A stretch of DNA of 64,000 nt from Bacteroides sp. An322 (lineage in GTDB: Bacteria > Bacteroidota > Bacteroidia > Bacteroidales > Bacteroidaceae). Under the pieces are notes generated by a model, which did not search any database, was not told the origin of the DNA, and was given only the letters and a program-made list of their open reading frames with translations. The stretch spans positions 62,001 to 126,000 of the forward strand of contig NZ_NFIN01000004.1 of the NCBI RefSeq assembly GCF_002161765.1, written 5' to 3'. A program made the translations under genes and the position numbers. Of the stretch, positions 1 to 64,000 are shown piece by piece; within the stretch, counting starts at the first letter, position 1; each line of letters starts with the position of its first letter.

Positions 1-3
1 AAT

Positions 4-693
4 TTAAGATTTCTTTCGGGCTGCTACCGCCAATAAGACTCCCAAAGCCACACCCAGCAGAGCGGCGAACAAGACACGCGCTTCGCTCGGCAACAGGAAA
101 GTAATGGTATGGGCAGGAAACCAAAACAGCGGAATGGTCTTCTTAAATACAAAGTTCCACTGCACATCCCAGTTCAAATGCGTAATGATGCGGGTCATCG
201 GAATCGGCGTTACCAAAGCCCGTACCGAACCGCCACAATCCAATATATGCGTATCGGTTATCTTATGGAACGTCATGAATACAGGAGCGAAAATACTGTT
301 CATCGCTACCGAAATGCAAAAAGCCACCAGCACCTTTGCCGCACAAAACGGACCTGCCATAAAGGAAGAAGCGCCGTTCAAGCCAATGTATTCCAATGCC
401 ACCGGTACGCCATTGGCAAATACAATCATCGCCAGATTGATTCCCATACCCAATATCCCCCACACTACCGCACGAGGGACAATACCGAAACCCGCTTTCA
501 AATATTTGCCCGAACTCAGACGAAGCCCCAGCAATTCGCCTAAGGTAGACAAAACTGCGAATTTCAAGAAACTCATCACCATACCGTGGGAAGCATTAAA
601 CGCTTTATAGCCTTCATACAACGGTTCGAACACAACAAACGGAATGAATATCGCTACAACAATCACGACGAACAGCAAATCAGACTTTTTCAT
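4..693 (-). CDS. Multi-pass inner-membrane protein, Mpv17/PMP22-like
   Basis: A 229-residue hydrophobic protein with about five or six membrane segments, starting with a lysine-flanked helix (MKKSDLLFVVIVVAIFIPFV) and ending with a helix followed by ARKKS. The C-terminal third (W-x-FVF, then IPLFWFPAHTITFLLP and a charged RVLFAA helix) loosely resembles the C-terminal signature of Mpv17/PMP22 membrane proteins; this is pattern recognition only. No catalytic motif is visible. It is complete: the stop codon lies at bases 4-6. It reads in the same direction as the outer-membrane protein upstream of it, with about 97 bp between them and no obvious terminator, so read-through is possible. The molecular role is unknown. 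Confidence 0.8.
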   Translation of the reverse strand: MKKSDLLFVVIVVAIFIPFVVFEPLYEGYKAFNASHGMVMSFLKFAVLSTLGELLGLRLSSGKYLKAGFGIVPRAVVWGILGMGINLAMIVFANGVPVALEYIGLNGASSFMAGPFCAAKVLVAFCISVAMNSIFAPVFMTFHKITDTHILDCGGSVRALVTPIPMTRIITHLNWDVQWNFVFKKTIPLFWFPAHTITFLLPSEARVLFAALLGVALGVLLAVAARKKS

Positions 694-789
694 GGCAACT
701 TTACGTGTTTATTTCATTTTACATTAACAAAAGATTCGTTTCGGTCGCCAAGATAAGCAGAAATGTTCAATCTTCCAAATAAATTCCCG

Positions 790-2871
790 TTATTTGAAAC
801 GGGATGTATCCACCGCTTCCCGATGCTTCTCCTGATAACCTCCGAATTTCCACGTAAACGATAAGCCTACGGAACGGTAGCACGAATAATCGTTTGTCAC
901 CCACTGGCGGGCGATGCGGATATACGGGTCGATGCCCGCGGTCTCGAAAATGTCCTTGCACCAAACCGAGAGGATGCAATTCTTATCGGCGAAAGCGTAA
1001 CGCAACGCTACGTCCACATTCCCGCTGGCAGGCAAATCGTACGTGCCTTGATGAGCTTTGCTGCGCACGAAACCATTCAGTGTCAGACGCAAGTCCGGAC
1101 GAGTGGAAAGCGTAACTGTATTGTTCCACACCGCCATGCCGTAAGCGATGCGGCGGTCGAAAGGCATATCATAGAAGTCGGCGTCTTTCTCGCGCGTCCA
1201 TACGCCCATCAGCGTCAAGCGCGAGTCGAGCCATTTCTTTATCTTAAAAGGAACGGAAGCCTGAATGCCCGCCTGCCGTTGGAAATTAAAGTTCAGGTAG
1301 CGGTAGATTTCCACCAAGCGTTCGGGCGACTGATAAAGCGTCTGCGTGAAATAATCTTCCGTATGGCTGAACCATGCGGCAAAAGTATATTTCGACTTCA
1401 GCATATAAATCAGCGTCAGGTTATAGTCTTTCGAAGGCTTCAGCAGCGGATTGCCCTGCACTTCCGAGTAGCCTCCGCCCAGATAAGACACCGCGTCCTG
1501 CACCGCCCAATAATCGGGATAACGCTTGTCGCTGCTGAATGAGAGCTGCACAAGATGGCTGGCGGACGGTTTATACGTAGCCGTCAGGTTCGGATACCAG
1601 TCCCATTCGTTCCACACCGGAGTCTGGTAATGCTCGGCTGCCAGCGAAAAGTCTACCGACAAGTCTTCGCCGAACGATTTGCTGAAGCCCGCATACACAT
1701 TCAGCGTCCGTTCCCTCCGGCGCGAAAACATATCCGAAGGCAATTCTTCATTCCCCGAATACCGCTGGAACGAATTGTCCACGCTCGTCGTATAAACCGC
1801 CCCGTAGTTCAGCCCCCAGCCGTGCTTCAGCTGATGCTCTTGCCCAAGATAAAACTTCCAGGCATTGATGCGCTGCGCGTCTTCGGTATAAAAGTCCATG
1901 CCCGTCCCGTCCATTTCGCTGGAGAGGCGTTGGCTGCCCGGCGCATGATACCATGTAAACTCTGCGCCTGCCTTCAGCCCGAACGGAGCCTGATAGTCCA
2001 GCCGCCCGTTATGAAGCCACGATTCCTGATTGCCCAAGGTCGTCGCCGTCTGCGTGCCCGTGGTGTATTGGTTATAATGGCTCGTGTCGTAACTCCCGTT
2101 GTAGACAAAGCCCAACGTATGGTTCTCGGCAAACTGGTAATCGGCGCCGAGGCGGAACGTATGCGTATGGTTCCGTCCGCGTCCCGTCTCGTGATTGCGG
2201 ACGAGATAGGTTTCGTCCTCCGCCTCTTGCCAATGGCGGGCTTCCTTGTCGGTCGTGTTGTAACTCTTGCCGTGCGTGTGCGAGTAAAGGAAATCCGCCG
2301 AGAGTTTCCCTCCATTATATAATAAGGAGGCACGCTCCTCGAACGAAGCCTCGTGCCGCTGGTCATACTTGGCGAACGCTTCGCCCTGCACCGAACCGGG
2401 GTCGCCGATGCGGTGGCGCAGGCGGACGTTTATCAGCGCGCCCCGCACCTGATAGCGTGCCGGAGCATTGTACATCACTTCTACCCGCTCGATGCGGCTG
2501 GCGGGCATCGACTTCAATAACGAATAAAGCTGCTCGGCGCTCATGTTCGTCACCTTCCCGTCCAAAATGACGGTCACGCCGCGTGCCCCCAACGTCAGTC
2601 CGCCGTTCATCTCCACCACGCCCGGAAGCTCTTTCAACGCATCATATACATTGTCTATCGGTTTTTGCGCAATCATGCGGGGCAGGTCGTATTCCAGCCT
2701 CCCCGGCAATGCCCGGACCACGGGGCGTTCGCCTTCCACCAGCACTTCGGGCAAAGCCTGAAACAAGCTGTCCGTCTGCACGTCGCCCGTCAATAAACTG
2801 TCTACTGCTTCTTGTGCCGGAAGCCCCGCTCCGAAAGCTGCCAGCCCGATAATCAAAATCATTCGTTTCAT
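790..2871 (-). CDS. TonB-plug outer-membrane beta-barrel protein
   Basis: Start placed at the ATG at 2871 because MKRMILIIGLAAFGAGLPAQ is a clean signal peptide; the frame extends 39 bases further upstream without signal character. The mature protein (about 670 residues) has a TonB-dependent-receptor plug (about residues 40-155: LEYDLPRM, DALKELPGV, GVTVILDGK, SRIERVEVMYNAPARY) followed by a long barrel with alternating aromatic strands and a terminal W-K-F-G-G segment. It lacks the N-terminal carboxypeptidase-like domain of SusC proteins and matches the Bacteroidetes 'outer membrane protein beta-barrel family' (PF14905 type). The gene is divergent from the two-component genes at 3285-5493, separated by about 410 bp holding the 40-bp tandem repeat, so it is a plausible target of that system (inference). 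The substrate is unknown. Confidence 0.85.
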   Translation of the reverse strand: MKRMILIIGLAAFGAGLPAQEAVDSLLTGDVQTDSLFQALPEVLVEGERPVVRALPGRLEYDLPRMIAQKPIDNVYDALKELPGVVEMNGGLTLGARGVTVILDGKVTNMSAEQLYSLLKSMPASRIERVEVMYNAPARYQVRGALINVRLRHRIGDPGSVQGEAFAKYDQRHEASFEERASLLYNGGKLSADFLYSHTHGKSYNTTDKEARHWQEAEDETYLVRNHETGRGRNHTHTFRLGADYQFAENHTLGFVYNGSYDTSHYNQYTTGTQTATTLGNQESWLHNGRLDYQAPFGLKAGAEFTWYHAPGSQRLSSEMDGTGMDFYTEDAQRINAWKFYLGQEHQLKHGWGLNYGAVYTTSVDNSFQRYSGNEELPSDMFSRRRERTLNVYAGFSKSFGEDLSVDFSLAAEHYQTPVWNEWDWYPNLTATYKPSASHLVQLSFSSDKRYPDYWAVQDAVSYLGGGYSEVQGNPLLKPSKDYNLTLIYMLKSKYTFAAWFSHTEDYFTQTLYQSPERLVEIYRYLNFNFQRQAGIQASVPFKIKKWLDSRLTLMGVWTREKDADFYDMPFDRRIAYGMAVWNNTVTLSTRPDLRLTLNGFVRSKAHQGTYDLPASGNVDVALRYAFADKNCILSVWCKDIFETAGIDPYIRIARQWVTNDYSCYRSVGLSFTWKFGGYQEKHREAVDTSRFK

Positions 2872-3004
2872 TGTATTTCCGTTTTTGTTTGATACGGCAA
2901 AGTTCGGCATTTCCCGCGGAATCCGCCTTATCTTCCGTCTTACCGAGTGTTACCGGAAGTGTTATTTAGTCTTACCGTTTTCCGCAAGATTGAGCGGAAA
3001 GACC

Positions 3005-3012
3005 TATCTTTG
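3005..3012 (+). promoter_or_regulatory. Bacteroidetes -7 element TATCTTTG
   Basis: TATCTTTG matches the Bacteroidetes TAnnTTTG -7 consensus. The -33 region is poor (TTTTC about 22 bp upstream). Transcription from here would start near 3019, just where the 40-bp repeats begin, giving the histidine kinase mRNA a leader of about 265 nt made almost entirely of repeats. Confidence 0.55.
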
Positions 3013-3020
3013 CCTTGCGA

Positions 3021-3260
3021 AAACGTCCTCCCGATGGGAGCGGCAAATTGCAGCTTGCGAAAACGTCCTCCCGACGGGAGCGGCAAATTGCAGCTTGCGA
3101 AAACGTCCTCCCGACGGCAGCAGCAAATCGCAACCTGCGAAAACGTCCTCCCGACGGCAGCGGCAAATTGCAGCCTGCGAAAACGTCCTCCCGACGGCAG
3201 CGGCAAATTGCAGCTTGCGAAAGCTTCCTGCACGTTGCAGGACGAAATCGCAGAGAAAAA
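3021..3260. repeat. 40-bp tandem repeat, five copies plus one diverged copy
   Basis: Copies with an exact 40-bp period lie at 3021-3060, 3061-3100, 3101-3140, 3141-3180 and 3181-3220; a diverged sixth copy fills 3221-3260. Each unit begins AAACGTCCTCCCGA and ends GCAGCTTGCGA. Copies 1 and 2 hold a perfect CTCCC/GGGAG hairpin with a 3-nt loop; copies 3-5 carry GGCAG, which leaves one mismatch. Copy 6 has different bases but restores a hairpin (TCCTGCA/TGCAGGA). A GCAA-A-TTGC inverted repeat follows each hairpin. The period is not divisible by three, so the open frames seen through it on both strands are by-products. The array lies between a divergent outer-membrane protein gene and the histidine kinase. 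Confidence 0.95.
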
Positions 3261-3284
3261 ACAAACCTAAAAAAGAACCGCCGC

Positions 3285-4793
3285 ATGAAATTGCCCCTGA
3301 AATACATCGCCCTGCTGGTCATCCTCTCGCTGGCGGGCGTATTCGCTTACCAAGCCTATTGGCTGACCAGCCTTTACCGCACCCAGCGGAGCGAGATGGA
3401 AAAGGACATCCGCGAAGCCCTGCGCACGAGCGATTACAACGAAATGATTGCACGCGTCAGGCGGATGCAAAACGATTCGCTGGCACAAGCCGAAGTGACC
3501 GTCTCGACCGGATACGACGACGAACGGGCGTTCACGAAGACCCATACCATCCGAAGCGTCAAGCATGGCGACACCATCCGCGTCTCCATCTGGGAACACA
3601 GTGTAAAAGACACCGTCCCCGCCCCGCAAGCCGCCCTGCAAGCCGACATCGCCTCTATCCTCTTCGAAAACAAAAGCTCGACCGCCGAACTTGCCTCCAA
3701 CTTCCAGCAAGGGCTGCACGCCGCCATGGACGTACTGAGCGATCCCGATTTCGCCGTCTTCGACAGCCTCTTAGCCACCGAACTTCACCGCATCGGCATC
3801 CGCGCCCCTTACCGGCTGATGTACCTGCACCGGGGAAGCACCGCCGATTCGAGCTACACGTTCACCGACACGCTCAACGTCAAAACCACCGGCGGCTACC
3901 TCCCTTCGCCGAAAGCCATTACCTACGATTACAGTTACGACCGGCACGGCAATTGGCTCTACCGGCTCACCTTAGAGCCTATCGAAAGCATCGTGCTCAC
4001 CCAAATGGCAGGCATCCTCACCGCCTCGGCACTGATACTGGTTATCTTGGGGCTTGCGTTCGGCTTCCTCATCCGCACCCTCTTGCGCCAAAAGACGTTG
4101 GAAGAAATGAAAAGCGACTTCACCAACAACATCACCCATGAACTGAAAACCCCTATCGCCGTGGCATACGCTGCGTGCGACGCCCTGCTCAATTTCGGGA
4201 CCGGAACCAACCCTGCTAAACGGGAACGCTACCTACACATCTGCCAAGAACAGCTCCGAAGGCTAAGCGGGCTGGTAGAGCAGATACTCGGCATGTCGAT
4301 GGAACGCCGGAAGACCTTCCGCCTGCACGTAGAGGCCTTCCCGCCCGAAGAGGTCATCGCGCCCCTTATCGAACAGCACAAGCTGAAAGCGGACAAGCCC
4401 GTCGGCATCACCCTCCGCATCGAGCCGGAAGGGCTGGCGGTATGCGCCGACCGCACCCATTTCGGCAACATCGTGAGCAACCTCATCGACAACGCCATTA
4501 AATATTCGCCCGGCGAGGCACGGGTCGAAATAAGATGCCGCACCGAAAACGGCTGGTTCATCCTCTCCGTCCGCGACCAAGGCATCGGCATCCCGCACGA
4601 CAAGCAACGCCACGTGTTCGACAAATTCTACCGTGTGCCTACCGGAAACCTGCACGACGTAAAGGGCTACGGGCTCGGGCTGTATTACGTGAAGACCATG
4701 ACCGAGAAACACGGCGGAACGGTGGAAGTGAAGAGCGAACCGGGACGAGGAAGCGAATTTACGATTAAATTAAGAATGAAGCATGAAAAATGA
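3285..4793 (+). CDS. rprX: Sensor histidine kinase, RprX-like
   Basis: A 502-residue membrane sensor kinase. The ATG at 3285 begins a clean N-terminal anchor (YIALLVILSLAGVFAYQAYW, about residues 7-26); the open frame further upstream is only the tandem repeat read through. A periplasmic region of roughly 200 residues follows, then a second membrane segment (about 240-262). The dimerisation domain carries the phospho-acceptor His285 in ITHELKTP. The ATPase domain shows the N box (NLIDNAIKYSP), G1 (RDQGIGIP) and G2 (GYGLGLYYVK). The 3' end overlaps the response regulator gene by 11 bp, so the two are co-translated. Architecture and pairing match the RprX/RprY family of Bacteroides; the exact orthology is inferred. 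The input signal is unknown. Confidence 0.88.
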   Translation: MKLPLKYIALLVILSLAGVFAYQAYWLTSLYRTQRSEMEKDIREALRTSDYNEMIARVRRMQNDSLAQAEVTVSTGYDDERAFTKTHTIRSVKHGDTIRVSIWEHSVKDTVPAPQAALQADIASILFENKSSTAELASNFQQGLHAAMDVLSDPDFAVFDSLLATELHRIGIRAPYRLMYLHRGSTADSSYTFTDTLNVKTTGGYLPSPKAITYDYSYDRHGNWLYRLTLEPIESIVLTQMAGILTASALILVILGLAFGFLIRTLLRQKTLEEMKSDFTNNITHELKTPIAVAYAACDALLNFGTGTNPAKRERYLHICQEQLRRLSGLVEQILGMSMERRKTFRLHVEAFPPEEVIAPLIEQHKLKADKPVGITLRIEPEGLAVCADRTHFGNIVSNLIDNAIKYSPGEARVEIRCRTENGWFILSVRDQGIGIPHDKQRHVFDKFYRVPTGNLHDVKGYGLGLYYVKTMTEKHGGTVEVKSEPGRGSEFTIKLRMKHEK

Positions 4794-5493
4794 AGAATCA
4801 CTTATCAACGTATTGTTAGTAGAAGACGAAGAGACCCTCGCCCTGATTATCAAAGACACCCTGGAAGGGCAAGGCTTCTTCATCCGCTTGGCAAAAGAAG
4901 GGGAAGAAGGGCTCAGGCAGTTCTTCGAAGAAAAGCCCGACGTGCTGGTGGCGGACGTGATGATGCCCCGCATGGACGGATTCGAAATGGTGCGCCGCAT
5001 CCGACGACAAGACAAGCAGACACCCGTGCTCTTCCTCACCGCCCGCTCTGCCACGAACGATGTGGTGGAAGGCTTCGAATTAGGCGGAAACGATTACCTG
5101 AAAAAGCCGTTCGGGATGCAGGAACTCATCGTGCGCATCAAAGCGCTCTTAGGACGGGCATCCCGTTATCCCGCCTCGGAAAACCAACCTTCCGCAACGG
5201 AATTCGAAATAGGCAGATACCACTTCAACGCCACGACCCAACGCCTTTCGTACCTCGGAAGCGAAACCGAACTTTCGCACCGCGAAAGCGAAATCCTCCG
5301 CCACCTCTGCGAAAACCGGAACGAAGTGACCCCGATGCAAGACATCCTGATAGACCTATGGGGCGATGATACCTTCTTCAACCAGCGCAGCCTGCACGTG
5401 TTCATCACCAAACTCCGCCACAAACTCTCTCGCGACGAACGCATCCGCATCGTGAATGTGCGCGGCATCGGGTATAAATTGATTAGCGGCTGA
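4783..5493 (+). CDS. rprY: OmpR-family response regulator, RprY-like
   Basis: A 236-residue cytoplasmic transcription regulator. The N-terminal receiver domain (about 7-120) has the acidic pocket (VEDEE), the phospho-acceptor Asp58 in VADVMMPRMDG, a Thr in FLTARS and the conserved Lys in YLKKPF. The C-terminal winged helix (about 140-233) has the OmpR-type ELSHRESEILRHLCEN start and the recognition segment RSLHVFITKLRHKL, ending in RIVNVRGIGYKL. It overlaps the 3' end of the kinase gene by 11 bp, which marks it as the cognate partner. Its end faces the transporter gene on the other strand; a palindromic repeat fills the gap. Confidence 0.92.
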   Translation: MKNEESLINVLLVEDEETLALIIKDTLEGQGFFIRLAKEGEEGLRQFFEEKPDVLVADVMMPRMDGFEMVRRIRRQDKQTPVLFLTARSATNDVVEGFELGGNDYLKKPFGMQELIVRIKALLGRASRYPASENQPSATEFEIGRYHFNATTQRLSYLGSETELSHRESEILRHLCENRNEVTPMQDILIDLWGDDTFFNQRSLHVFITKLRHKLSRDERIRIVNVRGIGYKLISG

Positions 5494-5517
5494 ATATGAA
5501 TAGTCACTTCCTGTTCA

Positions 5518-5615
5518 GTCCTCCTATAATCCTATAGGGGTAGGACTGCAGTCCTACCCTGCAAAAACTGCAGTACTGGCTACAGAAAAACAGCAGTCCC
5601 GCCTAGGAAGGACTG
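5518..5615. repeat. Palindromic intergenic repeat, AGGACTGCAGTCCT family, copy 1
   Basis: A 98-bp element between two convergent genes. Its core is a perfect palindrome at 5538-5559 centred on AGGACTGCAGTCCT. Further copies of CTGCAGT and CAGCAGTCC follow, and the element ends AAGGACTG. It aligns end to end with the copy at 33381-33478: both begin GTCCTCC and ATAATCCTA, share GGACTGCAGTCC, share AAACAGCAGTCC and end GGACTG. Both copies sit between convergent genes, so a bidirectional terminator role is plausible. Confidence 0.85.
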
Positions 5616-5620
5616 GAAAA

Positions 5621-7480
5621 TCAGAACGGGAAAAGCATCGGAAGGGCGAATATCATCACCAATCCCATAATGATTTGCAGGGGCAAACCTACCTTGACGT
5701 AATCCATAAACGTGTATTGTCCGGCGGGCATGACCAGCGCATTGGGCGGAGTAGAAAACGGGGAAGCGAAACACATACTTGCCGCTACGGTCACCGCAAA
5801 AAGGAATGGCACAGGGCTTACACCTATCTGCATGGCACTTTGCAAGGCAATGGGCGCCATAAGTACAGCCGTCACCGTATTGCTGATAAACATGGTCATT
5901 AGGGAAGTGGTGAAGTAAATCCCTGCCATCAGGGCTATCGGTCCGTAAGCCCCCAGCCCGCTTACCAACGAATTGGAAATGTAATCGGAGGCACCGGTTT
6001 TTTCCAAGGCAAGCGACATGGGAAGCATCCCGGCAAAAAGCACAATGGTCTCCCAGTTTATCGTCTTATATGCCGCCTCCACATTACGGAAGCATCCCGT
6101 GAGCACCATGAGCATGGCGGCTATCATCACCGCCGTAACGGGAGCTACCGGAATGAAGTCGAACACCATCATCACCACCATCAGCACCATGATGAGCGCA
6201 GCTACCGGAGCCTTATAATCCAATGTCACCTTAGCGGCTTCGGCAAGAGGCTGACCCAATACGACCCAATCGGTATCTTCTTTCGAAAGGCGGGCAATAT
6301 CCTGCCACGTGCCTTGCACCAGCAACACATCCCCACTATGCATCCGTTCCTTGCCCAAATCTTGCAAGATGTATTCTTTTTTCCGGCGGATGCCCAACAC
6401 ATTCACGTTGAACTTATCGCGGAATCCGGCTTCTTTCACACGCTGGTTGATGATGTTCGAAGAAGGCATCAAGACGATTTCGGCTATACCGATATCGTAA
6501 AAGTCCAAGGAATTGCCCGTAGTCCGAGCCGTTTCCGTAGTATGCCCATCCATCATCTCCAAAGCAAACTCAGAGGCAAAACGCAACACGTCTTTGGCAT
6601 CGCCCGTCACATAAAGCACGTCACCCGCCTGAATGACCGTATCAGGAGAAGCCAACTTCTGGGTTACGGTCTTCAGGAAACGGTGTTGCGAAGCCTCTCC
6701 ACGGCGCACTTCGAGGATATTCAACCCGTATTTACGGCGCACGTCCAACCCTTGCACCGTCTGCCCTACCAGTAAGGAACCTGATACACTCTGCAAGCGG
6801 AACAAGTTATCCGACAAGCCATATTCCTTCACCAATTCGTTCAAGGATTTTCCCGAAGAAGCATTTTCATCCTTCTTCCTTCTTTTGGAAAGGAACCATT
6901 TGGTGAGCGGCAACAAGACCACAATGCCGGTGAGCATACAAATCAAGCCTACCGGCAAGAACGAGAAGAACGACAAAGGCTCGAATCCCGCATGGACCAA
7001 CGTGTCTTGGATAACCAAATTGGGAGGCGTACCGATAAGCGTCATCATACCTCCCATACTGCTTGCAAAGGCAAGGGGCATCAGCAAGCGTCCGGGATTC
7101 ATGCCCGCATTCGTGGCAAGGCTTACTACGATAGGAAGCATCAGGGCAACCGTTCCCGTATTGCTCACAAAAGCCCCGATAGCCGAGGTGACCAGCATCA
7201 CTAACAGGAATAACCGCAATTCGCTTTTTCCGGCGAGCTTCAAGATGCGCGAACTAATCATCTTCGCCAATCCGGTCTGGAAGATAGCGCCACCCACTAC
7301 AAACAGCCCTACCATCATTATCACCACTGAATTGGAGAAACCCGACAAAGCTTCTTCGGGAGTAAGAATCTGAAATACCAACAAGCCTATCAGGGCACAA
7401 AGCGCCACAATATCCGAACGGACCTTTCCCGAAACGAAAAAAGCCGCCGATAGTATCAATATAATTAATGTAACCAGCAT
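5621..7480 (-). CDS. SLC13/DASS-type permease with two TrkA-C domains
   Basis: A 619-residue inner-membrane transporter. Two blocks of membrane helices (about 1-195 and 410-619) flank two soluble TrkA-C (RCK_C) domains (about 215-400; LLVGQTVQGLDVRRKYGLNI and INQRVKEAGFRDKFNVNVLG). The permease shows the divalent-anion/Na+ symporter signatures SNTGTVALMLPIV with GTPPNLVI in the first half and SNTVTAVLMAPIA with FSTPPNALV in the second. Family members move sulfate, dicarboxylates or other anions with sodium; the substrate here cannot be read. It is the last gene of a minus-strand run after truA (27-bp gap). Confidence 0.88.
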   Translation of the reverse strand: MLVTLIILILSAAFFVSGKVRSDIVALCALIGLLVFQILTPEEALSGFSNSVVIMMVGLFVVGGAIFQTGLAKMISSRILKLAGKSELRLFLLVMLVTSAIGAFVSNTGTVALMLPIVVSLATNAGMNPGRLLMPLAFASSMGGMMTLIGTPPNLVIQDTLVHAGFEPLSFFSFLPVGLICMLTGIVVLLPLTKWFLSKRRKKDENASSGKSLNELVKEYGLSDNLFRLQSVSGSLLVGQTVQGLDVRRKYGLNILEVRRGEASQHRFLKTVTQKLASPDTVIQAGDVLYVTGDAKDVLRFASEFALEMMDGHTTETARTTGNSLDFYDIGIAEIVLMPSSNIINQRVKEAGFRDKFNVNVLGIRRKKEYILQDLGKERMHSGDVLLVQGTWQDIARLSKEDTDWVVLGQPLAEAAKVTLDYKAPVAALIMVLMVVMMVFDFIPVAPVTAVMIAAMLMVLTGCFRNVEAAYKTINWETIVLFAGMLPMSLALEKTGASDYISNSLVSGLGAYGPIALMAGIYFTTSLMTMFISNTVTAVLMAPIALQSAMQIGVSPVPFLFAVTVAASMCFASPFSTPPNALVMPAGQYTFMDYVKVGLPLQIIMGLVMIFALPMLFPF

Positions 7481-7507
7481 AATAAATCAACTATCCTTCT
7501 ATTTATT

Positions 7508-8314
7508 TCAATCTAAACATTCATGTTCTCCATTTTGTTCACAAGCTTCCGTATTTTCCTCCATATCAAGGAACAAGCGGTCGGGATAACCCACATCGAC
7601 CAAGAAAAGGGCATGACCGGGAACAGACGTACCCGCACTGCACCGGTCTTTCGCCTCAATCACCCGGCGGAATCCTTCTATTGAAAGCTTGCTCCGTCCC
7701 ACTTCGACGAGCGTACCGACCACCGCCCGCACCATGTTGCGCAAGAACCGGTCGGCTTGGATAGTAAATACCCATTCGTCCGCACCCGTCTGCTCCCAAC
7801 GGGCGTGCATGATGCGGCAATTATTGGTCTTCACATCGGTATGCAACTTACTGAAACTCGTAAAGTCGGTATATTCGAAAAGCACCGCGGCGGCTTCGTT
7901 CATCCGCTCGAAATCAAGCGGCTGGAACACCCTCCACGCATAATGCCGGAGAAAGGGGTTCTTGCTTGTGGTGATGTGGTATTGGTACTTCCGATAGGTG
8001 GCATCGAAGCGGGCATGGGCTTCGTCCGTCACTCTCCGGATGCGGTAAACCGCAATGTCGGGCGGAAGCAAACGGTTGAGTTTATCAACTAATATAGATG
8101 CATCGACCGACGCATCTATATCCGTATGCGCTATCATCAGGCTGGCATGAACACCCGCATCCGTACGCCCTGCCCCTACCACTTCCATCGGGCGGCGCAT
8201 CAAAGTGGAAAGCGCTTTTTGCAATTCTTCCTGCACGCTTGCCCCATTGGGCTGGATTTGCCAACCGTGGTAATTCGTGCCGTCGTATCCTAAATAAATG
8301 AAATACCGTGCCAT
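7508..8314 (-). CDS. truA: tRNA pseudouridine(38-40) synthase TruA
   Basis: A 268-residue cytoplasmic enzyme that converts uridine to pseudouridine at positions 38-40 of the tRNA anticodon arm. The N terminus ([16 protein letters not shown]) and the catalytic motif GRTDAGVHA, with the catalytic Asp52, are diagnostic. Later conserved pieces include [12 protein letters not shown], the FTSFSK region and [18 protein letters not shown]. The length is normal for the family. It lies 4 bp downstream of the DUF5715 lipoprotein gene and 27 bp upstream of the transporter, so the three probably form one operon. No oddity is seen. Confidence 0.97.
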
Positions 8315-8318
8315 ACGC

Positions 8319-8981
8319 TTATCGTGCGGTTATGTGAAAACATCCTTGACGCAACTCGTACTTCACATAGCAACGGTCGGCTTTCCGCAAGTCGCGGAGC
8401 ACTTCCGAAAGCACCAGTTTCAACGTATCCGCACTTACATCCTGCATGGGGCGTCCTTCGGGATGCTCTACCTTGGTGAAACGTTTCCAACTGATGTCGA
8501 ACGTAGTCCCGTAGAAATGGCACGAATTAAGCGAAGCGTTCCCGTTAGTGCGGCGCAAGCGTTTCACATCGTCCTTAGTGCGCAACACCGAAGTCACGAT
8601 TATTTTGTTCGGGTTCAGTCCCTTATGTTTCAACGAATCGAGAAAATTAACGCCAATGGTATCGAGCAAGGCACTGGCTTTCGGGATAAGGTAAGGAATT
8701 GAATGGGTCAACGAATCCACGTCATACCGCTCGCACGAGGCAATCCGCTCAAGATAAGCAGACTCCACCTCATCTTCGGCTTCCTCTCTCGATGCAATCG
8801 GACGGATGCCGATACGCTTTGCCGTAGCGAGTTGCACATCATTCAAATCATTAAAACTCCGTTTATAGCTCACCACGCCCCGTATGTTGTGGGGATTGTT
8901 CAACACAATGGTACGGTCGGGTTCCATGCAACTCCCTAAAAACATCAGAAAACCGCACATTATCAGGCTTATTCTTTTCAT
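8319..8981 (-). CDS. DUF5715-type lipoprotein with M15-peptidase-like motifs
   Basis: Start set at 8981, where [18 protein letters not shown] forms a lipoprotein signal peptide with lipobox LGSC and Cys18; the open frame runs 45 bases further upstream without signal features. The mature part resembles the Bacteroidetes DUF5715 family. It contains [12 protein letters not shown], which fits the S/H-x2-G-x3-D zinc signature of D-alanyl-D-alanine carboxypeptidases of the VanY/M15 type, and a terminal GCFHIT that could give the last histidine. A role in peptidoglycan peptide trimming in the periplasm is inferred. The residues after the cysteine (MEPD) do not clearly match a surface-export signal. 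A -7 element and a palindromic repeat precede it. Confidence 0.8.
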
Positions 8982-9003
8982 AATCTTCTCTAATTCTAAT
9001 ACA

Positions 9004-9131
9004 AACGCAAAGGCGCAAAAGCGCAAAGATTTATTTTAGAGAAAGCAAAAGACACGGAGAGCAAACGTAAAGTCTCTGTAGACTTTGCCTTCTCTAAAAA
9101 ATTATCCTCCGCGCTTTTGCGCCTCTGCGTT
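9004..9131. repeat. Iterated-arm palindromic repeat (ACGCAGAG type), copy 1
   Basis: The left arm is built from ACGCAAAG, GCGCAAAA and GCGCAAAG, and the right arm reads GCGCTTTTGCGCCTCTGCGT. A second, inner inverted repeat pairs TTTAGAGAAAGCAAA with TTTGCCTTCTCTAAA. Very similar outer and inner arms occur at 25155-25279. This copy lies in the probable 5' leader of the DUF5715 gene. Confidence 0.85.
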
Positions 9132-9167
9132 CGCCTTAAATATTCCATAAAACGACATAAAAACGCA

Positions 9168-9175
9168 CAAAGATA
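9168..9175 (-). promoter_or_regulatory. Probable -7 element (TATCTTTG on minus strand)
   Basis: Read on the minus strand this is TATCTTTG, a TAnnTTTG match, with a TTG about 18 bp upstream. It would drive the DUF5715-truA-transporter operon and place the palindromic repeat at 9004-9131 in the mRNA leader. Confidence 0.5.
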
Positions 9176-9229
9176 AGGAGATTCGATGAAACACAAGATG
9201 AAAAAAGAAAGAATTTGCCCGATTAGACG

Positions 9230-9259
9230 TTTGTAGATTCAAAGGAATGATTAAATTTG
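9230..9259 (+). promoter_or_regulatory. Bacteroidetes-type promoter for phoH
   Basis: TTTG at 9230-9233 and TAAATTTG at 9252-9259, separated by 18 bp, match the -33/-7 consensus of the Bacteroidetes primary sigma factor. The phoH start codon is 30 bp downstream. Confidence 0.65.
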
Positions 9260-9289
9260 CAGAAAAATTTAATTACGAGCAAAGACTGA

Positions 9290-10282
9290 ATGATAGAAAA
9301 GCATATTGTACTGGAGGACATCGACCCGGTGGTCTTCTATGGCGTCAATAACGCCAACATGCAAATGATTAAGGCATTATTCCCCAAGCTACGCATCGTA
9401 GCCCGCGGGAATGTCATTAAGGTGATGGGAGATGAAGAGGAAATGTGCGCTTTCGAAGAAGCCGTATTAGACTTGGAGAAGCATTGCGCGCAATACAATT
9501 CATTGAACGAAGAAGCGATTCTGGATATCATCAAAGGGAACAAGCCCGCGGTAGAGAAGACGGGCGACGCTATCGTGTATAGCGTGACGGGCAAACCGAT
9601 TACACCCCGAAGCGCCAACCAGTTGAAGTTGGTAAAGGAGTTCGAGAAGAACGACCTGACTTTCGCTATCGGTCCCGCCGGTTCGGGAAAGACCTATACG
9701 GCAATAGCCCTTGCCGTGCGGGCATTGAAGAACAAGGAAATCAAGAAGATTATCCTGAGCCGCCCGGCGGTAGAGGCAGGAGAAAAGTTAGGTTTCCTTC
9801 CCGGAGACATGAAAGACAAAATCGACCCGTACCTGCAACCGCTTTATGATGCCTTGCAAGACATGATTCCGGCGGCTAAGCTCAAGGAATACATGGACCT
9901 GAACATCATTCAGATTGCTCCGCTCGCCTTCATGCGCGGACGGACCTTAAACGATGCCGTGGTGATTTTGGACGAAGCACAAAACACCACCACCCAGCAA
10001 ATCAAGATGTTCCTCACCCGTATGGGCATGAACACCAAGATGATAGTGACGGGCGACATGACGCAGATAGACCTTCCCTCGCATCAGACTTCGGGCTTGG
10101 TACAAGCCTTGAAGATACTGAAAGGAGTAAAAGGCATCAGCTTCATCGAACTGAATAAAAAAGACATCGTGCGCCACAAGTTGGTGACCCGCATCGTTGA
10201 GGCATACGAAAAATTTGAGGCAGAGAACAAAGTTGCCCCCAAACAAACAAAAACATCAAAAGAAACGGATATACACCTATAA
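9290..10282 (+). CDS. phoH: PhoH-family ATPase
   Basis: A 330-residue cytoplasmic P-loop protein. The N-terminal part (about 1-105) resembles the region found before the ATPase core in PhoH-like proteins. The core has Walker A ([11 protein letters not shown], about residues 129-139), a long [15 protein letters not shown] segment typical of PhoH, and Walker B ([11 protein letters not shown]). The C-terminal tail is lysine- and threonine-rich. PhoH proteins are ATPases linked to RNA metabolism; the precise function is not settled. It precedes purC by 14 bp, so the two are probably co-transcribed. Confidence 0.94.
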
Positions 10283-10296
10283 TATATATAGCAATT

Positions 10297-11244
10297 ATGA
10301 GTAAAGCTTTAACAAAAACCGATTTTCACTTTCCGGGACAGAAAAGTGTTTATCATGGCAAAGTGCGTGATGTGTACAACATCAATGATGAAAAACTGAT
10401 TATGGTAGCTACCGACCGCATCTCGGCATTCGATGTGGTATTGCCCGAAGGTATTCCCTATAAAGGCCAAATGCTGAACCAAATAGCGGCTAAATTCTTG
10501 GATGCTACCTCTGATATTTGCCCCAACTGGAAACTCGCCACTCCCGACCCGATGGTGACCGTGGGCGTGATGTGCCAGGGATTCCCCGTGGAAATGATTG
10601 TACGCGGATATTTGTGCGGAAGCGCATGGCGTGCTTACAAGAGCGGTGTGCGTGAGATTTGCGGTGTACGCCTGCCCGAAAACATGCGTGAGAACGAGAA
10701 ATTCCCGCATCCGATTATTACTCCTACCACAAAGGCTGAAATGGGCATGCACGACGAGGATATCTCGAAAGAAGAAATCCTTGCCCGCGGACTTGCCACT
10801 CCAGAGGAATATGAAACATTGGAGTGTTATACCCTTGCCCTCTTCGAACGCGGCACACAAATCGCGGCTGAACGTGGCTTGATATTGGTAGATACGAAAT
10901 ACGAGTTCGGAAAACACAACGGACAGATTTACCTGATGGACGAAATCCATACGCCCGACTCAAGCCGTTATTTCTATTCGGAAGGTTATCAGGAACGCTT
11001 CGAGAAAGAAGAGCCTCAGAAACAATTATCGAAAGAATTTGTACGCGAATGGTTAATGGCAAACGGTTTCCAAGGAAAAGAAGGCCAGCAAGTGCCCGAA
11101 ATGACTCCCGAAATCGTATCTTCCATTAGCGACCGTTACATCGAATTGTTCGAGCACATCACCGGTGAACCGTTCGTAAAAGCCGATACCGAACACCTTG
11201 CCGAACGTATCGAAAAGAACGTAATGGATTATCTGATGCAATAA
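10297..11244 (+). CDS. purC: SAICAR synthetase PurC
   Basis: Phosphoribosylaminoimidazole-succinocarboxamide synthase, 315 residues, which joins aspartate to CAIR with ATP in purine synthesis. Signatures are [26 protein letters not shown] (nucleotide-binding N terminus), [16 protein letters not shown], the [11 protein letters not shown] motif and [11 protein letters not shown]. The length fits the longer, yeast-like subgroup common in Bacteroidetes. It follows phoH closely; downstream an inverted repeat (11258-11331) separates it from menG. Confidence 0.96.
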
Positions 11245-11257
11245 TGCAATTTAGGGA

Positions 11258-11331
11258 AACGCAGATTAACGCAGATTAGTGCAGATATATTCTCTTAAAC
11301 TAATCTGCGAAAATCCGCGTTAATCTGCGTT
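11258..11331. repeat. Iterated-arm palindromic repeat (ACGCAGATTA type)
   Basis: The left arm repeats a 10-mer (ACGCAGATTA, ACGCAGATTA, then GTGCAGAT) and the right arm is its inverted counterpart (TAATCTGCG and TTAATCTGCGTT), with a short AT-rich loop. It has the same design as the ACGCAGAG-type elements but a different unit. It lies between co-directional purC and menG. Confidence 0.85.
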
Positions 11332-11364
11332 GATAAAGCAATAAACCTATTTTTGATATAGCAA

Positions 11365-12105
11365 ATGACTCATTATCCCCAAGAGAAAATCAAGCCTTAT
11401 AACGAAAGCGAAGGGAAAGCGGCACAAGTGGAAAAGATGTTCGACAACATTGCCCCTGCTTATGACAAGCTGAACCACCTGCTCTCGCTGGACATCGACA
11501 AAAGCTGGAGACGCAAAGCCATCAGCCTGCTCAAGCCATACCATCCGCAACACATCATGGATGTAGCCACAGGTACGGGTGATTTCGCCATACAAGCCTA
11601 CCGTATGCTCCAGCCCGAGGAACTGATAGGGACCGACATCTCGGAAGGAATGATGAACGTAGGAAGGGAGAAAGTGAAGCAAGCGCATCTGGACGCGCAC
11701 ATCTCTTTCGCCAAAGAAGACTGCACCGCACTCACCTTTCCCGATGCCCGCTTCGATGCCATTACCGTGGCTTTCGGTGTGCGGAATTTCGAGAACCTCG
11801 ATAAGGGATTACAAGAAATGCATCGGGTACTGGTTCCGGACGGACACCTTGTGATTCTGGAACTATCCGAGCCCGAATGGTTCCCGATGAAGCAACTTTA
11901 TGCCCTCTACTCGAAAATCGTTATCCCCAACTTAGGGAAACTGTTCTCTAAAGACCGTAGTGCCTATACCTATTTGCCTAACTCCATTAAGGCTTTCCCC
12001 CAAGGAGAAGTGATGCAAAACATCCTCCGTAAGGCAGGCTTCCGGGAGGTTATCTTCAAAAGGCTGACATTGGGCATCTGTACGTTATATTTTGCAACTA
12101 AGTAA
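11365..12105 (+). CDS. menG: Demethylmenaquinone methyltransferase
   Basis: A 246-residue class I SAM methyltransferase of the UbiE/MenG type, catalysing the last step of menaquinone synthesis in a menaquinone-using anaerobe. Diagnostic pieces are [17 protein letters not shown] near the N terminus, the SAM motif [23 protein letters not shown], and the C-terminal family signature around [15 protein letters not shown]. The length is typical. It sits 21 bp upstream of aroE, in the same direction. Confidence 0.95.
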
Positions 12106-12126
12106 TCTGTTTATAAACTTCATGTC

Positions 12127-12870
12127 ATGAAAAAATTTGGTTTGATAGGTTATCCGCTCGGACATTCTTTTTCCAAGAATTTCTTCAACGAGAAATTCGC
12201 ATCGGAAAACATTGACGCGCAATACGTCAACTTCGAAATACCGGCTATCGAAGACTTCCCCAAAGTCGTGGCTATGAATCCCGACTTATGCGGGCTGAAT
12301 GTCACTATCCCTTACAAGGAGAAAGTCATCTCTTATTTAGACCGTGTGGACACGGTTGCCGCCGAAATAGGTGCGGTCAATGTCATCAAGTTCGAACGGA
12401 TCAAAGGAAAGCTGAAATTAGCAGGATACAACTCGGATGTCATCGGCTTTACCCGCTCCATCGAATCGTTATTGGAACCGCATCACAAGAAAGCGTTGAT
12501 TTTAGGGACGGGCGGTTCTTCGAAAGCCATTAACTACGGTTTGAAGCAACTGGGACTGGAAACGCTTTTCGTATCCCGGAACCGGCACAACAATCAGACC
12601 ATCACTTACGAGGAACTGACTCCTGAAATCATGGACGAATACAAGGTCATTGTCAATTGCACGCCCGTAGGAATGTATCCTCAGGCAGACCAATGCCCGA
12701 ACATCCCATACGAATGCCTTACTCCAAGGCATCTGCTCTACGATTTGCTCTACAATCCCGACACGACGCTTTTCATGAAAAAAGGAAGCGACCAGGGAGC
12801 CGTAGTAAAGAACGGACTCGAAATGCTCCTGCTCCAAGCCTTCGGCTCGTGGGAAATATGGAACCAATGA
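12127..12870 (+). CDS. aroE: Shikimate dehydrogenase AroE
   Basis: A 247-residue NADP-dependent enzyme that reduces 3-dehydroshikimate to shikimate in aromatic amino acid synthesis. The substrate-binding half shows GYPLGHSFSKNFFN and NVTIPYKEKVI (catalytic Lys); the dinucleotide half shows GTGGSSKAINYGL and the C-terminal NGLEMLLLQA signature. It is somewhat shorter than the E. coli protein, as is usual in Bacteroidetes. A palindromic repeat begins one base after the stop codon. aroC lies about 3 kb downstream. Confidence 0.95.
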   Translation: MKKFGLIGYPLGHSFSKNFFNEKFASENIDAQYVNFEIPAIEDFPKVVAMNPDLCGLNVTIPYKEKVISYLDRVDTVAAEIGAVNVIKFERIKGKLKLAGYNSDVIGFTRSIESLLEPHHKKALILGTGGSSKAINYGLKQLGLETLFVSRNRHNNQTITYEELTPEIMDEYKVIVNCTPVGMYPQADQCPNIPYECLTPRHLLYDLLYNPDTTLFMKKGSDQGAVVKNGLEMLLLQAFGSWEIWNQ

Positions 12871-12968
12871 TTTTCTCACCACAGATTACACAGATTAAAT
12901 TAATTAATATTCCAGTGCTTTCTGTGGTGTATATTTAATTTTAAATCTGTGTAATCTGTGGTGAAAAA
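12871..12968. repeat. Iterated-arm palindromic repeat (ACCACAGATTA type)
   Basis: The left arm (TTTTCTCACCACAGATTACA, then CAGATTAAAT) and the right arm (AAATCTGTGTAATCTGTGGT, then GAAAAA) pair over about 35 bases around an AT-rich loop. The right arm contains GTGGTG at 12958-12963, the only credible start codons of the alpha/beta hydrolase gene, so this element overlaps a coding start. Confidence 0.85.
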
Positions 12969-13920
12969 TAAAAAGAAAAAAGTCCTTATCGGAAGCGGAA
13001 TCGTTTTGATTCTTCTTATCGCCTCGCTCATCGGAGGAAGCCTGTATATGCTCGACTTCTCCCTACGCCCCGTAAACCGCGGGAAAGACATGGAAGGCTC
13101 TATGGCATATATGCGCCAAACCTATCCGCACATCGTGCCTTGGATAGACAGCCTGAACCAATGCCGTGCCTTGCGCGATACCTTTATCACCGCTCCCGAC
13201 GGCATCCGTATGCACGCTTTCTATGTACGTGCTCCCCGTCCTACGACACACACCGCCGTTATCGTACATGGCTATACCGATAATGCCATCCGTATGTTCC
13301 ATATCGGATATTTATACAACCGCTCTTTAGGCTACAATATCCTCCTACCCGACCTGCGCTATACGGGACTAACCGAAGGCGATGCCATCCAAATGGGTTG
13401 GCTCGACCGGAAAGATGTCATACAATGGATAAATACCGCTCCGTATATCTTCGGCGATTCCATCCGAGCCGTGGTGCACGGCATCTCAATGGGAGCCGCC
13501 ACCACAATGATGGTTTCGGGCGAGAAGCTTCCCGACTATATACGGTGTTTCGTGGAAGATTGCGGATATACCAGCGTATGGGACCAGTTCGAAAAAGAAT
13601 TGAAGGGAGTGTTCCATCTGCCCGCCTTTCCTTTATTATATGTGACCGAATGGATATGCCAGCTTCAGAACGGATGGAACTTCCACGAAGCTTCGGCTCT
13701 GAATCAAGTAAAGAAATGCCGCAAACCCATGCTTTTCATTCATGGCGATAAAGACGATTTTGTACCTACGTGGATGGTGTATCGGCTTTACGAAGCCAAA
13801 CCTCAGCCCAAAGCTCTATGGGTAGTTCCCGGAGTAGACCATGCCCACTCGTATCGTGATTATCCCGAAGAATATACCGGAAAAGTGCGGAAGTTTGTGG
13901 AGGGATATCTTGAAAATTAA
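12958..13920 (+). CDS. Membrane-anchored alpha/beta hydrolase
   Basis: A 320-residue hydrolase with an N-terminal anchor (KKKKVLIGSGIVLILLIASL). The catalytic serine is in HGISMGAA (G-x-S-x-G); the acid is probably in HGDKDDFVP and the histidine in VDHAHSYRDYPEEY. The oxyanion region reads IVHGYTDNA. It resembles Bacteroidetes serine hydrolases of the peptidase S9/esterase type; the substrate is unknown. There is no ATG ahead of the anchor: translation must begin at GTG 12958 or GTG 12961, both inside the right arm of the palindromic repeat 12871-12968, and no ribosome-binding site is visible. The gene follows aroE. Confidence 0.88.
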   Translation: MVKNKKKKVLIGSGIVLILLIASLIGGSLYMLDFSLRPVNRGKDMEGSMAYMRQTYPHIVPWIDSLNQCRALRDTFITAPDGIRMHAFYVRAPRPTTHTAVIVHGYTDNAIRMFHIGYLYNRSLGYNILLPDLRYTGLTEGDAIQMGWLDRKDVIQWINTAPYIFGDSIRAVVHGISMGAATTMMVSGEKLPDYIRCFVEDCGYTSVWDQFEKELKGVFHLPAFPLLYVTEWICQLQNGWNFHEASALNQVKKCRKPMLFIHGDKDDFVPTWMVYRLYEAKPQPKALWVVPGVDHAHSYRDYPEEYTGKVRKFVEGYLEN

Positions 13921-13931
13921 AAGAAAAGGTG

Positions 13932-13939
13932 TATCTTTG
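13932..13939 (+). promoter_or_regulatory. -7 element TATCTTTG before a very short ORF
   Basis: TATCTTTG matches the TAnnTTTG consensus and is followed by GGAAAGGAG at 13955-13963, a strong purine-rich ribosome-binding site, 8 bp before an ATG. It begins 12 bp after the hydrolase stop codon. Confidence 0.5.
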
Positions 13940-13971
13940 TGAACAAACAAAATCGGAAAGGAGATTATTTT

Positions 13972-14049
13972 ATGAAAGCAATTGTATCATTAATCAACGA
14001 TATACATAATAGTCGGTCACCTATACGTCAACCCTTGAATTGTATATAA
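13972..14049 (+). CDS. Possible 25-residue peptide or gene remnant
   Basis: The ATG at 13972 opens a 25-codon frame (begins MKAIVSLINDIHN, ends QPLNCI) with a good -7 element and an unusually strong purine-rich site GGAAAGGAG upstream. The peptide is not recognised. It could be a genuine small protein, a leader peptide, or the surviving 5' end of a gene truncated before the palindromic repeat at 14093. The AT-rich composition differs from its neighbours. Confidence 0.3.
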   Translation: MKAIVSLINDIHNSRSPIRQPLNCI

Positions 14050-14092
14050 ACTATAGTAACATAAAAATGATTTGCGAAAAATAGTTGATGCA

Positions 14093-14174
14093 TTGTCATC
14101 CTGAACGAAGTGAAGGATTTCGTATATACCCACGTGAACGCATTCGAGATTCTTCACTTCGTTCAGAATGACAA
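14093..14174. repeat. Palindromic repeat, GAACGAAGTGAAG family, copy 1
   Basis: TTGTCATCCTGAACGAAGTG pairs with CACTTCGTTCAGAATGACAA across about 45 bp. The right half contains CGAGATTCTTCACTTCGTTC, which recurs exactly at 60012-60031. Similar palindromes are dispersed widely in bacterial genomes (general knowledge). It lies in the 320-bp gap before lemA, which otherwise holds only the 25-codon ORF and AT-rich sequence. Confidence 0.85.
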
Positions 14175-14243
14175 AAGGTTTTCGTAATTCATTTCTGATT
14201 GATTATAAAAATATTGCAAACCAATAAAACAAAGAAACATCGT

Positions 14244-14825
14244 ATGAAAAAAACTTGGATTATCGTGATTGTAGTTCTTGTCGTTCTGATAGGATACAGT
14301 GTCTCTTCGTATAACTCGATGGTGACGCAGGAAGAAAAAGTGGGAACAGCCTGGAGCAATGTAGAAAACCAATACCAACGGCGTTCCGACCTGATTCCGA
14401 ACCTTGTAAACACCGTCAAGGGATATGCCGCACACGAGAAGGAAACTTTCGATGCCGTGGTGTCAGCCCGCGCTAAGGCTACCCAAATGTCGGTCGATAT
14501 TGATGACCTTACTCCCGAAAAATTAGCGGCTTACCAACGTGCGCAAGGCGAGATAGGAAGCGCATTGGGACGCTTACTTGCCGTGACCGAAAATTATCCC
14601 GACCTGAAAGCCAACGAAAACTTCAAGGAACTTCAGGCACAATTAGAAGGTACGGAAAACCGCATCAGCGTAGAACGGCGTAAATTCAACGAGACGGCAC
14701 GCGAATACAACACCTCCATCCGCCGGTTCCCGAAAAACATCTTTGCGGGCATCTTCGGATTCGAGAAACGTCCCTACTTCGAAGCGGAAGAAGGAGCCGA
14801 ACAAGCACCCGAAGTCAAGTTCTAA
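14244..14825 (+). CDS. lemA: LemA family protein
   Basis: Start at ATG 14244, where MKKTWIIVIVVLVVLIGYSV gives the single N-terminal membrane helix typical of LemA; 15 further upstream codons are open but not coding-like. The rest (193 residues in all) is the LemA four-helix domain: YNSMVTQEEKVGTAWSNVENQYQRR, DLIPNLVNTVKGYAAHE and AENRISVERRKFNETAREYN-like helices, ending FGFEKRPYFEAEE. LemA proteins are membrane-anchored with an extracytoplasmic domain; their function is poorly defined. The gene is followed 10 bp later by a TPM-domain gene, a pairing common in bacteria that suggests a joint envelope role. Confidence 0.93.
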   Translation: MKKTWIIVIVVLVVLIGYSVSSYNSMVTQEEKVGTAWSNVENQYQRRSDLIPNLVNTVKGYAAHEKETFDAVVSARAKATQMSVDIDDLTPEKLAAYQRAQGEIGSALGRLLAVTENYPDLKANENFKELQAQLEGTENRISVERRKFNETAREYNTSIRRFPKNIFAGIFGFEKRPYFEAEEGAEQAPEVKF

Positions 14826-14834
14826 TCCTCGCTT

Positions 14835-15749
14835 ATGAAAAGACATTTGTTGCTTTTCCTGCTATTCGCCTGTACCACGCTTGGGGCGCAAACCAACGTA
14901 TATAAGGTGGAAGACATCCCCATGGTTCACCTGCAGGATGCCCGGCGCTACGTGAGCAATCCCGACGGCATCTTGAGCGAAACCACGGTCTATGCCATCG
15001 ACACGACACTTTACGCCCTCGAACGCGAAACGGGCATCCAAACCTTAGTGGTAGCGGTAGGGCAAATAGAAGGCGGAGATTGTTTCGATTTCGCTTACCG
15101 GTTGGGAAGGGAAAACGGAGTGGGCAGGAAAGAGACCGACAACGGGCTGGTCATCCTTCTCGTCACGGGCGAGCGGTGCATCCAGTTTGCCACGGGATAT
15201 GGCTTGGAAGGCGACCTCCCCGACGCAATATGCAAGCGGATTCAGGTGCGCTACATGAATCCTCATTTCAGTAAAGACGAATGGGACGCTGGCATGTTAG
15301 AGGGTGTGCGCGCGGTGCGTGCCCAGTTGAGCGGGACAGGCAATCCCGTTTCCTCTTCCGAAGAAGAAAACGACACGCTGCTCTTGTTCGCCATTTTCTT
15401 CTGCTGCTTCATCCTCGTCCCCCTGTTCTTATGGTTCAACGCCAAGCAGCGCAAACGATGCCCGCAATGCCACAAACATAAGCTCCGTCAGATATCGGTA
15501 CAGAGCTTTTCGCAAGGAGACGGATACCGCATAGAAGAAGTGACTTACGTGTGCGGGAATTGCGGCAATGTGGTGCGCAAGCAACGCCGTGTACGCGAAG
15601 ACGATGATTTCCATCACCGCGGAGGAAACGGCTGGCCCTTCTTAGGCGGTCCGTTCTTCGGAGGCGGAGGACACGGAGGAGGCGGCTTCGGCGGAGGAAG
15701 TTTCGGAGGAGGAGACTTCGGAGGCGGAGGAGCAGGAAGCAAATTTTGA
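14835..15749 (+). CDS. TPM-domain membrane protein (YgcG-like)
   Basis: A 304-residue protein with signal peptide MKRHLLLFLLFACTTLGAQ, an extracytoplasmic TPM domain (about 30-165: VSNPDGILSE, LVVAVGQIEGGDCFDFAYRL, GLVILLVTGERCIQFATGYGLEG), a membrane helix (about 175-197: LLLFAIFFCCFILVPLFLWF), then a small four-cysteine zinc-ribbon-like segment (CPQCHKH and CGNCG) and a glycine-rich tail with a terminal SKF. This matches YgcG-type TPM proteins apart from the zinc-ribbon-like insertion. Several members act as phosphatases or in membrane-protein repair; the role here is unknown. It is in an operon with lemA (10-bp gap). Confidence 0.9.
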   Translation: MKRHLLLFLLFACTTLGAQTNVYKVEDIPMVHLQDARRYVSNPDGILSETTVYAIDTTLYALERETGIQTLVVAVGQIEGGDCFDFAYRLGRENGVGRKETDNGLVILLVTGERCIQFATGYGLEGDLPDAICKRIQVRYMNPHFSKDEWDAGMLEGVRAVRAQLSGTGNPVSSSEEENDTLLLFAIFFCCFILVPLFLWFNAKQRKRCPQCHKHKLRQISVQSFSQGDGYRIEEVTYVCGNCGNVVRKQRRVREDDDFHHRGGNGWPFLGGPFFGGGGHGGGGFGGGSFGGGDFGGGGAGSKF

Positions 15750-15764
15750 ATCGAATTAATTATT

Positions 15765-15825
15765 CACCACAGAGTGGCACAGAGGAAATAATTAAAACTC
15801 TGTGTGCCTCTGTGCCCTCTGTGGT
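15765..15825. repeat. Iterated-arm palindromic repeat (CACCACAGAG type)
   Basis: The left arm has CACCACAGAG then TGGCACAGAG; the right arm has CTCTGTGTGCCTCTGTG then CCCTCTGTGGT. The loop is short and AT-rich (AAATAATTAAAA). It is of the same design as the elements at 11258, 12871 and 16931. It lies between the TPM gene and aroC, ending 17 bp before the aroC start. Confidence 0.85.
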
Positions 15826-15842
15826 AAAAACGACATATACGT

Positions 15843-16919
15843 ATGAACAACACTTTTGGAAATATATTTACGCTGACCAGCTTCGGCGAATCGCACGGAA
15901 AAGCGATTGGAGGCGTGATTGACGGATTTCCTGCCGGCATCCGCATCGATGAGGAATTCGTAAGACAAGAACTTGCACGCCGCCGTCCGGGGCAGTCTGC
16001 CCTGACTACGGGACGTCAGGAAGCCGATGCCGTAGAGTTCCTTTCGGGCATCTACAAGGGAGTGTCTACGGGATGCCCCATTGGGTTCGTGGTATGGAAC
16101 ACCAACCAGCATTCGGCTGATTACGACAACATGAAAGACGTGTTCCGTCCCTCGCATGCCGATTTCACCTACACACAGAAATACGGCATACGCGACCATC
16201 GGGGCGGAGGACGCTCGTCGGCACGCGAAACCATTTCACGTGTCGTAGCGGGTGCATTAGCCAAACTGGCACTGAAAGAAATAGGCGTGCAGATAACGGC
16301 ATTCACTTCGCAAGTGGGACCCTTGGCTTTGGATAAAGACTATGCACAATACGACTTCGGGTGCATTGAAAAGAATCCCGTGCGTTGCCCCGACCCTGAA
16401 CTGGCACGGCAAATGGAAGAGCTTATCCTGCGTGTAAAGGGCGAAGGCGATACCATCGGAGGCGTAGTGAGCTGCGTCATCCGAGGATGCCCCATTGGAT
16501 TGGGACAACCCGTATTCGGGAAACTTCATGCCGCATTGGGGAACGCCATGCTGAGCATCAACGCCGCCAAAGGGTTCGAATACGGGCAAGGATTCGGAAG
16601 CATGGATCTGAAGGGAAGCCAGCAAAACGATTTGTTCTATAACGAAGGCGGACGCATCGCCTTGCGCACCAACCGTTCGGGAGGCATCCAAGGAGGAATC
16701 AGCAACGGCGAAGACATCTATTTCCGTGTAGCTTTCAAACCCGTAGCGACCGTCCTCATGGAACAGCCCACGGTAGACAAGGCGGGAAACGAAACCGTCC
16801 TGAAAGCCCGCGGACGCCACGACCCCTGCGTATTGCCCCGTGCCGTGCCCATCGTAGAAGCCATGGCGGCAATGACCCTACTCGACTATTATTTACTGGA
16901 TAAAGCCAGCAGAATGTAA
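15843..16919 (+). CDS. aroC: Chorismate synthase AroC
   Basis: A 358-residue FMN-dependent lyase that converts EPSP to chorismate, the end of the shikimate pathway. Diagnostic segments are [20 protein letters not shown] at the N terminus, [33 protein letters not shown] (FMN/substrate site) and the C-terminal [18 protein letters not shown]. Length and order are normal. A palindromic repeat precedes it and a nested pair of repeats follows it. Confidence 0.97.
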
Positions 16920-16930
16920 TTTTTTAATAA

Positions 16931-17147
16931 ACACAGAGACGCAAAGACGCAGAGAATATCGTTAAGAGGAAGCAAAGTTCACTATGAATGTCCGCATTTC
17001 ACCCAATTAATTGTAGGGGCGTATCGTATACGCCCGAATGCACACACCTTATCTACGCGGATGTTTTCAGGGCGTATGCGATACGCCCCTACATTGGCTT
17101 TTTGCGGACATTCATTAAAAAACTTTGCGCTTTTGCGTCTCTGCGTT
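16931..17147. repeat. Iterated-arm palindromic repeat with a second element in its loop
   Basis: The outer left arm is built from ACACAGAG, ACGCAAAG and ACGCAGAG; the outer right arm reads TTTGCGCTTTTGCGTCTCTG then CGTT. Between them is a middle inverted pair (GAATGTCCGCA near 16985 and TGCGGACATTC near 17103), and at the centre the complete GGGGCGTAT double-hairpin element at 17013-17092. It fills the 246-bp gap between aroC and the M20 peptidase gene. Confidence 0.9.
17013..17092. repeat. GGGGCGTAT double-hairpin element, copy 1 (nested)
   Basis: An 80-bp element starting GTAGGGG and ending CCCCTAC. Hairpin 1 is GGGCGTAT-CGT-ATACGCCC and hairpin 2 is GGGCGTAT-GCG-ATACGCCC; about 35 bp (GAATGCA through GATGTTTTCA) join them. 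Relatives lie at 20672-20742, 22685-22754 and 35089-35167, with a single-hairpin version at 61784-61811. Confidence 0.9.
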
Positions 17148-17165
17148 CTATAAACACACAACTGT

Positions 17166-18524
17166 ATGGAAATCAAACAATACATTGAAGAAAACGAGGC
17201 ACGGTTCCTCGACGAACTCGCCAGCCTGATACGCATTCCCAGTATCAGCGCTTTGCCTGAACACAAAGAAGACATGCTTGCCTGCGCCGAACGCTGGCGC
17301 CAACTGCTCCTCGAAGCGGGAGCCGACGAAGCGGTGATTATGCCCTCGGCGGGCAATCCGTTAGTGTATGCCGAAAAACGAATCAGCCCCGAAGCGCCTA
17401 CCGTACTCATTTATGCCCATTACGACGTGATGCCCGCCGAGCCGTTGGAACTTTGGAAAAGCCAGCCTTTCGAGCCGGAGATACGCGACGGACGTATTTG
17501 GGCACGCGGAGCGGACGATGACAAAGGACAGGCCATGATACAGGTGAAAGCGTTCGAATACATGGTGCGCGAAGGCTTGCTCCGCCACAACGTGAAGTTC
17601 ATTTTCGAAGGCGAAGAAGAAATCGGCTCGCCCAGCCTGAACGCTTTCCTCAAGGAACACCGCGAACTTTTGCGCGCGGACGTCATTCTCGTGTCGGACA
17701 CCAGTATGCTCGGTCCCGACCTGCCTTCGCTCACCACCGGGCTGCGCGGCTTGGCGTATTGGGAAATCGAAGTGACGGGTCCCAACCGCGACCTCCATTC
17801 TGGACACTTCGGCGGAGCGGTGGCAAATCCCGTCAACGTGTTGTGCGACCTGTTAGCGAAGGTGACCGATGCCGACGGGCGCATCATCGTGCCGCATTTC
17901 TATGACGATGTAGAACCTGTGCCCGAAGCCGAACGCCGCATGATAGCTAACATCCCCTTCGACGAGGAAGCCTACAAGCAAGCCATCGGGGTCAAGGCAT
18001 TGAAGGGCGAAAAGGGATATTCCACCTTAGAGCGGAACAGTTGCCGCCCCTCGTTCGACATCTGCGGCATCTGGGGAGGCTATACCGGCGAAGGCTCGAA
18101 GACGGTGCTGCCCTCGAAAGCGTATGCCAAGGTGTCGTGCCGCCTGGTGCCGCATCAGGACCACGAGACGATTTCGCGCTTGTTCATCGACTATATCCAA
18201 AGCATCGCTCCCGAATACGTTCAGGTCAAGGTAACTCCGATGCACGGCGGCGAAGGCTACGTCTGCCCCATCACCCACCCTGCCTATCAGGCGGCGGAAC
18301 AGGGATTCGCCAAAGCGTTCGGCAAGCAGCCGTTGGCGGTACGCCGAGGAGGAAGCATCCCTATCATCAGCGATTTCGAGCGGATTCTCGGCATCAAGAC
18401 CATCCTGATGGGCTTCGGGCTGGAGAGCGATGCCATCCACTCGCCTAACGAAAACTTCCGCCTCGACATCTTCCGCAAGGGCATCGAAGCTGTTACAGAA
18501 TTTCATAGGGCATTGAATCTATAG
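17166..18524 (+). CDS. M20-family dipeptidase
   Basis: A 452-residue cytoplasmic metallopeptidase of the M20 family. Two-zinc ligands are visible: His in VLIYAHYDVMPAEP, the bridging Asp in WARGADDDKGQ, the EGEEEIGS pair (catalytic and ligand Glu), Asp in VSDTSM and a late His in ESDAIHSPNENF. The dimerisation (lid) domain lies at about 190-330 with GPNRDLHSGHFGGAV. It resembles the Dug1/carnosine-dipeptidase-like group that cleaves dipeptides. There is no signal peptide. It stands alone, with repeats on both sides. Confidence 0.93.
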   Translation: MEIKQYIEENEARFLDELASLIRIPSISALPEHKEDMLACAERWRQLLLEAGADEAVIMPSAGNPLVYAEKRISPEAPTVLIYAHYDVMPAEPLELWKSQPFEPEIRDGRIWARGADDDKGQAMIQVKAFEYMVREGLLRHNVKFIFEGEEEIGSPSLNAFLKEHRELLRADVILVSDTSMLGPDLPSLTTGLRGLAYWEIEVTGPNRDLHSGHFGGAVANPVNVLCDLLAKVTDADGRIIVPHFYDDVEPVPEAERRMIANIPFDEEAYKQAIGVKALKGEKGYSTLERNSCRPSFDICGIWGGYTGEGSKTVLPSKAYAKVSCRLVPHQDHETISRLFIDYIQSIAPEYVQVKVTPMHGGEGYVCPITHPAYQAAEQGFAKAFGKQPLAVRRGGSIPIISDFERILGIKTILMGFGLESDAIHSPNENFRLDIFRKGIEAVTEFHRALNL

Positions 18525-18541
18525 AGTCTGAAAATTTTCAA

Positions 18542-18589
18542 GTCAGAAGCAAAGGTAGGGAACATTTCCCGGATAGCCAAGCTTCTGAC
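18542..18589 (+). terminator. Possible terminator hairpin of the M20 peptidase gene
   Basis: GTCAGAAGC at 18542-18550 pairs with GCTTCTGAC at 18581-18589; inside is a second small hairpin GGGAA-CAT-TTCCC at 18558-18570. There is no T-run directly after it, so termination efficiency is doubtful. The rest of 18590-18712 is AT-rich and shows no gene. Confidence 0.4.
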
Positions 18590-18712
18590 GCCTGCCCCTG
18601 TAAAAATCTGTTAACAGAATCGGACTTTTTCGCTAAGACAACGATTAAATCATTAAGTATCAAGATATTATTGCAATCAATAATATATAAAAACTGATTT
18701 TAGGAAAAGTCA

Positions 18713-18875
18713 ACAAGCGTGACAGTTGTGACAGATGACAGTTCGTTTTTTTGAGAAATGACAAGAGAGAGAAAAGTGACAAATATATTTATATATATAT
18801 TTTAATATTCACATTCTTTTTCATTCTGATTAATCCATTTTTGTAACTGTCATCTGTCACAACTGTCACGCTTGT
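18713..18875. repeat. Long inverted repeat with 31-bp arms built on TGACAG
   Basis: Arms at 18713-18743 (ACAAGCGTGACAGTTGTGAC, then AGATGACAGTT) and 18845-18875 are perfect inverted copies, 101 bp apart across an AT-rich loop. Each arm has three iterations of a TGACAG core with 8-9-bp spacing, the same architecture as the ACGCAGAG elements. The right arm ends exactly on the first base of the stop codon of the SusR-like regulator. The element lies between the convergent peptidase and regulator genes and may serve as a terminator. Confidence 0.9.
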
Positions 18876-20458
18876 CATAGCTTCATCACGTCTTGCTCGA
18901 ACATTTCCTTATTGATTTTCACCTTATTACGGATGCGGCTGCGGTAATTGTAGACCGTAGCGAGCGAATAACCGAGGAAGTGGGCGATGCGCGCGGTGTC
19001 GGTCACGCCGAGACGGATTAAGGCGAAAATGCGCAATTCCGTATTTAAAAGTTCGCCCTTTTTGGGGTAAATCTTCCCGTCGTCCGCCAACAATGCGTTG
19101 AAATCTTCAATGAAATTGGGGAAAAGTTCGAGGAAAGACTTGTCGAATTCCATGTAGAATTCCTTCCTCTCGTCGCGCAAGAACTGGTCGGAACGGATGG
19201 CTTTGAACAAATCGTCGATGCGCGAAGCCATCGCCAACTTCTCTAACGAGCGGCGGTATTGCTCCAACTTGTCGAGATAGCTCACGCAACGGTCCAAGTA
19301 ATTGGCGATATACACCTCTTTTATCCTGCCGGTCTGCGCTAACTTTTCGTTCACCTTCTTCAGCTCTTCGTTAGCGTCTGAAAGCCCCACCCGCATGAGA
19401 GACAATCTTTTGTTCCACGAGTACAGGCGCAACGCCACGATGACGAGCAGCACCGCTATCACCGCTAACGTAAGGAAAAGGATGTTCAGGATGCGCCGCT
19501 CGGCAGCTACACGCTCGGAATAGGCTTCGTTGACGATGGGGAAGATTTCGGTCACTTCGAGGAAACGCAAGCGGGCATTGCATGCCACGGCATCTTCCAT
19601 CGAGCAACGCAAATACCGGTACGCGCGTTCGATGTCGCCCTGCTCATAAAGTATCCATGCCAGCCGCTGGAGGGAAGCATACTCGCGCGTGGACATGGAA
19701 AGGTCGATAATGGCGGTCTGCGCCAAATAATAAATCTGCATGTCGACATCGCCTTTCGCCTCATAGACCGACGCAAGCGTATAATTGACGTATGCCTTCT
19801 CCTGTATGCTCATCGGCTGGGACAGGGCTTTATTCAGCACCGGAATAGCCGCGTCGAATTGCGAGTCGAGAATCATCTTTTCCGCCAGTGAAATGCTTCG
19901 CGCTGTCCCTTCGGGCACCAGCATCAGCACCGAGTCGCGGTAGCAGGCGGTCTTGCGGAGGTATTTTTCTTTTTCCGACGGAATAATGGTATAACCCGCC
20001 ATCCAACCGTAATACGTACGCATGGCATAGTAATATTTCAACATCACGTCGGGAGTGACCGAATTGCGGTCTATCTGCTCCACATGGCGCAAAACTTCGT
20101 TATACGCTCCCATGACGCCCATCGCATCGGCACGGTGGATAATCACGTCCGCTTCGGATTGCTTTGCCGCACGGATGTATTTCTGCATCTCGTCGACATA
20201 ATGCAAGGCTGAATCCGCCTGATAATGCAAGTATTGATTGAAAAGCTCATCACAAAGGGTGTACTTCAACGCATCGTCGTGCTCATTAGCAAGGCGTTGC
20301 TTCAGCTGGGCTATCGTCCTTTCCCGCTCCGCGCTGTATTCTTTTTTCTTCGCGATTACCCCGTCCAGTTCTTTCAGAATCCGCTCGTTTGAGCTTTGCC
20401 CCATGCAAGCCAAGGCAAAAAAGTGTGCTAACACCCAAAATATAACATTCTTCTTCAT
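18875..20458 (-). CDS. susR: SusR-like membrane-spanning regulator (DUF6377 type)
   Basis: A 527-residue regulator divergent from susA. It has a signal peptide (MKKNVIFWVLAHFFALACMG), a periplasmic helical-repeat (TPR-like) region to about residue 315, one membrane helix (323-344), a cytoplasmic coiled-coil region (about 350-420), and a C-terminal helix-turn-helix at about 478-510 (TDTARIAHFLGYSLATVYNY). This is the layout described for SusR of Bacteroides thetaiotaomicron, which senses maltose or longer maltooligosaccharides and activates sus genes; its position beside a sus cluster supports the call. Naming it SusR is inference from position and layout. The stop codon touches a long inverted repeat. 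Confidence 0.82.
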   Translation of the reverse strand: MKKNVIFWVLAHFFALACMGQSSNERILKELDGVIAKKKEYSAERERTIAQLKQRLANEHDDALKYTLCDELFNQYLHYQADSALHYVDEMQKYIRAAKQSEADVIIHRADAMGVMGAYNEVLRHVEQIDRNSVTPDVMLKYYYAMRTYYGWMAGYTIIPSEKEKYLRKTACYRDSVLMLVPEGTARSISLAEKMILDSQFDAAIPVLNKALSQPMSIQEKAYVNYTLASVYEAKGDVDMQIYYLAQTAIIDLSMSTREYASLQRLAWILYEQGDIERAYRYLRCSMEDAVACNARLRFLEVTEIFPIVNEAYSERVAAERRILNILFLTLAVIAVLLVIVALRLYSWNKRLSLMRVGLSDANEELKKVNEKLAQTGRIKEVYIANYLDRCVSYLDKLEQYRRSLEKLAMASRIDDLFKAIRSDQFLRDERKEFYMEFDKSFLELFPNFIEDFNALLADDGKIYPKKGELLNTELRIFALIRLGVTDTARIAHFLGYSLATVYNYRSRIRNKVKINKEMFEQDVMKL

Positions 20459-20671
20459 ATCATTTGATTTATATTTTTCACTATTAAATTTAAGGCAATT
20501 GTTTTATTATCAAGCATTTATCATTATATCACATTTATATTCCGCTTCCAAATATACAAAACATTTTCCTATTTTCCTATATTTGTTCAAAGAAAATGCA
20601 ACTATCTTCATCGAGCGATGCAAGTATATACACCGGACAATGCAGACGGTTGCATAATCAATAGATTACCT

Positions 20672-20742
20672 GTAGGGGCGGGGTTCGCCCGCCCGTATGC
20701 ATCCACGTGGATGTTTTCAGGGCAGGCAAACCCTGCCCCTAC
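20672..20742. repeat. GGGGCGTAT-family double-hairpin element, copy 2 (variant arms)
   Basis: It has the same ends (GTAGGGGC and GCCCCTAC) and central segment (GCATCC through GATGTTTTCA) as copy 1, but both stems differ: hairpin 1 is GGGCGGG-GTTCG-CCCGCCC and hairpin 2 is GGGCAGG-CAAA-CCCTGCCC. Changes on both sides of each stem keep the pairing. It lies in the 346-bp gap between the SusR-like gene and susA; the remainder of that gap is AT-rich with no gene seen. Confidence 0.88.
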
Positions 20743-20786
20743 AAATTATTAGTGAAATAAAAAGCATGGGAAACATTATTCATTAA

Positions 20787-22658
<1,872 letters not shown>

Positions 22659-22684
22659 AAAATGAATATCCGCAAATATCCAAT

Positions 22685-22754
22685 GTAGGGGCGTATCGTA
22701 TACGCCCGAAAGCATCCACATAATGCATTCAGGGCGTATGCGATACGCCCCTAC
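22685..22754. repeat. GGGGCGTAT double-hairpin element, copy 3
   Basis: A 70-bp copy with both stems (GGGCGTAT-CGT-ATACGCCC and GGGCGTAT-GCG-ATACGCCC) and a shorter centre (GAAAGCATCCACATAATGCA). It is preceded by GAATATCCGCAAATATCCAA, a vestige resembling the middle arm around copy 1. It lies in the susA-susB gap. Confidence 0.88.
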
Positions 22755-22878
22755 AGTTTAAATTCTACTTCTATTTTTACACATACTGAGAATACTGAAA
22801 ACACTAACAAACAAGCACTTACACTTTATACACCTTTATATTTTCCGTCATACGAGAAGAAAAGATTTGAAAGACACA

Positions 22879-22886
22879 TAATTTTG
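22879..22886 (+). promoter_or_regulatory. Probable -7 element (TAATTTTG) for susB
   Basis: TAATTTTG fits TAnnTTTG and lies 53 bp before the susB ATG. No good -33 match is visible, as expected for an activator-dependent promoter. It would give susB and the genes after it a start separate from susA. Confidence 0.45.
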
Positions 22887-22918
22887 CTTTCGGAAAATTG
22901 AAACAAAAATTTCATTAA

Positions 22919-25123
<2,205 letters not shown>

Positions 25124-25154
25124 TTTTTTCAGGATTAGTTGGATGAACATTTAA

Positions 25155-25279
25155 AACGCAGAGGCGCAAAAGCGCAAAGCATTTATTTTAGAGAAGGCAA
25201 AAGGCCGCAAAACCAGATAACTTCTCTTGCGCGCTTTGCCCTCTCAAAATAGAACTCCGCGTTTTCGCGTCTCTGCGTT
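25155..25279. repeat. Iterated-arm palindromic repeat (ACGCAGAG type), copy 3
   Basis: The left arm is AACGCAGAGGCGCAAAAGCG then CAAAG; the right arm is CCGCGTTTTCGCGTCTCTGC then GTT. Inner arms TTTTAGAGAAGGCAAA and TTTGCCCTCTCAAAAT match the inner arms at 9004-9131. It occupies the gap between susB and susC; the 97 bp after it hold no clear promoter. Confidence 0.85.
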
Positions 25280-25376
25280 TAATTTAAGGAAACACACAGA
25301 GTTCTTCAATAGGTAAACACACATATATAATAATGAAGAGAACTATTTTTTATTATTCATACTTAAACTAATAAAC

Positions 25377-28300
25377 ATGAAAATGAAAGAACTGAAAAGA
25401 CGAAACAAGCTCCTGCTGCTATGGTTAGCGGGAATGCTGTTCTCCGTGCAAGCCTTTGCGCAAAGCATTACGGTCAACGGAGTTGTGAAAGACAATTTAG
25501 GTGAACCGGTCATCGGCGCCAGCGTGTTGATAAAAGGCACCACCACCGGTACGATTACCGACTTCGACGGTAATTTCACCCTGCAAGCAAACCAAGGAGA
25601 CATTATCGCCATCTCCTTCATCGGATACAAAACTCAGGAACTCCCTGCGGCGGCTAACATGAATGTCATCTTAAAAGATGATAGCGAATTATTGGAAGAA
25701 GTAGTGGTCATCGGTTACGGACAAGTAAAGAAAGACGATGCTACGGGTTCGGTTACAGCTATCAAGCCCGATGAACTGAGTAAAGGTATCACCACCAACG
25801 CGCAAGACATGTTGACCGGTAAAGTTGCCGGTGTGAGCGTCATCTCGAATGACGGTACTCCGGGCGGTGGCGCCACCATCCGCATCCGTGGAGGGTCTTC
25901 GTTGAACGCCAGCAACGACCCGTTGATTGTCATCGATGGACTTGCATTGGACAATAGCGGTATCAAAGGTATGTCGAACGGGCTTTCAATGGTCAACCCG
26001 AACGATATCGAAACTTTCACCGTATTGAAAGACGCGTCTGCTACGGCTATCTACGGTTCGCGCGCGTCAAACGGTGTCATCATCATCACCACCAAGAAAG
26101 GTAAAGAAGGTCAGGCTCCACGCATAAGCTATAGCGGTTCGGTATCGGTAGCTACCACCCAAAAACGTTACGATGTGTTGAACGGAGACGAGTTCCGCGA
26201 ATATGCGCACCAATTATGGGGCGATGCCCTGCCCGCCGAATTGGGTGATGCCAACACCGACTGGCAAGACCAAGTGTTCCGTACAGCCGTAAGCACCGAA
26301 CACAATGTATCTATCAACGGCGGATTCAAGAACCTCCCCTACCGTATTTCTTTGGGCTTCAACAAGAACAACGGTATCGTGAAGACATCCGATTTCCAAC
26401 GCTTCACCGCATCGGTCAACTTGGCTCCTTCGTTCTTCGATGACCACTTGAAAGTGAATGTGAACGCTAAATACATGAACGGGAAGAACCGCTATGCGGA
26501 AGGTATCGGCGGAGCTATGGCTATGGACCCGACCCGTCCCGTATATAGCGATGACCCGATGTACGCCACGGTAGGAGGATATTACCAGAACGTACAAGCA
26601 ACCTCCGGTTTCTCTGACCCCAACTGGAACTATACAACCAACAAGAACACTCCGGGAAACCCCTTGGCTGCATTGGAACAAAAAGACGATACGGCTAATA
26701 GCAATGACTTTGTAGGAAACGTGGAAGTAGACTATAAATTCCATTTCTTGCCCGACCTGCGCTTGCATGCCAGCATCGGAGGTGAATATGCCGAAGGTAC
26801 TCAGACTACAATTTGGTCACCCTATTCATACGCATACAACTACTACGGAAGAGACCAGCTTTCTACCGAGTACAAGTATAACCTCTCTTACAATGTCTAT
26901 GCGCAATACATCAAGGAGGTGGGAAACCATAGCATTGATGTCATGGCGGGTGGTGAGGAACAACATTTCCACCGCAACGGATATACCGAAGCTCAAGGTT
27001 GGGATAGCTATGCCGGAGTGGCACAAGACGTACAAGAACGTGGTCAGACCGCTTACGCAACCCGCAACACCTTGGTATCTTATTTCGGACGTTTGAACTA
27101 TTCGTACAAGAACCGCTATTTGCTCACCTTTACCATGCGTTTCGATGGGTCTTCACGCTTTGCCGACGGAAACCGTTGGGGCAAGTTCCCTTCGTTGGCA
27201 TTGGGATGGAAGCTGAAAGAAGAAAACTTCCTGAAAGACGTTAACTTCCTTTCTGACCTGAAACTCCGCTTGGGTTGGGGTATCACCGGCCAGCAAGACG
27301 TAACCGCCGACTTTGCTTACATGCCGTTGTATATCGTGAGCGATGACTATGCGCAATATCCTTTCGATAACGATTATTACCATTCTTCCCGTCCGAACGC
27401 GTTCAACACGAACCTGAAATGGGAACAGACCACTACGTACAATGCCGGCTTGGACTTCGGATTCCTGAACGGACGTATCGTAGGTAACATCGACGGATAT
27501 TACCGCAAGACCGATGACTTGCTGAATAGTGTCAAGATTCCGGTAGGGACCAACTTCAATGCACAAATGCTTCAGAACATCGGTTCGTTGAAGAACTACG
27601 GTATGGAATTCTCTATCAACGCGAAACCCATCGTTACGAAAGACTTTATGTGGGACGTAACCTATAACTTCACATGGAACCACAATGAAATCACGAAATT
27701 GACCGGCGGAGACGCCTCTAATTATTACGTAGAGACAGGAAACAAAATCTCACCGGGAAACAACACAAAAGTCCAAGTGAACAAAGTGGGCTATCCGGCA
27801 AACTCATTCTACGTATACCAACAAGTGTATGATGAAAACGGAAAACCGATTGAAAACATGTTCGTTGACCGGAACGGTGACGGTATCATCAATGCAGCCG
27901 ATAAGTACATCTACAAAAAGCCGGCGGCAGACTTCCTGATGGGCTTCACTTCGAAGATGACCTACAAGAACTGGGACTTCAGCTTCGCGCTCCGTGCCAG
28001 CCTGAACAACTACGTGTACTATGACTTCTTGGCAGGTAAAGCCAAGACCGGCCAGTCGGGTATCTTCTCGAATACCGCATATAGCAACACCACGAAAGAA
28101 GCGATTGCTTTAGGATTCACCGGACAAGGCGATTACTACATGAGCGACTATTTCGTACGCAATGCTTCGTTCCTCCGTTGCGATAACATTACGTTAGGCT
28201 ACTCGTTCCAGGAATTGTTCAAGAGCCAAGCTTATCAGGGCATCGGCGGACGTATCTACGCTACTTGCCAAAACCCGTTCATCATCTCTAAGTATGACGG

Positions 28301-28388
28301 ACTCGACCCGGAAGTACAAAGCGGTATCGACGGAAGCCCCTACCCGCGTGCGGTAACGTTTTTATTGGGATTAACTTTGCAATTCTAA
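25377..28388 (+). CDS. susC: SusC-like TonB-dependent maltooligosaccharide transporter
   Basis: A 1003-residue outer-membrane transporter. After the signal peptide (ending SVQAFAQ) come the carboxypeptidase-like domain (about 30-110: ITVNGVVKDNLGEPVIGASV), the SusC motif region (LLEEVVVIGYGQVKKDDATG), the plug (about 115-230, with IRIRGGSSLNASNDPLIVIDG) and a 22-strand barrel ending in FLLGLTLQF. It pairs with the SusD-like lipoprotein encoded 21 bp downstream; together they import starch fragments through the outer membrane. Length and context match B. thetaiotaomicron SusC. Substrate assignment is by context. Confidence 0.92.
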   Translation: MKMKELKRRNKLLLLWLAGMLFSVQAFAQSITVNGVVKDNLGEPVIGASVLIKGTTTGTITDFDGNFTLQANQGDIIAISFIGYKTQELPAAANMNVILKDDSELLEEVVVIGYGQVKKDDATGSVTAIKPDELSKGITTNAQDMLTGKVAGVSVISNDGTPGGGATIRIRGGSSLNASNDPLIVIDGLALDNSGIKGMSNGLSMVNPNDIETFTVLKDASATAIYGSRASNGVIIITTKKGKEGQAPRISYSGSVSVATTQKRYDVLNGDEFREYAHQLWGDALPAELGDANTDWQDQVFRTAVSTEHNVSINGGFKNLPYRISLGFNKNNGIVKTSDFQRFTASVNLAPSFFDDHLKVNVNAKYMNGKNRYAEGIGGAMAMDPTRPVYSDDPMYATVGGYYQNVQATSGFSDPNWNYTTNKNTPGNPLAALEQKDDTANSNDFVGNVEVDYKFHFLPDLRLHASIGGEYAEGTQTTIWSPYSYAYNYYGRDQLSTEYKYNLSYNVYAQYIKEVGNHSIDVMAGGEEQHFHRNGYTEAQGWDSYAGVAQDVQERGQTAYATRNTLVSYFGRLNYSYKNRYLLTFTMRFDGSSRFADGNRWGKFPSLALGWKLKEENFLKDVNFLSDLKLRLGWGITGQQDVTADFAYMPLYIVSDDYAQYPFDNDYYHSSRPNAFNTNLKWEQTTTYNAGLDFGFLNGRIVGNIDGYYRKTDDLLNSVKIPVGTNFNAQMLQNIGSLKNYGMEFSINAKPIVTKDFMWDVTYNFTWNHNEITKLTGGDASNYYVETGNKISPGNNTKVQVNKVGYPANSFYVYQQVYDENGKPIENMFVDRNGDGIINAADKYIYKKPAADFLMGFTSKMTYKNWDFSFALRASLNNYVYYDFLAGKAKTGQSGIFSNTAYSNTTKEAIALGFTGQGDYYMSDYFVRNASFLRCDNITLGYSFQELFKSQAYQGIGGRIYATCQNPFIISKYDGLDPEVQSGIDGSPYPRAVTFLLGLTLQF

Positions 28389-28409
28389 ACCTTGAAAACA
28401 TTAATTGAC

Positions 28410-30077
28410 ATGAAAGCAAACTATTTTAAACCTATATTATCGGCGGCATTAGTCGTTGCCGCTATATTAGGGAACGTGTCATGTATCAACGATCTTGACA
28501 TCAGTTCCATCGACCCCCAAAGCTCTTCCAGCTTTGACCAAGCCGGAGCATTCGTAAAACAATACGCCATGTTAGGACTGACCGGACAAAAAGGCTTGGC
28601 TGGCTCTCCTGACCTCGACGGGCAAGACGAAGGCGAATCGGGCTTCTACCGTACCGTATTCAATTGCAACGAACTCTCTACCGACGAGTGCATCTGGGTA
28701 TGGCAAGACAATGTGGACATCCCTCAGTTCACCGGACTTTCTTGGAACTCGTCCAGCCAACGTACCGAATGGGTATATGTCCGCTTGGGATATGACATCA
28801 CCCAATTCAATTTCTTCCTCGACCAGACGGAAGGATTGACCGATGCCGAATCGCTCCGCCAACGTGCCGAAGTGCGTTTCTTGCGCGCCTTGCACTATTG
28901 GTACTTCATCGACCTCTTCGGCAAAGCTCCGTTCAAGGAACATTTCAGCAATGACCTGCCGGTAGAGAAAGGCGGAAAAGAATTGTATGATTACATCCAA
29001 ACCGAACTGGCGGAAGCCGAAGCCGATATGTACGAACCGGGAGAAGCTCCCTTCGGACGTGCCGACAAAGCCGCAAACTGGTTGCTCCGTGCCCGCTTAT
29101 ATCTGAACGCCGAAGTTTATACAGGTACGGCTGATTATCAGAATGCCAAGACGTATGCCGATAAGGTCATCAATTCGGGCGCATACCAATTGTGCAATGA
29201 TTACCGCCTGATGTTTATGGCAGATAATGACGAAAACGAGGAAGCCATGAAGGAAATCATCCTCCCGATTCGCCAGGACGGTATGAAGACCCGCAACTAT
29301 GGAGGTTCTACCTACTTGGTCTGCGGAGCACGTACCGGAGGTATGCCCTACATGGGAACCACCAACGGATGGTCTTGTATCGTTGCCCGCAACGCATTGG
29401 TATATAAATTCTTCCCGAACAAAGACGTTCCGATGATTCCGGAAGACGTAGAAGTTCCGGCACAAGCAGACCTGCCCAATGATGCCGCTATCGATGCATG
29501 GGACGCACAATACGGCGTGCGTACCGTAGATATCGTTGAAGCCGCAGGAGACGACCGTGCCATGTTCTACTCAGGAGCCGGAGGAGGAAAGCGTACCATG
29601 GACCCAAGTGCCATCAATAGCTTCCAGAGCGGACTCTCTATCGTGAAATGGCAGAACATCCGTTCCGATGGAAGATCAACCAGCCACACCGAATATCCCG
29701 ATACCGATATTCCTTTGTTCCGCTTGGCAGAAGCCTATCTGACACGTGCCGAAGCAAATTTCCGCTTGAACGATACCAATGCGGCCCTGCAAGACATCCT
29801 GACCTTAAGAAGCCACCGCGGATGCACTACCCAACCTCAGGCAAACGAGATTGACGAAATGTATATCTTGGATGAATGGGCACGCGAATTCTACTTGGAA
29901 GGACGCCGCCGTTCAGACTTGGTACGCTTCGATTGCTTTACCACCGACAAATACTTATGGGATTGGAAAGGCGGCGTGAAGGAAGGAAAATCGGTAAGCG
30001 ATATCTATAACGTGTTCCCGATTCCTGAAACCGACATCAACAACAATCCGAACATGAGCCAAAACGAAGGATATTAA
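28410..30077 (+). CDS. susD: SusD-like starch-binding lipoprotein
   Basis: Start at ATG 28410; a TTG in frame 18 bp upstream is less likely because MKANYFKPILSAALVVAAIL forms the lipoprotein signal, ending in GNVSC. The 555-residue surface lipoprotein has the TPR-based SusD fold: the EWVYVRLGYDITQFNFFLDQ and RFLRALHYWYFIDLFGKAPF segments are characteristic, and AREFYLEGRRRSDLVRF is the C-terminal signature. It caps the SusC transporter and binds starch helices. It overlaps the TAA/ATG junction leading to susE. Confidence 0.92.
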   Translation: MKANYFKPILSAALVVAAILGNVSCINDLDISSIDPQSSSSFDQAGAFVKQYAMLGLTGQKGLAGSPDLDGQDEGESGFYRTVFNCNELSTDECIWVWQDNVDIPQFTGLSWNSSSQRTEWVYVRLGYDITQFNFFLDQTEGLTDAESLRQRAEVRFLRALHYWYFIDLFGKAPFKEHFSNDLPVEKGGKELYDYIQTELAEAEADMYEPGEAPFGRADKAANWLLRARLYLNAEVYTGTADYQNAKTYADKVINSGAYQLCNDYRLMFMADNDENEEAMKEIILPIRQDGMKTRNYGGSTYLVCGARTGGMPYMGTTNGWSCIVARNALVYKFFPNKDVPMIPEDVEVPAQADLPNDAAIDAWDAQYGVRTVDIVEAAGDDRAMFYSGAGGGKRTMDPSAINSFQSGLSIVKWQNIRSDGRSTSHTEYPDTDIPLFRLAEAYLTRAEANFRLNDTNAALQDILTLRSHRGCTTQPQANEIDEMYILDEWAREFYLEGRRRSDLVRFDCFTTDKYLWDWKGGVKEGKSVSDIYNVFPIPETDINNNPNMSQNEGY

Positions 30078-30097
30078 TGACTAAAACAAGGATAACC

Positions 30098-31249
30098 ATG
30101 AAAAAAATAACGAATATATTATGCATAGCAGGAATGGGGATGATGCTCTTCTCTGCCTGCGAAACGGATAGAGACGATAATCCGACCTATCACGACGCGT
30201 CAACATTCACGCTGAACGAACCCGAAAACCGGGTGTACGACTTGGGAGCCAACGATACCATACGGCTCACTTTGACCCAGCCCGACTACGGATATACAGC
30301 CGCTACCACCTACACGGTACAGGTCAGCCTTGCATCAGACTTTGCCGAGGATAGTTACGCCACCCTCAACACTACCTATAGCTCGACTTCCATCGCACTC
30401 CGTCCCGACGAAGTGAACGAAGCGTTGGTAGCCCAATATCAGGAGCAACATCCCGGCGAAGAGACCATAGGCAAGACCATCTCCGCCTACATACGCCTCA
30501 CGGCACAAATCACCAACAGCACGTTAGGGGCTTCCACTTCAAACGTAGTCGCTCTGGACCAAGTGAAATTAGGCGAAGTCATACAGACCCTTGAGCCTCC
30601 TACCGAAATGTACCTCATCGGCTCGACCATTGGTGCCGGAGGATGGAGCACATGGTTGCCTATGACCATAGTCAACGGCATGCCGGGCGAGTTCTGGTCA
30701 ATGGTATGGTTCGATGCCGGAGCGGTATTCAAGTTCGGCACCATGGTGAACGAATACATCGGATATACCGATAGCCGCCTGACCATAGACGATAAAGCTA
30801 AAGCCGGCGTATCCGAAGCGCCAAGCGACGGAAACATCATGGTAAGCAAAGCCGGATGGTACATCCTCTACGTCAAAGCCGAAGTGAAAGGCAGCGATTA
30901 TGCGTTCACCATGACCTTCTACGAACCGAATGTCTACGTATTCGGAGCTACGGCAAGCGGCTCATGGGCTTATACAGACGATTGGAAATTCACCGTGCCC
31001 GACACCAAAGAAGGCAACTTCGAATCGCCCGTCCTTGGAGCTACCGGAGAAATCCGCATGTGCATCCAAGCCAATACCGACTGGTGGCGTCTGGAATTCA
31101 CATTGAAAGACGGAGAAACCATCTTCTACCGTGAAAACGCAAACGTAGGCAACGGATGGGGAGACATCGGTCCCGAATACGTAGTAAGCGGAGAAGCCGG
31201 ACAAAAGATATACCTGAACTTCGCCAACGGAACCGGAGAAGTGAAATAA
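30098..31249 (+). CDS. susE: SusE-like starch-binding lipoprotein
   Basis: Start at ATG 30098 (AAGGATAACC upstream), giving signal MKKITNILCIAGMGMMLFSA and lipid Cys in SACETDRDDN; the acidic residues after the cysteine fit a surface-export signal. The mature 380-residue protein has an N-terminal Ig-like SusE domain (about 35-160) and two tandem starch-binding modules (about 175-270, MYLIGSTIGAGGWSTWLPM; and about 280-383, VYVFGATASGSWAY). The domain count and length match SusE rather than the longer, three-module SusF. It is the last gene of the locus; a strong terminator follows. Confidence 0.87.
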   Translation: MKKITNILCIAGMGMMLFSACETDRDDNPTYHDASTFTLNEPENRVYDLGANDTIRLTLTQPDYGYTAATTYTVQVSLASDFAEDSYATLNTTYSSTSIALRPDEVNEALVAQYQEQHPGEETIGKTISAYIRLTAQITNSTLGASTSNVVALDQVKLGEVIQTLEPPTEMYLIGSTIGAGGWSTWLPMTIVNGMPGEFWSMVWFDAGAVFKFGTMVNEYIGYTDSRLTIDDKAKAGVSEAPSDGNIMVSKAGWYILYVKAEVKGSDYAFTMTFYEPNVYVFGATASGSWAYTDDWKFTVPDTKEGNFESPVLGATGEIRMCIQANTDWWRLEFTLKDGETIFYRENANVGNGWGDIGPEYVVSGEAGQKIYLNFANGTGEVK

Positions 31250-31293
31250 TACATACTACTCATAGGTAATAGTTAAACCAATCTCTCAAGACA

Positions 31294-31337
31294 AAGCCCC
31301 CGGCTGCACATTTGCGGTCCGGGGGCTTGTTTTTTTA
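31294..31337 (+). terminator. Rho-independent terminator of the sus operon
   Basis: AAGCCCCCGG at 31294-31303 pairs perfectly with CCGGGGGCTT at 31319-31328 and is followed by G and seven T. It is the strongest terminator in the window and marks the end of the sus transcript 45 bp after susE. Confidence 0.92.
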
Positions 31338-31372
31338 AGATTTCAGGAATTCCTCTTCAAAGCAACGGTATT

Positions 31373-31603
31373 TCATGGTTCAGGCTCATTCAATAAATCA
31401 TCTACGCTTTTATACTCATAAACATCGCCATTACGAACATCATCCAAAAACTGTTCGCATACCGACCGTTTCCTGATATGCCATCCCATACGGTCTATTA
31501 ATGTTTTGAGAAAGCCTAAATCTGCTTTGGGCAACTGCACAAGCACCGTTTCCATCAAATTATCCGGTTCAAAAGCTGGAGTATGTACCATTTTCTCTTT
31601 CAT
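31373..31603 (-). CDS. Small antitoxin-like protein
   Basis: A 76-residue acidic protein. The ATG at 31603 and an internal Met5 are both possible starts. The sequence LVQLPKADLGFLKTLIDRMGWHIRK followed by a glutamate/aspartate-rich tail (DDVRNGDVYEYKSVDDLL) resembles small orphan antitoxin-like proteins common in Bacteroides genomes, but no toxin gene adjoins it. It is flanked by the sus terminator on one side and a half palindromic repeat on the other. The function is unknown. Confidence 0.6.
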   Translation of the reverse strand: MKEKMVHTPAFEPDNLMETVLVQLPKADLGFLKTLIDRMGWHIRKRSVCEQFLDDVRNGDVYEYKSVDDLLNEPEP

Positions 31604-31670
31604 ATCATTACTAATTTTATCTCAACTAATGTTTCCCTCTGTACACTCAGCTATCTCTAAAAAATAAAAA

Positions 31671-31695
31671 CTTTGCGCTTTTGCGTCTCTGCGTT
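31671..31695. repeat. Half copy of the ACGCAGAG-type repeat
   Basis: CTTTGCGCTTTTGCGTCTCT followed by GCGTT equals the right arm of the elements at 16931 and 32706; no matching left arm is seen within 150 bp. The bases before it (ATCTCTAAAAAATA) match the inner arm of the 9004-9131 copy. It lies just downstream of the glucosaminidase gene. Confidence 0.75.
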
Positions 31696-31707
31696 TGAAT
31701 TAAGACA

Positions 31708-32598
31708 TCACCGCAACCAAATAATATCCCCCACCTGAATCTCCGCCGTTTCCGGATCCAGCTTGTTCAGCTTATACAGGTTCTTTATCTTGATGCCGAA
31801 CATCTGCGAAATGCTGTACATCGAGTCACCCTCCTTCACGATATACGAAATATGGTCCTTGGTCGCCTTCTTGCGCTTCTCTTCTAAATATACGATTTCG
31901 CCTCCCCGGAACTCGTAATCCTTCGGCAACTCGTTATACTTGCGCACATTCTTCTTCTTGATGTCAAACTCCTTGCCGATGCTCTTAAACGTATCTCCCC
32001 GGCGGGCGATAATATAAAGAAGCTCGTTCGCCAAATAAGGCTGGTGCGGATTGGGGAACTCTTCCGCCCACTTCAAACCGCCTTTCTTATCGTATTTATC
32101 CAAGTCATACGTCTCGATAATGTTGATGAGCCGGTTGGCATACTTAGGGTCGGTGGCATATCCCGCCTTTTTCAATCCCTTCGCCCAGCCCTTGTAATCG
32201 GTTATCTTCAGGCGAAACAAGAAAGCGTAACGCGCGCCCGAACGCAAGAACTTCGAATGGTCACGATACGAATCCTTCGCATGCTTATAAGCACGGAAAC
32301 ATTCGTTGGGCGCATCGTCGGTATGGCGCACCGAACGTCCGTCCCACGAACCGCCGCACTTAATGCCGAAGTGATTGTTCGACTTCCGAGCCAGTTCGCT
32401 CCTGCCCGCTCCCGACTCCAACAATCCCTGCGCCAGCGTAATGCTTGCTGGAATGCGGTAATGCTTCATTTCGTCCACCGCAATGCTCCGGTATTTCTTG
32501 ATATAGTCTTCGTATGCCTTGTTCCGTTGCTGAGCCATGCCCGTACTTACTCCGCAGAGCAAGACCGCCACCATCAGCCAATAAGTAAGTTTCTTCAT
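31708..32598 (-). CDS. Secreted glucosaminidase with two LysM domains
   Basis: A 296-residue peptidoglycan hydrolase. The signal peptide MKKLTYWLMVAVLLCGVSTG ends near GMAQ. The N-acetylglucosaminidase (GH73/FlgJ-like) domain spans about 30-165: IPASITLAQGLLESGAGRSE holds the expected catalytic glutamate, followed by NNHFGIKC and YRDHSKFL. Two C-terminal LysM domains follow (about 193-238, YIIARRGDTFKSIGKEFDI; and about 250-296, YIVKEGDSMYSISQMFGI). It binds and cuts glycan strands in the periplasm. The promoter on the minus strand is clear; the gene is monocistronic. Confidence 0.94.
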   Translation of the reverse strand: MKKLTYWLMVAVLLCGVSTGMAQQRNKAYEDYIKKYRSIAVDEMKHYRIPASITLAQGLLESGAGRSELARKSNNHFGIKCGGSWDGRSVRHTDDAPNECFRAYKHAKDSYRDHSKFLRSGARYAFLFRLKITDYKGWAKGLKKAGYATDPKYANRLINIIETYDLDKYDKKGGLKWAEEFPNPHQPYLANELLYIIARRGDTFKSIGKEFDIKKKNVRKYNELPKDYEFRGGEIVYLEEKRKKATKDHISYIVKEGDSMYSISQMFGIKIKNLYKLNKLDPETAEIQVGDIIWLR

Positions 32599-32624
32599 GA
32601 GCCAATTTCGATTAATTTACCCGA

Positions 32625-32656
32625 CAAAGATAAAACTTCGGGTGAAGAAAAACAAA
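32625..32656 (-). promoter_or_regulatory. Bacteroidetes-type promoter of the glucosaminidase gene
   Basis: On the minus strand TTTG (32653-32656) is separated by 20 bp from TATCTTTG (32625-32632). The start codon is 27 bp downstream of the -7 element. Confidence 0.65.
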
Positions 32657-32705
32657 AGATGATAGGATTTCTCCTTTTTTTTCTATTAATTTGTACATTG
32701 TATCA

Positions 32706-32836
32706 AACGCAGAGACGCAAAGACGCAAGAGATTTAAAAATTAAAAGTTGAAAATTAAAAGTTACCATGCGGCATCCTAATTTTTAAATCTCAATTTTTA
32801 ATTTTAAAGAACTCCGCGCTTTTGCGTCTCTGCGTT
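32706..32836. repeat. Iterated-arm palindromic repeat (ACGCAGAG type), copy 4
   Basis: Left arm AACGCAGAGACGCAAAGACG, right arm CGCGCTTTTGCGTCTCTGCG. The loop holds another inverted pair (TTTAAAAATTAAAAGTTGAA and its near complement AATTTTTAAATCTC). The right arm ends 15 bp before the cytidine deaminase ATG. Confidence 0.88.
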
Positions 32837-32851
32837 CAAAAAAACACAACC

Positions 32852-33331
32852 ATGAAAGAACTAAAAATCGAAATCCACATTCGCTCTTACGCTTACGAAG
32901 AACTGAGCGAAGAAGAACGCCGACTGGTCGATGCTGCCAAAGAAGCCACCGCGCGAAGCTATGCCCCCTACTCCCGTTTCCATGTAGGAGCAGCCGCCCT
33001 GCTTGCCAACGGCATCATCGTTTCAGGCTCCAATCAAGAGAACGCCGCATACCCTTCGGGCACTTGCGCCGAACGCACCACCCTATTCTATGCCAATTCG
33101 CAATATCCCGACCAGCCCGTAAAAGCGTTGGCAATAGCCGCCCGCAACGCTTCCGGATTTCTCGACAGCCCGATTCCCCCCTGCGGCGCATGCCGCCAAG
33201 TGTTGTTGGAGACCGAGCAACGCTATGGGCATCCCATGCGCATCCTCCTCTACAGCAATCAGGAAATCTATTGCCTAAGCGGAGTCAGAAATCTCCTCCC
33301 CCTCTCCTTCGGAGGTGGGTTCCTGAAGTAA
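32852..33331 (+). CDS. cdd: Cytidine deaminase
   Basis: Start at ATG 32852; the frame extends 30 bp upstream into the repeat. The 159-residue cytoplasmic enzyme deaminates cytidine and deoxycytidine to uridine forms. The active site is complete: the zinc-binding CAE (SGTCAERTT), with the proton-shuttle Glu, and the P-C-x2-C pair (IPPCGACRQ). SYAPYSRFHVGAA and SGSNQENAAYPSG are typical substrate-binding segments. It is monocistronic; a convergent NhaC gene follows beyond a palindromic repeat. Confidence 0.95.
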   Translation: MKELKIEIHIRSYAYEELSEEERRLVDAAKEATARSYAPYSRFHVGAAALLANGIIVSGSNQENAAYPSGTCAERTTLFYANSQYPDQPVKALAIAARNASGFLDSPIPPCGACRQVLLETEQRYGHPMRILLYSNQEIYCLSGVRNLLPLSFGGGFLK

Positions 33332-33380
33332 TATGTCTACATTCAGCAAGTCATCTCTATGCTTGCTCCTATTCAACTGA

Positions 33381-33478
33381 GTCCTCCCATAATCCTAATA
33401 GGCAAGGACTGCAGTCCCGATACTATAAGGACTGCAATCCTGACCTGATAAAACAGCAGTCCTAATTCATCAGGACTG
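33381..33478. repeat. Palindromic intergenic repeat, AGGACTGCAGTCCT family, copy 2
   Basis: A 98-bp element aligning over its whole length with 5518-5615: GTCCTCC, ATAATCCTA, AGGACTGCAGTCC, AAACAGCAGTCC and terminal GGACTG are shared in order. It also lies between convergent genes (cdd and nhaC). Confidence 0.85.
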
Positions 33479-33505
33479 TCAACACAATAAAATGGTATTG
33501 GAACA

Positions 33506-35008
33506 TTAACTTTCTTCTTCGGTCAAAACATGCTTTCTCCGGAATATCTTATACCCTATTGCGGCAATGAGAACCGACATGAAGGGGGACAGGATGTTGA
33601 AGAAACAATAAGGGAGGTATTCTAATGTGGGGACCTTGAGGACCGTCGCTTGCGTCATGCCGCACGAGTTCCACGGGATAAGCACCGAAGTGACCGTAGC
33701 CGAATCTTCTACCGCACGGCTCAACAGACGGTTTTCGTATCCTTTCCGCTCGTAGAGCTTCCGGTAGAGGCTGCTGGTGAGGAGAATGGAAATATACTGG
33801 TCGCCCGTCACCACGTTGCACATAAATCCCGTCCCTACCGTAGCTCCTACTAACGTAACCGCCCGGTGAGCCAACCGCGCGAACAGTTGGGTCAGGCTCC
33901 GCAACATGCCGCTTCCTGCCAATACGCCTCCGAACGTCACCGAACAGATAATCAGGAACACCGTATTGAGCATCCCCGTCATGCCTCGCGTGGAAATCAA
34001 GGAATCTATCGCCGCATTGCCGGTCTGAATGGCGGTAGAGCCGTAGAACGTCACGGTTATCCCCTTGCAGGCATCCCAAAACGAAAGTCCGGCGTATTCC
34101 GAGGCAGGCAAGCCGGGATTCGCCACCGCCCATACCGCCTGGGGCTGGAAGATAAGGGCAACGATAGCCGCCATTACAACCGCACAGAAAAGCGTAAGCA
34201 CGGCAGGCACTTTCTTGACTATCAACACGCCCGTAAGCACCGGAACAACCAACGACCAAGGGGTGATATGAAAAGTGCCTTTCAATGCCGCGGCAAATCC
34301 ATCGGTTTGCGACGCTTCTACCGACGGATGCATCAGGCTCGCCACAAGGAAAACAATCAGGGCAATGGTGAGCGAAGGCACCGTAGTAATCATCATATAC
34401 CGGATGTGGGTGAAAAGCGGGGTGCCCGAAGAGGAAGAAGCCAACACCGTGGTATCGGACAAGGGGGAAACCTTATCGCCGAAATAAGCGCCCGACACGA
34501 TTGCGCCAGCCGTCCAACCGGGGTCGAAACCTTGGGCAATGCCTATCCCTATCAAGGCAACGCCGATGGTCGCGATGGTCGTCCACGAGCTTCCGGTCAT
34601 CAACGACACCAAGGCGCATATCACGCAAGCCGCCGCAAGGAATACCGCCGGATAGATGATTTCCAGCCCGTAACAAATCAAGGCGGGCACAATGCCGCCC
34701 ACCATCCACGTGCCGGCTATCGCGCCGATAAGAAACAGGATAAGGATAGCCGAACCTACGGCACGGATGTTGTCTAAGATGCAAGTCTCCAGCCTGTTCC
34801 ACGAGGCTTTGTAGACAAACATGGAGATTGCCACCGTGACCGCCGATGCCAGCAACAAACACACTTGGCTTCCGCCCAAAAGCGCGTCTGCCCCGAATAT
34901 CTTGATTATAACCACTAACGAAAGGGTCAGCACCCCAAAAGGTATCAACGACACTTGCCACGAAGGCAGTTTCCGCAAGGTAGATTGCACTCGCTCGTCT
35001 TTATTCAT
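33506..35008 (-). CDS. nhaC: NhaC-family Na+/H+ antiporter
   Basis: A 500-residue inner-membrane protein with about 11-12 helices. NhaC-type signatures are SLMTGSSWTTIATIGVALIG and AYFGDKVSPLSDTTVLASS, with conserved charged residues in membrane segments, and late VGTGFMCNVVTGDQYISILL and EDSATVTSVLIPWNSCGMTQ. It exchanges sodium (in some members also malate/lactate) for protons; which one cannot be read here. It starts MNKDERVQSTLRKLPSW. It is convergent with cdd and shares the strand with the Nfn-like gene, from which a nested repeat separates it. Confidence 0.92.
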   Translation of the reverse strand: MNKDERVQSTLRKLPSWQVSLIPFGVLTLSLVVIIKIFGADALLGGSQVCLLLASAVTVAISMFVYKASWNRLETCILDNIRAVGSAILILFLIGAIAGTWMVGGIVPALICYGLEIIYPAVFLAAACVICALVSLMTGSSWTTIATIGVALIGIGIAQGFDPGWTAGAIVSGAYFGDKVSPLSDTTVLASSSSGTPLFTHIRYMMITTVPSLTIALIVFLVASLMHPSVEASQTDGFAAALKGTFHITPWSLVVPVLTGVLIVKKVPAVLTLFCAVVMAAIVALIFQPQAVWAVANPGLPASEYAGLSFWDACKGITVTFYGSTAIQTGNAAIDSLISTRGMTGMLNTVFLIICSVTFGGVLAGSGMLRSLTQLFARLAHRAVTLVGATVGTGFMCNVVTGDQYISILLTSSLYRKLYERKGYENRLLSRAVEDSATVTSVLIPWNSCGMTQATVLKVPTLEYLPYCFFNILSPFMSVLIAAIGYKIFRRKHVLTEEES

Positions 35009-35040
35009 CAGTCTTTATTTTTGTATACAAAAAATAATCG

Positions 35041-35190
35041 AACACAGAGACACAAAGGCACAGAGTTTAATTTATATCCAAATTAGTTGTAGGGGCGTAT
35101 CGCATACGCCCGAATGCAACCACTTATCTATGCGAATGTTTTCAGGGCGTATGCGATACGCCCCTACATTGTTTTTTGCGTCTCTGCGTT
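35041..35190. repeat. Iterated-arm repeat with a GGGGCGTAT element in its loop
   Basis: The outer left arm is AACACAGAGACACAAAGGCA then CAGAG and the outer right arm is TTTTTTGCGTCTCTGCGTTC. The loop holds the complete element 35089-35167. It occupies the gap between nhaC and the Nfn-like gene, ending 15 bp from the latter's stop codon. Confidence 0.88.
35089..35167. repeat. GGGGCGTAT double-hairpin element, copy 4 (nested)
   Basis: A 79-bp copy: GTAGGGGCGTAT, stem 1 GGGCGTAT-CGC-ATACGCCC, centre GAATGCAACC through GAATGTTTTCA, stem 2 GGGCGTAT-GCG-ATACGCCC, end CCCCTAC. Stem 1 has loop CGC instead of the CGT in copies 1 and 3. Confidence 0.9.
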
Positions 35191-35204
35191 CAATTATCCA
35201 ATCA

Positions 35205-37499
35205 TTATCCGCGCAATTGCTTGTCCATAGCCGCAGCGGCACGGCGTCCGTCTCCCATGGCGAGAATAACCGTAGCGCCTCCGCGCACGATGTCGCCTCC
35301 GGCATAGATAGTGGCGATAGACGACTGCATGTTTTCATTTACAGCAATCGTGCCTTTACGTCCCAATTCCAAGCCCGGAATCGAGTTGGGCACAATCGGA
35401 TTAGGCGATACGCCTACGCTGACAATCGCCATATCGATATCCAGCGTAACGGTCGCGCCGGGGATAGGCACGGGGCTGCGGCGTCCCGAAGCGTCAGGCT
35501 CGCCCAACTCCATTTTCTGAAGCACCACCTGCTTTACGCGGCCTTGCTCGTCGGCAATGTATTCTATCGGATTGTGAAGAGTCATAAATTCCACACCTTC
35601 CTCCTTGGCATGTTTCACTTCCTCGATACGGGCAGGCATCTCGGCTTCCGAACGGCGGTAGACGATAATGGCACGTTCGGCTCCCAAGCGGCGTGCGGTG
35701 CGCACGGAATCCATTGCCGTATTTCCGCCTCCTACCACTACGACACGCTTGCCGAACGTCACCGGCGTATCCGAATCCTCGCTTGCCGCATCCATCAGGT
35801 TGACACGGGTGAGGTATTCGTTCGAAGACATGATGTTGATAGAGTTCTCTCCGGGAATGTTCATGAAGTTGGGAAGTCCCGCTCCCGAAGCCACGAAGAT
35901 ACCTTTGTATCCCTCTGCCTGCAGGTCTTCCACCGAAATGGTCTTGCCCACGATGCAGTCTTTCACAAACGTTACGCCCATCTTCGCCAAGTTGTCAATC
36001 TCGACATCCACAATCTTGTTGGGCAAACGGAATTCGGGAATACCGTATTTCAATACGCCACCGATTTCGTGCAATGCTTCGAATACCGTCACATCATAAC
36101 CCAATTTAGCCATATCGCCCGCAAACGACAATCCGGCAGGACCCGAACCTACTACCGCTACCTTGATGCCGTTCTTTTCGGCTATCTCCGGCACGGAAAT
36201 GTTTCCGCTATCCCGTTCGTAATCTGCCGCGAAACGTTCCAGATAACCGATAGCCACGGCTTCGTGACCCATTTTCAGGTGAATGCACTTCGATTCGCAT
36301 TGCTTCTCTTGCGGACACACACGCCCGCATACAGCCGGAAGCGCGCTGGTCTGCTTCAACACCCGTGCCGCTTCGAGGAACTCGCCCCGCTCGATGTTCT
36401 TGATGAATCCCGGAATGTTAATGCCTACGGGGCAGCCTTCCATACACGACGGATTGGCGCAATCCAAGCAACGTTTGGCTTCGGTCAATGCCTGCTCTTC
36501 GTTCAGACCGAGGTTTACCTCTTCTTTCCGGCGGTGCGAACGGTATTCGGGGTCTAATTCGTTCATCTTGACACGCGGAATCGCCGTGCGTTCCTTGGGC
36601 TTCATCGACTTGCGCAATGCTTCACGCCACGGCGCGTTACGGTCGTCCAACGCCTTTGTAGCTTCACACTGGTTCGGGTCAACCGGGTCGAGCTTATGAA
36701 TTTCCTGCCGCTCGATATCACGGAATGCGCCCATACGTTTCAGCATCTCGTCGAAATCTACCTGATGTCCGTCGAACTCCGGACCGTCTACACATACGAA
36801 CTTGGTCTTCCCGCCTACGGTGATGCGGCACGCGCCGCACATGCCCGTTCCGTCCACCATGATGGTATTGAGCGACACATCGGTCGGAATCTCGTATTTC
36901 TTAGTGAGCAAGCAGACGAACTTCATCATGATTGCCGGCCCGATAGCGAAACACTTGTCCACCTTCTCGCGCCGGATGACTTCTTCCACGCCTTCGGTCA
37001 CTAATCCTTTCTTTCCATACGAGCCGTCATCGGTCATGATAATCACCTCGTCGGAGCTTTCGCGCATTTCCTTTTCCAAGATAATCAGTTCCTTGGTACG
37101 TCCAGCCAATACGGTAATCACCCGATTGCCCGCAGCCTTCAATGCCTGTACGATAGGCAACATCGGCGCCACGCCTACTCCGCCTCCGGCACAAACCACC
37201 GTACCGAAATTCTCGATATGCGTAGCCTTGCCCAAGGGACCCACTACGTCGGTGATATAATCGCCTTCGTTCAACTCACACAAACGGGTGGACGACAACC
37301 CCACCTCTTGTACCACTAAAGTTATAGTACCTTTCACCGGGTCGGCACCGGCAATAGTCAAGGGCATACGCTCTCCTTTTTCGCCGACACGCACGATAAC
37401 GAAATGTCCTGCCTTGCGGGATTTGGCAATCAAGGGTGCTTCTACCACCAGCTTGAACACCTTCTCCGAAAAATGTTCTTTTGAAATAATTTTATTCAT
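35205..37499 (-). CDS. Fused NfnA/NfnB-like flavoprotein (ferredoxin/NADPH oxidoreductase)
   Basis: A 764-residue fusion. Residues about 1-280 are a PyrK/NfnA-like FAD-NAD reductase: RKAGHFVIVRVGEKGERMPL (FAD), VVCAGGGVGVAPMLPIV (NAD), and a [2Fe-2S] cysteine set in DGTGMCGACRITVGGKTKFV plus CVDGPEFDG. Residues about 300-764 are a GltD/NfnB-like module: 4Fe-4S cysteines (CLDCANPSCMEGCPVG and VCGRVCPQEKQCESKC), FAD site VAVVGSGPAGLSFAGDMAKL, NADP site VVVVGGGNTAMDSVRTARRL and the final IYAGGDIVRGG. Bacteroides genomes carry such fusions, usually annotated as dihydroorotate-dehydrogenase/glutamate-synthase fusions. Transhydrogenation among NADH, ferredoxin and NADPH is the likely job. It is divergent from the ferredoxin oxidoreductase operon. 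Confidence 0.88.
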   Translation of the reverse strand: MNKIISKEHFSEKVFKLVVEAPLIAKSRKAGHFVIVRVGEKGERMPLTIAGADPVKGTITLVVQEVGLSSTRLCELNEGDYITDVVGPLGKATHIENFGTVVCAGGGVGVAPMLPIVQALKAAGNRVITVLAGRTKELIILEKEMRESSDEVIIMTDDGSYGKKGLVTEGVEEVIRREKVDKCFAIGPAIMMKFVCLLTKKYEIPTDVSLNTIMVDGTGMCGACRITVGGKTKFVCVDGPEFDGHQVDFDEMLKRMGAFRDIERQEIHKLDPVDPNQCEATKALDDRNAPWREALRKSMKPKERTAIPRVKMNELDPEYRSHRRKEEVNLGLNEEQALTEAKRCLDCANPSCMEGCPVGINIPGFIKNIERGEFLEAARVLKQTSALPAVCGRVCPQEKQCESKCIHLKMGHEAVAIGYLERFAADYERDSGNISVPEIAEKNGIKVAVVGSGPAGLSFAGDMAKLGYDVTVFEALHEIGGVLKYGIPEFRLPNKIVDVEIDNLAKMGVTFVKDCIVGKTISVEDLQAEGYKGIFVASGAGLPNFMNIPGENSINIMSSNEYLTRVNLMDAASEDSDTPVTFGKRVVVVGGGNTAMDSVRTARRLGAERAIIVYRRSEAEMPARIEEVKHAKEEGVEFMTLHNPIEYIADEQGRVKQVVLQKMELGEPDASGRRSPVPIPGATVTLDIDMAIVSVGVSPNPIVPNSIPGLELGRKGTIAVNENMQSSIATIYAGGDIVRGGATVILAMGDGRRAAAAMDKQLRG

Positions 37500-37532
37500 T
37501 GTCTATGTAAATAAGTTAGTTTTCAGCCGTTG

Positions 37533-37563
37533 CAAAGTTAGGGTTTTCAGGCACATTTGCCAA
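37533..37563 (-). promoter_or_regulatory. Bacteroidetes-type promoter of the Nfn-like gene
   Basis: On the minus strand TTGG (37560-37563) is separated by 19 bp from TAACTTTG (37533-37540), 33 bp upstream of the start codon. Confidence 0.6.
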
Positions 37564-37646
37564 CCAAATACCAAGAAAGTAGCATTTTTTTTACGAAAGA
37601 ATACGAAATATTCGGGTGAAAAGACAATTTGATAGAAAATAAAACC

Positions 37647-37654
37647 TATCTTTG
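37647..37654 (+). promoter_or_regulatory. -7 element of the 2-oxoacid oxidoreductase operon
   Basis: TATCTTTG, 26 bp before the ATG of the TPR gene. A TTTG lies at 37628-37631, closer than usual (15-bp spacer). Confidence 0.55.
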
Positions 37655-37680
37655 CCGTCAATACAAATGATTCTATAACT

Positions 37681-37959
37681 ATGACCGAGAGACTGAAAAC
37701 GATAAAGAAATTGATTGATGAGGGAAAAACCTCTACTGCTATCGACCAATTAAACCTGTTCCTTGCACAAAATTCCCAAGACGCAGACATGGCTTATTAC
37801 CTCTTAGGAAACGCGTTCCGCAAGCAAGGAGACTGGCAAGGCGCACTGAACAATTATCAGGAAGCTATCGACATCAATCCGGACAGTCCGGCGGCAGAAG
37901 CCCGGAACATGGTGATAGACATCCTCAATTTCTATAATAAAGATATGTTTAATCAATAA
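37681..37959 (+). CDS. Small TPR protein
   Basis: A 92-residue soluble protein with about two tetratricopeptide repeats (TSTAIDQLNLFLAQNSQDAD, and the canonical YLLGNAFRKQGDWQGALNNY followed by EAIDINPDSPAA). It is the first gene of the operon with the 2-oxoacid:ferredoxin oxidoreductase subunits (16-bp gap to the ferredoxin gene). A scaffolding or assembly role for the complex is an inference from position only. Confidence 0.85.
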   Translation: MTERLKTIKKLIDEGKTSTAIDQLNLFLAQNSQDADMAYYLLGNAFRKQGDWQGALNNYQEAIDINPDSPAAEARNMVIDILNFYNKDMFNQ

Positions 37960-37975
37960 AAAGATAAGATTTACT

Positions 37976-38203
37976 ATGGCTAAAATGAAAGGTGTAGTTA
38001 TCGTGAATACAGAACGCTGCAAAGGATGCAACCTATGCGTAGTAGCCTGCCCGTTGCACGTTTTGTCACTGACCTCTAAAGTTAATCAAAAAGGATATAA
38101 TTATGTACAGCAGACCGTAGAAGACACCTGCAACGGATGTTCTTCGTGCGCCATCGTATGTCCGGACGCCTGTCTGACCGTGTACAGAGCAAAAGAAGCG
38201 TAA
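37976..38203 (+). CDS. korD: Ferredoxin-like delta subunit of 2-oxoacid:ferredoxin oxidoreductase
   Basis: A 75-residue protein with two [4Fe-4S] motifs: CKGCNLCVVACP (about 15-26) and CNGCSSCAIVCP (about 51-62). It passes electrons from the TPP/FeS core to ferredoxin. It is followed 22 bp later by the alpha subunit, in the fixed order delta-alpha-(64-residue protein)-beta-gamma. Confidence 0.93.
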   Translation: MAKMKGVVIVNTERCKGCNLCVVACPLHVLSLTSKVNQKGYNYVQQTVEDTCNGCSSCAIVCPDACLTVYRAKEA

Positions 38204-38225
38204 GAAACTTAAAAACTCAAGAAAT

Positions 38226-39308
38226 ATGGCAGAAGAAGTAGTCTTAATGAAAGGAAACGAAGCCATCGCCCATGCCGCTATCCGCTATGGCGTAGACGGT
38301 TACTTCGGTTATCCTATCACACCCCAATCGGAAGTATTGGAAACTCTTGCCGAACTGAAGCCGTGGGAAACGACCGGCATGGTGGTTTTGCAGGCGGAAA
38401 GCGAAGTGGCAGCTATTAATATGGTATACGGAGGAGCCGGAACCGGCAAAATGGTGATGACCTCATCATCCAGTCCCGGTGTCAGCCTCAAGCAAGAAGG
38501 CATTTCATACATCGCAGGTGCGGAATTGCCTTGCTTGGTAGTGAACGTCATGCGCGGAGGTCCCGGACTGGGAACCATCCAGCCCAGCCAAGCCGATTAT
38601 TTCCAAACCACCAAAGGAGGAGGCCACGGCGACTATCATGTCATCGCATTAGCTCCTGCATCGGTACAGGAAATGGCAGACTTCGTAGGCTTGGCTTTCG
38701 AATTAGCTTTCAAATACCGCAACCCGGCTATGATTCTTGCCGATGGCGTTATCGGCCAGATGATGGAAAAAGTGGTATTGCCCGAACCTCGTCCGCGCCG
38801 CACCGAAGAAGAAATCATCGCTCAATGCCCGTGGGCAGCTACAGGACGCAAAGGACGCAAGCCGAATGTCATCACTTCGCTTGAACTCGACCCGGCGGTA
38901 ATGGAACAACGCAACCTGCACCTGCAAGCCAAGTATGCGGAAATCGAAGCGAACGAAACCCGTTACGAGGAAATCGATTGCGAAGATGCCGAATACCTGA
39001 TTGTGGCTTTCGGCTCGTGTGCCCGCATTGCACAGAAATCAATGGAACACGCGCGCGAAGAAGGTATTAAAGTAGGTCTGTTCCGCCCCATCACCTTATG
39101 GCCCTTCCCCAGCAAAGCCTTGGCAGAACGGGCAAAAGCAATGAAAGGCATCCTCGTTGTTGAATTGAACAGCGGACAGATGATTGAAGATGTCAAACTG
39201 GCTGTAGAATGCCGCATTCCGGTAGAACACTTCGGACGTTTGGGTGGCATCGTTCCCGACCCGGACGAAGTCATCGAAGCGTTGAAAGAGAAAATCATTA
39301 ATAAGTAA
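38226..39308 (+). CDS. korA: 2-oxoacid:ferredoxin oxidoreductase alpha subunit (VorB/KorA type)
   Basis: A 360-residue subunit holding the pyrimidine-binding domain of the TPP enzyme and the transketolase-C-like domain. Signatures: GNEAIAHAAIRYGVDGYFGY and PITPQSEVLE near the N terminus, then MRGGPGLGTIQPSQADYFQT and SSSSPGVSLKQEGISY. The C-terminal half has YLIVAFGSCARIAQKSMEHA and RPITLWPFP. The complex oxidatively decarboxylates 2-oxoglutarate or branched-chain 2-oxoacids to the CoA ester and reduced ferredoxin; the run in reverse fixes CO2. The substrate cannot be read, so KorA versus VorB is open. Confidence 0.93.
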   Translation: MAEEVVLMKGNEAIAHAAIRYGVDGYFGYPITPQSEVLETLAELKPWETTGMVVLQAESEVAAINMVYGGAGTGKMVMTSSSSPGVSLKQEGISYIAGAELPCLVVNVMRGGPGLGTIQPSQADYFQTTKGGGHGDYHVIALAPASVQEMADFVGLAFELAFKYRNPAMILADGVIGQMMEKVVLPEPRPRRTEEEIIAQCPWAATGRKGRKPNVITSLELDPAVMEQRNLHLQAKYAEIEANETRYEEIDCEDAEYLIVAFGSCARIAQKSMEHAREEGIKVGLFRPITLWPFPSKALAERAKAMKGILVVELNSGQMIEDVKLAVECRIPVEHFGRLGGIVPDPDEVIEALKEKIINK

Positions 39309-39315
39309 ACCGATT

Positions 39316-39510
39316 ATGAACAAGATAGACCAAATCAGAACCGTACTGAACATCGCATTCATGATAGGAGCCGTAGCTTCTGTCGTGCTGTTCTTTACCG
39401 ACGTAGACCAAACCATCTTCTTCTATGTATGCGCTACGTCTATCATCATCAAGATGGCAGAGTACGCGCTCCGATTCTCTATACGTAACCGACAAGGAGG
39501 AAAACCATGA
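39316..39510 (+). CDS. Small two-helix membrane protein within the kor operon
   Basis: A 64-residue protein (MNKIDQIRTVLNIAFMIGAV) with two hydrophobic helices (about 10-27 and 33-50) and a basic tail (RNRQGGKP). It is 8 bp after the alpha subunit gene, and its stop codon overlaps the beta subunit start (ATGA at 39507-39510), so it is translationally coupled. It is not part of the known oxidoreductase and could anchor the complex to the membrane (inference). Confidence 0.82.
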   Translation: MNKIDQIRTVLNIAFMIGAVASVVLFFTDVDQTIFFYVCATSIIIKMAEYALRFSIRNRQGGKP

Positions 39511-40283
39511 CAAAAGAAGATATAGTAAAACCCGAGAATCTGGTTTATAAAAAACCTACGTTACTGAACGACAACCCGATGCACTATTGTCCGGGATGCA
39601 GTCACGGAGTGGTGCACAAACTGATAGCTGAAGTTATCGAAGAAATGGGAATGACCGAAAAAGCCATCGGCATCAGCCCGGTAGGCTGCGCGGTATTCAT
39701 GTACAACTATCTGGACATCGATTGCTTAGAGGCTGCACACGGACGTGCACCCGCTTTGGCTGGAGCTATCAAACGCTTGTGGCCCGACCGCTTGGTATTT
39801 ACCTATCAAGGCGACGGTGACTTGGCGTGTATCGGTACAGCCGAAAGCATCCATGCCCTGAACCGTGGCGACAATATCACCGTTATCTTTATCAATAATG
39901 CCATTTACGGCATGACTGGCGGACAAATGGCACCTACTACCCTGGTTGGCATGAAAACGGCTACTTGCCCTTACGGACGTAATCCGGAAATACACGGTTA
40001 TCCGTTGAAAATGACCGAAATAGCCGCTACATTAGAAGGCACCTGCTACGTGACACGCCAATCGGTACAAAACGTCGCGGCTATCCGTAAAGCCAAGAAA
40101 GCCATCCGCAAAGCTTTCGAAAACTCCATGCAGCACAAAGGCTCAAGCCTGGTAGAAATCGTTTCAACATGTAACTCAGGTTGGAAAATGTCGCCGGATG
40201 CTGCCAATAAATGGATGGAAGAAAACATGTTCCCGTTCTATCCGTTAGGAGACTTGAAAGATACGACATCAGAAGATAAATAA
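39507..40283 (+). CDS. korB: 2-oxoacid:ferredoxin oxidoreductase beta subunit (TPP-binding)
   Basis: A 258-residue subunit with the TPP-binding domain. HYCPGCSHGVVHKL near the N terminus gives FeS/CoA-site cysteines; the TPP/Mg signature is GDGDLACIGTAES followed by FINNAIYGMTGGQ, with the GDG-x(n)-N spacing expected. GCAVFMYNY and GRAPALAGAIKR are also typical. Its start overlaps the 64-residue gene by 4 bp. Confidence 0.94.
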   Translation: MTKEDIVKPENLVYKKPTLLNDNPMHYCPGCSHGVVHKLIAEVIEEMGMTEKAIGISPVGCAVFMYNYLDIDCLEAAHGRAPALAGAIKRLWPDRLVFTYQGDGDLACIGTAESIHALNRGDNITVIFINNAIYGMTGGQMAPTTLVGMKTATCPYGRNPEIHGYPLKMTEIAATLEGTCYVTRQSVQNVAAIRKAKKAIRKAFENSMQHKGSSLVEIVSTCNSGWKMSPDAANKWMEENMFPFYPLGDLKDTTSEDK

Positions 40284-40301
40284 CCCCCTAAATTGAAACG
40301 T

Positions 40302-40847
40302 ATGAAAGAAGAAATCATCATAGCAGGATTTGGCGGACAAGGTGTCTTGTCTATGGGCAAAATCCTTGCCTATTCCGGACTGATGGAAGGCAAAGAAGTA
40401 ACATGGATGCCTGCCTACGGTCCTGAACAACGCGGAGGAACCGCAAATGTAACTGTCATTATCAGCGATGAGCGCATTTCGTCTCCGATTCTGAGCAAAT
40501 ACGATACCGCCATCATCTTGAACCAACCGTCGCTGGCTAAATTTGAAGATAAGGTAAAGCCTGGCGGCACATTGATTTACGATGGCTACGGCATCATCAA
40601 CCCTCCTACCCGGAAAGACATCCATGTCTACCGCATTGACGCCATGGACGAAGCCAATGAACGCAAAATGGCAAAGACATTCAACATGATTGTATTGGGC
40701 GGCCTGTTGAAACTCCGTCCCGTTGTTTCAATTGAAAGTGTCATAAAAGCCTTATATAAGACATTGCCCGAACGTCACCACAAATTGATTCCGATGAATG
40801 AAGAAGCCATCCACATCGGCATGGATATCATCAAGGAAATGAAATAA
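40302..40847 (+). CDS. korC: 2-oxoacid:ferredoxin oxidoreductase gamma subunit
   Basis: Start at ATG 40302 (a TTG 9 bp upstream is the only extension). The 181-residue gamma subunit has the FGGQGVLSMGKILAYSG signature at the N terminus and MPAYGPEQRGGTANVTV, with SKYDTAIILNQPSL. It completes the alpha-beta-gamma-delta complex and is the last gene of the operon, followed by a palindromic repeat. Confidence 0.93.
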   Translation: MKEEIIIAGFGGQGVLSMGKILAYSGLMEGKEVTWMPAYGPEQRGGTANVTVIISDERISSPILSKYDTAIILNQPSLAKFEDKVKPGGTLIYDGYGIINPPTRKDIHVYRIDAMDEANERKMAKTFNMIVLGGLLKLRPVVSIESVIKALYKTLPERHHKLIPMNEEAIHIGMDIIKEMK

Positions 40848-40859
40848 GCATAAAGATTG

Positions 40860-40922
40860 AACACAGAGACACAAAGACACAGGAATTCTATTTTTTTCTC
40901 TGCGTCTCTGTGTCTCTGCGTT
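40860..40922. repeat. Iterated-arm palindromic repeat (ACACAGAG type)
   Basis: The left arm iterates ACACAGAG, ACACAAAG and ACACAGG; the right arm CTCTGCGTCTCTGTGTCTCT then GCGTT pairs with it across a 12-bp AT-rich loop. It is the shortest loop in the family and could form a stable stem; it may terminate the kor operon. Confidence 0.85.
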
Positions 40923-40961
40923 CATTTTTTATAATAAATACAAACTCCGTCCGCAACTTAC

Positions 40962-40990
40962 TTGCATTTCGTTTTTCTTTTGTATCTTTG
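40962..40990 (+). promoter_or_regulatory. Porin promoter giving an almost leaderless mRNA
   Basis: TTGC at 40962-40965 and TATCTTTG at 40983-40990, 17 bp apart. The porin ATG is at 40999, only 8 bases after the -7 element, so transcription would begin within a few bases of the start codon. Confidence 0.6.
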
Positions 40991-40998
40991 CCTCCATT

Positions 40999-43107
40999 AT
41001 GAAGAAGATACTTTTTATAGCAATCATAGCATTAATATGCGGTACATTATCCGCACAAAACACATTGCAGAACCAGTTTTCTAACCAATTTGGAAGTTCT
41101 GCTTCAGGAATAGACCGGAACAATTACGACCGTAACGGCAACCCCATTGATACTACGGCTGTAAACGATGCCAGCACCATACCTATCGGACTGACATCGT
41201 GGAAAATCGATGCCCGTTTCGGAAACCGTACAGAAGTGCCCGTTGACACGTTGCAACATGGATTTCAAAACACAAATGACACAGGAGGACCAACAGGACA
41301 TTACACTTATTTGGGTAATTTAGGTTCGCCTCGTATTGCGCATGTCTTCTTCGACCGCAAAGATGCCAGCCAATTCTTTTTCTTTGACCCATACGATTAT
41401 ACAGTTCTCCAACCACAGGATGTGACTTATACCAATACCAAATCGCCTTTTGTCAACTTGACCTACTATAAACAAGGAAGCAGCCGCGACGGAGAAGAAC
41501 GCTTTAAAGCCTATTTTGCCGTCAATGCCAACAAGCGGATGGGCTTTGGATTCAACATCGATTATGTGTACGGTCGAGGTAAATATGCACATCAATCAAC
41601 GGCTTTATTCAACGGAAACCTTTTCGCCTACTATCTGGGCGACAAATATAACATGCATTTCAGCTTCATCAACGACAACCTGAAGGTAGCGGAAAACGGC
41701 GGTATTACCGATGACCGCTATGTCAGTGCTCCATTGGATATGGCTGAGGGAGGAAGGACATACGCAAACAGTGAAATCCCGACCAACTTGACCGACATTT
41801 GGAATCACAGTACAGGATATCACGCTTTCCTTACCCACCGCTATAATTTAGGGTTTTACCGCGATAATCCCAACGAAAACGATACGACCACAACTCAAGT
41901 GTTTGTACCTGTAACCAGCTTTATGCATACGGTAAAAGTGGATATTGCCAAGCGGAAATATATCTCGCAAAACGAAGAACAAAACCGGGAATATTTCCTG
42001 AATAACTTTTTGCCTGACATTGACCAAGACAAAACCGACTACCTTGCCGTAAAGAATACCTTCGGCATCTCACTTCGCGAAGGCTTCAATAAATGGGCAA
42101 AAGCCGGACTTACCGCTTTTGTCTCACATGAATTCAGACGCTTTACGATGACTGATACCCTTTCGGGAAACCCCGGACAACGTATTCCTACCGACTATAC
42201 AGAAAATGTAATCTCCGTAGGAGGTCAATTGATTAAAGAACAAGGAAAAATGTTCCATTACAACGTAACAGGCGAATTTGCCCTGATAGGAGAAGATGCA
42301 GGAGCTTTTTCGGTAGAAGGAAACGGGAACATGAATTTCCGGCTTTTCAACGACACTGTCCGTTTAGAAGCTAATGCCTACATCAAAAACTTGAATCCGA
42401 CCTTCTATTACCGCCATTTCCATTCGAAACATTATTGGTGGGACAACAATGATTTGTCTAAAATCATGAAAACCCGCATCGAAGGCAAATTAAGCATCGA
42501 CCATTGGCGCACTCAATTAAAAGCAGGAGTAGAGAACATTACAAACTACACCTATTTAGATAATACATCAGTTGCAGAAGGAGGAGGAGAAGAGTCAGAA
42601 ACTCCCGTTTCGCACCTAAACAATGTAGGAGTAGCACAACATTCGGGAAGCATCCAAGTGTTCAGTGCCTCGCTTCGCCAAGACTTTAAATTAGGCATTC
42701 TGCACCTTGATAATGAAGTGACTTACCAAACATCCAGCAACCAAGATATTCTGCCACTCCCGAAATTGGTGCTATACCATAACTTATACCTCAGCTTCGG
42801 ATTGGCAAAAAAAGTCTTGAAAGTAGAAATGGGTGCCGATGTGCGTTACTTCACCGAATACTATGCGCCCGACTATGCTCCGGCTATCGGACAATTTTAC
42901 TTGCAAAATAAAGATACACGATACAAACTCGGAAATTATCCGCTCGTGAACGGATATATCAACCTTCACCTGAAGCGTACCCGTATCTTCCTGATGATGT
43001 ACAACTTGATTCAAGGACAAGGAGAACACAGCTACTTCTTCGCTCCCCATTACCCCTTGAATCCGCGTTTGTTCAAAATCGGCATTTCATGGAATTTCTT
43101 TGATTAA
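40999..43107 (+). CDS. Bacteroidetes putative porin (Porin_10 type)
   Basis: A 702-residue outer-membrane protein. The signal peptide MKKILFIAIIALICGTLSAQ is clear. The mature protein resembles the Bacteroidetes putative porin family (PF14121 type), with the characteristic early SWKIDARFGNRTEVPVDTLQ and GPTGHYTYLGNLGSPR, DASQFFFFDPYD, and a long series of beta strands ending in PRLFKIGISWNFFD with a terminal aromatic. It is followed 9 bp later by a solute-binding protein gene, suggesting that both work on uptake. Confidence 0.85.
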   Translation: MKKILFIAIIALICGTLSAQNTLQNQFSNQFGSSASGIDRNNYDRNGNPIDTTAVNDASTIPIGLTSWKIDARFGNRTEVPVDTLQHGFQNTNDTGGPTGHYTYLGNLGSPRIAHVFFDRKDASQFFFFDPYDYTVLQPQDVTYTNTKSPFVNLTYYKQGSSRDGEERFKAYFAVNANKRMGFGFNIDYVYGRGKYAHQSTALFNGNLFAYYLGDKYNMHFSFINDNLKVAENGGITDDRYVSAPLDMAEGGRTYANSEIPTNLTDIWNHSTGYHAFLTHRYNLGFYRDNPNENDTTTTQVFVPVTSFMHTVKVDIAKRKYISQNEEQNREYFLNNFLPDIDQDKTDYLAVKNTFGISLREGFNKWAKAGLTAFVSHEFRRFTMTDTLSGNPGQRIPTDYTENVISVGGQLIKEQGKMFHYNVTGEFALIGEDAGAFSVEGNGNMNFRLFNDTVRLEANAYIKNLNPTFYYRHFHSKHYWWDNNDLSKIMKTRIEGKLSIDHWRTQLKAGVENITNYTYLDNTSVAEGGGEESETPVSHLNNVGVAQHSGSIQVFSASLRQDFKLGILHLDNEVTYQTSSNQDILPLPKLVLYHNLYLSFGLAKKVLKVEMGADVRYFTEYYAPDYAPAIGQFYLQNKDTRYKLGNYPLVNGYINLHLKRTRIFLMMYNLIQGQGEHSYFFAPHYPLNPRLFKIGISWNFFD

Positions 43108-43116
43108 CCGTTGCTT

Positions 43117-43938
43117 ATGCGAAAAAAATTTGTTCAATATGGAGTCATAGCACTTGTCGTTATAATAGGCATTATTGCACTTAATACCCAAAAAGAAGAA
43201 AAGCCGTCTTACCAACCGCGTGACTATGCTGAAATTATCGAATCGGGCGTGTTGCGTGCCGTAACGGAATACAATGCCATTAGCTACCATGTGGCAGACG
43301 ATACCTTACAAGGATTCGACTATGAATTGTTGCATGCCTTTGCCGCTGACCAAAAACTCAAGTTGGAAATAACCCCCGAAATGAGCTTCGAGCAACGGCT
43401 AAAAGGAGTTATTGAAGGGAAATTCGACATTCTTGCAACAGGAACCGTTATCACAACCCAATCGAAAGACACGTTGCTTTTTACCCACCCTTTAGCTTTA
43501 AGCAAACAAGTGCTGGTGCAACGTAAACAAGAAGAAGGAGAACCAGATAGTACTTACATTACAAGCCAACTGGACTTGGCTCATAAAAAATTGCATGTCA
43601 TTAAAGGTTCTCCTGCCCTGCTCCGGCTTCACAACCTGATGAATGAAATTGCAGACACCATTTACATCGAAGAAGTAGCCCAATACGGTCCAGAGCAATT
43701 GCTTGCCATGGTGGCTGGAAAAGACATTGACTATGCCGTATGTGACGAAAACATCGCCAGCCAATTGTTACCACGTTTCCCTAACTTAGACATCAACACC
43801 GCCATAAGCTTCACACAATTTTACGCATGGGGAGTAAGCAAACACGCTCCTGTCTTGCTCGATAGCCTCAACCTTTGGCTAGACCAATTCAGCAAGACCA
43901 AAGCTTACCGTCAACTGCAACAAAAATATTTTAACTGA
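43117..43938 (+). CDS. Membrane-anchored solute-binding protein, MltF N-domain-like
   Basis: Start at ATG 43117 (a TTG 6 bp upstream also opens the frame). The 273-residue protein has an N-terminal anchor (FVQYGVIALVVIIGIIALNT) and one SBP_bac_3 domain (about 40-270): SGVLRAVTEYNAISYHVADD, GFDYELLHAFAADQKLKLEI, FDILATGTVITTQSKDTLLF, AVCDENIASQLL. This matches the amino-acid-binding-like N-terminal domain of MltF, but no lytic transglycosylase domain follows. It may sense or bind peptidoglycan peptides or amino acids in the periplasm. It is 9 bp downstream of the porin gene and 16 bp upstream of the oxidoreductase gene. Confidence 0.87.
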   Translation: MRKKFVQYGVIALVVIIGIIALNTQKEEKPSYQPRDYAEIIESGVLRAVTEYNAISYHVADDTLQGFDYELLHAFAADQKLKLEITPEMSFEQRLKGVIEGKFDILATGTVITTQSKDTLLFTHPLALSKQVLVQRKQEEGEPDSTYITSQLDLAHKKLHVIKGSPALLRLHNLMNEIADTIYIEEVAQYGPEQLLAMVAGKDIDYAVCDENIASQLLPRFPNLDINTAISFTQFYAWGVSKHAPVLLDSLNLWLDQFSKTKAYRQLQQKYFN

Positions 43939-43954
43939 TATATACCTTATAAAT

Positions 43955-44944
43955 ATGATACAATTAGACACCGTAAACTGGGGCTTTATCGGGTGCGGAG
44001 AAGTGACCGAGAAGAAAAGCGGCCCCGCCTTCAATATGATAGAAGGCTCGAAAGTAGTTGCCGTCATGAGCCGTGACGAAGAAAAAGTTAAATCGTATGC
44101 CCGTCGCCATAATATTCCACGCTGGTACACCGACGCGCAAGAACTAATTGGAGATGAAGATGTTAACGCCATTTATATTGCCACTCCGCCTTCCTCACAT
44201 GCCACGTTTGCCATTATGGCGATGAAGGCAGGCAAACCCGTCTATATCGAAAAACCGATGGCAGCCACGTATGAAGACTGCGCCCGCATCAACCGCATCT
44301 CACAAGAAACCGGCGTGCCTTGCTTTGTGGCATATTACCGCCGTTATTTGCCTTATTTCCAAAAAGTACGCCAACTGGTAGAAGAAGGAGAAATAGGCAA
44401 TGTCATCAATGTACAAATCCGTTTCGCACAACCTCCGCGCGACTTAGACTATAACAGCACCAACCTTCCCTGGCGCGTACAGCCCGATATAGCTGGAGGA
44501 GGTTATTTCTACGACTTAGCTCCTCATCAATTGGATTTGTTACAAGAAATGTTCGGCTGCATCTTGGAAGCGGAAGGCTACAAGAGCAACCGGGGCGGAT
44601 TGTATCAAGCAGAAGATACCATCAGCGCTTGCTTCAAATTCGAATCCGGACTGCCCGGTTCCGGATCTTGGTGTTTTGTTGCACACGAATCTGCCAAAGA
44701 AGACCGTATTGAAATCATCGGAGACAAAGGCATGATTTGCTTCTCTGTCTTCACCTACGAACCTATCGGATTGCATACCGAACGAGGGCGCGAAGAGATT
44801 TTGCCACAAAACCCGCCTTACGTACAGCTTCCGCTCATCAAAGCCGTGGTAGAACACCTGCAAGGCAAAGCCATTTGTACCTGCGACGGCATCAGCGCAA
44901 CCCCAACCAATTGGGTCATGGACCGCATCTTGAATAAATTATAA
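43955..44944 (+). CDS. Gfo/Idh/MocA family oxidoreductase
   Basis: A 329-residue NAD(P)-dependent dehydrogenase. The Rossmann domain (about 1-125) has WGFIGCGEVTEKKSGPAF and the EKP motif in PVYIEKPMAA; the C-terminal beta-sheet domain begins RRYLPYFQKVRQLVEEGEIG and includes GGGYFYDLAPHQLDL with the catalytic-type His. Family members oxidise or reduce sugars, inositols or their derivatives. The substrate is unknown. It is last in the porin-SBP-oxidoreductase run and has a terminator. Confidence 0.9.
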   Translation: MIQLDTVNWGFIGCGEVTEKKSGPAFNMIEGSKVVAVMSRDEEKVKSYARRHNIPRWYTDAQELIGDEDVNAIYIATPPSSHATFAIMAMKAGKPVYIEKPMAATYEDCARINRISQETGVPCFVAYYRRYLPYFQKVRQLVEEGEIGNVINVQIRFAQPPRDLDYNSTNLPWRVQPDIAGGGYFYDLAPHQLDLLQEMFGCILEAEGYKSNRGGLYQAEDTISACFKFESGLPGSGSWCFVAHESAKEDRIEIIGDKGMICFSVFTYEPIGLHTERGREEILPQNPPYVQLPLIKAVVEHLQGKAICTCDGISATPTNWVMDRILNKL

Positions 44945-44966
44945 ACAAATGCAGCAGGCTTCACAG

Positions 44967-45004
44967 AAATACAGCAAGTACTTAAACGGCACTTGCTGTA
45001 TTTC
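44967..45004. terminator. Terminator hairpin after the Gfo/Idh/MocA gene
   Basis: AAATACAGCAAGT (44967-44979) pairs perfectly with ACTTGCTGTATTT (44991-45003). Each stem ends in an A/T run, so it can act on either strand. Confidence 0.8.
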
Positions 45005-45061
45005 TTCGTTAAAGAATTCAATCGAGCTACGATAAATTCAAAACAGCTTCTTATAGATGCA

Positions 45062-45181
45062 ATGGAAAAACATGACTATTTTTCATTTTTACATCTACAT
45101 ACCCAAAAGTTCATAAACGAACTAAAAAACAGATTGAATTCAATATCACTTTCAGACAATGATTTATTACAAAAACAATAA
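45062..45181 (+). CDS. Possible 39-residue ORF ahead of the methyltransferase
   Basis: The ATG at 45062 opens a 39-codon frame (MEKHDYFSFLHLHTQKFINE, then a lysine/asparagine-rich end) that runs on from further upstream and overlaps the first 23 bases of the methyltransferase gene. It is not recognised. It may be a short protein coupled to the methyltransferase or a remnant of a restriction-modification gene lost from the locus. Confidence 0.35.
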   Translation: MEKHDYFSFLHLHTQKFINELKNRLNSISLSDNDLLQKQ

Positions 45182-46031
45182 TTTTATCCTATACCATGGA
45201 GACACAATGTGCCTGCTTAATCAACTAAAACAAGCCAATTACCAAGCAGACATGATATTTGCCGACCCTCCTTATTTTCTTTCAAAAGGTTTTACTATAA
45301 AATCAGGAAATAAAACAAAATGCTTCGACAAAGGTGAATGGGACAGAATACGTCCGTTAGAAGAAATCAACAAATTTAACAAGGAATGGCTCTCGCTATG
45401 TAGAGACTGCTTAAAAGATAATGGTACTATATGGGTTAGCGGAACTTACCACAACATCTATTCTGTAGCTAATTGCATGACACAATTAGGTTATAAGATA
45501 TTGAATATTATCGTATGGCAAAAGCCCGATGCGCCAACCACATTATCACATTTGCATTTTAACTTTTCTGCTGAATATATCATTTGGGCTAGAAAAGACA
45601 AAAAACATATACATTTCTTCAATTATGAATTGATGAACCAACTTAATGGTGGAAAACGAATGTCTGATGTCTGGAATATTCCAACCGTAGGAAGCTGGGA
45701 AAAACATTTCGGTAAACATCCTACTCAAAAGCCACTACGTTTACTTTACAGAATAATCCTCGCTTCTACAAAAGAAAATGACTCTATATTAGATCCTTTT
45801 GCAGGAAGTTGCACAACTGGAATTGCAGCAAACTTACTTAAACGAAATTTTATCGGCATAGATCAAAGCGAAGAATTCCTCGCTTTAGGCATCAAACGAA
45901 AAGAAGAAATCTGTGATAAGATTGCAGCAAAAAAAATCTTTCAAAAAATGTCTGAGAATCCGAATGAAATAATGGTTATAATTAATCATGCAAGAGAAAA
46001 CCGTAAGCATTCGATAAACTACAGTCATTAA
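45159..46031 (+). CDS. Beta-class DNA adenine methyltransferase (DpnA-like)
   Basis: A 290-residue methyltransferase for adenine in DNA. Motif order is catalytic IV first (MIFADPPYFLS, about 32-42) and SAM-binding I late (ILDPFAGSCTTGIAA, about 208-222), which is the beta class. KHPTQKPLRLLYRIILAS is the typical motif before the SAM site. The spacing and sequence resemble M.DpnA/HinfI-type enzymes. No endonuclease gene adjoins it, so it is an orphan or a relic of a restriction system. The gene is AT-rich with frequent AAA and ATA codons, unlike its neighbours, which suggests recent acquisition. An IS66 remnant follows. Confidence 0.9.
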   Translation: MIYYKNNNFILYHGDTMCLLNQLKQANYQADMIFADPPYFLSKGFTIKSGNKTKCFDKGEWDRIRPLEEINKFNKEWLSLCRDCLKDNGTIWVSGTYHNIYSVANCMTQLGYKILNIIVWQKPDAPTTLSHLHFNFSAEYIIWARKDKKHIHFFNYELMNQLNGGKRMSDVWNIPTVGSWEKHFGKHPTQKPLRLLYRIILASTKENDSILDPFAGSCTTGIAANLLKRNFIGIDQSEEFLALGIKRKEEICDKIAAKKIFQKMSENPNEIMVIINHARENRKHSINYSH

Positions 46032-46045
46032 ATATCTATATAATG

Positions 46046-46092
46046 ATAGCGACTGTTACTATTGGATTCATAGTGACAGTCGCTATAGTTTT
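46046..46092 (+). terminator. Terminator hairpin of the methyltransferase gene
   Basis: ATAGCGACTGTTACTAT (46046-46062) pairs with ATAGTGACAGTCGCTAT (46070-46086) with one G-U wobble and is followed by AGTTTTGTT. Confidence 0.75.
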
Positions 46093-46118
46093 GTTGAACC
46101 TGTATGTTGACGTTGTGG

Positions 46119-46382
46119 TTAGTTAGTGGATTCTACAGTTTGTTTGGTCAACAGGCTCTCCGGATGTTGCAGTTTCCATTTGTGCGGAAGAAGGTTAAGC
46201 AGTTCCTCATCAGCGGACTTCTTATGATACGGCATTTGGGCAATGATATCCTTCAGGTAATCCCTTGGGTTCACATCGTGTGCCTTGCAGGTGGCCAGCA
46301 GGGAACAGATTACAGACATGTTAACGGCAGCCTCGTGATTGCCGCAGAAGAGATAGTTCTTGCGCCCCAAAGTAGTAAGCAT
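46119..46382 (-). pseudogene. IS66 transposase C-terminal remnant
   Basis: The 87 codons preserve the C-terminal end of an IS66-family transposase: LGRKNYLFCGNHEAAVNMSV is the classic catalytic-glutamate region, and NPRDYLKDIIAQMPYHKK plus LNLLPHKWK form the tail. Everything before LGRKNY (the rest of the roughly 500-residue protein and its partner genes) is missing; the break lies near 46378. The fragment is intact as an open frame but cannot be functional. It probably records the insertion event that brought or shaped the AT-rich methyltransferase patch. Confidence 0.88.
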
Positions 46383-46458
46383 TCTAAGAAATACACATCC
46401 TCACGCAGATATATGCATGCATTATCTCAACTTACCAGAGGCTGTATATAAAACAATC

Positions 46459-46495
46459 ACGGAAATGCATCTGAAAAAATCCATTGCATTTCCGT
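46459..46495 (-). terminator. Terminator hairpin after the TlpA-like gene
   Basis: ACGGAAATGCA (46459-46469) and TGCATTTCCGT (46485-46495) form an 11-bp perfect stem; on the minus strand GATTGTTTTA follows. It closes the SusC-SusD-TlpA operon 30 bp after its last stop codon. Confidence 0.8.
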
Positions 46496-46524
46496 AACTG
46501 CATATTGACATAATGAAGTCAAAG

Positions 46525-47697
46525 TCAATCGAATAAATCAGCCAGTTTTTCTGCTAACGCTTCTCCTCTCAGATTATCACCGACCATCCGACCTTCGGCA
46601 TCTATCAGATACATGGTCGGAACAGCTCTTACCTTGTAAAGCTTTGCCACTCCGGTTTCATCCAAGAAGTTAGGCCATTTCAACTGTTCTTCTTTTACAG
46701 CTTTTTCCCAATCGGTTTTTTTCTTATCAATGGAAATACTAATTACCTCAAAACCTTCAGAAGCGTACTGTGCATAAAGTTTTTTGATATTAGGAATTTC
46801 CTTGCGGCACGGATTACACCACGATGCCCAAAAGTCAATCAGGATGTATTTCTTTCCTTGGCAGAGTTCTTGGAGAGTGATTTCTTTTCCCGATGCATCT
46901 TTTACCATAAATTCAGGCATCTTATCACCAATTTTACCAGTCGGGTAAAGTTCGTCTTTCACCAGTTTTCCATAATAAGAGGCTTGTGCGGCAGGTGAGA
47001 GTTCTTCGTACCACGAGCGCATGCCTTCGTTCATGTAAGAAGTGAGCGAAATCATCAGCAACGGTCCCCAGTAAGTGTCCTTGTTTTCCATTACCGTTTG
47101 GTGATAAACAGAATCTACGGTCTGGAAGAAACGCATTTCATCTTCTGCCATTTGCTTACCGGCCTCGCTTGCACGCAACTCTGCCACTTTTGCCTGGTCT
47201 TTTGCCTGATAGGCTTCTTGTATAGCATCGAGGAGAGCTTTATGTTCTTGCTGGTTGGCATTGAATAGAGAATCCATACGACCGCGTACCGCCATCAGCG
47301 AATCGTAACGGGCTGTCAGGGGAGACCCACTTACGGATAACTTGTCGAGACTATACGAGGGAGTTCCATTCACATCTTCCGATACAACCGCACCTTTGAT
47401 TTCGATAGCTGTATTTTCCAGCATCAGGCGGCGCGAGCCGTAAGCGTCTTTTACGGTAAGTAATACGGCGCGGGGTTCTTCCATTTTCCCGATAAAGGTG
47501 AATTTGCCTCCGATTGCCAGAGTGTCGGCTATCGGGTCACTTTTTTCGTGACATACTGGCATGAGTTGCACGTAGGCACTGTCTGGAAGTCCTTCAATCG
47601 TTCCACTTATCAGATAACCGTCTTTAGGGGCTTGGGATGTACAAGCTGCCGTAAGGGTTCCCAGCAGCAAGATTTGCATTAAGTTTGTTACTTTCAT
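46525..47697 (-). CDS. TlpA-like thiol-disulfide lipoprotein with DUF4369 domain
   Basis: A 390-residue lipoprotein (signal MKVTNLMQILLLGTLTAACT with lipobox TAAC). The N-terminal DUF4369 domain (about 25-125: GYLISGTIEGLPDSAYVQLM) and a helical linker rich in Glu/Lys (about 130-240) precede a thioredoxin-like domain (about 248-390) with the redox motif FWASWCNPCRKEIP and the cis-proline region VRAVPTMYLID. It belongs to the ResA/TlpA-like proteins that reduce disulfides in the periplasm. It follows the SusD-like gene by 20 bp, a common arrangement in Bacteroidetes. Its partner substrate is unknown. Confidence 0.92.
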   Translation of the reverse strand: MKVTNLMQILLLGTLTAACTSQAPKDGYLISGTIEGLPDSAYVQLMPVCHEKSDPIADTLAIGGKFTFIGKMEEPRAVLLTVKDAYGSRRLMLENTAIEIKGAVVSEDVNGTPSYSLDKLSVSGSPLTARYDSLMAVRGRMDSLFNANQQEHKALLDAIQEAYQAKDQAKVAELRASEAGKQMAEDEMRFFQTVDSVYHQTVMENKDTYWGPLLMISLTSYMNEGMRSWYEELSPAAQASYYGKLVKDELYPTGKIGDKMPEFMVKDASGKEITLQELCQGKKYILIDFWASWCNPCRKEIPNIKKLYAQYASEGFEVISISIDKKKTDWEKAVKEEQLKWPNFLDETGVAKLYKVRAVPTMYLIDAEGRMVGDNLRGEALAEKLADLFD

Positions 47698-47717
47698 ACT
47701 TGTTGTTTTATGTATTT

Positions 47718-49145
47718 TTATTTAGACACGTTTTGTTGAATGCTTCCGTTTCCGGGATTGTTAATAGCACCTGCCGGGAAAGGCATTGTCCACAGATGAG
47801 AATCCGGACGAAGCGTATAAGTTTCACCTTCGTAGGTTTTCGTCATGGTGCGTGCATACGTACCTTCTTGGTTGAAGCGGCGTGCATCGGCAAAGGGTAC
47901 AATGGAGAATATCAGTTCATTGTCTTTGGTACGGCGAATCAGTTCGATAGCTTCGGTTAATGTCGAGGCAGTCAGCGGCTGGTATACTTCGGGACGGATA
48001 CGGGTTTGGCGCACAGCGTTCAGGGTGTTCATCGCTTCTGTGAAATCTCCTCCTTGTGCCAGACGTGCCTGGCATTCTGCCTTGATAAGATAAACTTCTG
48101 TAGTGGTCAGTCCTCCCCAGTTGAAATAACCGTTTCCTACTCCACGGTAGTACGTGTCTTGGTTTTGCGAATAAAGTTTCCAACGGGATAAGAAACGTGC
48201 ATCTCCCTCTTCAAAACGTTCGGCACGCTCTACCGGTATATTGAGTTCATTGGTCGTGTAGTTTGGCGAACCGTTTCCGCAACGGAAATAATAGTTCTCC
48301 ACATACGAGTAATCGGTAGGTGTGGGTAGTCCGGTATAGTCTTCCGGATTCTCAATCGTGGAACGATGTTCATCGTAATAAGCGTTCCAGTCGTAAAGCT
48401 GGTCATTTTGTCCAAGAGCTAAGTTGGCATAGCTTAATGCTTCGCTGTAATTCTGCATCTGCAAATATACACGTGCCAGCAGGGCGTATGCGGCGCCCAG
48501 ATTGGGATGAAGCACGGTCATCGATTGTTCGGGCAATCCTTCGCCGATAGCTTCCTGCACTCCTTGGATGATGAAGTCGTATATGGCTTGTATGGTTACT
48601 TGCTGCGAAGGGGCGTTGATATTGGCGCTTGTAATGAGAGGTACGCTCCGCTTTTCGCCGGCGGTTGCCGCATCATACGTATCGGCATAATAGTTTGCCA
48701 AGACGAAATAGCAAAGCGAACGGATAACTTTGGCATAAGCGATGACTTCCGCCCGTTCGGCATCAGTAGCTTCGGTGGCAGAAGGCACGTTCTCTATAAT
48801 CAGGTTGCACGAAGAGATAGCAGCATAAAGTTGATAATATGTACTTTCATCGGCATTGTTCAACAAGATACGATCAGCAGTCTCGTCCCACATGTAGTTG
48901 GCGCGGGTCAGGGTGGGGCTATTCAGGTTAGAGACCGTTACGTAATAGTCATTCAGCAGGTAAAGGGCGTTGCTGATGGGCGTTTGACCGATGGTGTATT
49001 CATCGCGCAGCAGGGCTTCGTAATCGGCAAGGGTGGTCGGGATTTTATTGCCTTTCGGCACGATGTCCAGGTAATCGTTGCAAGAACTGCACATTACGCA
49101 GCACATCAACACGCATGTATAGATAAGTTGTTTCATAAGTTTCAT
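47718..49145 (-). CDS. SusD/RagB-family lipoprotein
   Basis: A 475-residue surface lipoprotein; two starts are possible (49145 or Met4 at 49136). Lipobox region VMCSSC, then NDYLDIVPKGNKIPTTLADY, the hallmark of SusD-family members of the RagB type. TPR-like helices (AVIRSLCYFVLANYYADTY-type segment, ATAGEKRSVPLITS) and the C-terminal RRTKDNELIFSIVPFADARR are visible. It pairs with the SusC-like protein encoded immediately upstream (11-bp gap). The ligand is unknown; neither glycoside hydrolase nor peptidase adjoins the pair. Confidence 0.9.
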   Translation of the reverse strand: MKLMKQLIYTCVLMCCVMCSSCNDYLDIVPKGNKIPTTLADYEALLRDEYTIGQTPISNALYLLNDYYVTVSNLNSPTLTRANYMWDETADRILLNNADESTYYQLYAAISSCNLIIENVPSATEATDAERAEVIAYAKVIRSLCYFVLANYYADTYDAATAGEKRSVPLITSANINAPSQQVTIQAIYDFIIQGVQEAIGEGLPEQSMTVLHPNLGAAYALLARVYLQMQNYSEALSYANLALGQNDQLYDWNAYYDEHRSTIENPEDYTGLPTPTDYSYVENYYFRCGNGSPNYTTNELNIPVERAERFEEGDARFLSRWKLYSQNQDTYYRGVGNGYFNWGGLTTTEVYLIKAECQARLAQGGDFTEAMNTLNAVRQTRIRPEVYQPLTASTLTEAIELIRRTKDNELIFSIVPFADARRFNQEGTYARTMTKTYEGETYTLRPDSHLWTMPFPAGAINNPGNGSIQQNVSK

Positions 49146-49156
49146 TGTCGTTAGAG

Positions 49157-52100
49157 TTAAAAGTTCAAGTAAATGCCACAGAGGTAATTCGGCTTGGCAT
49201 AGCCCCCCAGCAAGTATTTGGCATCATCACTTTTGGCTACGGTAAACGCGTTTTCCATGCCTATCATGATGCGTGCGTTTTTTACATAGAGTTTGCTGCA
49301 CACACTGGCAGGCAGGCGGTAAGTGAGCGATAAGTTTTTCATCCGCCAATTGCTGGCGTCGATGACATTGACCGATGAGCGTGCATACATATTATAATAG
49401 TTGTAGTTGTAAAGCTCGCTTTCCGAAGAAATGTAGCGCGGCACATCCGTATGTGCTTCGTCACCGGGCTGCTGCCAACGTTCGGCAATGCGCTTACTTA
49501 CAGGACCCATGCCTGAAAGATAAGCCACGTTAGTATTGCGCATTTTGTGTCCGCCTTCGAAAAGGAACTGTGCAGCCAGTTCCCAGTTGCGCCAACGCAA
49601 GGAGGTATTGATGGCTCCGCTATAGACAGGTACCGTAGTTCCTAAATAAATAAGGTCTTCTATTTCGGTCGGTTCCATGTCGGTAAACAGGTTCCCTTCC
49701 GCATCATAGACTTGCGGTGTACCGTTTTCGCTCAATCCCGCCCACTTGTATCCATAGATAGCATTATACGGGTTTCCTACACGTGGATAGGCAGAAGGAT
49801 AATCGATGACAAGATACGAAACCGGCGCTTCTACATTGACGTATGTCACTTTGTTCTTGTTGTATCCCAATACACCGCCGATGTCCCATGTCCAATCTCG
49901 TGTGCTGATGGCGGTGCCTGAAAGCGAAAGTTCGAATCCTTGGTTGGTCATCTTTCCGTTGTTGATGGTATAGGTGCTATATCCCCAGCCTTCGGTAGGC
50001 ACACCGTTTGTATTGGCAAGCAAATCGGAACCTTTCTTATTGTAGTATTCGATAGAACCGTTCAGCCGGTTTTTCAGGAGGGAGAAGTCAATACCGATGT
50101 TGACAGTAGTGGTTTTCTCCCAACGCAGGTCGGGGTTTGGGCGGCTTTGTATGCTTCCCGAAATGCCGCCTACGTGCATGTTGTTGCTGTAATAAGCTGT
50201 CATGTAGGGAGCCGAGTTCTTGGCGATGTTGCCGCCGATACCGTAGCTGAAGCGCAATTTGAGCATATTTACCCACTCTACATCGTTCATGAACTTTTCA
50301 TGGTTGACGTTCCATGCCGCACCTACCGACCAAATGGGGCGTTTCTGGTATCTCGAACCGGTGGCGAACAGGTTTGTCTTGTCCCATCGGATGCTGCCGG
50401 TCACGGTGTATTTGCCGTCGTATGTATACGCCGCGTTGCCATAAAATGATACGTACCGGTTGGTAAGCTCACGGATATAAGCCGCATTACTGGTGCCGAA
50501 GCTGCCCCATCCCCAAATGCTGCCCATGGTGCTGAGCGCGGCTTGGTCGATGAGTGAATACGTCAGCAGGTCGGGGTCGTAATTATATAAGGTGCGGTTG
50601 TCATAGTTGTTCTTGTTCTCGCGCGTCTCGGTTCCGAAAAGTGCCGTTACCTCATGTATGCCGCCGAATGTCTTGTTGAAATCCAGTTGCTGGCGGAAGT
50701 TATAGGCATGGGTTACATTTCCCGAGGTAAAGAAGATATTGCCGTAAGGGATATTGAACGTAGCCATACCATCACCGTTTGCCGAGGCGTATGTATTGAT
50801 GGTATTACGCACATCATACGATTCCTTATTCTGGAGTTGTTCGGTCGTATAATTCGCATATTCATATTGGAACGAAGCCGTATATTTCAGCCAGTCGGTA
50901 AACTTAAAACTCAGGCGAGCGAAAGTACGATTGCTGAAATTACGATGGTCTGTCAGATTCATTCCAGTTTCGTCCAATGGCGTAATATCAAGGTTGTACA
51001 GCCCGTTGGAAACCAGCGTACTTATTTGTGATGCGTTGTAACGGTCTTCTTGTCGGTTGGTATACCGCGTGCCGTCATCGTTCATCAATCCGTCGTAAGG
51101 CATGAACGTATAGCCGGGCGAGAAAAGACTGTAACTTTGCGTTGTACCGCTTCCGTAATTGAGGTAAGTGCCTACCTCCAAGGTCAGCCATCGGGTAATT
51201 TGGGTCGAGTTCTGCAGGTTGATACCAATGGAGCGGTTATCCGAAAACTTGTCGCTCATCTGTTGTCCCTGATAGCTGACCGAAGCATTGAATGTGTTTC
51301 GTTCGCTTCCTTTACCGATGCTCAGGTTGTATTGTTGCGTAAAAGGATTGCGCATGCCGTAGCGTTCTATATCATCGTAATAACGATAACCGCGCGATGC
51401 CAGTGATGTCAGGCGCGCGTTCATATCGGCTTCGGACAGTGTTCCGGCATAATACCCTAACAGGGCGCGGATTCCTTGCGATGTGTAGGTATTGTCATCC
51501 AACAGGCTTTGCGCATAAGCAGAAGCCCCTTCTCCCTGCAAATTAGGATTCTGTGCTGCCCATTCTCTTTCCAGTCCTATCATAGTGGCAGCATCAGCAA
51601 GATACTTGTCGGCATAGGTAGAATAAGGCTGTACGGTAAGTGTGGCAGAGAATGAAATGTTGAGCTGGTCTTTCTTGGCACGCTTGGTAGTAATAACCAC
51701 AACGCCGTTTGCCGCACGTGCTCCGTAAATGGAAGTGGCGGCTGCATCCTTCAGTACGGTAATACTTTCAATGTCTTCAGGATTCATGTCGGGCACGCTT
51801 TCTATCCAGTTGCCGTAACCATCATTGGTAGTCTTCTCTACAGGGAAACCATCGATGACATACAAAGGAGTAGTCAGTCCGTTCATGGAAGTGACTCCAC
51901 GGATTTGCCCGTCGCTGAATCCTGCCACCCGTCCTTCCAGCATCGAACTGATGTCCGGTATGCGTTGGGTTTCCAGCTGATCGGCATTTACTTTCGAGAA
52001 AGCTCCTGTTGCCCGCTCCTTCGAAATGGTCTGATAACCCGTCACTACCACTTCGTCCAGCAGTTCGGTAGCAGGCTGGAGGTGAATGGCATAATCAACT

Positions 52101-52405
52101 GCTGCCGTCAGGCGAACCCGCTGGGTTTCGTAGCCTACAAAGGAAACCTCGATTTCTTGTGTTGATTTGGGAAGTGTCAGACTGAAATGACCGTTCATGT
52201 CTGTGATGATGCCGGCAATGGAATTGCCTTCTGCCTCAACTACCTGTTTAACGTATGCCGCAGGAAGCGGTTCGTTATTTTCATCGGTCACGATACCGTG
52301 AATGGTACGGTTATACGCACCTTGTGCCATTCCTTCAAGAGTGAGCAGCCAAATAGCTGCCAAAGTCAGGAAGAAACGGTAGCGATAAAATGTCGTTCGT
52401 TTCAT
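49157..52405 (-). CDS. SusC/RagA-family TonB-dependent transporter
   Basis: A 1082-residue outer-membrane transporter with a signal peptide (ending in LTLEGMAQ), a carboxypeptidase-like domain (about 35-115: TIHGIVTDENNEPLPAAYVK), the SusC motif (LLDEVVVTGYQTISKERATG), a plug ending DAAATSIYGARAANGVVVIT, and a barrel ending in LCGIYLNF. It forms a transport pair with the downstream SusD-like lipoprotein. There is no ECF sigma/anti-sigma pair beside it and no STN domain, so regulation is not through that route. The substrate is unknown. Confidence 0.92.
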   Translation of the reverse strand: MKRTTFYRYRFFLTLAAIWLLTLEGMAQGAYNRTIHGIVTDENNEPLPAAYVKQVVEAEGNSIAGIITDMNGHFSLTLPKSTQEIEVSFVGYETQRVRLTAAVDYAIHLQPATELLDEVVVTGYQTISKERATGAFSKVNADQLETQRIPDISSMLEGRVAGFSDGQIRGVTSMNGLTTPLYVIDGFPVEKTTNDGYGNWIESVPDMNPEDIESITVLKDAAATSIYGARAANGVVVITTKRAKKDQLNISFSATLTVQPYSTYADKYLADAATMIGLEREWAAQNPNLQGEGASAYAQSLLDDNTYTSQGIRALLGYYAGTLSEADMNARLTSLASRGYRYYDDIERYGMRNPFTQQYNLSIGKGSERNTFNASVSYQGQQMSDKFSDNRSIGINLQNSTQITRWLTLEVGTYLNYGSGTTQSYSLFSPGYTFMPYDGLMNDDGTRYTNRQEDRYNASQISTLVSNGLYNLDITPLDETGMNLTDHRNFSNRTFARLSFKFTDWLKYTASFQYEYANYTTEQLQNKESYDVRNTINTYASANGDGMATFNIPYGNIFFTSGNVTHAYNFRQQLDFNKTFGGIHEVTALFGTETRENKNNYDNRTLYNYDPDLLTYSLIDQAALSTMGSIWGWGSFGTSNAAYIRELTNRYVSFYGNAAYTYDGKYTVTGSIRWDKTNLFATGSRYQKRPIWSVGAAWNVNHEKFMNDVEWVNMLKLRFSYGIGGNIAKNSAPYMTAYYSNNMHVGGISGSIQSRPNPDLRWEKTTTVNIGIDFSLLKNRLNGSIEYYNKKGSDLLANTNGVPTEGWGYSTYTINNGKMTNQGFELSLSGTAISTRDWTWDIGGVLGYNKNKVTYVNVEAPVSYLVIDYPSAYPRVGNPYNAIYGYKWAGLSENGTPQVYDAEGNLFTDMEPTEIEDLIYLGTTVPVYSGAINTSLRWRNWELAAQFLFEGGHKMRNTNVAYLSGMGPVSKRIAERWQQPGDEAHTDVPRYISSESELYNYNYYNMYARSSVNVIDASNWRMKNLSLTYRLPASVCSKLYVKNARIMIGMENAFTVAKSDDAKYLLGGYAKPNYLCGIYLNF

Positions 52406-52609
52406 ACTTTCTTGTGTTGTTTAAAGGTGTTTCATTCGCTAAAATTGTTGCAATATTACAAAATTGTTTTAATATATGAAAGCAAATCCTGAAAATATTG
52501 TAACGGAATGCCACTAGAGCATCTAGAATACGTCAACCGGATATTTCTTGAATCTCCCTTTAAACATTACCAACCATCCAGTGGTTCGGCATGAAACGAA
52601 TATTTCCCA

Positions 52610-52784
52610 CTATTTCCGATAAAGAGCATGAATCAGGGAAAGCCCCCATAACAATATGCCGAGTTTGTAATGCCACAATCCTATGGAAGAGCCTGGTCCT
52701 TCCACATAAGCTACCAGCAAGATGCCCGTAACTGCCACAATCAAAAAGGCTATGGACAGGAAAAAGGTTATCAGGCGTTTGCAT
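52610..52784 (-). pseudogene. Frameshifted small two-helix membrane protein
   Basis: A membrane-protein frame (RLITFFLSIAFLIVAVTGIL, then GLWHYKLG and LIHALYRK) ends at 52610 but has no start codon of its own. Directly before it stands ATG at 52784 in another frame. Removing the single base at 52781 would join them into a 57-residue protein beginning MKRLITFF. Two helices with histidines in WHYKLG and IHALYR recall heme-binding DUF4405/cytochrome b-like fragments, but this is not established. Either a one-base insertion has broken the gene or a sequence error is present. It lies downstream of the GH35 gene and a palindrome. Confidence 0.5.
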
Positions 52785-52805
52785 CTTATTCTAACATAAT
52801 AAAAT

Positions 52806-52912
52806 AAGCAAACGCATACGGCTTCATCACTCGATGAAGCCGTATGCGTTTGCTTATGAACTTGGCTTCGTTTGCCTATGCAGCCGTATGCATTTTTGAC
52901 AGCATACGGCTG
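52806..52912. repeat. CATACGGCTTC palindromes, copy 1
   Basis: Two palindromes in tandem. The first (52806-52856) has perfect 23-bp arms (AAGCAAACGCATACGGCTTC then ATC, and the complement) around ACTC. The second (52881-52912) is CAGCCGTATGC-(10 nt)-GCATACGGCTG. The CATACGGCTTC core recurs at 63270-63345. They follow the GH35 gene and may end its transcript. The stretch 52406-52600 holds no other feature. Confidence 0.9.
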
Positions 52913-52933
52913 ACAGTTTGACAAAATAAAATA

Positions 52934-55288
52934 TCAATACTTGAAGTTCCCTTCTTTCACATATACCTTAAAGTCTTTGATGCCTCCGGGCACGTTGCTT
53001 TCCATGCGGGGCAAATATTGGATGGCGGTCAGAGTATGCTTTGCGCCCAAGTCGATTACGACCGTATGAGGATAAGCCGAACCGGCTTCGGTGCTCCAGT
53101 AAGTAGACTCTTGCAAGTCGAAAATCTTATCTGCCGAGCGGTTTACCTGCGATACGTCTTCGCTATCGGCATATTTCACCACCCACGGCTCGCGAGAGAG
53201 GCGTTCTCCGTTTTCGTCAAGGAGATACATTTCAGCAATACATGCCAAGTCTTTTCCGTCTTGCGCATTCAAGGCTTCGATGCATACATAACGTCCCGAA
53301 ACCGGCTTGCCGAACTTCATTTCCTGCCATCCGTTGCCTGCCTTGAAGCTTCCGCTCAATACCGGAGTTTCGCCCGAAAGTTTCAGTTCTTCGCCTTCAT
53401 TGCGGTGTGTCAACGGTTTATTTACTAATAATTGGTTCAGGATAGGTTCTTCCAAACCTTCTGTACGGGCTTCTTTCGGACCTACGATATCAAATACAAG
53501 GATTTCGTTTTCGCCTTCCTTCAACCAGCAACCCGGCATGTAAAGCGTCTGCTGAGGACCGATTTCCCAAATACGTCCGATGCCATATCCGTTCACATAA
53601 ACCAAGCCTTTGCCCCATGTCTCGAAGTTCAAGAATGTATCGCCCGGCTTTTCTACTTGGAACGTAGCCCGATAGCAGCCCGGAACACGCTGGCCCTGAG
53701 CGTCTGTAACCGACTTCAACGGCTCGAACTTCAAGCCTTTATACCATTCGTAACGGTCTTCTAAGTTATATACCTTCCAGCCTTTCAGTTCGGTAGTGCG
53801 TCCGCCGTTCTTCAATGTTACGCTTCCCGTGATACCTTTGAAGTCCTTGATAGCCCGTCCGAAATTGATACGTCCCATAGCTTCTACCAAGATATCCAAT
53901 TGCGCGCCTTCCTTACAAGCCGGAATATCCAATTGCTTTTCCCCGTTCCGACGGTCTAATTTGCCGATGTATTTCCCGTCGATGAAGATTTGGGCGTAAT
54001 CATGAGCCTCGTCCACGGTCAGTGTAGCCGAAGCGTTTACTTTAGGCAAAACAGTCCGGTAAAGGATGCTTCCGAATCCTTGGTCGTACTCTTCCATGGT
54101 GCGGAGGGTATCATCGCTCTTCGGCTCGGGCAGGTTGGCGAATAACGGAGCCATTTCGGTAAACTCGAAAGCCAGAATGCTGATAGTCGGAATGTTATCG
54201 GGCACTTTAGCCTGCTTCTTTCCGTCCATGTACTTAGCCAATGTGGCACGCAATTTTTCATACTTCGGAGTAATTCTTCCCGATTCGCTGATAGGTGCGT
54301 CATAGTCATACGAAGTCACATCCGGCGCAAATCCGGGCGAGTTAGCACCTGCCCAGTGTCCCCAGTTGGTACCGCCGTGAGTCATGTAAAGGCTGAACGA
54401 AATACCCTTTGAAAGCATTTCATCAATGCCGGCAATCATATCATCTGCCGCACGGGTCTCGTGGTTGGCTCCCCATTTGTCGAACCATCCGCTCCAGAAC
54501 TCGCTACACATCAAAGGGCTGTCCGGACGCACTTCTTTCAATGGAGCGAACTGCTCGTCGATATTCGCGCCCGTACCGAAGTTCATGGTCCATACAAGGT
54601 CATCCAACGCATTCAATTGGAAATTAGACGCCCAGTCGCATTGGAACAAGGTCACATCGCCGAAGTTCTCACGCACAATGTCGCGTATCTTGGCTACGTA
54701 TTCCTTGCTTTCGCCATACGAGCCGTATTCATTCTCTACCTGTACCATAATAATAGGACCGCCCTTCTGGATTGTCAATCCTGCCACTTGGTTCGCAACT
54801 TCTTTCTCGAAGATAGCCACACGTTCCAAGAAATAAGGGTCGTCTTCACGCAAACGGATGTCTTTCTTCTTCAGAAGCCACCAAGGCAGACCGCCCATTT
54901 CCCATTCGGCACATACGTATGGTCCGGGACGAAGGATGACATACATATCGTTCTTCTGGCAAAGGCGGCAAAACTCAGCCAAATCCTTTTGTCCGGTGAA
55001 GTCGAATTCTCCCGGTTTCTCTTCATGGAAGTTCCAAAAAACATACAGGCAAATCGTATTCATGCCCAACGCCTTACATTGCTTGATGCGATGCTCCCAA
55101 TAAGCACGCGGGATGCGCGGGTAATGCAATTCGGCTGCCTTTACCACAAAAGGCTCTCCGTTGAGCAAGAAAGTCCCCTTTCCTGCTTCGAATGTTCCAC
55201 TCTCAGCTTTTGGCGAACACGACTGGAAGCCAGCCATCGCCCCGAACGAAAGCAGAAGCGACACGCCAATGGTTGACCATTTATTCAT
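52934..55288 (-). CDS. GH35 beta-galactosidase lipoprotein
   Basis: A 784-residue lipoprotein (signal to FGAMAGFQSC). The GH35 barrel occupies about 35-360: LNGEPFVVKAAELHYPRIPR at the start, the acid/base Glu in VQVENEYGSYG, and the nucleophile Glu in PLMCSEFWSGWFDKWG. Beta-sandwich domains follow, then a C-terminal F5/8-type discoidin module (about 655-780: ESTYWSTEAGSAYPHTVVID). It releases beta-linked galactose, for instance from pectic or plant galactans. It is divergent from the GH43-GH51 arabinan genes, which together fit degradation of pectin side chains. Confidence 0.93.
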   Translation of the reverse strand: MNKWSTIGVSLLLSFGAMAGFQSCSPKAESGTFEAGKGTFLLNGEPFVVKAAELHYPRIPRAYWEHRIKQCKALGMNTICLYVFWNFHEEKPGEFDFTGQKDLAEFCRLCQKNDMYVILRPGPYVCAEWEMGGLPWWLLKKKDIRLREDDPYFLERVAIFEKEVANQVAGLTIQKGGPIIMVQVENEYGSYGESKEYVAKIRDIVRENFGDVTLFQCDWASNFQLNALDDLVWTMNFGTGANIDEQFAPLKEVRPDSPLMCSEFWSGWFDKWGANHETRAADDMIAGIDEMLSKGISFSLYMTHGGTNWGHWAGANSPGFAPDVTSYDYDAPISESGRITPKYEKLRATLAKYMDGKKQAKVPDNIPTISILAFEFTEMAPLFANLPEPKSDDTLRTMEEYDQGFGSILYRTVLPKVNASATLTVDEAHDYAQIFIDGKYIGKLDRRNGEKQLDIPACKEGAQLDILVEAMGRINFGRAIKDFKGITGSVTLKNGGRTTELKGWKVYNLEDRYEWYKGLKFEPLKSVTDAQGQRVPGCYRATFQVEKPGDTFLNFETWGKGLVYVNGYGIGRIWEIGPQQTLYMPGCWLKEGENEILVFDIVGPKEARTEGLEEPILNQLLVNKPLTHRNEGEELKLSGETPVLSGSFKAGNGWQEMKFGKPVSGRYVCIEALNAQDGKDLACIAEMYLLDENGERLSREPWVVKYADSEDVSQVNRSADKIFDLQESTYWSTEAGSAYPHTVVIDLGAKHTLTAIQYLPRMESNVPGGIKDFKVYVKEGNFKY

Positions 55289-55346
55289 ACATCTCTTTTT
55301 TAAGTTAACAAATAAGTTTCAATAAAGCCGTAGCCTCTCTCGACCA

Positions 55347-55354
55347 CAAAGATA
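55347..55354 (-). promoter_or_regulatory. Probable -7 element of the GH35 gene
   Basis: TATCTTTG on the minus strand, 59 bp upstream of the GH35 start; TTTTG lies 15 bp further upstream. Confidence 0.5.
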
Positions 55355-55451
55355 CGAAAAAATAACGCTCAAAATAGAAGCAAATCTGTCAAATTACTAT
55401 GGTAAACCAATCAAAAGCATCAGAAAATGTTCTTTATAACAAATAATCACT

Positions 55452-55459
55452 TATCTTTG
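55452..55459 (+). promoter_or_regulatory. -7 element of the GH43-GH51 operon
   Basis: TATCTTTG, 43 bp before the GH43 ATG. The -33 region is weak (TGTTC about 18 bp upstream), compatible with activator dependence. Confidence 0.55.
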
Positions 55460-55502
55460 TTTAGCAATTTAATTAACCTAACCAAATAAATAAAGACAAA
55501 CC

Positions 55503-57431
55503 ATGAATTACAAAAACCGAATGCTAACCTTGCTCGCATTATTCGCTTTCGCGTTTAATGCTTCTTGGGCTTTCAAACCGGAAGAAAAAGACTATGTGGG
55601 CTATCTTTTCACGTATTTCACCGGAAACCATATCAGCGAAGAAGCAATATGTTTCGGCGTCAGTATGGACGGCTATTCCTTTTATGCTTTAAATGATAAC
55701 AAACCGGTGCTCGACTCGAAAGTCATCAGTTCGACCGGCGGTGTGCGCGACCCGCATATCCTGCGGTGTGAAAACGGAAACACATTTTATATGGTCGCAA
55801 CCGATATGGTATCGGATAACGGCTGGGACTCGAACCGCGCCATGGTGATGCTGAAATCGAACAACTTGGTAAACTGGTCACATTCTGTCATCAACATACA
55901 AAAGCGTTATAAAGGACAAGAAAAGCTGAAACGTGTATGGGCGCCGCAAACCATTTTCGATAAAGAAGCAGGCCAATACATGGTGTATTGGTCGATGCAA
56001 TACGAAGGCGGACCGGATGTTATCTATTATGCTTACGCCAATGAGGATTTCACCGACTTAACCGGAGAACCGAAACCGTTGTTCATCCCAGCCGACAAGA
56101 AATCGTGCATCGACGGGGATATTGTCTACAAAGACGGTATTTATCACCTGTTCTACAAAACGGAAGGACACGGAAACGGCATCAAGGTAGCCACTACCCA
56201 TTCGCTTACTTCAGGCGAATGGAAAGAAAGCCCCGACTACAAACAACAGACCAAAGAAGCGGTAGAAGGTGCAGGCACATTCAAGCTCATCGGCCAGGAC
56301 AAATACATCCTGATGTATGATGTATACATGAAAGGAGCTTACCAATTTACGGAAACCACCGACTTGGAACATTTCAAAGTCATCGACCATGCCGTAAAGA
56401 TGGACTTCCATCCGCGCCACGGTACCGTTATCCCTATCACACGTGCCGAACTGAAACGCATTACTGATGAATGGGGCAAGCCTGAAGAATTGGGCGAATT
56501 GCCTCAGAATCCGGTATTGCCCGGTTTCCATGCCGACCCTGAAGTGCTCTATTCAAAACAAACCGGCAAATACTACATCTATTCCACCACCGACGGACAA
56601 CCCGGCTGGGGAGGCTGGTATTTCACGGCATTCTCTTCGTCCGACCTGAAAGACTGGACATACGAAGGAGTGATTCTCGACCTGCGTTCTCCGCAAGTAC
56701 CTTGGGCAAACGGAAACGCATGGGCACCAGCCATCGAAGAGAAATTGATTGACGGAAAATACAAATACTTCTTCTATTATAGCGGAAACCCGAACGACAA
56801 TTCAGGCAAGCAAATCGGTGTAGCCATAGCCGACTCGCCTGTAGGTCCGTTTAAAGACAAGGGACAACCCATCATCACCGATTCACCAACCGGAGGAGGA
56901 CAACAAATAGACGTAGATGTATTTACCGACCCGATGACTGGTACACCTTATATATATTGGGGCAACGGTTACATGGCAGGAGCCGAACTGAATAGCGATA
57001 TGGTATCGGTAAAAAAAGAAACAATCAAAGTATTGACCCCCAAAGGCGGAAGCCTGAAAGACTATGCGTATCGTGAAGCTCCATACGTATTCTATCGGAA
57101 AGGCACGTATTATTTCTTATGGTCGGTAGACGATACCGGTTCGCCTAACTATCACGTGGCATACGGCACTTCCGATTCTCCTCTCGGTCCGATAAAGGTA
57201 GCCAAAGACCCTATCGTCACTATCCAAGACCCGGAGAAAGAAATCTATGGTCCGGCACACAATTCGGTAATACGCAAGCCCGGTACCGATGAATGGTACA
57301 TTGTATATCACCGCATCAATAAAAACTACTTGGATAAAGACAAAGGTCCGGGCGTACACCGCGAAGTCTGCATCGACCGCCTGGAGTTCAACGAAGACGG
57401 AACCATCAAACGCGTCACATTAACCAAATAA
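55503..57431 (+). CDS. Tandem GH43 glycosidase, probable arabinan-active
   Basis: A 642-residue secreted enzyme (signal ending ASWAF) with two five-bladed-propeller domains. Domain 1 (about 30-330) has the base Asp in GGVRDPHIL, the modulating Asp in CIDGDIVYKDG and the acid Glu in EAVEGAGTFK. Domain 2 (about 335-642) has LPGFHADPEVLYSKQTGKYY, QQIDVDVFTDP and YREAPYVFYRKG, the same triad. Both look catalytically complete. GH43 enzymes act on arabinan or xylan; the GH51 partner 11 bp downstream points to arabinan. It is not obviously lipidated, so it is probably periplasmic. Confidence 0.9.
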   Translation: MNYKNRMLTLLALFAFAFNASWAFKPEEKDYVGYLFTYFTGNHISEEAICFGVSMDGYSFYALNDNKPVLDSKVISSTGGVRDPHILRCENGNTFYMVATDMVSDNGWDSNRAMVMLKSNNLVNWSHSVINIQKRYKGQEKLKRVWAPQTIFDKEAGQYMVYWSMQYEGGPDVIYYAYANEDFTDLTGEPKPLFIPADKKSCIDGDIVYKDGIYHLFYKTEGHGNGIKVATTHSLTSGEWKESPDYKQQTKEAVEGAGTFKLIGQDKYILMYDVYMKGAYQFTETTDLEHFKVIDHAVKMDFHPRHGTVIPITRAELKRITDEWGKPEELGELPQNPVLPGFHADPEVLYSKQTGKYYIYSTTDGQPGWGGWYFTAFSSSDLKDWTYEGVILDLRSPQVPWANGNAWAPAIEEKLIDGKYKYFFYYSGNPNDNSGKQIGVAIADSPVGPFKDKGQPIITDSPTGGGQQIDVDVFTDPMTGTPYIYWGNGYMAGAELNSDMVSVKKETIKVLTPKGGSLKDYAYREAPYVFYRKGTYYFLWSVDDTGSPNYHVAYGTSDSPLGPIKVAKDPIVTIQDPEKEIYGPAHNSVIRKPGTDEWYIVYHRINKNYLDKDKGPGVHREVCIDRLEFNEDGTIKRVTLTK

Positions 57432-57442
57432 ATACCACACCT

Positions 57443-59932
57443 ATGAAACACTTTGCATGGATTGCAGCCTGTTGTGCCGGCATGGGGCTGGCGCCTATGC
57501 AGGCACATGCCCAAGAAGGGTTAAGCCAACCCGATTCGATTTACTTGTTCTCGTATGCCACCACTCCCGATGAAGGACGAAGCGGACTGAAATTCGCTTG
57601 GAGCAGAGACGGAGAAGAATGGTTCAGCATCGGAAACGAACGAGGATACGTGAAATGCGATTATGGAGCTTGGGGAGCGGAAAAACGGATGATAAAACCC
57701 GAACTGTACCGCGACGCTCAAGGCGTATGGCATTGCGTATGGCAACTGAACGGAAACGGGAAAGAATTCGGACACGCCGCCTCTGCCGACCTGCTAAACT
57801 GGAAAAGACAGAGCTACTTTACCGATGCCCAATACAAGGAATATATCTCCGATGCGTGGAGCAAATATCCGCAACAGACCGCCAAGATAAATAACACGCC
57901 CGAAGAAGGTACATTGCAAAAAGTCGCTTGGTATGACGTAGAACGCCTGCAACGGTTTGCCGAAAGTTGCGAATACCGGAATCAGTTGTATAATGAGCAA
58001 ACCGACCAAGACAAGACCCGTTTTGCCGACCTCAAACCTGTCAATTTAGAACTGACCGTACAACCTGAAAAGGAAAAAGCCATCAGCGATAAACTCATCG
58101 GTGTATTCTTCGAAGACATCAACTATGGAGCAGACGGAGGCTTATACGCCGAACTGGTACAAAACCGCGACTTCGAATATGTAGCAGGAGAAAACCACCG
58201 GATCAAGGAATGGGGACCTACATACGCCTGGTCTTTGAAAGGCAAAGGAGCGGAAATGAGCATACAAACCTCCTCTCCCATTCATCCAAACAACTCGCAC
58301 TACTTATCCTTGAAAGTAAACCAAGCCGGAGCGGAACTGAGCAATACCGGATTTGACGGCATGGTCATTAAGGAAGGCGAGAAATACGATTTCTCATTCT
58401 TCGCCCGCACAGCCGGAAAAAGCGGAAAGGCAAAAATCAGCCTATACAGTCCTGACGGCTCTGTACTTGCCAACAAAACGGTAAGCATATCTTCTAAAGA
58501 CTGGAAAAAAGTTTCTACAACCCTACAGGCAAAAGCCTCTGCCGATGCTGCCACATTGGGCATAAGCCTATTGACAGAAGGAGAATACGACTTGGACATG
58601 GTTTCACTCTTCCCTCAAAATACCTTCAAAGGACATAAGAACGGACTCCGCCCCGACCTTGCACAAGCCATTGCAGACATCCGACCGCGCTTTGTGCGTT
58701 TCCCCGGAGGTTGTGCTTCGCATGGACAAGGATTGGAAAACATCTATCGCTGGAAAAATACGGTAGGTCCATTAGAAACCCGCAAGCCCATGAAAAACAT
58801 TTGGGGATACCATCAGACCATGGGAATAGGCTATTTCGAATACTTCCAGTTCTGCGAAGACATCGGTGCCGAACCTTTACCGGTAATTGCTGCAGGTGTG
58901 CCTTGCCAAAACTCGGCATGCATTCCGGGCAAATTGCTGAGCGGAGGGCAACAGGGAGGTATTCCAATGGAAGAAATGGACGCATACATTCAAGACATCC
59001 TTGACTTGATTGACTATGCCAACGGTGACCCGAAGAAAAGCCAATGGGCTAAACTGCGTGCAGAATCGGGACACCCGAAACCGTTCAACCTGAAATACAT
59101 CGGAATAGGAAATGAAGACCTGATAACCGATGTTTTCGAAGAACGTTTTACCTTGATTTATGATGCCATTAAGAAACATCATCCCGAAATTACAGTTATC
59201 GGCACAGTAGGCCCGTTCTATGAAGGAACAGATTACGAAGAAGGCTGGAACTTGGCAGACCGCCTGAACGTGCCAATGGTCGACGAGCATTATTACAATA
59301 CACCGGGCTGGTTTATCTACAATCAGAACTATTACGACAAATACGACCGCTCGAAATCGAAAGTCTATTTAGGCGAATATGCTGCCCACTTGCCCGGACG
59401 TCCCAATAATATTGAAACCGCATTGGCAGAAGCCCTGTATCTGACTGCTGTAGAAAGAAACGGCGACATGGTGTTGATGACTTCGTATGCACCGCTATTG
59501 GCGAAAGAAGGCTACACGCAATGGAATCCGGACCTGATTTACTTCAACAACAAAGAAGTAAAACCCTCGGTAGGATATTATACCCAATTGCTGTATGGTC
59601 AAAACTCAGGCGACCGTTACCTGCCTGCCGAAAGTAAAATTGATAACAACCGGAACGATGTACGCAGCCGAATCGCTTCTTCCATCGTGCGTGACAGCCA
59701 AACCGGAGATTTAATCATCAAGTTAGTTAATCTGCTTCCCGCAGCTGTCAACTCCCAACTGAATCTTCCGGCAGACGCCAAAGACAAGCAAGCCAAAGTA
59801 ACCGTTCTCTCTGGAGACCCTGACGACCAGAATGCCAAACCGGTAGAAAAGGCTTTAGAAGCCAGTGATAAGTTATCTTATACCTTACCGCCTTACTCAT
59901 TCAGCGTAATCCGGTTCTCGGCAAAAGAATAA
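57443..59932 (+). CDS. GH51 alpha-L-arabinofuranosidase with an N-terminal propeller-like piece
   Basis: An 829-residue secreted enzyme. After the signal peptide (ending MQAHAQ) comes a region of about 170 residues (SIYLFSYATTPDEGRSGLKF, RMIKPELYRDAQGVWHCVWQ) that resembles part of a GH43-type propeller. The GH51 enzyme follows from about 190: GVFFEDINYGADGGLYAELV, a carbohydrate-binding insert (about 275-390), RFVRFPGGCASHG, the acid/base Glu in YIGIGNEDL and the nucleophile in MVDEHYYNTPGW, ending with a beta domain. It removes arabinofuranose side chains from arabinan. It is co-transcribed with the GH43 gene (11-bp gap). Confidence 0.92.
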   Translation: MKHFAWIAACCAGMGLAPMQAHAQEGLSQPDSIYLFSYATTPDEGRSGLKFAWSRDGEEWFSIGNERGYVKCDYGAWGAEKRMIKPELYRDAQGVWHCVWQLNGNGKEFGHAASADLLNWKRQSYFTDAQYKEYISDAWSKYPQQTAKINNTPEEGTLQKVAWYDVERLQRFAESCEYRNQLYNEQTDQDKTRFADLKPVNLELTVQPEKEKAISDKLIGVFFEDINYGADGGLYAELVQNRDFEYVAGENHRIKEWGPTYAWSLKGKGAEMSIQTSSPIHPNNSHYLSLKVNQAGAELSNTGFDGMVIKEGEKYDFSFFARTAGKSGKAKISLYSPDGSVLANKTVSISSKDWKKVSTTLQAKASADAATLGISLLTEGEYDLDMVSLFPQNTFKGHKNGLRPDLAQAIADIRPRFVRFPGGCASHGQGLENIYRWKNTVGPLETRKPMKNIWGYHQTMGIGYFEYFQFCEDIGAEPLPVIAAGVPCQNSACIPGKLLSGGQQGGIPMEEMDAYIQDILDLIDYANGDPKKSQWAKLRAESGHPKPFNLKYIGIGNEDLITDVFEERFTLIYDAIKKHHPEITVIGTVGPFYEGTDYEEGWNLADRLNVPMVDEHYYNTPGWFIYNQNYYDKYDRSKSKVYLGEYAAHLPGRPNNIETALAEALYLTAVERNGDMVLMTSYAPLLAKEGYTQWNPDLIYFNNKEVKPSVGYYTQLLYGQNSGDRYLPAESKIDNNRNDVRSRIASSIVRDSQTGDLIIKLVNLLPAAVNSQLNLPADAKDKQAKVTVLSGDPDDQNAKPVEKALEASDKLSYTLPPYSFSVIRFSAKE

Positions 59933-59961
59933 CTATCTCAAAATAGGAAGTACTCTTTTCT

Positions 59962-60040
59962 TGTCTAAAGGAACGAAGTGAAGAATCTCGGAAACATAAA
60001 CAAAATGTACACGAGATTCTTCACTTCGTTCCCTTAGACA
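59962..60040. repeat. Palindromic repeat, GAACGAAGTGAAG family, copy 2
   Basis: TGTCTAAAGGAACGAAGTGA and AGAATCTCG pair with CGAGATTCTTCACTTCGTTC then CCTTAGACA. It lies between convergent genes (GH51 and the FadL-type porin), where it could stop both transcripts. Confidence 0.88.
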
Positions 60041-60081
60041 TTACTTTTTGATAATCAGATTCTACTTTAATGTCACATTCT

Positions 60082-61734
60082 TTAGAAATTCACCCCTAAC
60101 GTAAAAAGCAACTGATGACGGTCGTGATTTACTTTAGCAGGCAGATTAGTACGTCCTACGATAGAATTGCCATCGGTCGAGAACTGATAATCATCGAACA
60201 TATAGAAATCCGACTTATAGAAATCGTACTTATAAGCCACATCACAATAGAACAAGTTGCCACGATAACCCAAGCCTAATGTCAACGTATTGCGAGCCTT
60301 CAGGTTATGATATTCCGGGTCGGTACGGGTCACATCGTAAATAATCTGATCATTCAAATTCGTCGACAAATTTGGAACATAGCGTGCCGAATTATCCTTA
60401 ATTGGAGAAGTCATGTAATTATATCCTGCACGGAAACTGAACTTCGGCGTTAGTTTAGCTTCCATACCGACACGCACCGTATGAGTGCTTTGCAAGTATT
60501 TATCAACCGCTTCATTCGAAGATGCCAATTCATATCCGTCCCGGTCTTTGTACTTCGAAGCACCGTAATTCGCATACTCATATTCGGCATCCAATGCCAA
60601 TACAGTGCCCACCGTTGTACCCATACTTACATTCACCTTCCAAGGCGTATTCAGCAAATAATCCCAGCCATACGCGCCCGAAGGCAGATAATCGCCTAAA
60701 TTCTCACTATAATCCTCTGGCATAGCCAATACACTGGTACCTAAAGTTGATGTATACGTATCCGATAAAGCATACCATATCGGCGTATGTATAGCCAAGC
60801 CAATACGGAAAGGAGAATACTCGAAAGGACGGATTATGGCACCTAATTTCAAGTCGAACCCCGTACCTTCCGTATCAAACCAATTATTCAAGGTAAATCC
60901 TCCATTATCTTCTCCATTATCATCCACTATATTTTCTGCATACGAAGAATACCGGTGATAATTGATATCATAAACGCCTAATGTCAAACCAAAATAAAAA
61001 CGGTCTTTTACGTTAAAGGAAACATTGAAATCGTATGCATTGATTCCTCCCTCTTCCCTACTATAATATTCTCCATTCTGACCGTTCCATCCCAACATAT
61101 AAAAATCATCTGTAACTCCTTCATCACCCGAACTGGTCACCAATCCTGTCCGTGCTCCCATCATTCCCAAGAAAGGCGTATACAAAAATGCATCCGAACG
61201 GTAAGGATTGCCAATATTCAGCAAATTATCAAAAGCTTCCTGGGAATATACATCACCTGAACCAAGCAACATATCCTGCATCTGCCACGTCATGGAAGCG
61301 CCATTCAGATTACCGCCTGAAGAAAACTGACGGTTGAAATTAGCCAGTTTATGATAGTTGAAACCGAAATTCAAGTATCTCAAATCAGTCCGATTCCCTA
61401 TTTTCATGCTATATACAATGCCGATTTGGTCAAAGGATGCCCGTGTCCGCTCATCTTTCACTATTGAGCCTCCCAAATCACTCTCCGTCATATTTTTATT
61501 GAATCCGAACGATACAGAAACATCATTGCTTCGAAACAATCCGATACCTGCCGGATTGGTACTCATCGTTGATATATCTGCACCAAGGGCACTCATTGCA
61601 CCACCCATACCGACATAACGTGCCGTGCCGTTTAACTCTCCTACTCCGAAACGAGCGGCATCATATTGCGTTTGAGCAACAACAGCCGAAGCCATCATTG
61701 CCAATATTCCAAAAGAAATTATTCTTGTTTTCAT
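60082..61734 (-). CDS. FadL/OMPP1-family outer-membrane transport protein
   Basis: A 550-residue outer-membrane protein. The signal peptide MKTRIISFGILAMMASAVVA is followed by the FadL-type N-terminal hatch (GVGELNGTARYVGMGGAMSA, LGADISTMSTNPAGIGLFRS), matching NPA-motif proteins of the FadL family, then a barrel with conserved GMEAKLTPKFSFRAGYNYMT and the terminal HQLLFTLGVNF. FadL proteins move hydrophobic compounds across the outer membrane; the substrate here is unknown. It is downstream of the Trp/Tyr-rich protein gene on the same strand (108-bp gap containing a single-hairpin repeat). Confidence 0.9.
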   Translation of the reverse strand: MKTRIISFGILAMMASAVVAQTQYDAARFGVGELNGTARYVGMGGAMSALGADISTMSTNPAGIGLFRSNDVSVSFGFNKNMTESDLGGSIVKDERTRASFDQIGIVYSMKIGNRTDLRYLNFGFNYHKLANFNRQFSSGGNLNGASMTWQMQDMLLGSGDVYSQEAFDNLLNIGNPYRSDAFLYTPFLGMMGARTGLVTSSGDEGVTDDFYMLGWNGQNGEYYSREEGGINAYDFNVSFNVKDRFYFGLTLGVYDINYHRYSSYAENIVDDNGEDNGGFTLNNWFDTEGTGFDLKLGAIIRPFEYSPFRIGLAIHTPIWYALSDTYTSTLGTSVLAMPEDYSENLGDYLPSGAYGWDYLLNTPWKVNVSMGTTVGTVLALDAEYEYANYGASKYKDRDGYELASSNEAVDKYLQSTHTVRVGMEAKLTPKFSFRAGYNYMTSPIKDNSARYVPNLSTNLNDQIIYDVTRTDPEYHNLKARNTLTLGLGYRGNLFYCDVAYKYDFYKSDFYMFDDYQFSTDGNSIVGRTNLPAKVNHDRHQLLFTLGVNF

Positions 61735-61783
61735 TTTGTCTCTTTTTATTCTTTACCAATACCTGCATTCTACCAATTCATTT

Positions 61784-61811
61784 GTTAGGGGCGTATGCGA
61801 TACGCCCCTAC
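61784..61811. repeat. GGGGCGTAT element, single-hairpin version
   Basis: TAGGGGCGTAT-GCG-ATACGCCCCTA equals hairpin 2 of the full elements joined directly to both outer ends. It lacks hairpin 1 and the centre. It lies between the Trp/Tyr-rich protein gene and the FadL-type gene. Confidence 0.85.
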
Positions 61812-61842
61812 ATCGATGCTTTGCGAATCTCGTATCTAATAC

Positions 61843-63102
61843 CTATCTTCTACGGCCTCCACCGCCCGAAGAACGGCTTACGCCACCTCCGCCTCTGTTC
61901 ATGCTTCCACCGCTGCTCCGGTTAAAACTTCCGCCCGAACTACGGTTGAAACTATTGCTTCGTGTCGTTGAATTGCGGTTAAACGAATTACGATTGCTAT
62001 TATTATAATTCACGCTCCGGCGTGTACTGCTCGGGCGATTATACGATGAACCCGTACGGTCTACACTCCGGCTTGGACGTGTATATACACCTTGCGAACG
62101 GGAACCTGAACGTATCGTTCCTGTAGAATTGCCGCTTCGTATAGCAGTTCTTCCCGGACGGACAGATTGACTTTCACCACGTGTTCCAGAGCCTTGCACA
62201 ACTCTTCCGATAGATGAACGGCGTATTGCGGTATTTCCTCTTGCTTGGCTTAAACTTCCAGTAGCAGGGCGTGAATGCGAAACACTCGTTGCATAACGTG
62301 AAGATCCGCGCGTATGCGAACCGCCTGAAGTCATATAACGTGTCGGGCGATAATCGGTAAATCCCGGACGGTGATGCCATCCTCCACCGCCCCAATAAGG
62401 ATACGGATGATGATGCCACGGACCCCAATAGCCAGCGTACCAGCCGCCCCAATAGCCGCCATACCAATACGAAGAATACCAACCTCCATAATACCAAGGC
62501 GAATGCCAGCCCCAGCCATATCCCCAACGCGGACCGGCTATGCTCCAATTCCAACGCCAGTCCCACCATAACGGATTGGTATAAGTAGGGAATACATACG
62601 CATACAATCCGTCATCGTATACGTTCCAATCCCACGAAGGATAAGCGCCATACACCACGTCCCAATACAACGGACTGCTTATCGGTATGGCGTATGCCGG
62701 ACTACGGAAACGGACGATACGCATGGCATATTCGTAATCATCCTGCGAGCCTTCGAAACCGTTTACCCACTCACCGCGTTCGCCGTAAGGTTTCCCCTCT
62801 ATATATAAGGTATCGTTCTGCATGCTGAACGTATTCTCTCTTGATGTGTACCTGCGGTTGTACTCATCAATATCGCGCGTCTTCCCCGTCACATCCTTTA
62901 CCACTACCGTTGTTGCAGGGGGAACTGATGCCGTTGTCGTTGTAGTCGTTGTTGTCTGCCTTGTCACCTGACGCACCTCTGTTTTCGTTTCCGCTTTCTT
63001 CTCTTTCTTCGGAACGAAATAAAGGTCATCGTTCTGTGCCATAGCCAGCCACGGCAAGCAAGCTATCAACAACGCAATTCCTAATCTCATTTCCACTTTC
63101 AT
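61843..63102 (-). CDS. Secreted low-complexity protein rich in Trp, Tyr, Gly, Ser and Arg
   Basis: A 419-residue protein with signal peptide ending WLAMAQ. Three zones: an N-terminal zone (about 25-165) with a Thr-rich stretch (TTTTTTTT) and DVTGKTRDIDEYNRRY; a zone of about 100 residues (about 165-265) dominated by Trp, Tyr, Gly and His (WGYGWGWHSPWYYGGWYSSY); and a basic Ser/Arg/Asn/Gly tail (about 275-419) that ends with repeats of SFNRSSGG and GGGGRRR. It is not a recognised enzyme; related composition appears in Bacteroides proteins of unknown function. The composition suggests an envelope or matrix role, or self-association. It has its own promoter on the minus strand. Confidence 0.82.
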   Translation of the reverse strand: MKVEMRLGIALLIACLPWLAMAQNDDLYFVPKKEKKAETKTEVRQVTRQTTTTTTTTASVPPATTVVVKDVTGKTRDIDEYNRRYTSRENTFSMQNDTLYIEGKPYGERGEWVNGFEGSQDDYEYAMRIVRFRSPAYAIPISSPLYWDVVYGAYPSWDWNVYDDGLYAYVFPTYTNPLWWDWRWNWSIAGPRWGYGWGWHSPWYYGGWYSSYWYGGYWGGWYAGYWGPWHHHPYPYWGGGGWHHRPGFTDYRPTRYMTSGGSHTRGSSRYATSVSHSRPATGSLSQARGNTAIRRSSIGRVVQGSGTRGESQSVRPGRTAIRSGNSTGTIRSGSRSQGVYTRPSRSVDRTGSSYNRPSSTRRSVNYNNSNRNSFNRNSTTRSNSFNRSSGGSFNRSSGGSMNRGGGGVSRSSGGGGRRR

Positions 63103-63147
63103 ATACCTATTCTTTTATTATTTTCTTTCATGCCTTTTTCAGCAATA

Positions 63148-63177
63148 CAAAGTTAACAAGATTCTTCCATTTTGCAA
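63148..63177 (-). promoter_or_regulatory. Bacteroidetes-type promoter of the low-complexity protein gene
   Basis: On the minus strand TTGC (63174-63177) is 18 bp from TAACTTTG (63148-63155), 46 bp upstream of the start codon. Confidence 0.6.
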
Positions 63178-63269
63178 GTAGGAAATCCCTATTTCCTGAT
63201 AGGAATTTCCCTATTTTCTTCATTCGGCAAGAAGCTCTCGCACGCACGTTTTTATATTGACTTTACACA

Positions 63270-63345
63270 CATACGGCTTCATCGGCTTACGAAGCCGCAT
63301 GAATCAGCCAACACATACGGCTTCGTAAGCCGATGAAGCCGTATG
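63270..63345. repeat. CATACGGCTTC palindromes, copy 2 (palindrome within a palindrome)
   Basis: Arms 63270-63301 and 63314-63345 (32 bp each) are inverted copies with one difference (CGCATG versus CGTATG). Each arm is itself a hairpin, CATACGGCTTC pairing with GAAGCCGTATG. The sequence can fold as one long stem or as two short ones. The core is shared with 52806-52856. Confidence 0.9.
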
Positions 63346-63487
63346 CATGTAAGAGCGTTACTTATTCTTTTTTATAACGCATTATCCTCTTGCTGTTTTT
63401 TCACTCAATATCAGACTTTTAGAAAGACAAGATACAGAAAAACACAAAAAAACAGGCCCAATGTGTACAATTTGTAAAATATTACAT

Positions 63488-63495
63488 TATATTTG
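63488..63495 (+). promoter_or_regulatory. -7 element TATATTTG
   Basis: TATATTTG fits TAnnTTTG, with TTTG 13 bp upstream at 63471-63474. It is 35 bp before the ATG at 63531 of the possible Cys-rich gene. Confidence 0.45.
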
Positions 63496-63530
63496 CACTA
63501 AAGAAAAACATACAAACCAGACTAAAAGCT

Positions 63531-63775
63531 ATGAGATACACAAAAGAAAACTTTTATGCAGAACATCAAAAAAACGGCTGTTCCGGATGCATTCTTTACA
63601 TCTGCCTTTTGTCTCACCAACAGAAATTGGCGGAAAAACGATTATATTTTATTCTTACTGCAATACATCGGCACCTCCGGTTATTTGTAACACCTGCTTG
63701 AACAGAGGCAAGAACTGTAAACAAATTACATTGCCCCCTGATTACGAAAACAAACACAATAAACTGAAAAAATAG
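63531..63775 (+). pseudogene. Possible small Cys-rich gene split between two frames
   Basis: The ATG at 63531 opens MRYTKENFYAEHQKNGCSGC and stops at 63701 in that frame. The -1 frame, open to 63775, carries a protein-like Cys-rich stretch: PFVSPTEIGGKTIIFYSYCN, then PPVICNTCLNRGKNCKQITL and a lysine-rich end. A run of seven A before C (63573-63580) includes an in-phase A AAA AAC heptamer, where a -1 shift would join the frames into about 80 residues. A one-base deletion is the simpler explanation; programmed frameshifting is possible. The protein is not recognised. Confidence 0.4.
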
Positions 63776-63850
63776 TGTGTAACCGTATCATTCTTTTCTG
63801 TATGCATACGTTTGCGCTATCTTGTTATATTAACCTATAAAATTACTCTT

Positions 63851-64000
63851 ATGCAAAGTAAACTAATCACAAAAACACAAAAGCTAAGGAATTTCCTTGC
63901 CTTGGCTGCATTTCTTTTAGTGAGCACTTATGCATTTGCCCAAAACACGGTAACTGGTATTGTCAAAGACCAATCCGGACTACCGTTAGTCGGGGTAAAT
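63851..64000 (+). CDS. SusC-like TonB-dependent transporter, N-terminal part only
   Basis: The ATG at 63851 starts MQSKLITKTQKLRNFLALAA, a signal peptide ending STYAFA with AQN as the likely cleavage site, followed by TVTGIVKDQSGLPLVGVN, the beginning of the carboxypeptidase-like domain of SusC/RagA transporters. The window ends after 50 codons, so the gene is cut by the window edge. A perfect palindrome GTATGCATAC lies 42 bp upstream (63800-63809). It probably opens a further SusC/SusD locus. Confidence 0.85.
   Translation, partial: MQSKLITKTQKLRNFLALAAFLLVSTYAFAQNTVTGIVKDQSGLPLVGVN

Follow-up and report, generated by a model that had tools for sequence, protein, structure and literature searches.

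Upstream of a predicted sensor histidine kinase gene of Bacteroides sp. An322 lies a tandem array of 40-bp units, which raises the question whether the array is private to this kinase or part of something wider, and whether it acts as RNA or as DNA. The first-pass annotation of the window (the whole stretch of 64,000 nucleotides analyzed here) took it for the likely mRNA leader of an RprX-like kinase, with a hairpin in each unit, and named protein-binding sites on one DNA face as an alternative.

Results

The array and the genes beside it

The array (3014..3253, forward strand) consists of six 40-bp units with two stems (dyads) each, as delineated by TRF, a PWM scan, and covariation within its family. 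TRF reported a period of 40 and 5.4 copies at 3014-3229; the PWM scan placed the core starts at 3016, 3056, 3096, 3136, 3176, and 3216, i.e., at a spacing of 40. A unit comprises a 37-nt core and a 3-nt linker, with an outer stem such as TGCGA/TCGCA and an inner stem such as CCTGC/GCAGG. The description as five near-identical units plus a diverged sixth was confirmed: units 1-5 (3016..3212, forward strand) are of the TGCGAAAACGTCCTCCC... type, which is that of an array linked to a DUF6261 gene on contig C18 of the same genome (87% identity over 199 nt), and unit 6 (3216..3252, forward strand; from the array listings) is diverged, with CCTGCA/TGCAGG as inner stem. An 18-base motif, allowing up to three mismatches, occurred five times in the window (0.08 expected), a number reached in none of 100 shuffles. 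By a self-match test at lags of 40 to 43, 4 of 424 segments of 450 nt were positive, all overlapping the kinase array; no tandem of this lag was found by this test in the rest of the window. Upstream, the array is adjoined by a Bacteroides-type -7 box, TATCTTTG (3005..3012, forward strand), recognized from its sequence and from its position directly 5′ of the array in four species; the consensus of such boxes is TAnnTTTG. Two distances had to be corrected: the first unit begins 1-3 nt (rather than about 9 bp) 3′ of the box, and the last core ends at 3252, which leaves 32 nt (rather than about 25 bp) to the kinase ATG at 3285.

The claimed hairpin in each unit held for units 1-2 and unit 6, with predicted folding energies of −13.7 and −16.4 kcal/mol, respectively. 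In units 3-5, GGCAGC results in an inner-stem mismatch, and the predicted fold is weaker (−8.5 to −11.3 kcal/mol) and of a different shape; because of this mismatch, hairpin quality is uneven among the units. Folding of the whole leader is more stable than in 200 shuffles (z −4.1), which is expected of any palindromic array. Within 2885-4793 of the window, several reading frames through the array lack stops, and long spurious ORFs therefore cross it.

On the forward strand, the array is followed by the genes of the sensor histidine kinase (3285..4793; Pfam HisKA and HATPase_c) and of an OmpR-type, RprY-like response regulator (4783..5493; Pfam); a divergent gene for an outer-membrane beta-barrel protein (790..2910, reverse strand; Pfam OMP_b-brl_3) lies on the other side. 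The top NCBIfam model was RprY for the regulator (227 bits versus a cut-off of 370) and PnpS for the kinase (178 bits versus a cut-off of 400). The kinase is thus a HisKA/HATPase protein with an OmpR-type partner, whereas its naming as RprX was not confirmed, as both scores stay under the cut-offs; an RprXY-like pair is possible.

The array at orthologous kinase genes

As anticipated, close relatives carry the array in varying copy number: all four close orthologues of the kinase, that of the window included, have one at the same place, with six copies in the window genome (G000) and 6, 2, and 7 copies in G018, G059, and G025 (kinase identities of 92, 87, and 82%, respectively). The two-copy array of G059 passed by unit match; its lag test value of 0.50 is no pass. 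None of the 12 distant orthologues examined (45-60% identity; a set without G041, whose kinase match is partial) had an array by unit match or lag. In all four species, the array lies directly past the -7-like box, the distance from box to first core being 3-4 nt (window, L055, L067, and L068). G000, G018, and G059 have similar last copies with the common inner stem CCTGCA/TGCAGG, and the remaining copies differ among species. The box-to-gene position was kept while unit sequences changed, and the kinase is the only place with a window-family array found in all four clear carrier genomes of the genus.

In G018, one copy of a GTAG-tagged palindrome is situated between the kinase array and the ATG. 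Such head-to-head palindromes (GTAGGGGCGTATCGCATACGCCC...) constitute a second dispersed repeat, present in the window at 17004-17123 and 35080-35177. Matching pieces numbered 78, 86, 81, and 26 in G000, G018, G025, and G059, respectively (counts over both strands that also take in hits to the rest of the query); none were found in G012 and G002.

Dispersed units of the same family

The window genome contains further arrays on contigs C18 (six copies), C45 (eight), and C66 (five), plus one single copy; units 1-5 at the kinase being of C18 type, transfer or conversion of units between loci has taken place. A covariance model from 20 units had matches in 5 of 61 genus genomes, including G014, which was rejected as a carrier since its one weak match (25.5 bits; L070) was not recovered by PWM. 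G025 gave 76 matches, grouped here into twelve arrays. A second model had matches in at least 5 of 349 genomes of the family, of which G299 and G306 belong to another genus. Absences of the unit from genomes are soft, because part of the first-look candidates was scored (up to 106 per genome in the genus search, at most 18 in the family search). A unit-pattern scan of a genome collection, from which near relatives of the window genome were possibly left out, returned one stretch of a Ruminococcus MAG without a PWM unit.

The unit collection comprised 132 cores, 102 of them distinct, taken from 22 sources. The linker is 3 or 4 nt long in the window family, which results in a period of 40 or 41. 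Among the 20 own-genome units, 87.5% of the cells were paired (76.8% when shuffled, 42-45% when slid) and 26 cells were double-changed (11.9 when shuffled); for 69 units, these values were 89.0% (76.6% and 32-46%) and 109 (42.7), all of them counts that related rows may inflate. Pairs with a double change and further pair types showed no excess over shuffles in either set. The compensatory stem changes in the window family support the earlier suggestion that structure or symmetry matters.

Of 23 distinct window-family loci, 19 lie at most 90 nt past a stop codon, in both orientations, as do 17 of the 19 distinct solo loci, i.e., those without DUF6261; ORFs for this count were called mechanically, and L059 and L064 rest on doubtful ones. 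Between co-directional genes, by our reading, eight arrays are in sense and nine in antisense when L059 is omitted and mixed-strand L110 is counted with the latter. The four distinct arrays linked to DUF6261 are all sense, the solo ones four sense and nine antisense. All five DUF6261-linked arrays of the family are in sense. DUF6261 is encoded at four distinct window-family loci, two of which are preceded by DUF4988. Compared with the kinase locus, the C45 locus keeps its array less stably, with an array in G000 and G059, other sequence in G018 and G025, and a short spacer only in G012. Dispersal of the unit, which had been named as an argument against a leader private to the kinase, was thus observed, including copies linked to DUF6261.

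A common function of the neighboring genes was considered and rejected, those scanned being transporters, glycosidases, biosynthetic, and housekeeping genes (Pfam). So was a replication-strand bias, as the twelve G025 array loci occupy both strands, with near neighbors opposed. At L074 (∼2994-3034), a larger palindrome, TCACGCCGGATT...AATCCGGCGTAAC, encloses the single C45 unit. The unit relatives at L110 and L111 of G306 give matches on both strands and have a paired AAA/TTT in place of the unpaired AAA/RAA loop of the window genus.

Arrays with a period of 40-43 bp upstream of DUF6261 genes

Genes for DUF6261 proteins (PF19775; Pfam) follow the array on C18, the corresponding one in G059, and three arrays of G025. 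In the genus, 16 of 61 genomes had a total of 43 matches to this family, and in the order at least 45 of 392 genomes had matches. When the last 450 nt before each start were tested for self-match (at least 60% over 80 nt), a tandem array with a period of 40-43 was present upstream of 87 of 110 Bacteroidales DUF6261 genes and of 0 of 110 at the other tested periods; 23 of the 110 were without an upstream array by this test. Within the genus, lags of 40-43 were positive upstream of 32 of 43 genes, and every other lag set between 20 and 71 gave 0 of 43. Outside of the genus, the numbers were 55 of the 67 order genes examined (among the matches listed, plus fetched loci) and 0 of 67 elsewhere between lags 16 and 79. 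Arrays downstream of DUF6261 were found at 0 of 43 genes by TRF (genus) and at 3 of 67 by lag (order), the latter compared with 55 upstream (Fisher p 1e-21). The period of the 88 arrays measured (on 600 nt, the count of 87 being based on 450 nt) was 40 in 4, 41 in 55, and 42 in 29. Units are mostly unlike from one DUF6261 gene to another, with some related pairs. In Prevotella nigrescens (NZ_CP082843.1), a 41-bp array of 3.6 copies overlaps the annotated DUF6261 start; a 120-bp tandem repeat of 3.3 copies (L256, 2198-2593; same species) lies in a hypothetical gene adjoining the DUF6261 array.

Of the 61 genus genomes, four clearly carry window-type arrays, and all four belong to the 16 that have DUF6261 (p 0.0035). 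No array of the type at the G018 kinase was found at the sole DUF6261 gene of G018. Against the PDB, the DUF6261 profile had one match (E 0.77) and thus no relative. No other Pfam family was common to more than three of 34 members; Mu-like_Pro was matched in three (best E 0.00036), HEPN_AbiU2 in two, and a winged-helix family in one (E 0.014). Four DUF6261 proteins gave weak matches only against PADLOC and PHROGs (best E 0.034 and 0.021). A phage origin of DUF6261 was rejected after single-protein viral scans without a relative, and a plasmid origin after plasmid searches that gave one Prevotella replicon.

Solo arrays

A second type of 42 bp, CCAACGATCGTTGG, precedes another DUF6261 gene of the window genome, the frame of which is broken. 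Solo relatives of this type lie between what we take, from the sequences, to be KBL/bioF-like and bioG-like genes in G000 and G018, and in G059 a related solo array lies at a contig end, upstream of the bioG-like gene. These arrays (L261, L258, and L259) have the same place and a period of 42, their units are 45-60% alike, and their loci encode no DUF6261.

In 400 kb of the DUF6261-rich genome G545, 23 arrays with a lag of 39-43 were counted, 21 of them without a spanning ORF, compared with 5 arrays not spanned by an ORF over the remaining lags between 25 and 70. The same length of G025 contained two arrays with a lag of 39-43 versus one at other lags, and that of G008 (the sole control genome, which itself has one partial DUF6261 match) one coding-like array with a lag of 39-43 and none without ORF. 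Five of the six DUF6261 genes in the G545 stretch have an upstream array, and 20 of 25 arrays (two of which had been reassigned to other lags, hence 23 above) are at least 1.5 kb away from any DUF6261 gene. Four of the 20 solo units matched a DUF6261-linked unit of their own genome at 65% or more (10 linked units compared), the average best match to units of other genera being 49%; coding-looking arrays were included, and two of the four matching arrays lie in ORFs. Some of the 42-bp lags in G545 accompany 21-bp sub-repeats, and two arrays look coding. Two near-perfect arrays with a period of 44 and no spanning ORF (271549-271845 and 365401-365783 of the G545 stretch) fall just outside of the 40-43 class.

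DNA or RNA

Perfect inverted repeats with arms of at least 6 were found in 47 of 88 units (7.4% of shuffles), and a second dyad 20-21 bp off in 31% of 87 distinct units (8% of shuffles), the shuffles preserving composition only in both cases. Such a half-period offset between two dyads is also how the inner and outer stems are arranged in window-family units. With a period of 41-42 in 84 of 88 arrays, the dyads are in helical phase.

If a sense RNA were under selection, G-U pairs would be tolerated and A-C pairs would not. Across 75 DUF6261-linked arrays, G-T amounted to 114 and A-C to 144 (p 0.07). In the window family, eleven pairs gave G-T 67 versus A-C 52, to which pair 7-37 alone contributed 33 versus 1; without pairs 7-37, 14-30, and 4-40, the numbers were 11 and 19. 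Promoter-like boxes are positioned 5′ of the array in some DUF6261 leaders and 3′ in others: a -7-like box lies between array and ATG in 18 of 88 and at most 80 nt upstream in 9 of 88, so that a universal box before the arrays was rejected. Terminator-like sites between array and ATG occurred in 8 of 88 (1 in composition-only shuffles); no terminator was found between the window array and the kinase. The window had no Rfam match at the gathering threshold; under relaxed settings, the sole array matches in four loci were two L053 stretches to a microRNA family (23.6 versus 60 bits). CRISPR-like, attC-like, and riboswitch readings were dropped, the arrays being without spacers and the window without Rfam match.

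Rather than an RNA leader, the dyads, the lack of a G-T excess, and the boxes on either side favor arrays that act as double-stranded DNA, with dyads spaced by two helical turns and units by four. The array class is best matched by the alternative once mentioned for the window, in which sites about four helical turns apart share one DNA face. A kinase-specific RNA leader or switch was not supported, as the unit is dispersed, other arrays mostly lie just past stop codons in either orientation, and the wider class has no wobble-pair signature.

Discussion

On sequence grounds, the array upstream of the kinase is a solo member, of C18 type, of a class of often dyad-symmetric arrays with a period of 40-43 bp. 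Because length is kept and sequence varies in this class, it suggests an unrecognized DNA-reading system rather than a switch private to the kinase. The class accompanies most of the examined Bacteroidales DUF6261 genes at their upstream side, is dispersed between genes of the same genomes as well, and most likely acts as double-stranded DNA. From dyads at every two turns and units at every four, we infer that a sequence-specific protein would load side by side on one helix face. DUF6261, encoded beside an array of the same type, would be the best candidate for this reader and would control its own promoter; copies elsewhere, e.g., between the promoter-like box and the kinase gene, would be extra sites that could tie a gene to the same protein. 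That a protein loads these period-locked arrays, with DUF6261 as the candidate reader, is about as likely as not. Against this reading speak the 17 of 19 solo window-family loci just past a stop codon, an odd place for operators, the two arrays of the class lag in 400 kb of G025, the G018 kinase array without a counterpart at the sole DUF6261 gene of its genome, the mere 4 of 20 solo arrays of the G545 stretch that resemble a linked unit, the 23 of 110 DUF6261 genes without an array by the lag test, the DUF6261 profile without a PDB relative, and the G-T majority (67 versus 52, through one pair) in the window family. Each DUF6261 paralogue might even read its own freely evolving array, with arrays copied to other loci and the solo copies, among them the one at the kinase, subordinating unrelated genes to that paralogue or organizing the chromosome around it, which is conceivable yet somewhat doubtful. 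A repeat that is free in sequence and fixed in length across an order, and tied to one family, reflects a strong constraint without explanation. The link gives DUF6261, a family of unknown function, a testable role, and the class accounts for a group of intergenic arrays in the Bacteroidales, an order of mostly gut bacteria.

The arrays could instead be REP-like palindromes, selfish or neutral, amplified by an enzyme or by recombination, with the kinase leader as a landing site and any effect on genes incidental. Their dispersal between genes, the 19 of 23 window-family loci at most 90 nt past a stop codon in both orientations, the mosaic arrays with a type common to different loci, the other palindromic repeats in intergenic DNA of the carrier genomes, and the C45 array, absent in G018 and G025 and represented by a short spacer in G012, are all consistent with this. 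We nevertheless consider it unlikely: a selfish repeat need not keep a period of 40-43 despite differing sequences, 87 of 110 DUF6261 genes have an upstream array and few a downstream one, and Y1 transposases were unmatched in G000, G018, and G059.

Rather improbable is an RNA element, i.e., transcribed hairpins that serve as mRNA leader or as type III-like antitoxin RNA with DUF6261 as the toxin. Its anatomy of length-conserved repeats upstream of a gene does resemble type III loci as described in the accessible part of PMC5086642, the stems covary, a -7-like box immediately precedes the array at the kinase, C18, C10, and L063, the five DUF6261-linked window-family arrays are all in sense, and pair 7-37 has G-T 33 versus A-C 1. 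This pair stands against 114 G-T versus 144 A-C in the 75 DUF6261-linked arrays, and the boxes 3′ of the array (18 of 88, versus 9 of 88 upstream), the terminator-like sites in just 8 of 88, the solo arrays in sense (4) and antisense (9), and the window without an Rfam match at the gathering threshold argue in the same direction. That the array is a slippage-prone leader or operator tuning expression of the RprX-like kinase specifically is very improbable, since the unit is dispersed and tied to another gene family and 12 distant orthologues are without it, even though the kinase is the sole common place of the family in all four carrier genomes and its box-to-gene position was kept through changes of the units.

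Comparison with known systems

Tandem operators, iterons, and centromere arrays are helically phased dyads adjoining the gene of their binding protein. The present arrays are like them in having repeated in-phase dyads beside the gene of a presumed binding protein, and unlike them in that the sequence differs within one genome and DUF6261 is without a recognized DNA-binding domain.

REP/RAYT systems, according to the accessible parts of the sources, are made of short palindromes between genes, family members being situated beside their own palindrome type (PMC3733652; PMC6006769), and CGTC repeats are reported in Bacteroidetes (PMC3733652); PMC9426551, as far as accessible, concerns Planctomycetota. 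Like REPtrons and GTAG/CGTC-tagged REPs, the arrays are imperfect palindromes, dispersed, mostly after genes, and of several types per genome, and as in REPtrons a gene family (here DUF6261) lies beside its own repeat type. In contrast to REP/RAYT, they keep a strict tandem period of 40-43, and their partner gene encodes DUF6261 in place of an HUH Y1 transposase; unlike REPs, whose GTAG (or CGTC) tag stands unpaired at one hairpin foot, the DUF6261-linked units listed have, by eye, no common GTAG foot or tag. CGTC adjoins the hairpin in window units 1-5, and compared with the families of CGTC repeats in the accessible part of PMC3733652, the window array is tandemly arranged and has outer stems unlike theirs. 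In G000, G018, and G059, Y1 transposase (PF01797) was not matched, and the Y1 gene of G025 is flanked by another palindrome, at a locus (L093) without a window-type unit; the RAYT definition therefore fails. Mobilization of the arrays by a RAYT was rejected, a Y1 match being absent in three of four carrier genomes. L093 itself (G025, C1, 3112897-3113244), in which AACCTC..GAGGTTGCAGAGTGTGC arrays flank a 150-aa Y1 transposase, resembles a REPtron that has repeats of its own.

In type III toxin-antitoxin loci, the repeats act as pseudoknotted RNA and the toxin is a ToxN-fold endoribonuclease. A protein gene is preceded there by tandem repeats that are conserved in length and free in sequence, and the definition requires a terminator and a ToxN homologue (accessible part of PMC5086642). 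The arrays share with these loci (ToxIN, CptIN, and TenpIN) length-conserved repeats in variable copy number upstream of one gene. They differ in that no ToxN-like protein was recognized by sequence profile or Pfam, there is no general terminator, a -7-like box sometimes lies between array and gene, the dyads are without wobble signature, and many arrays are solo. No earlier account of the DUF6261-linked class was found in the accessible literature on DUF6261 (one Streptococcus paper), Bacteroidales repeats, REP/RAYT, and type III systems. If the proposed reading is true, repeat and protein would have co-evolved outside of the known REP and type III systems.
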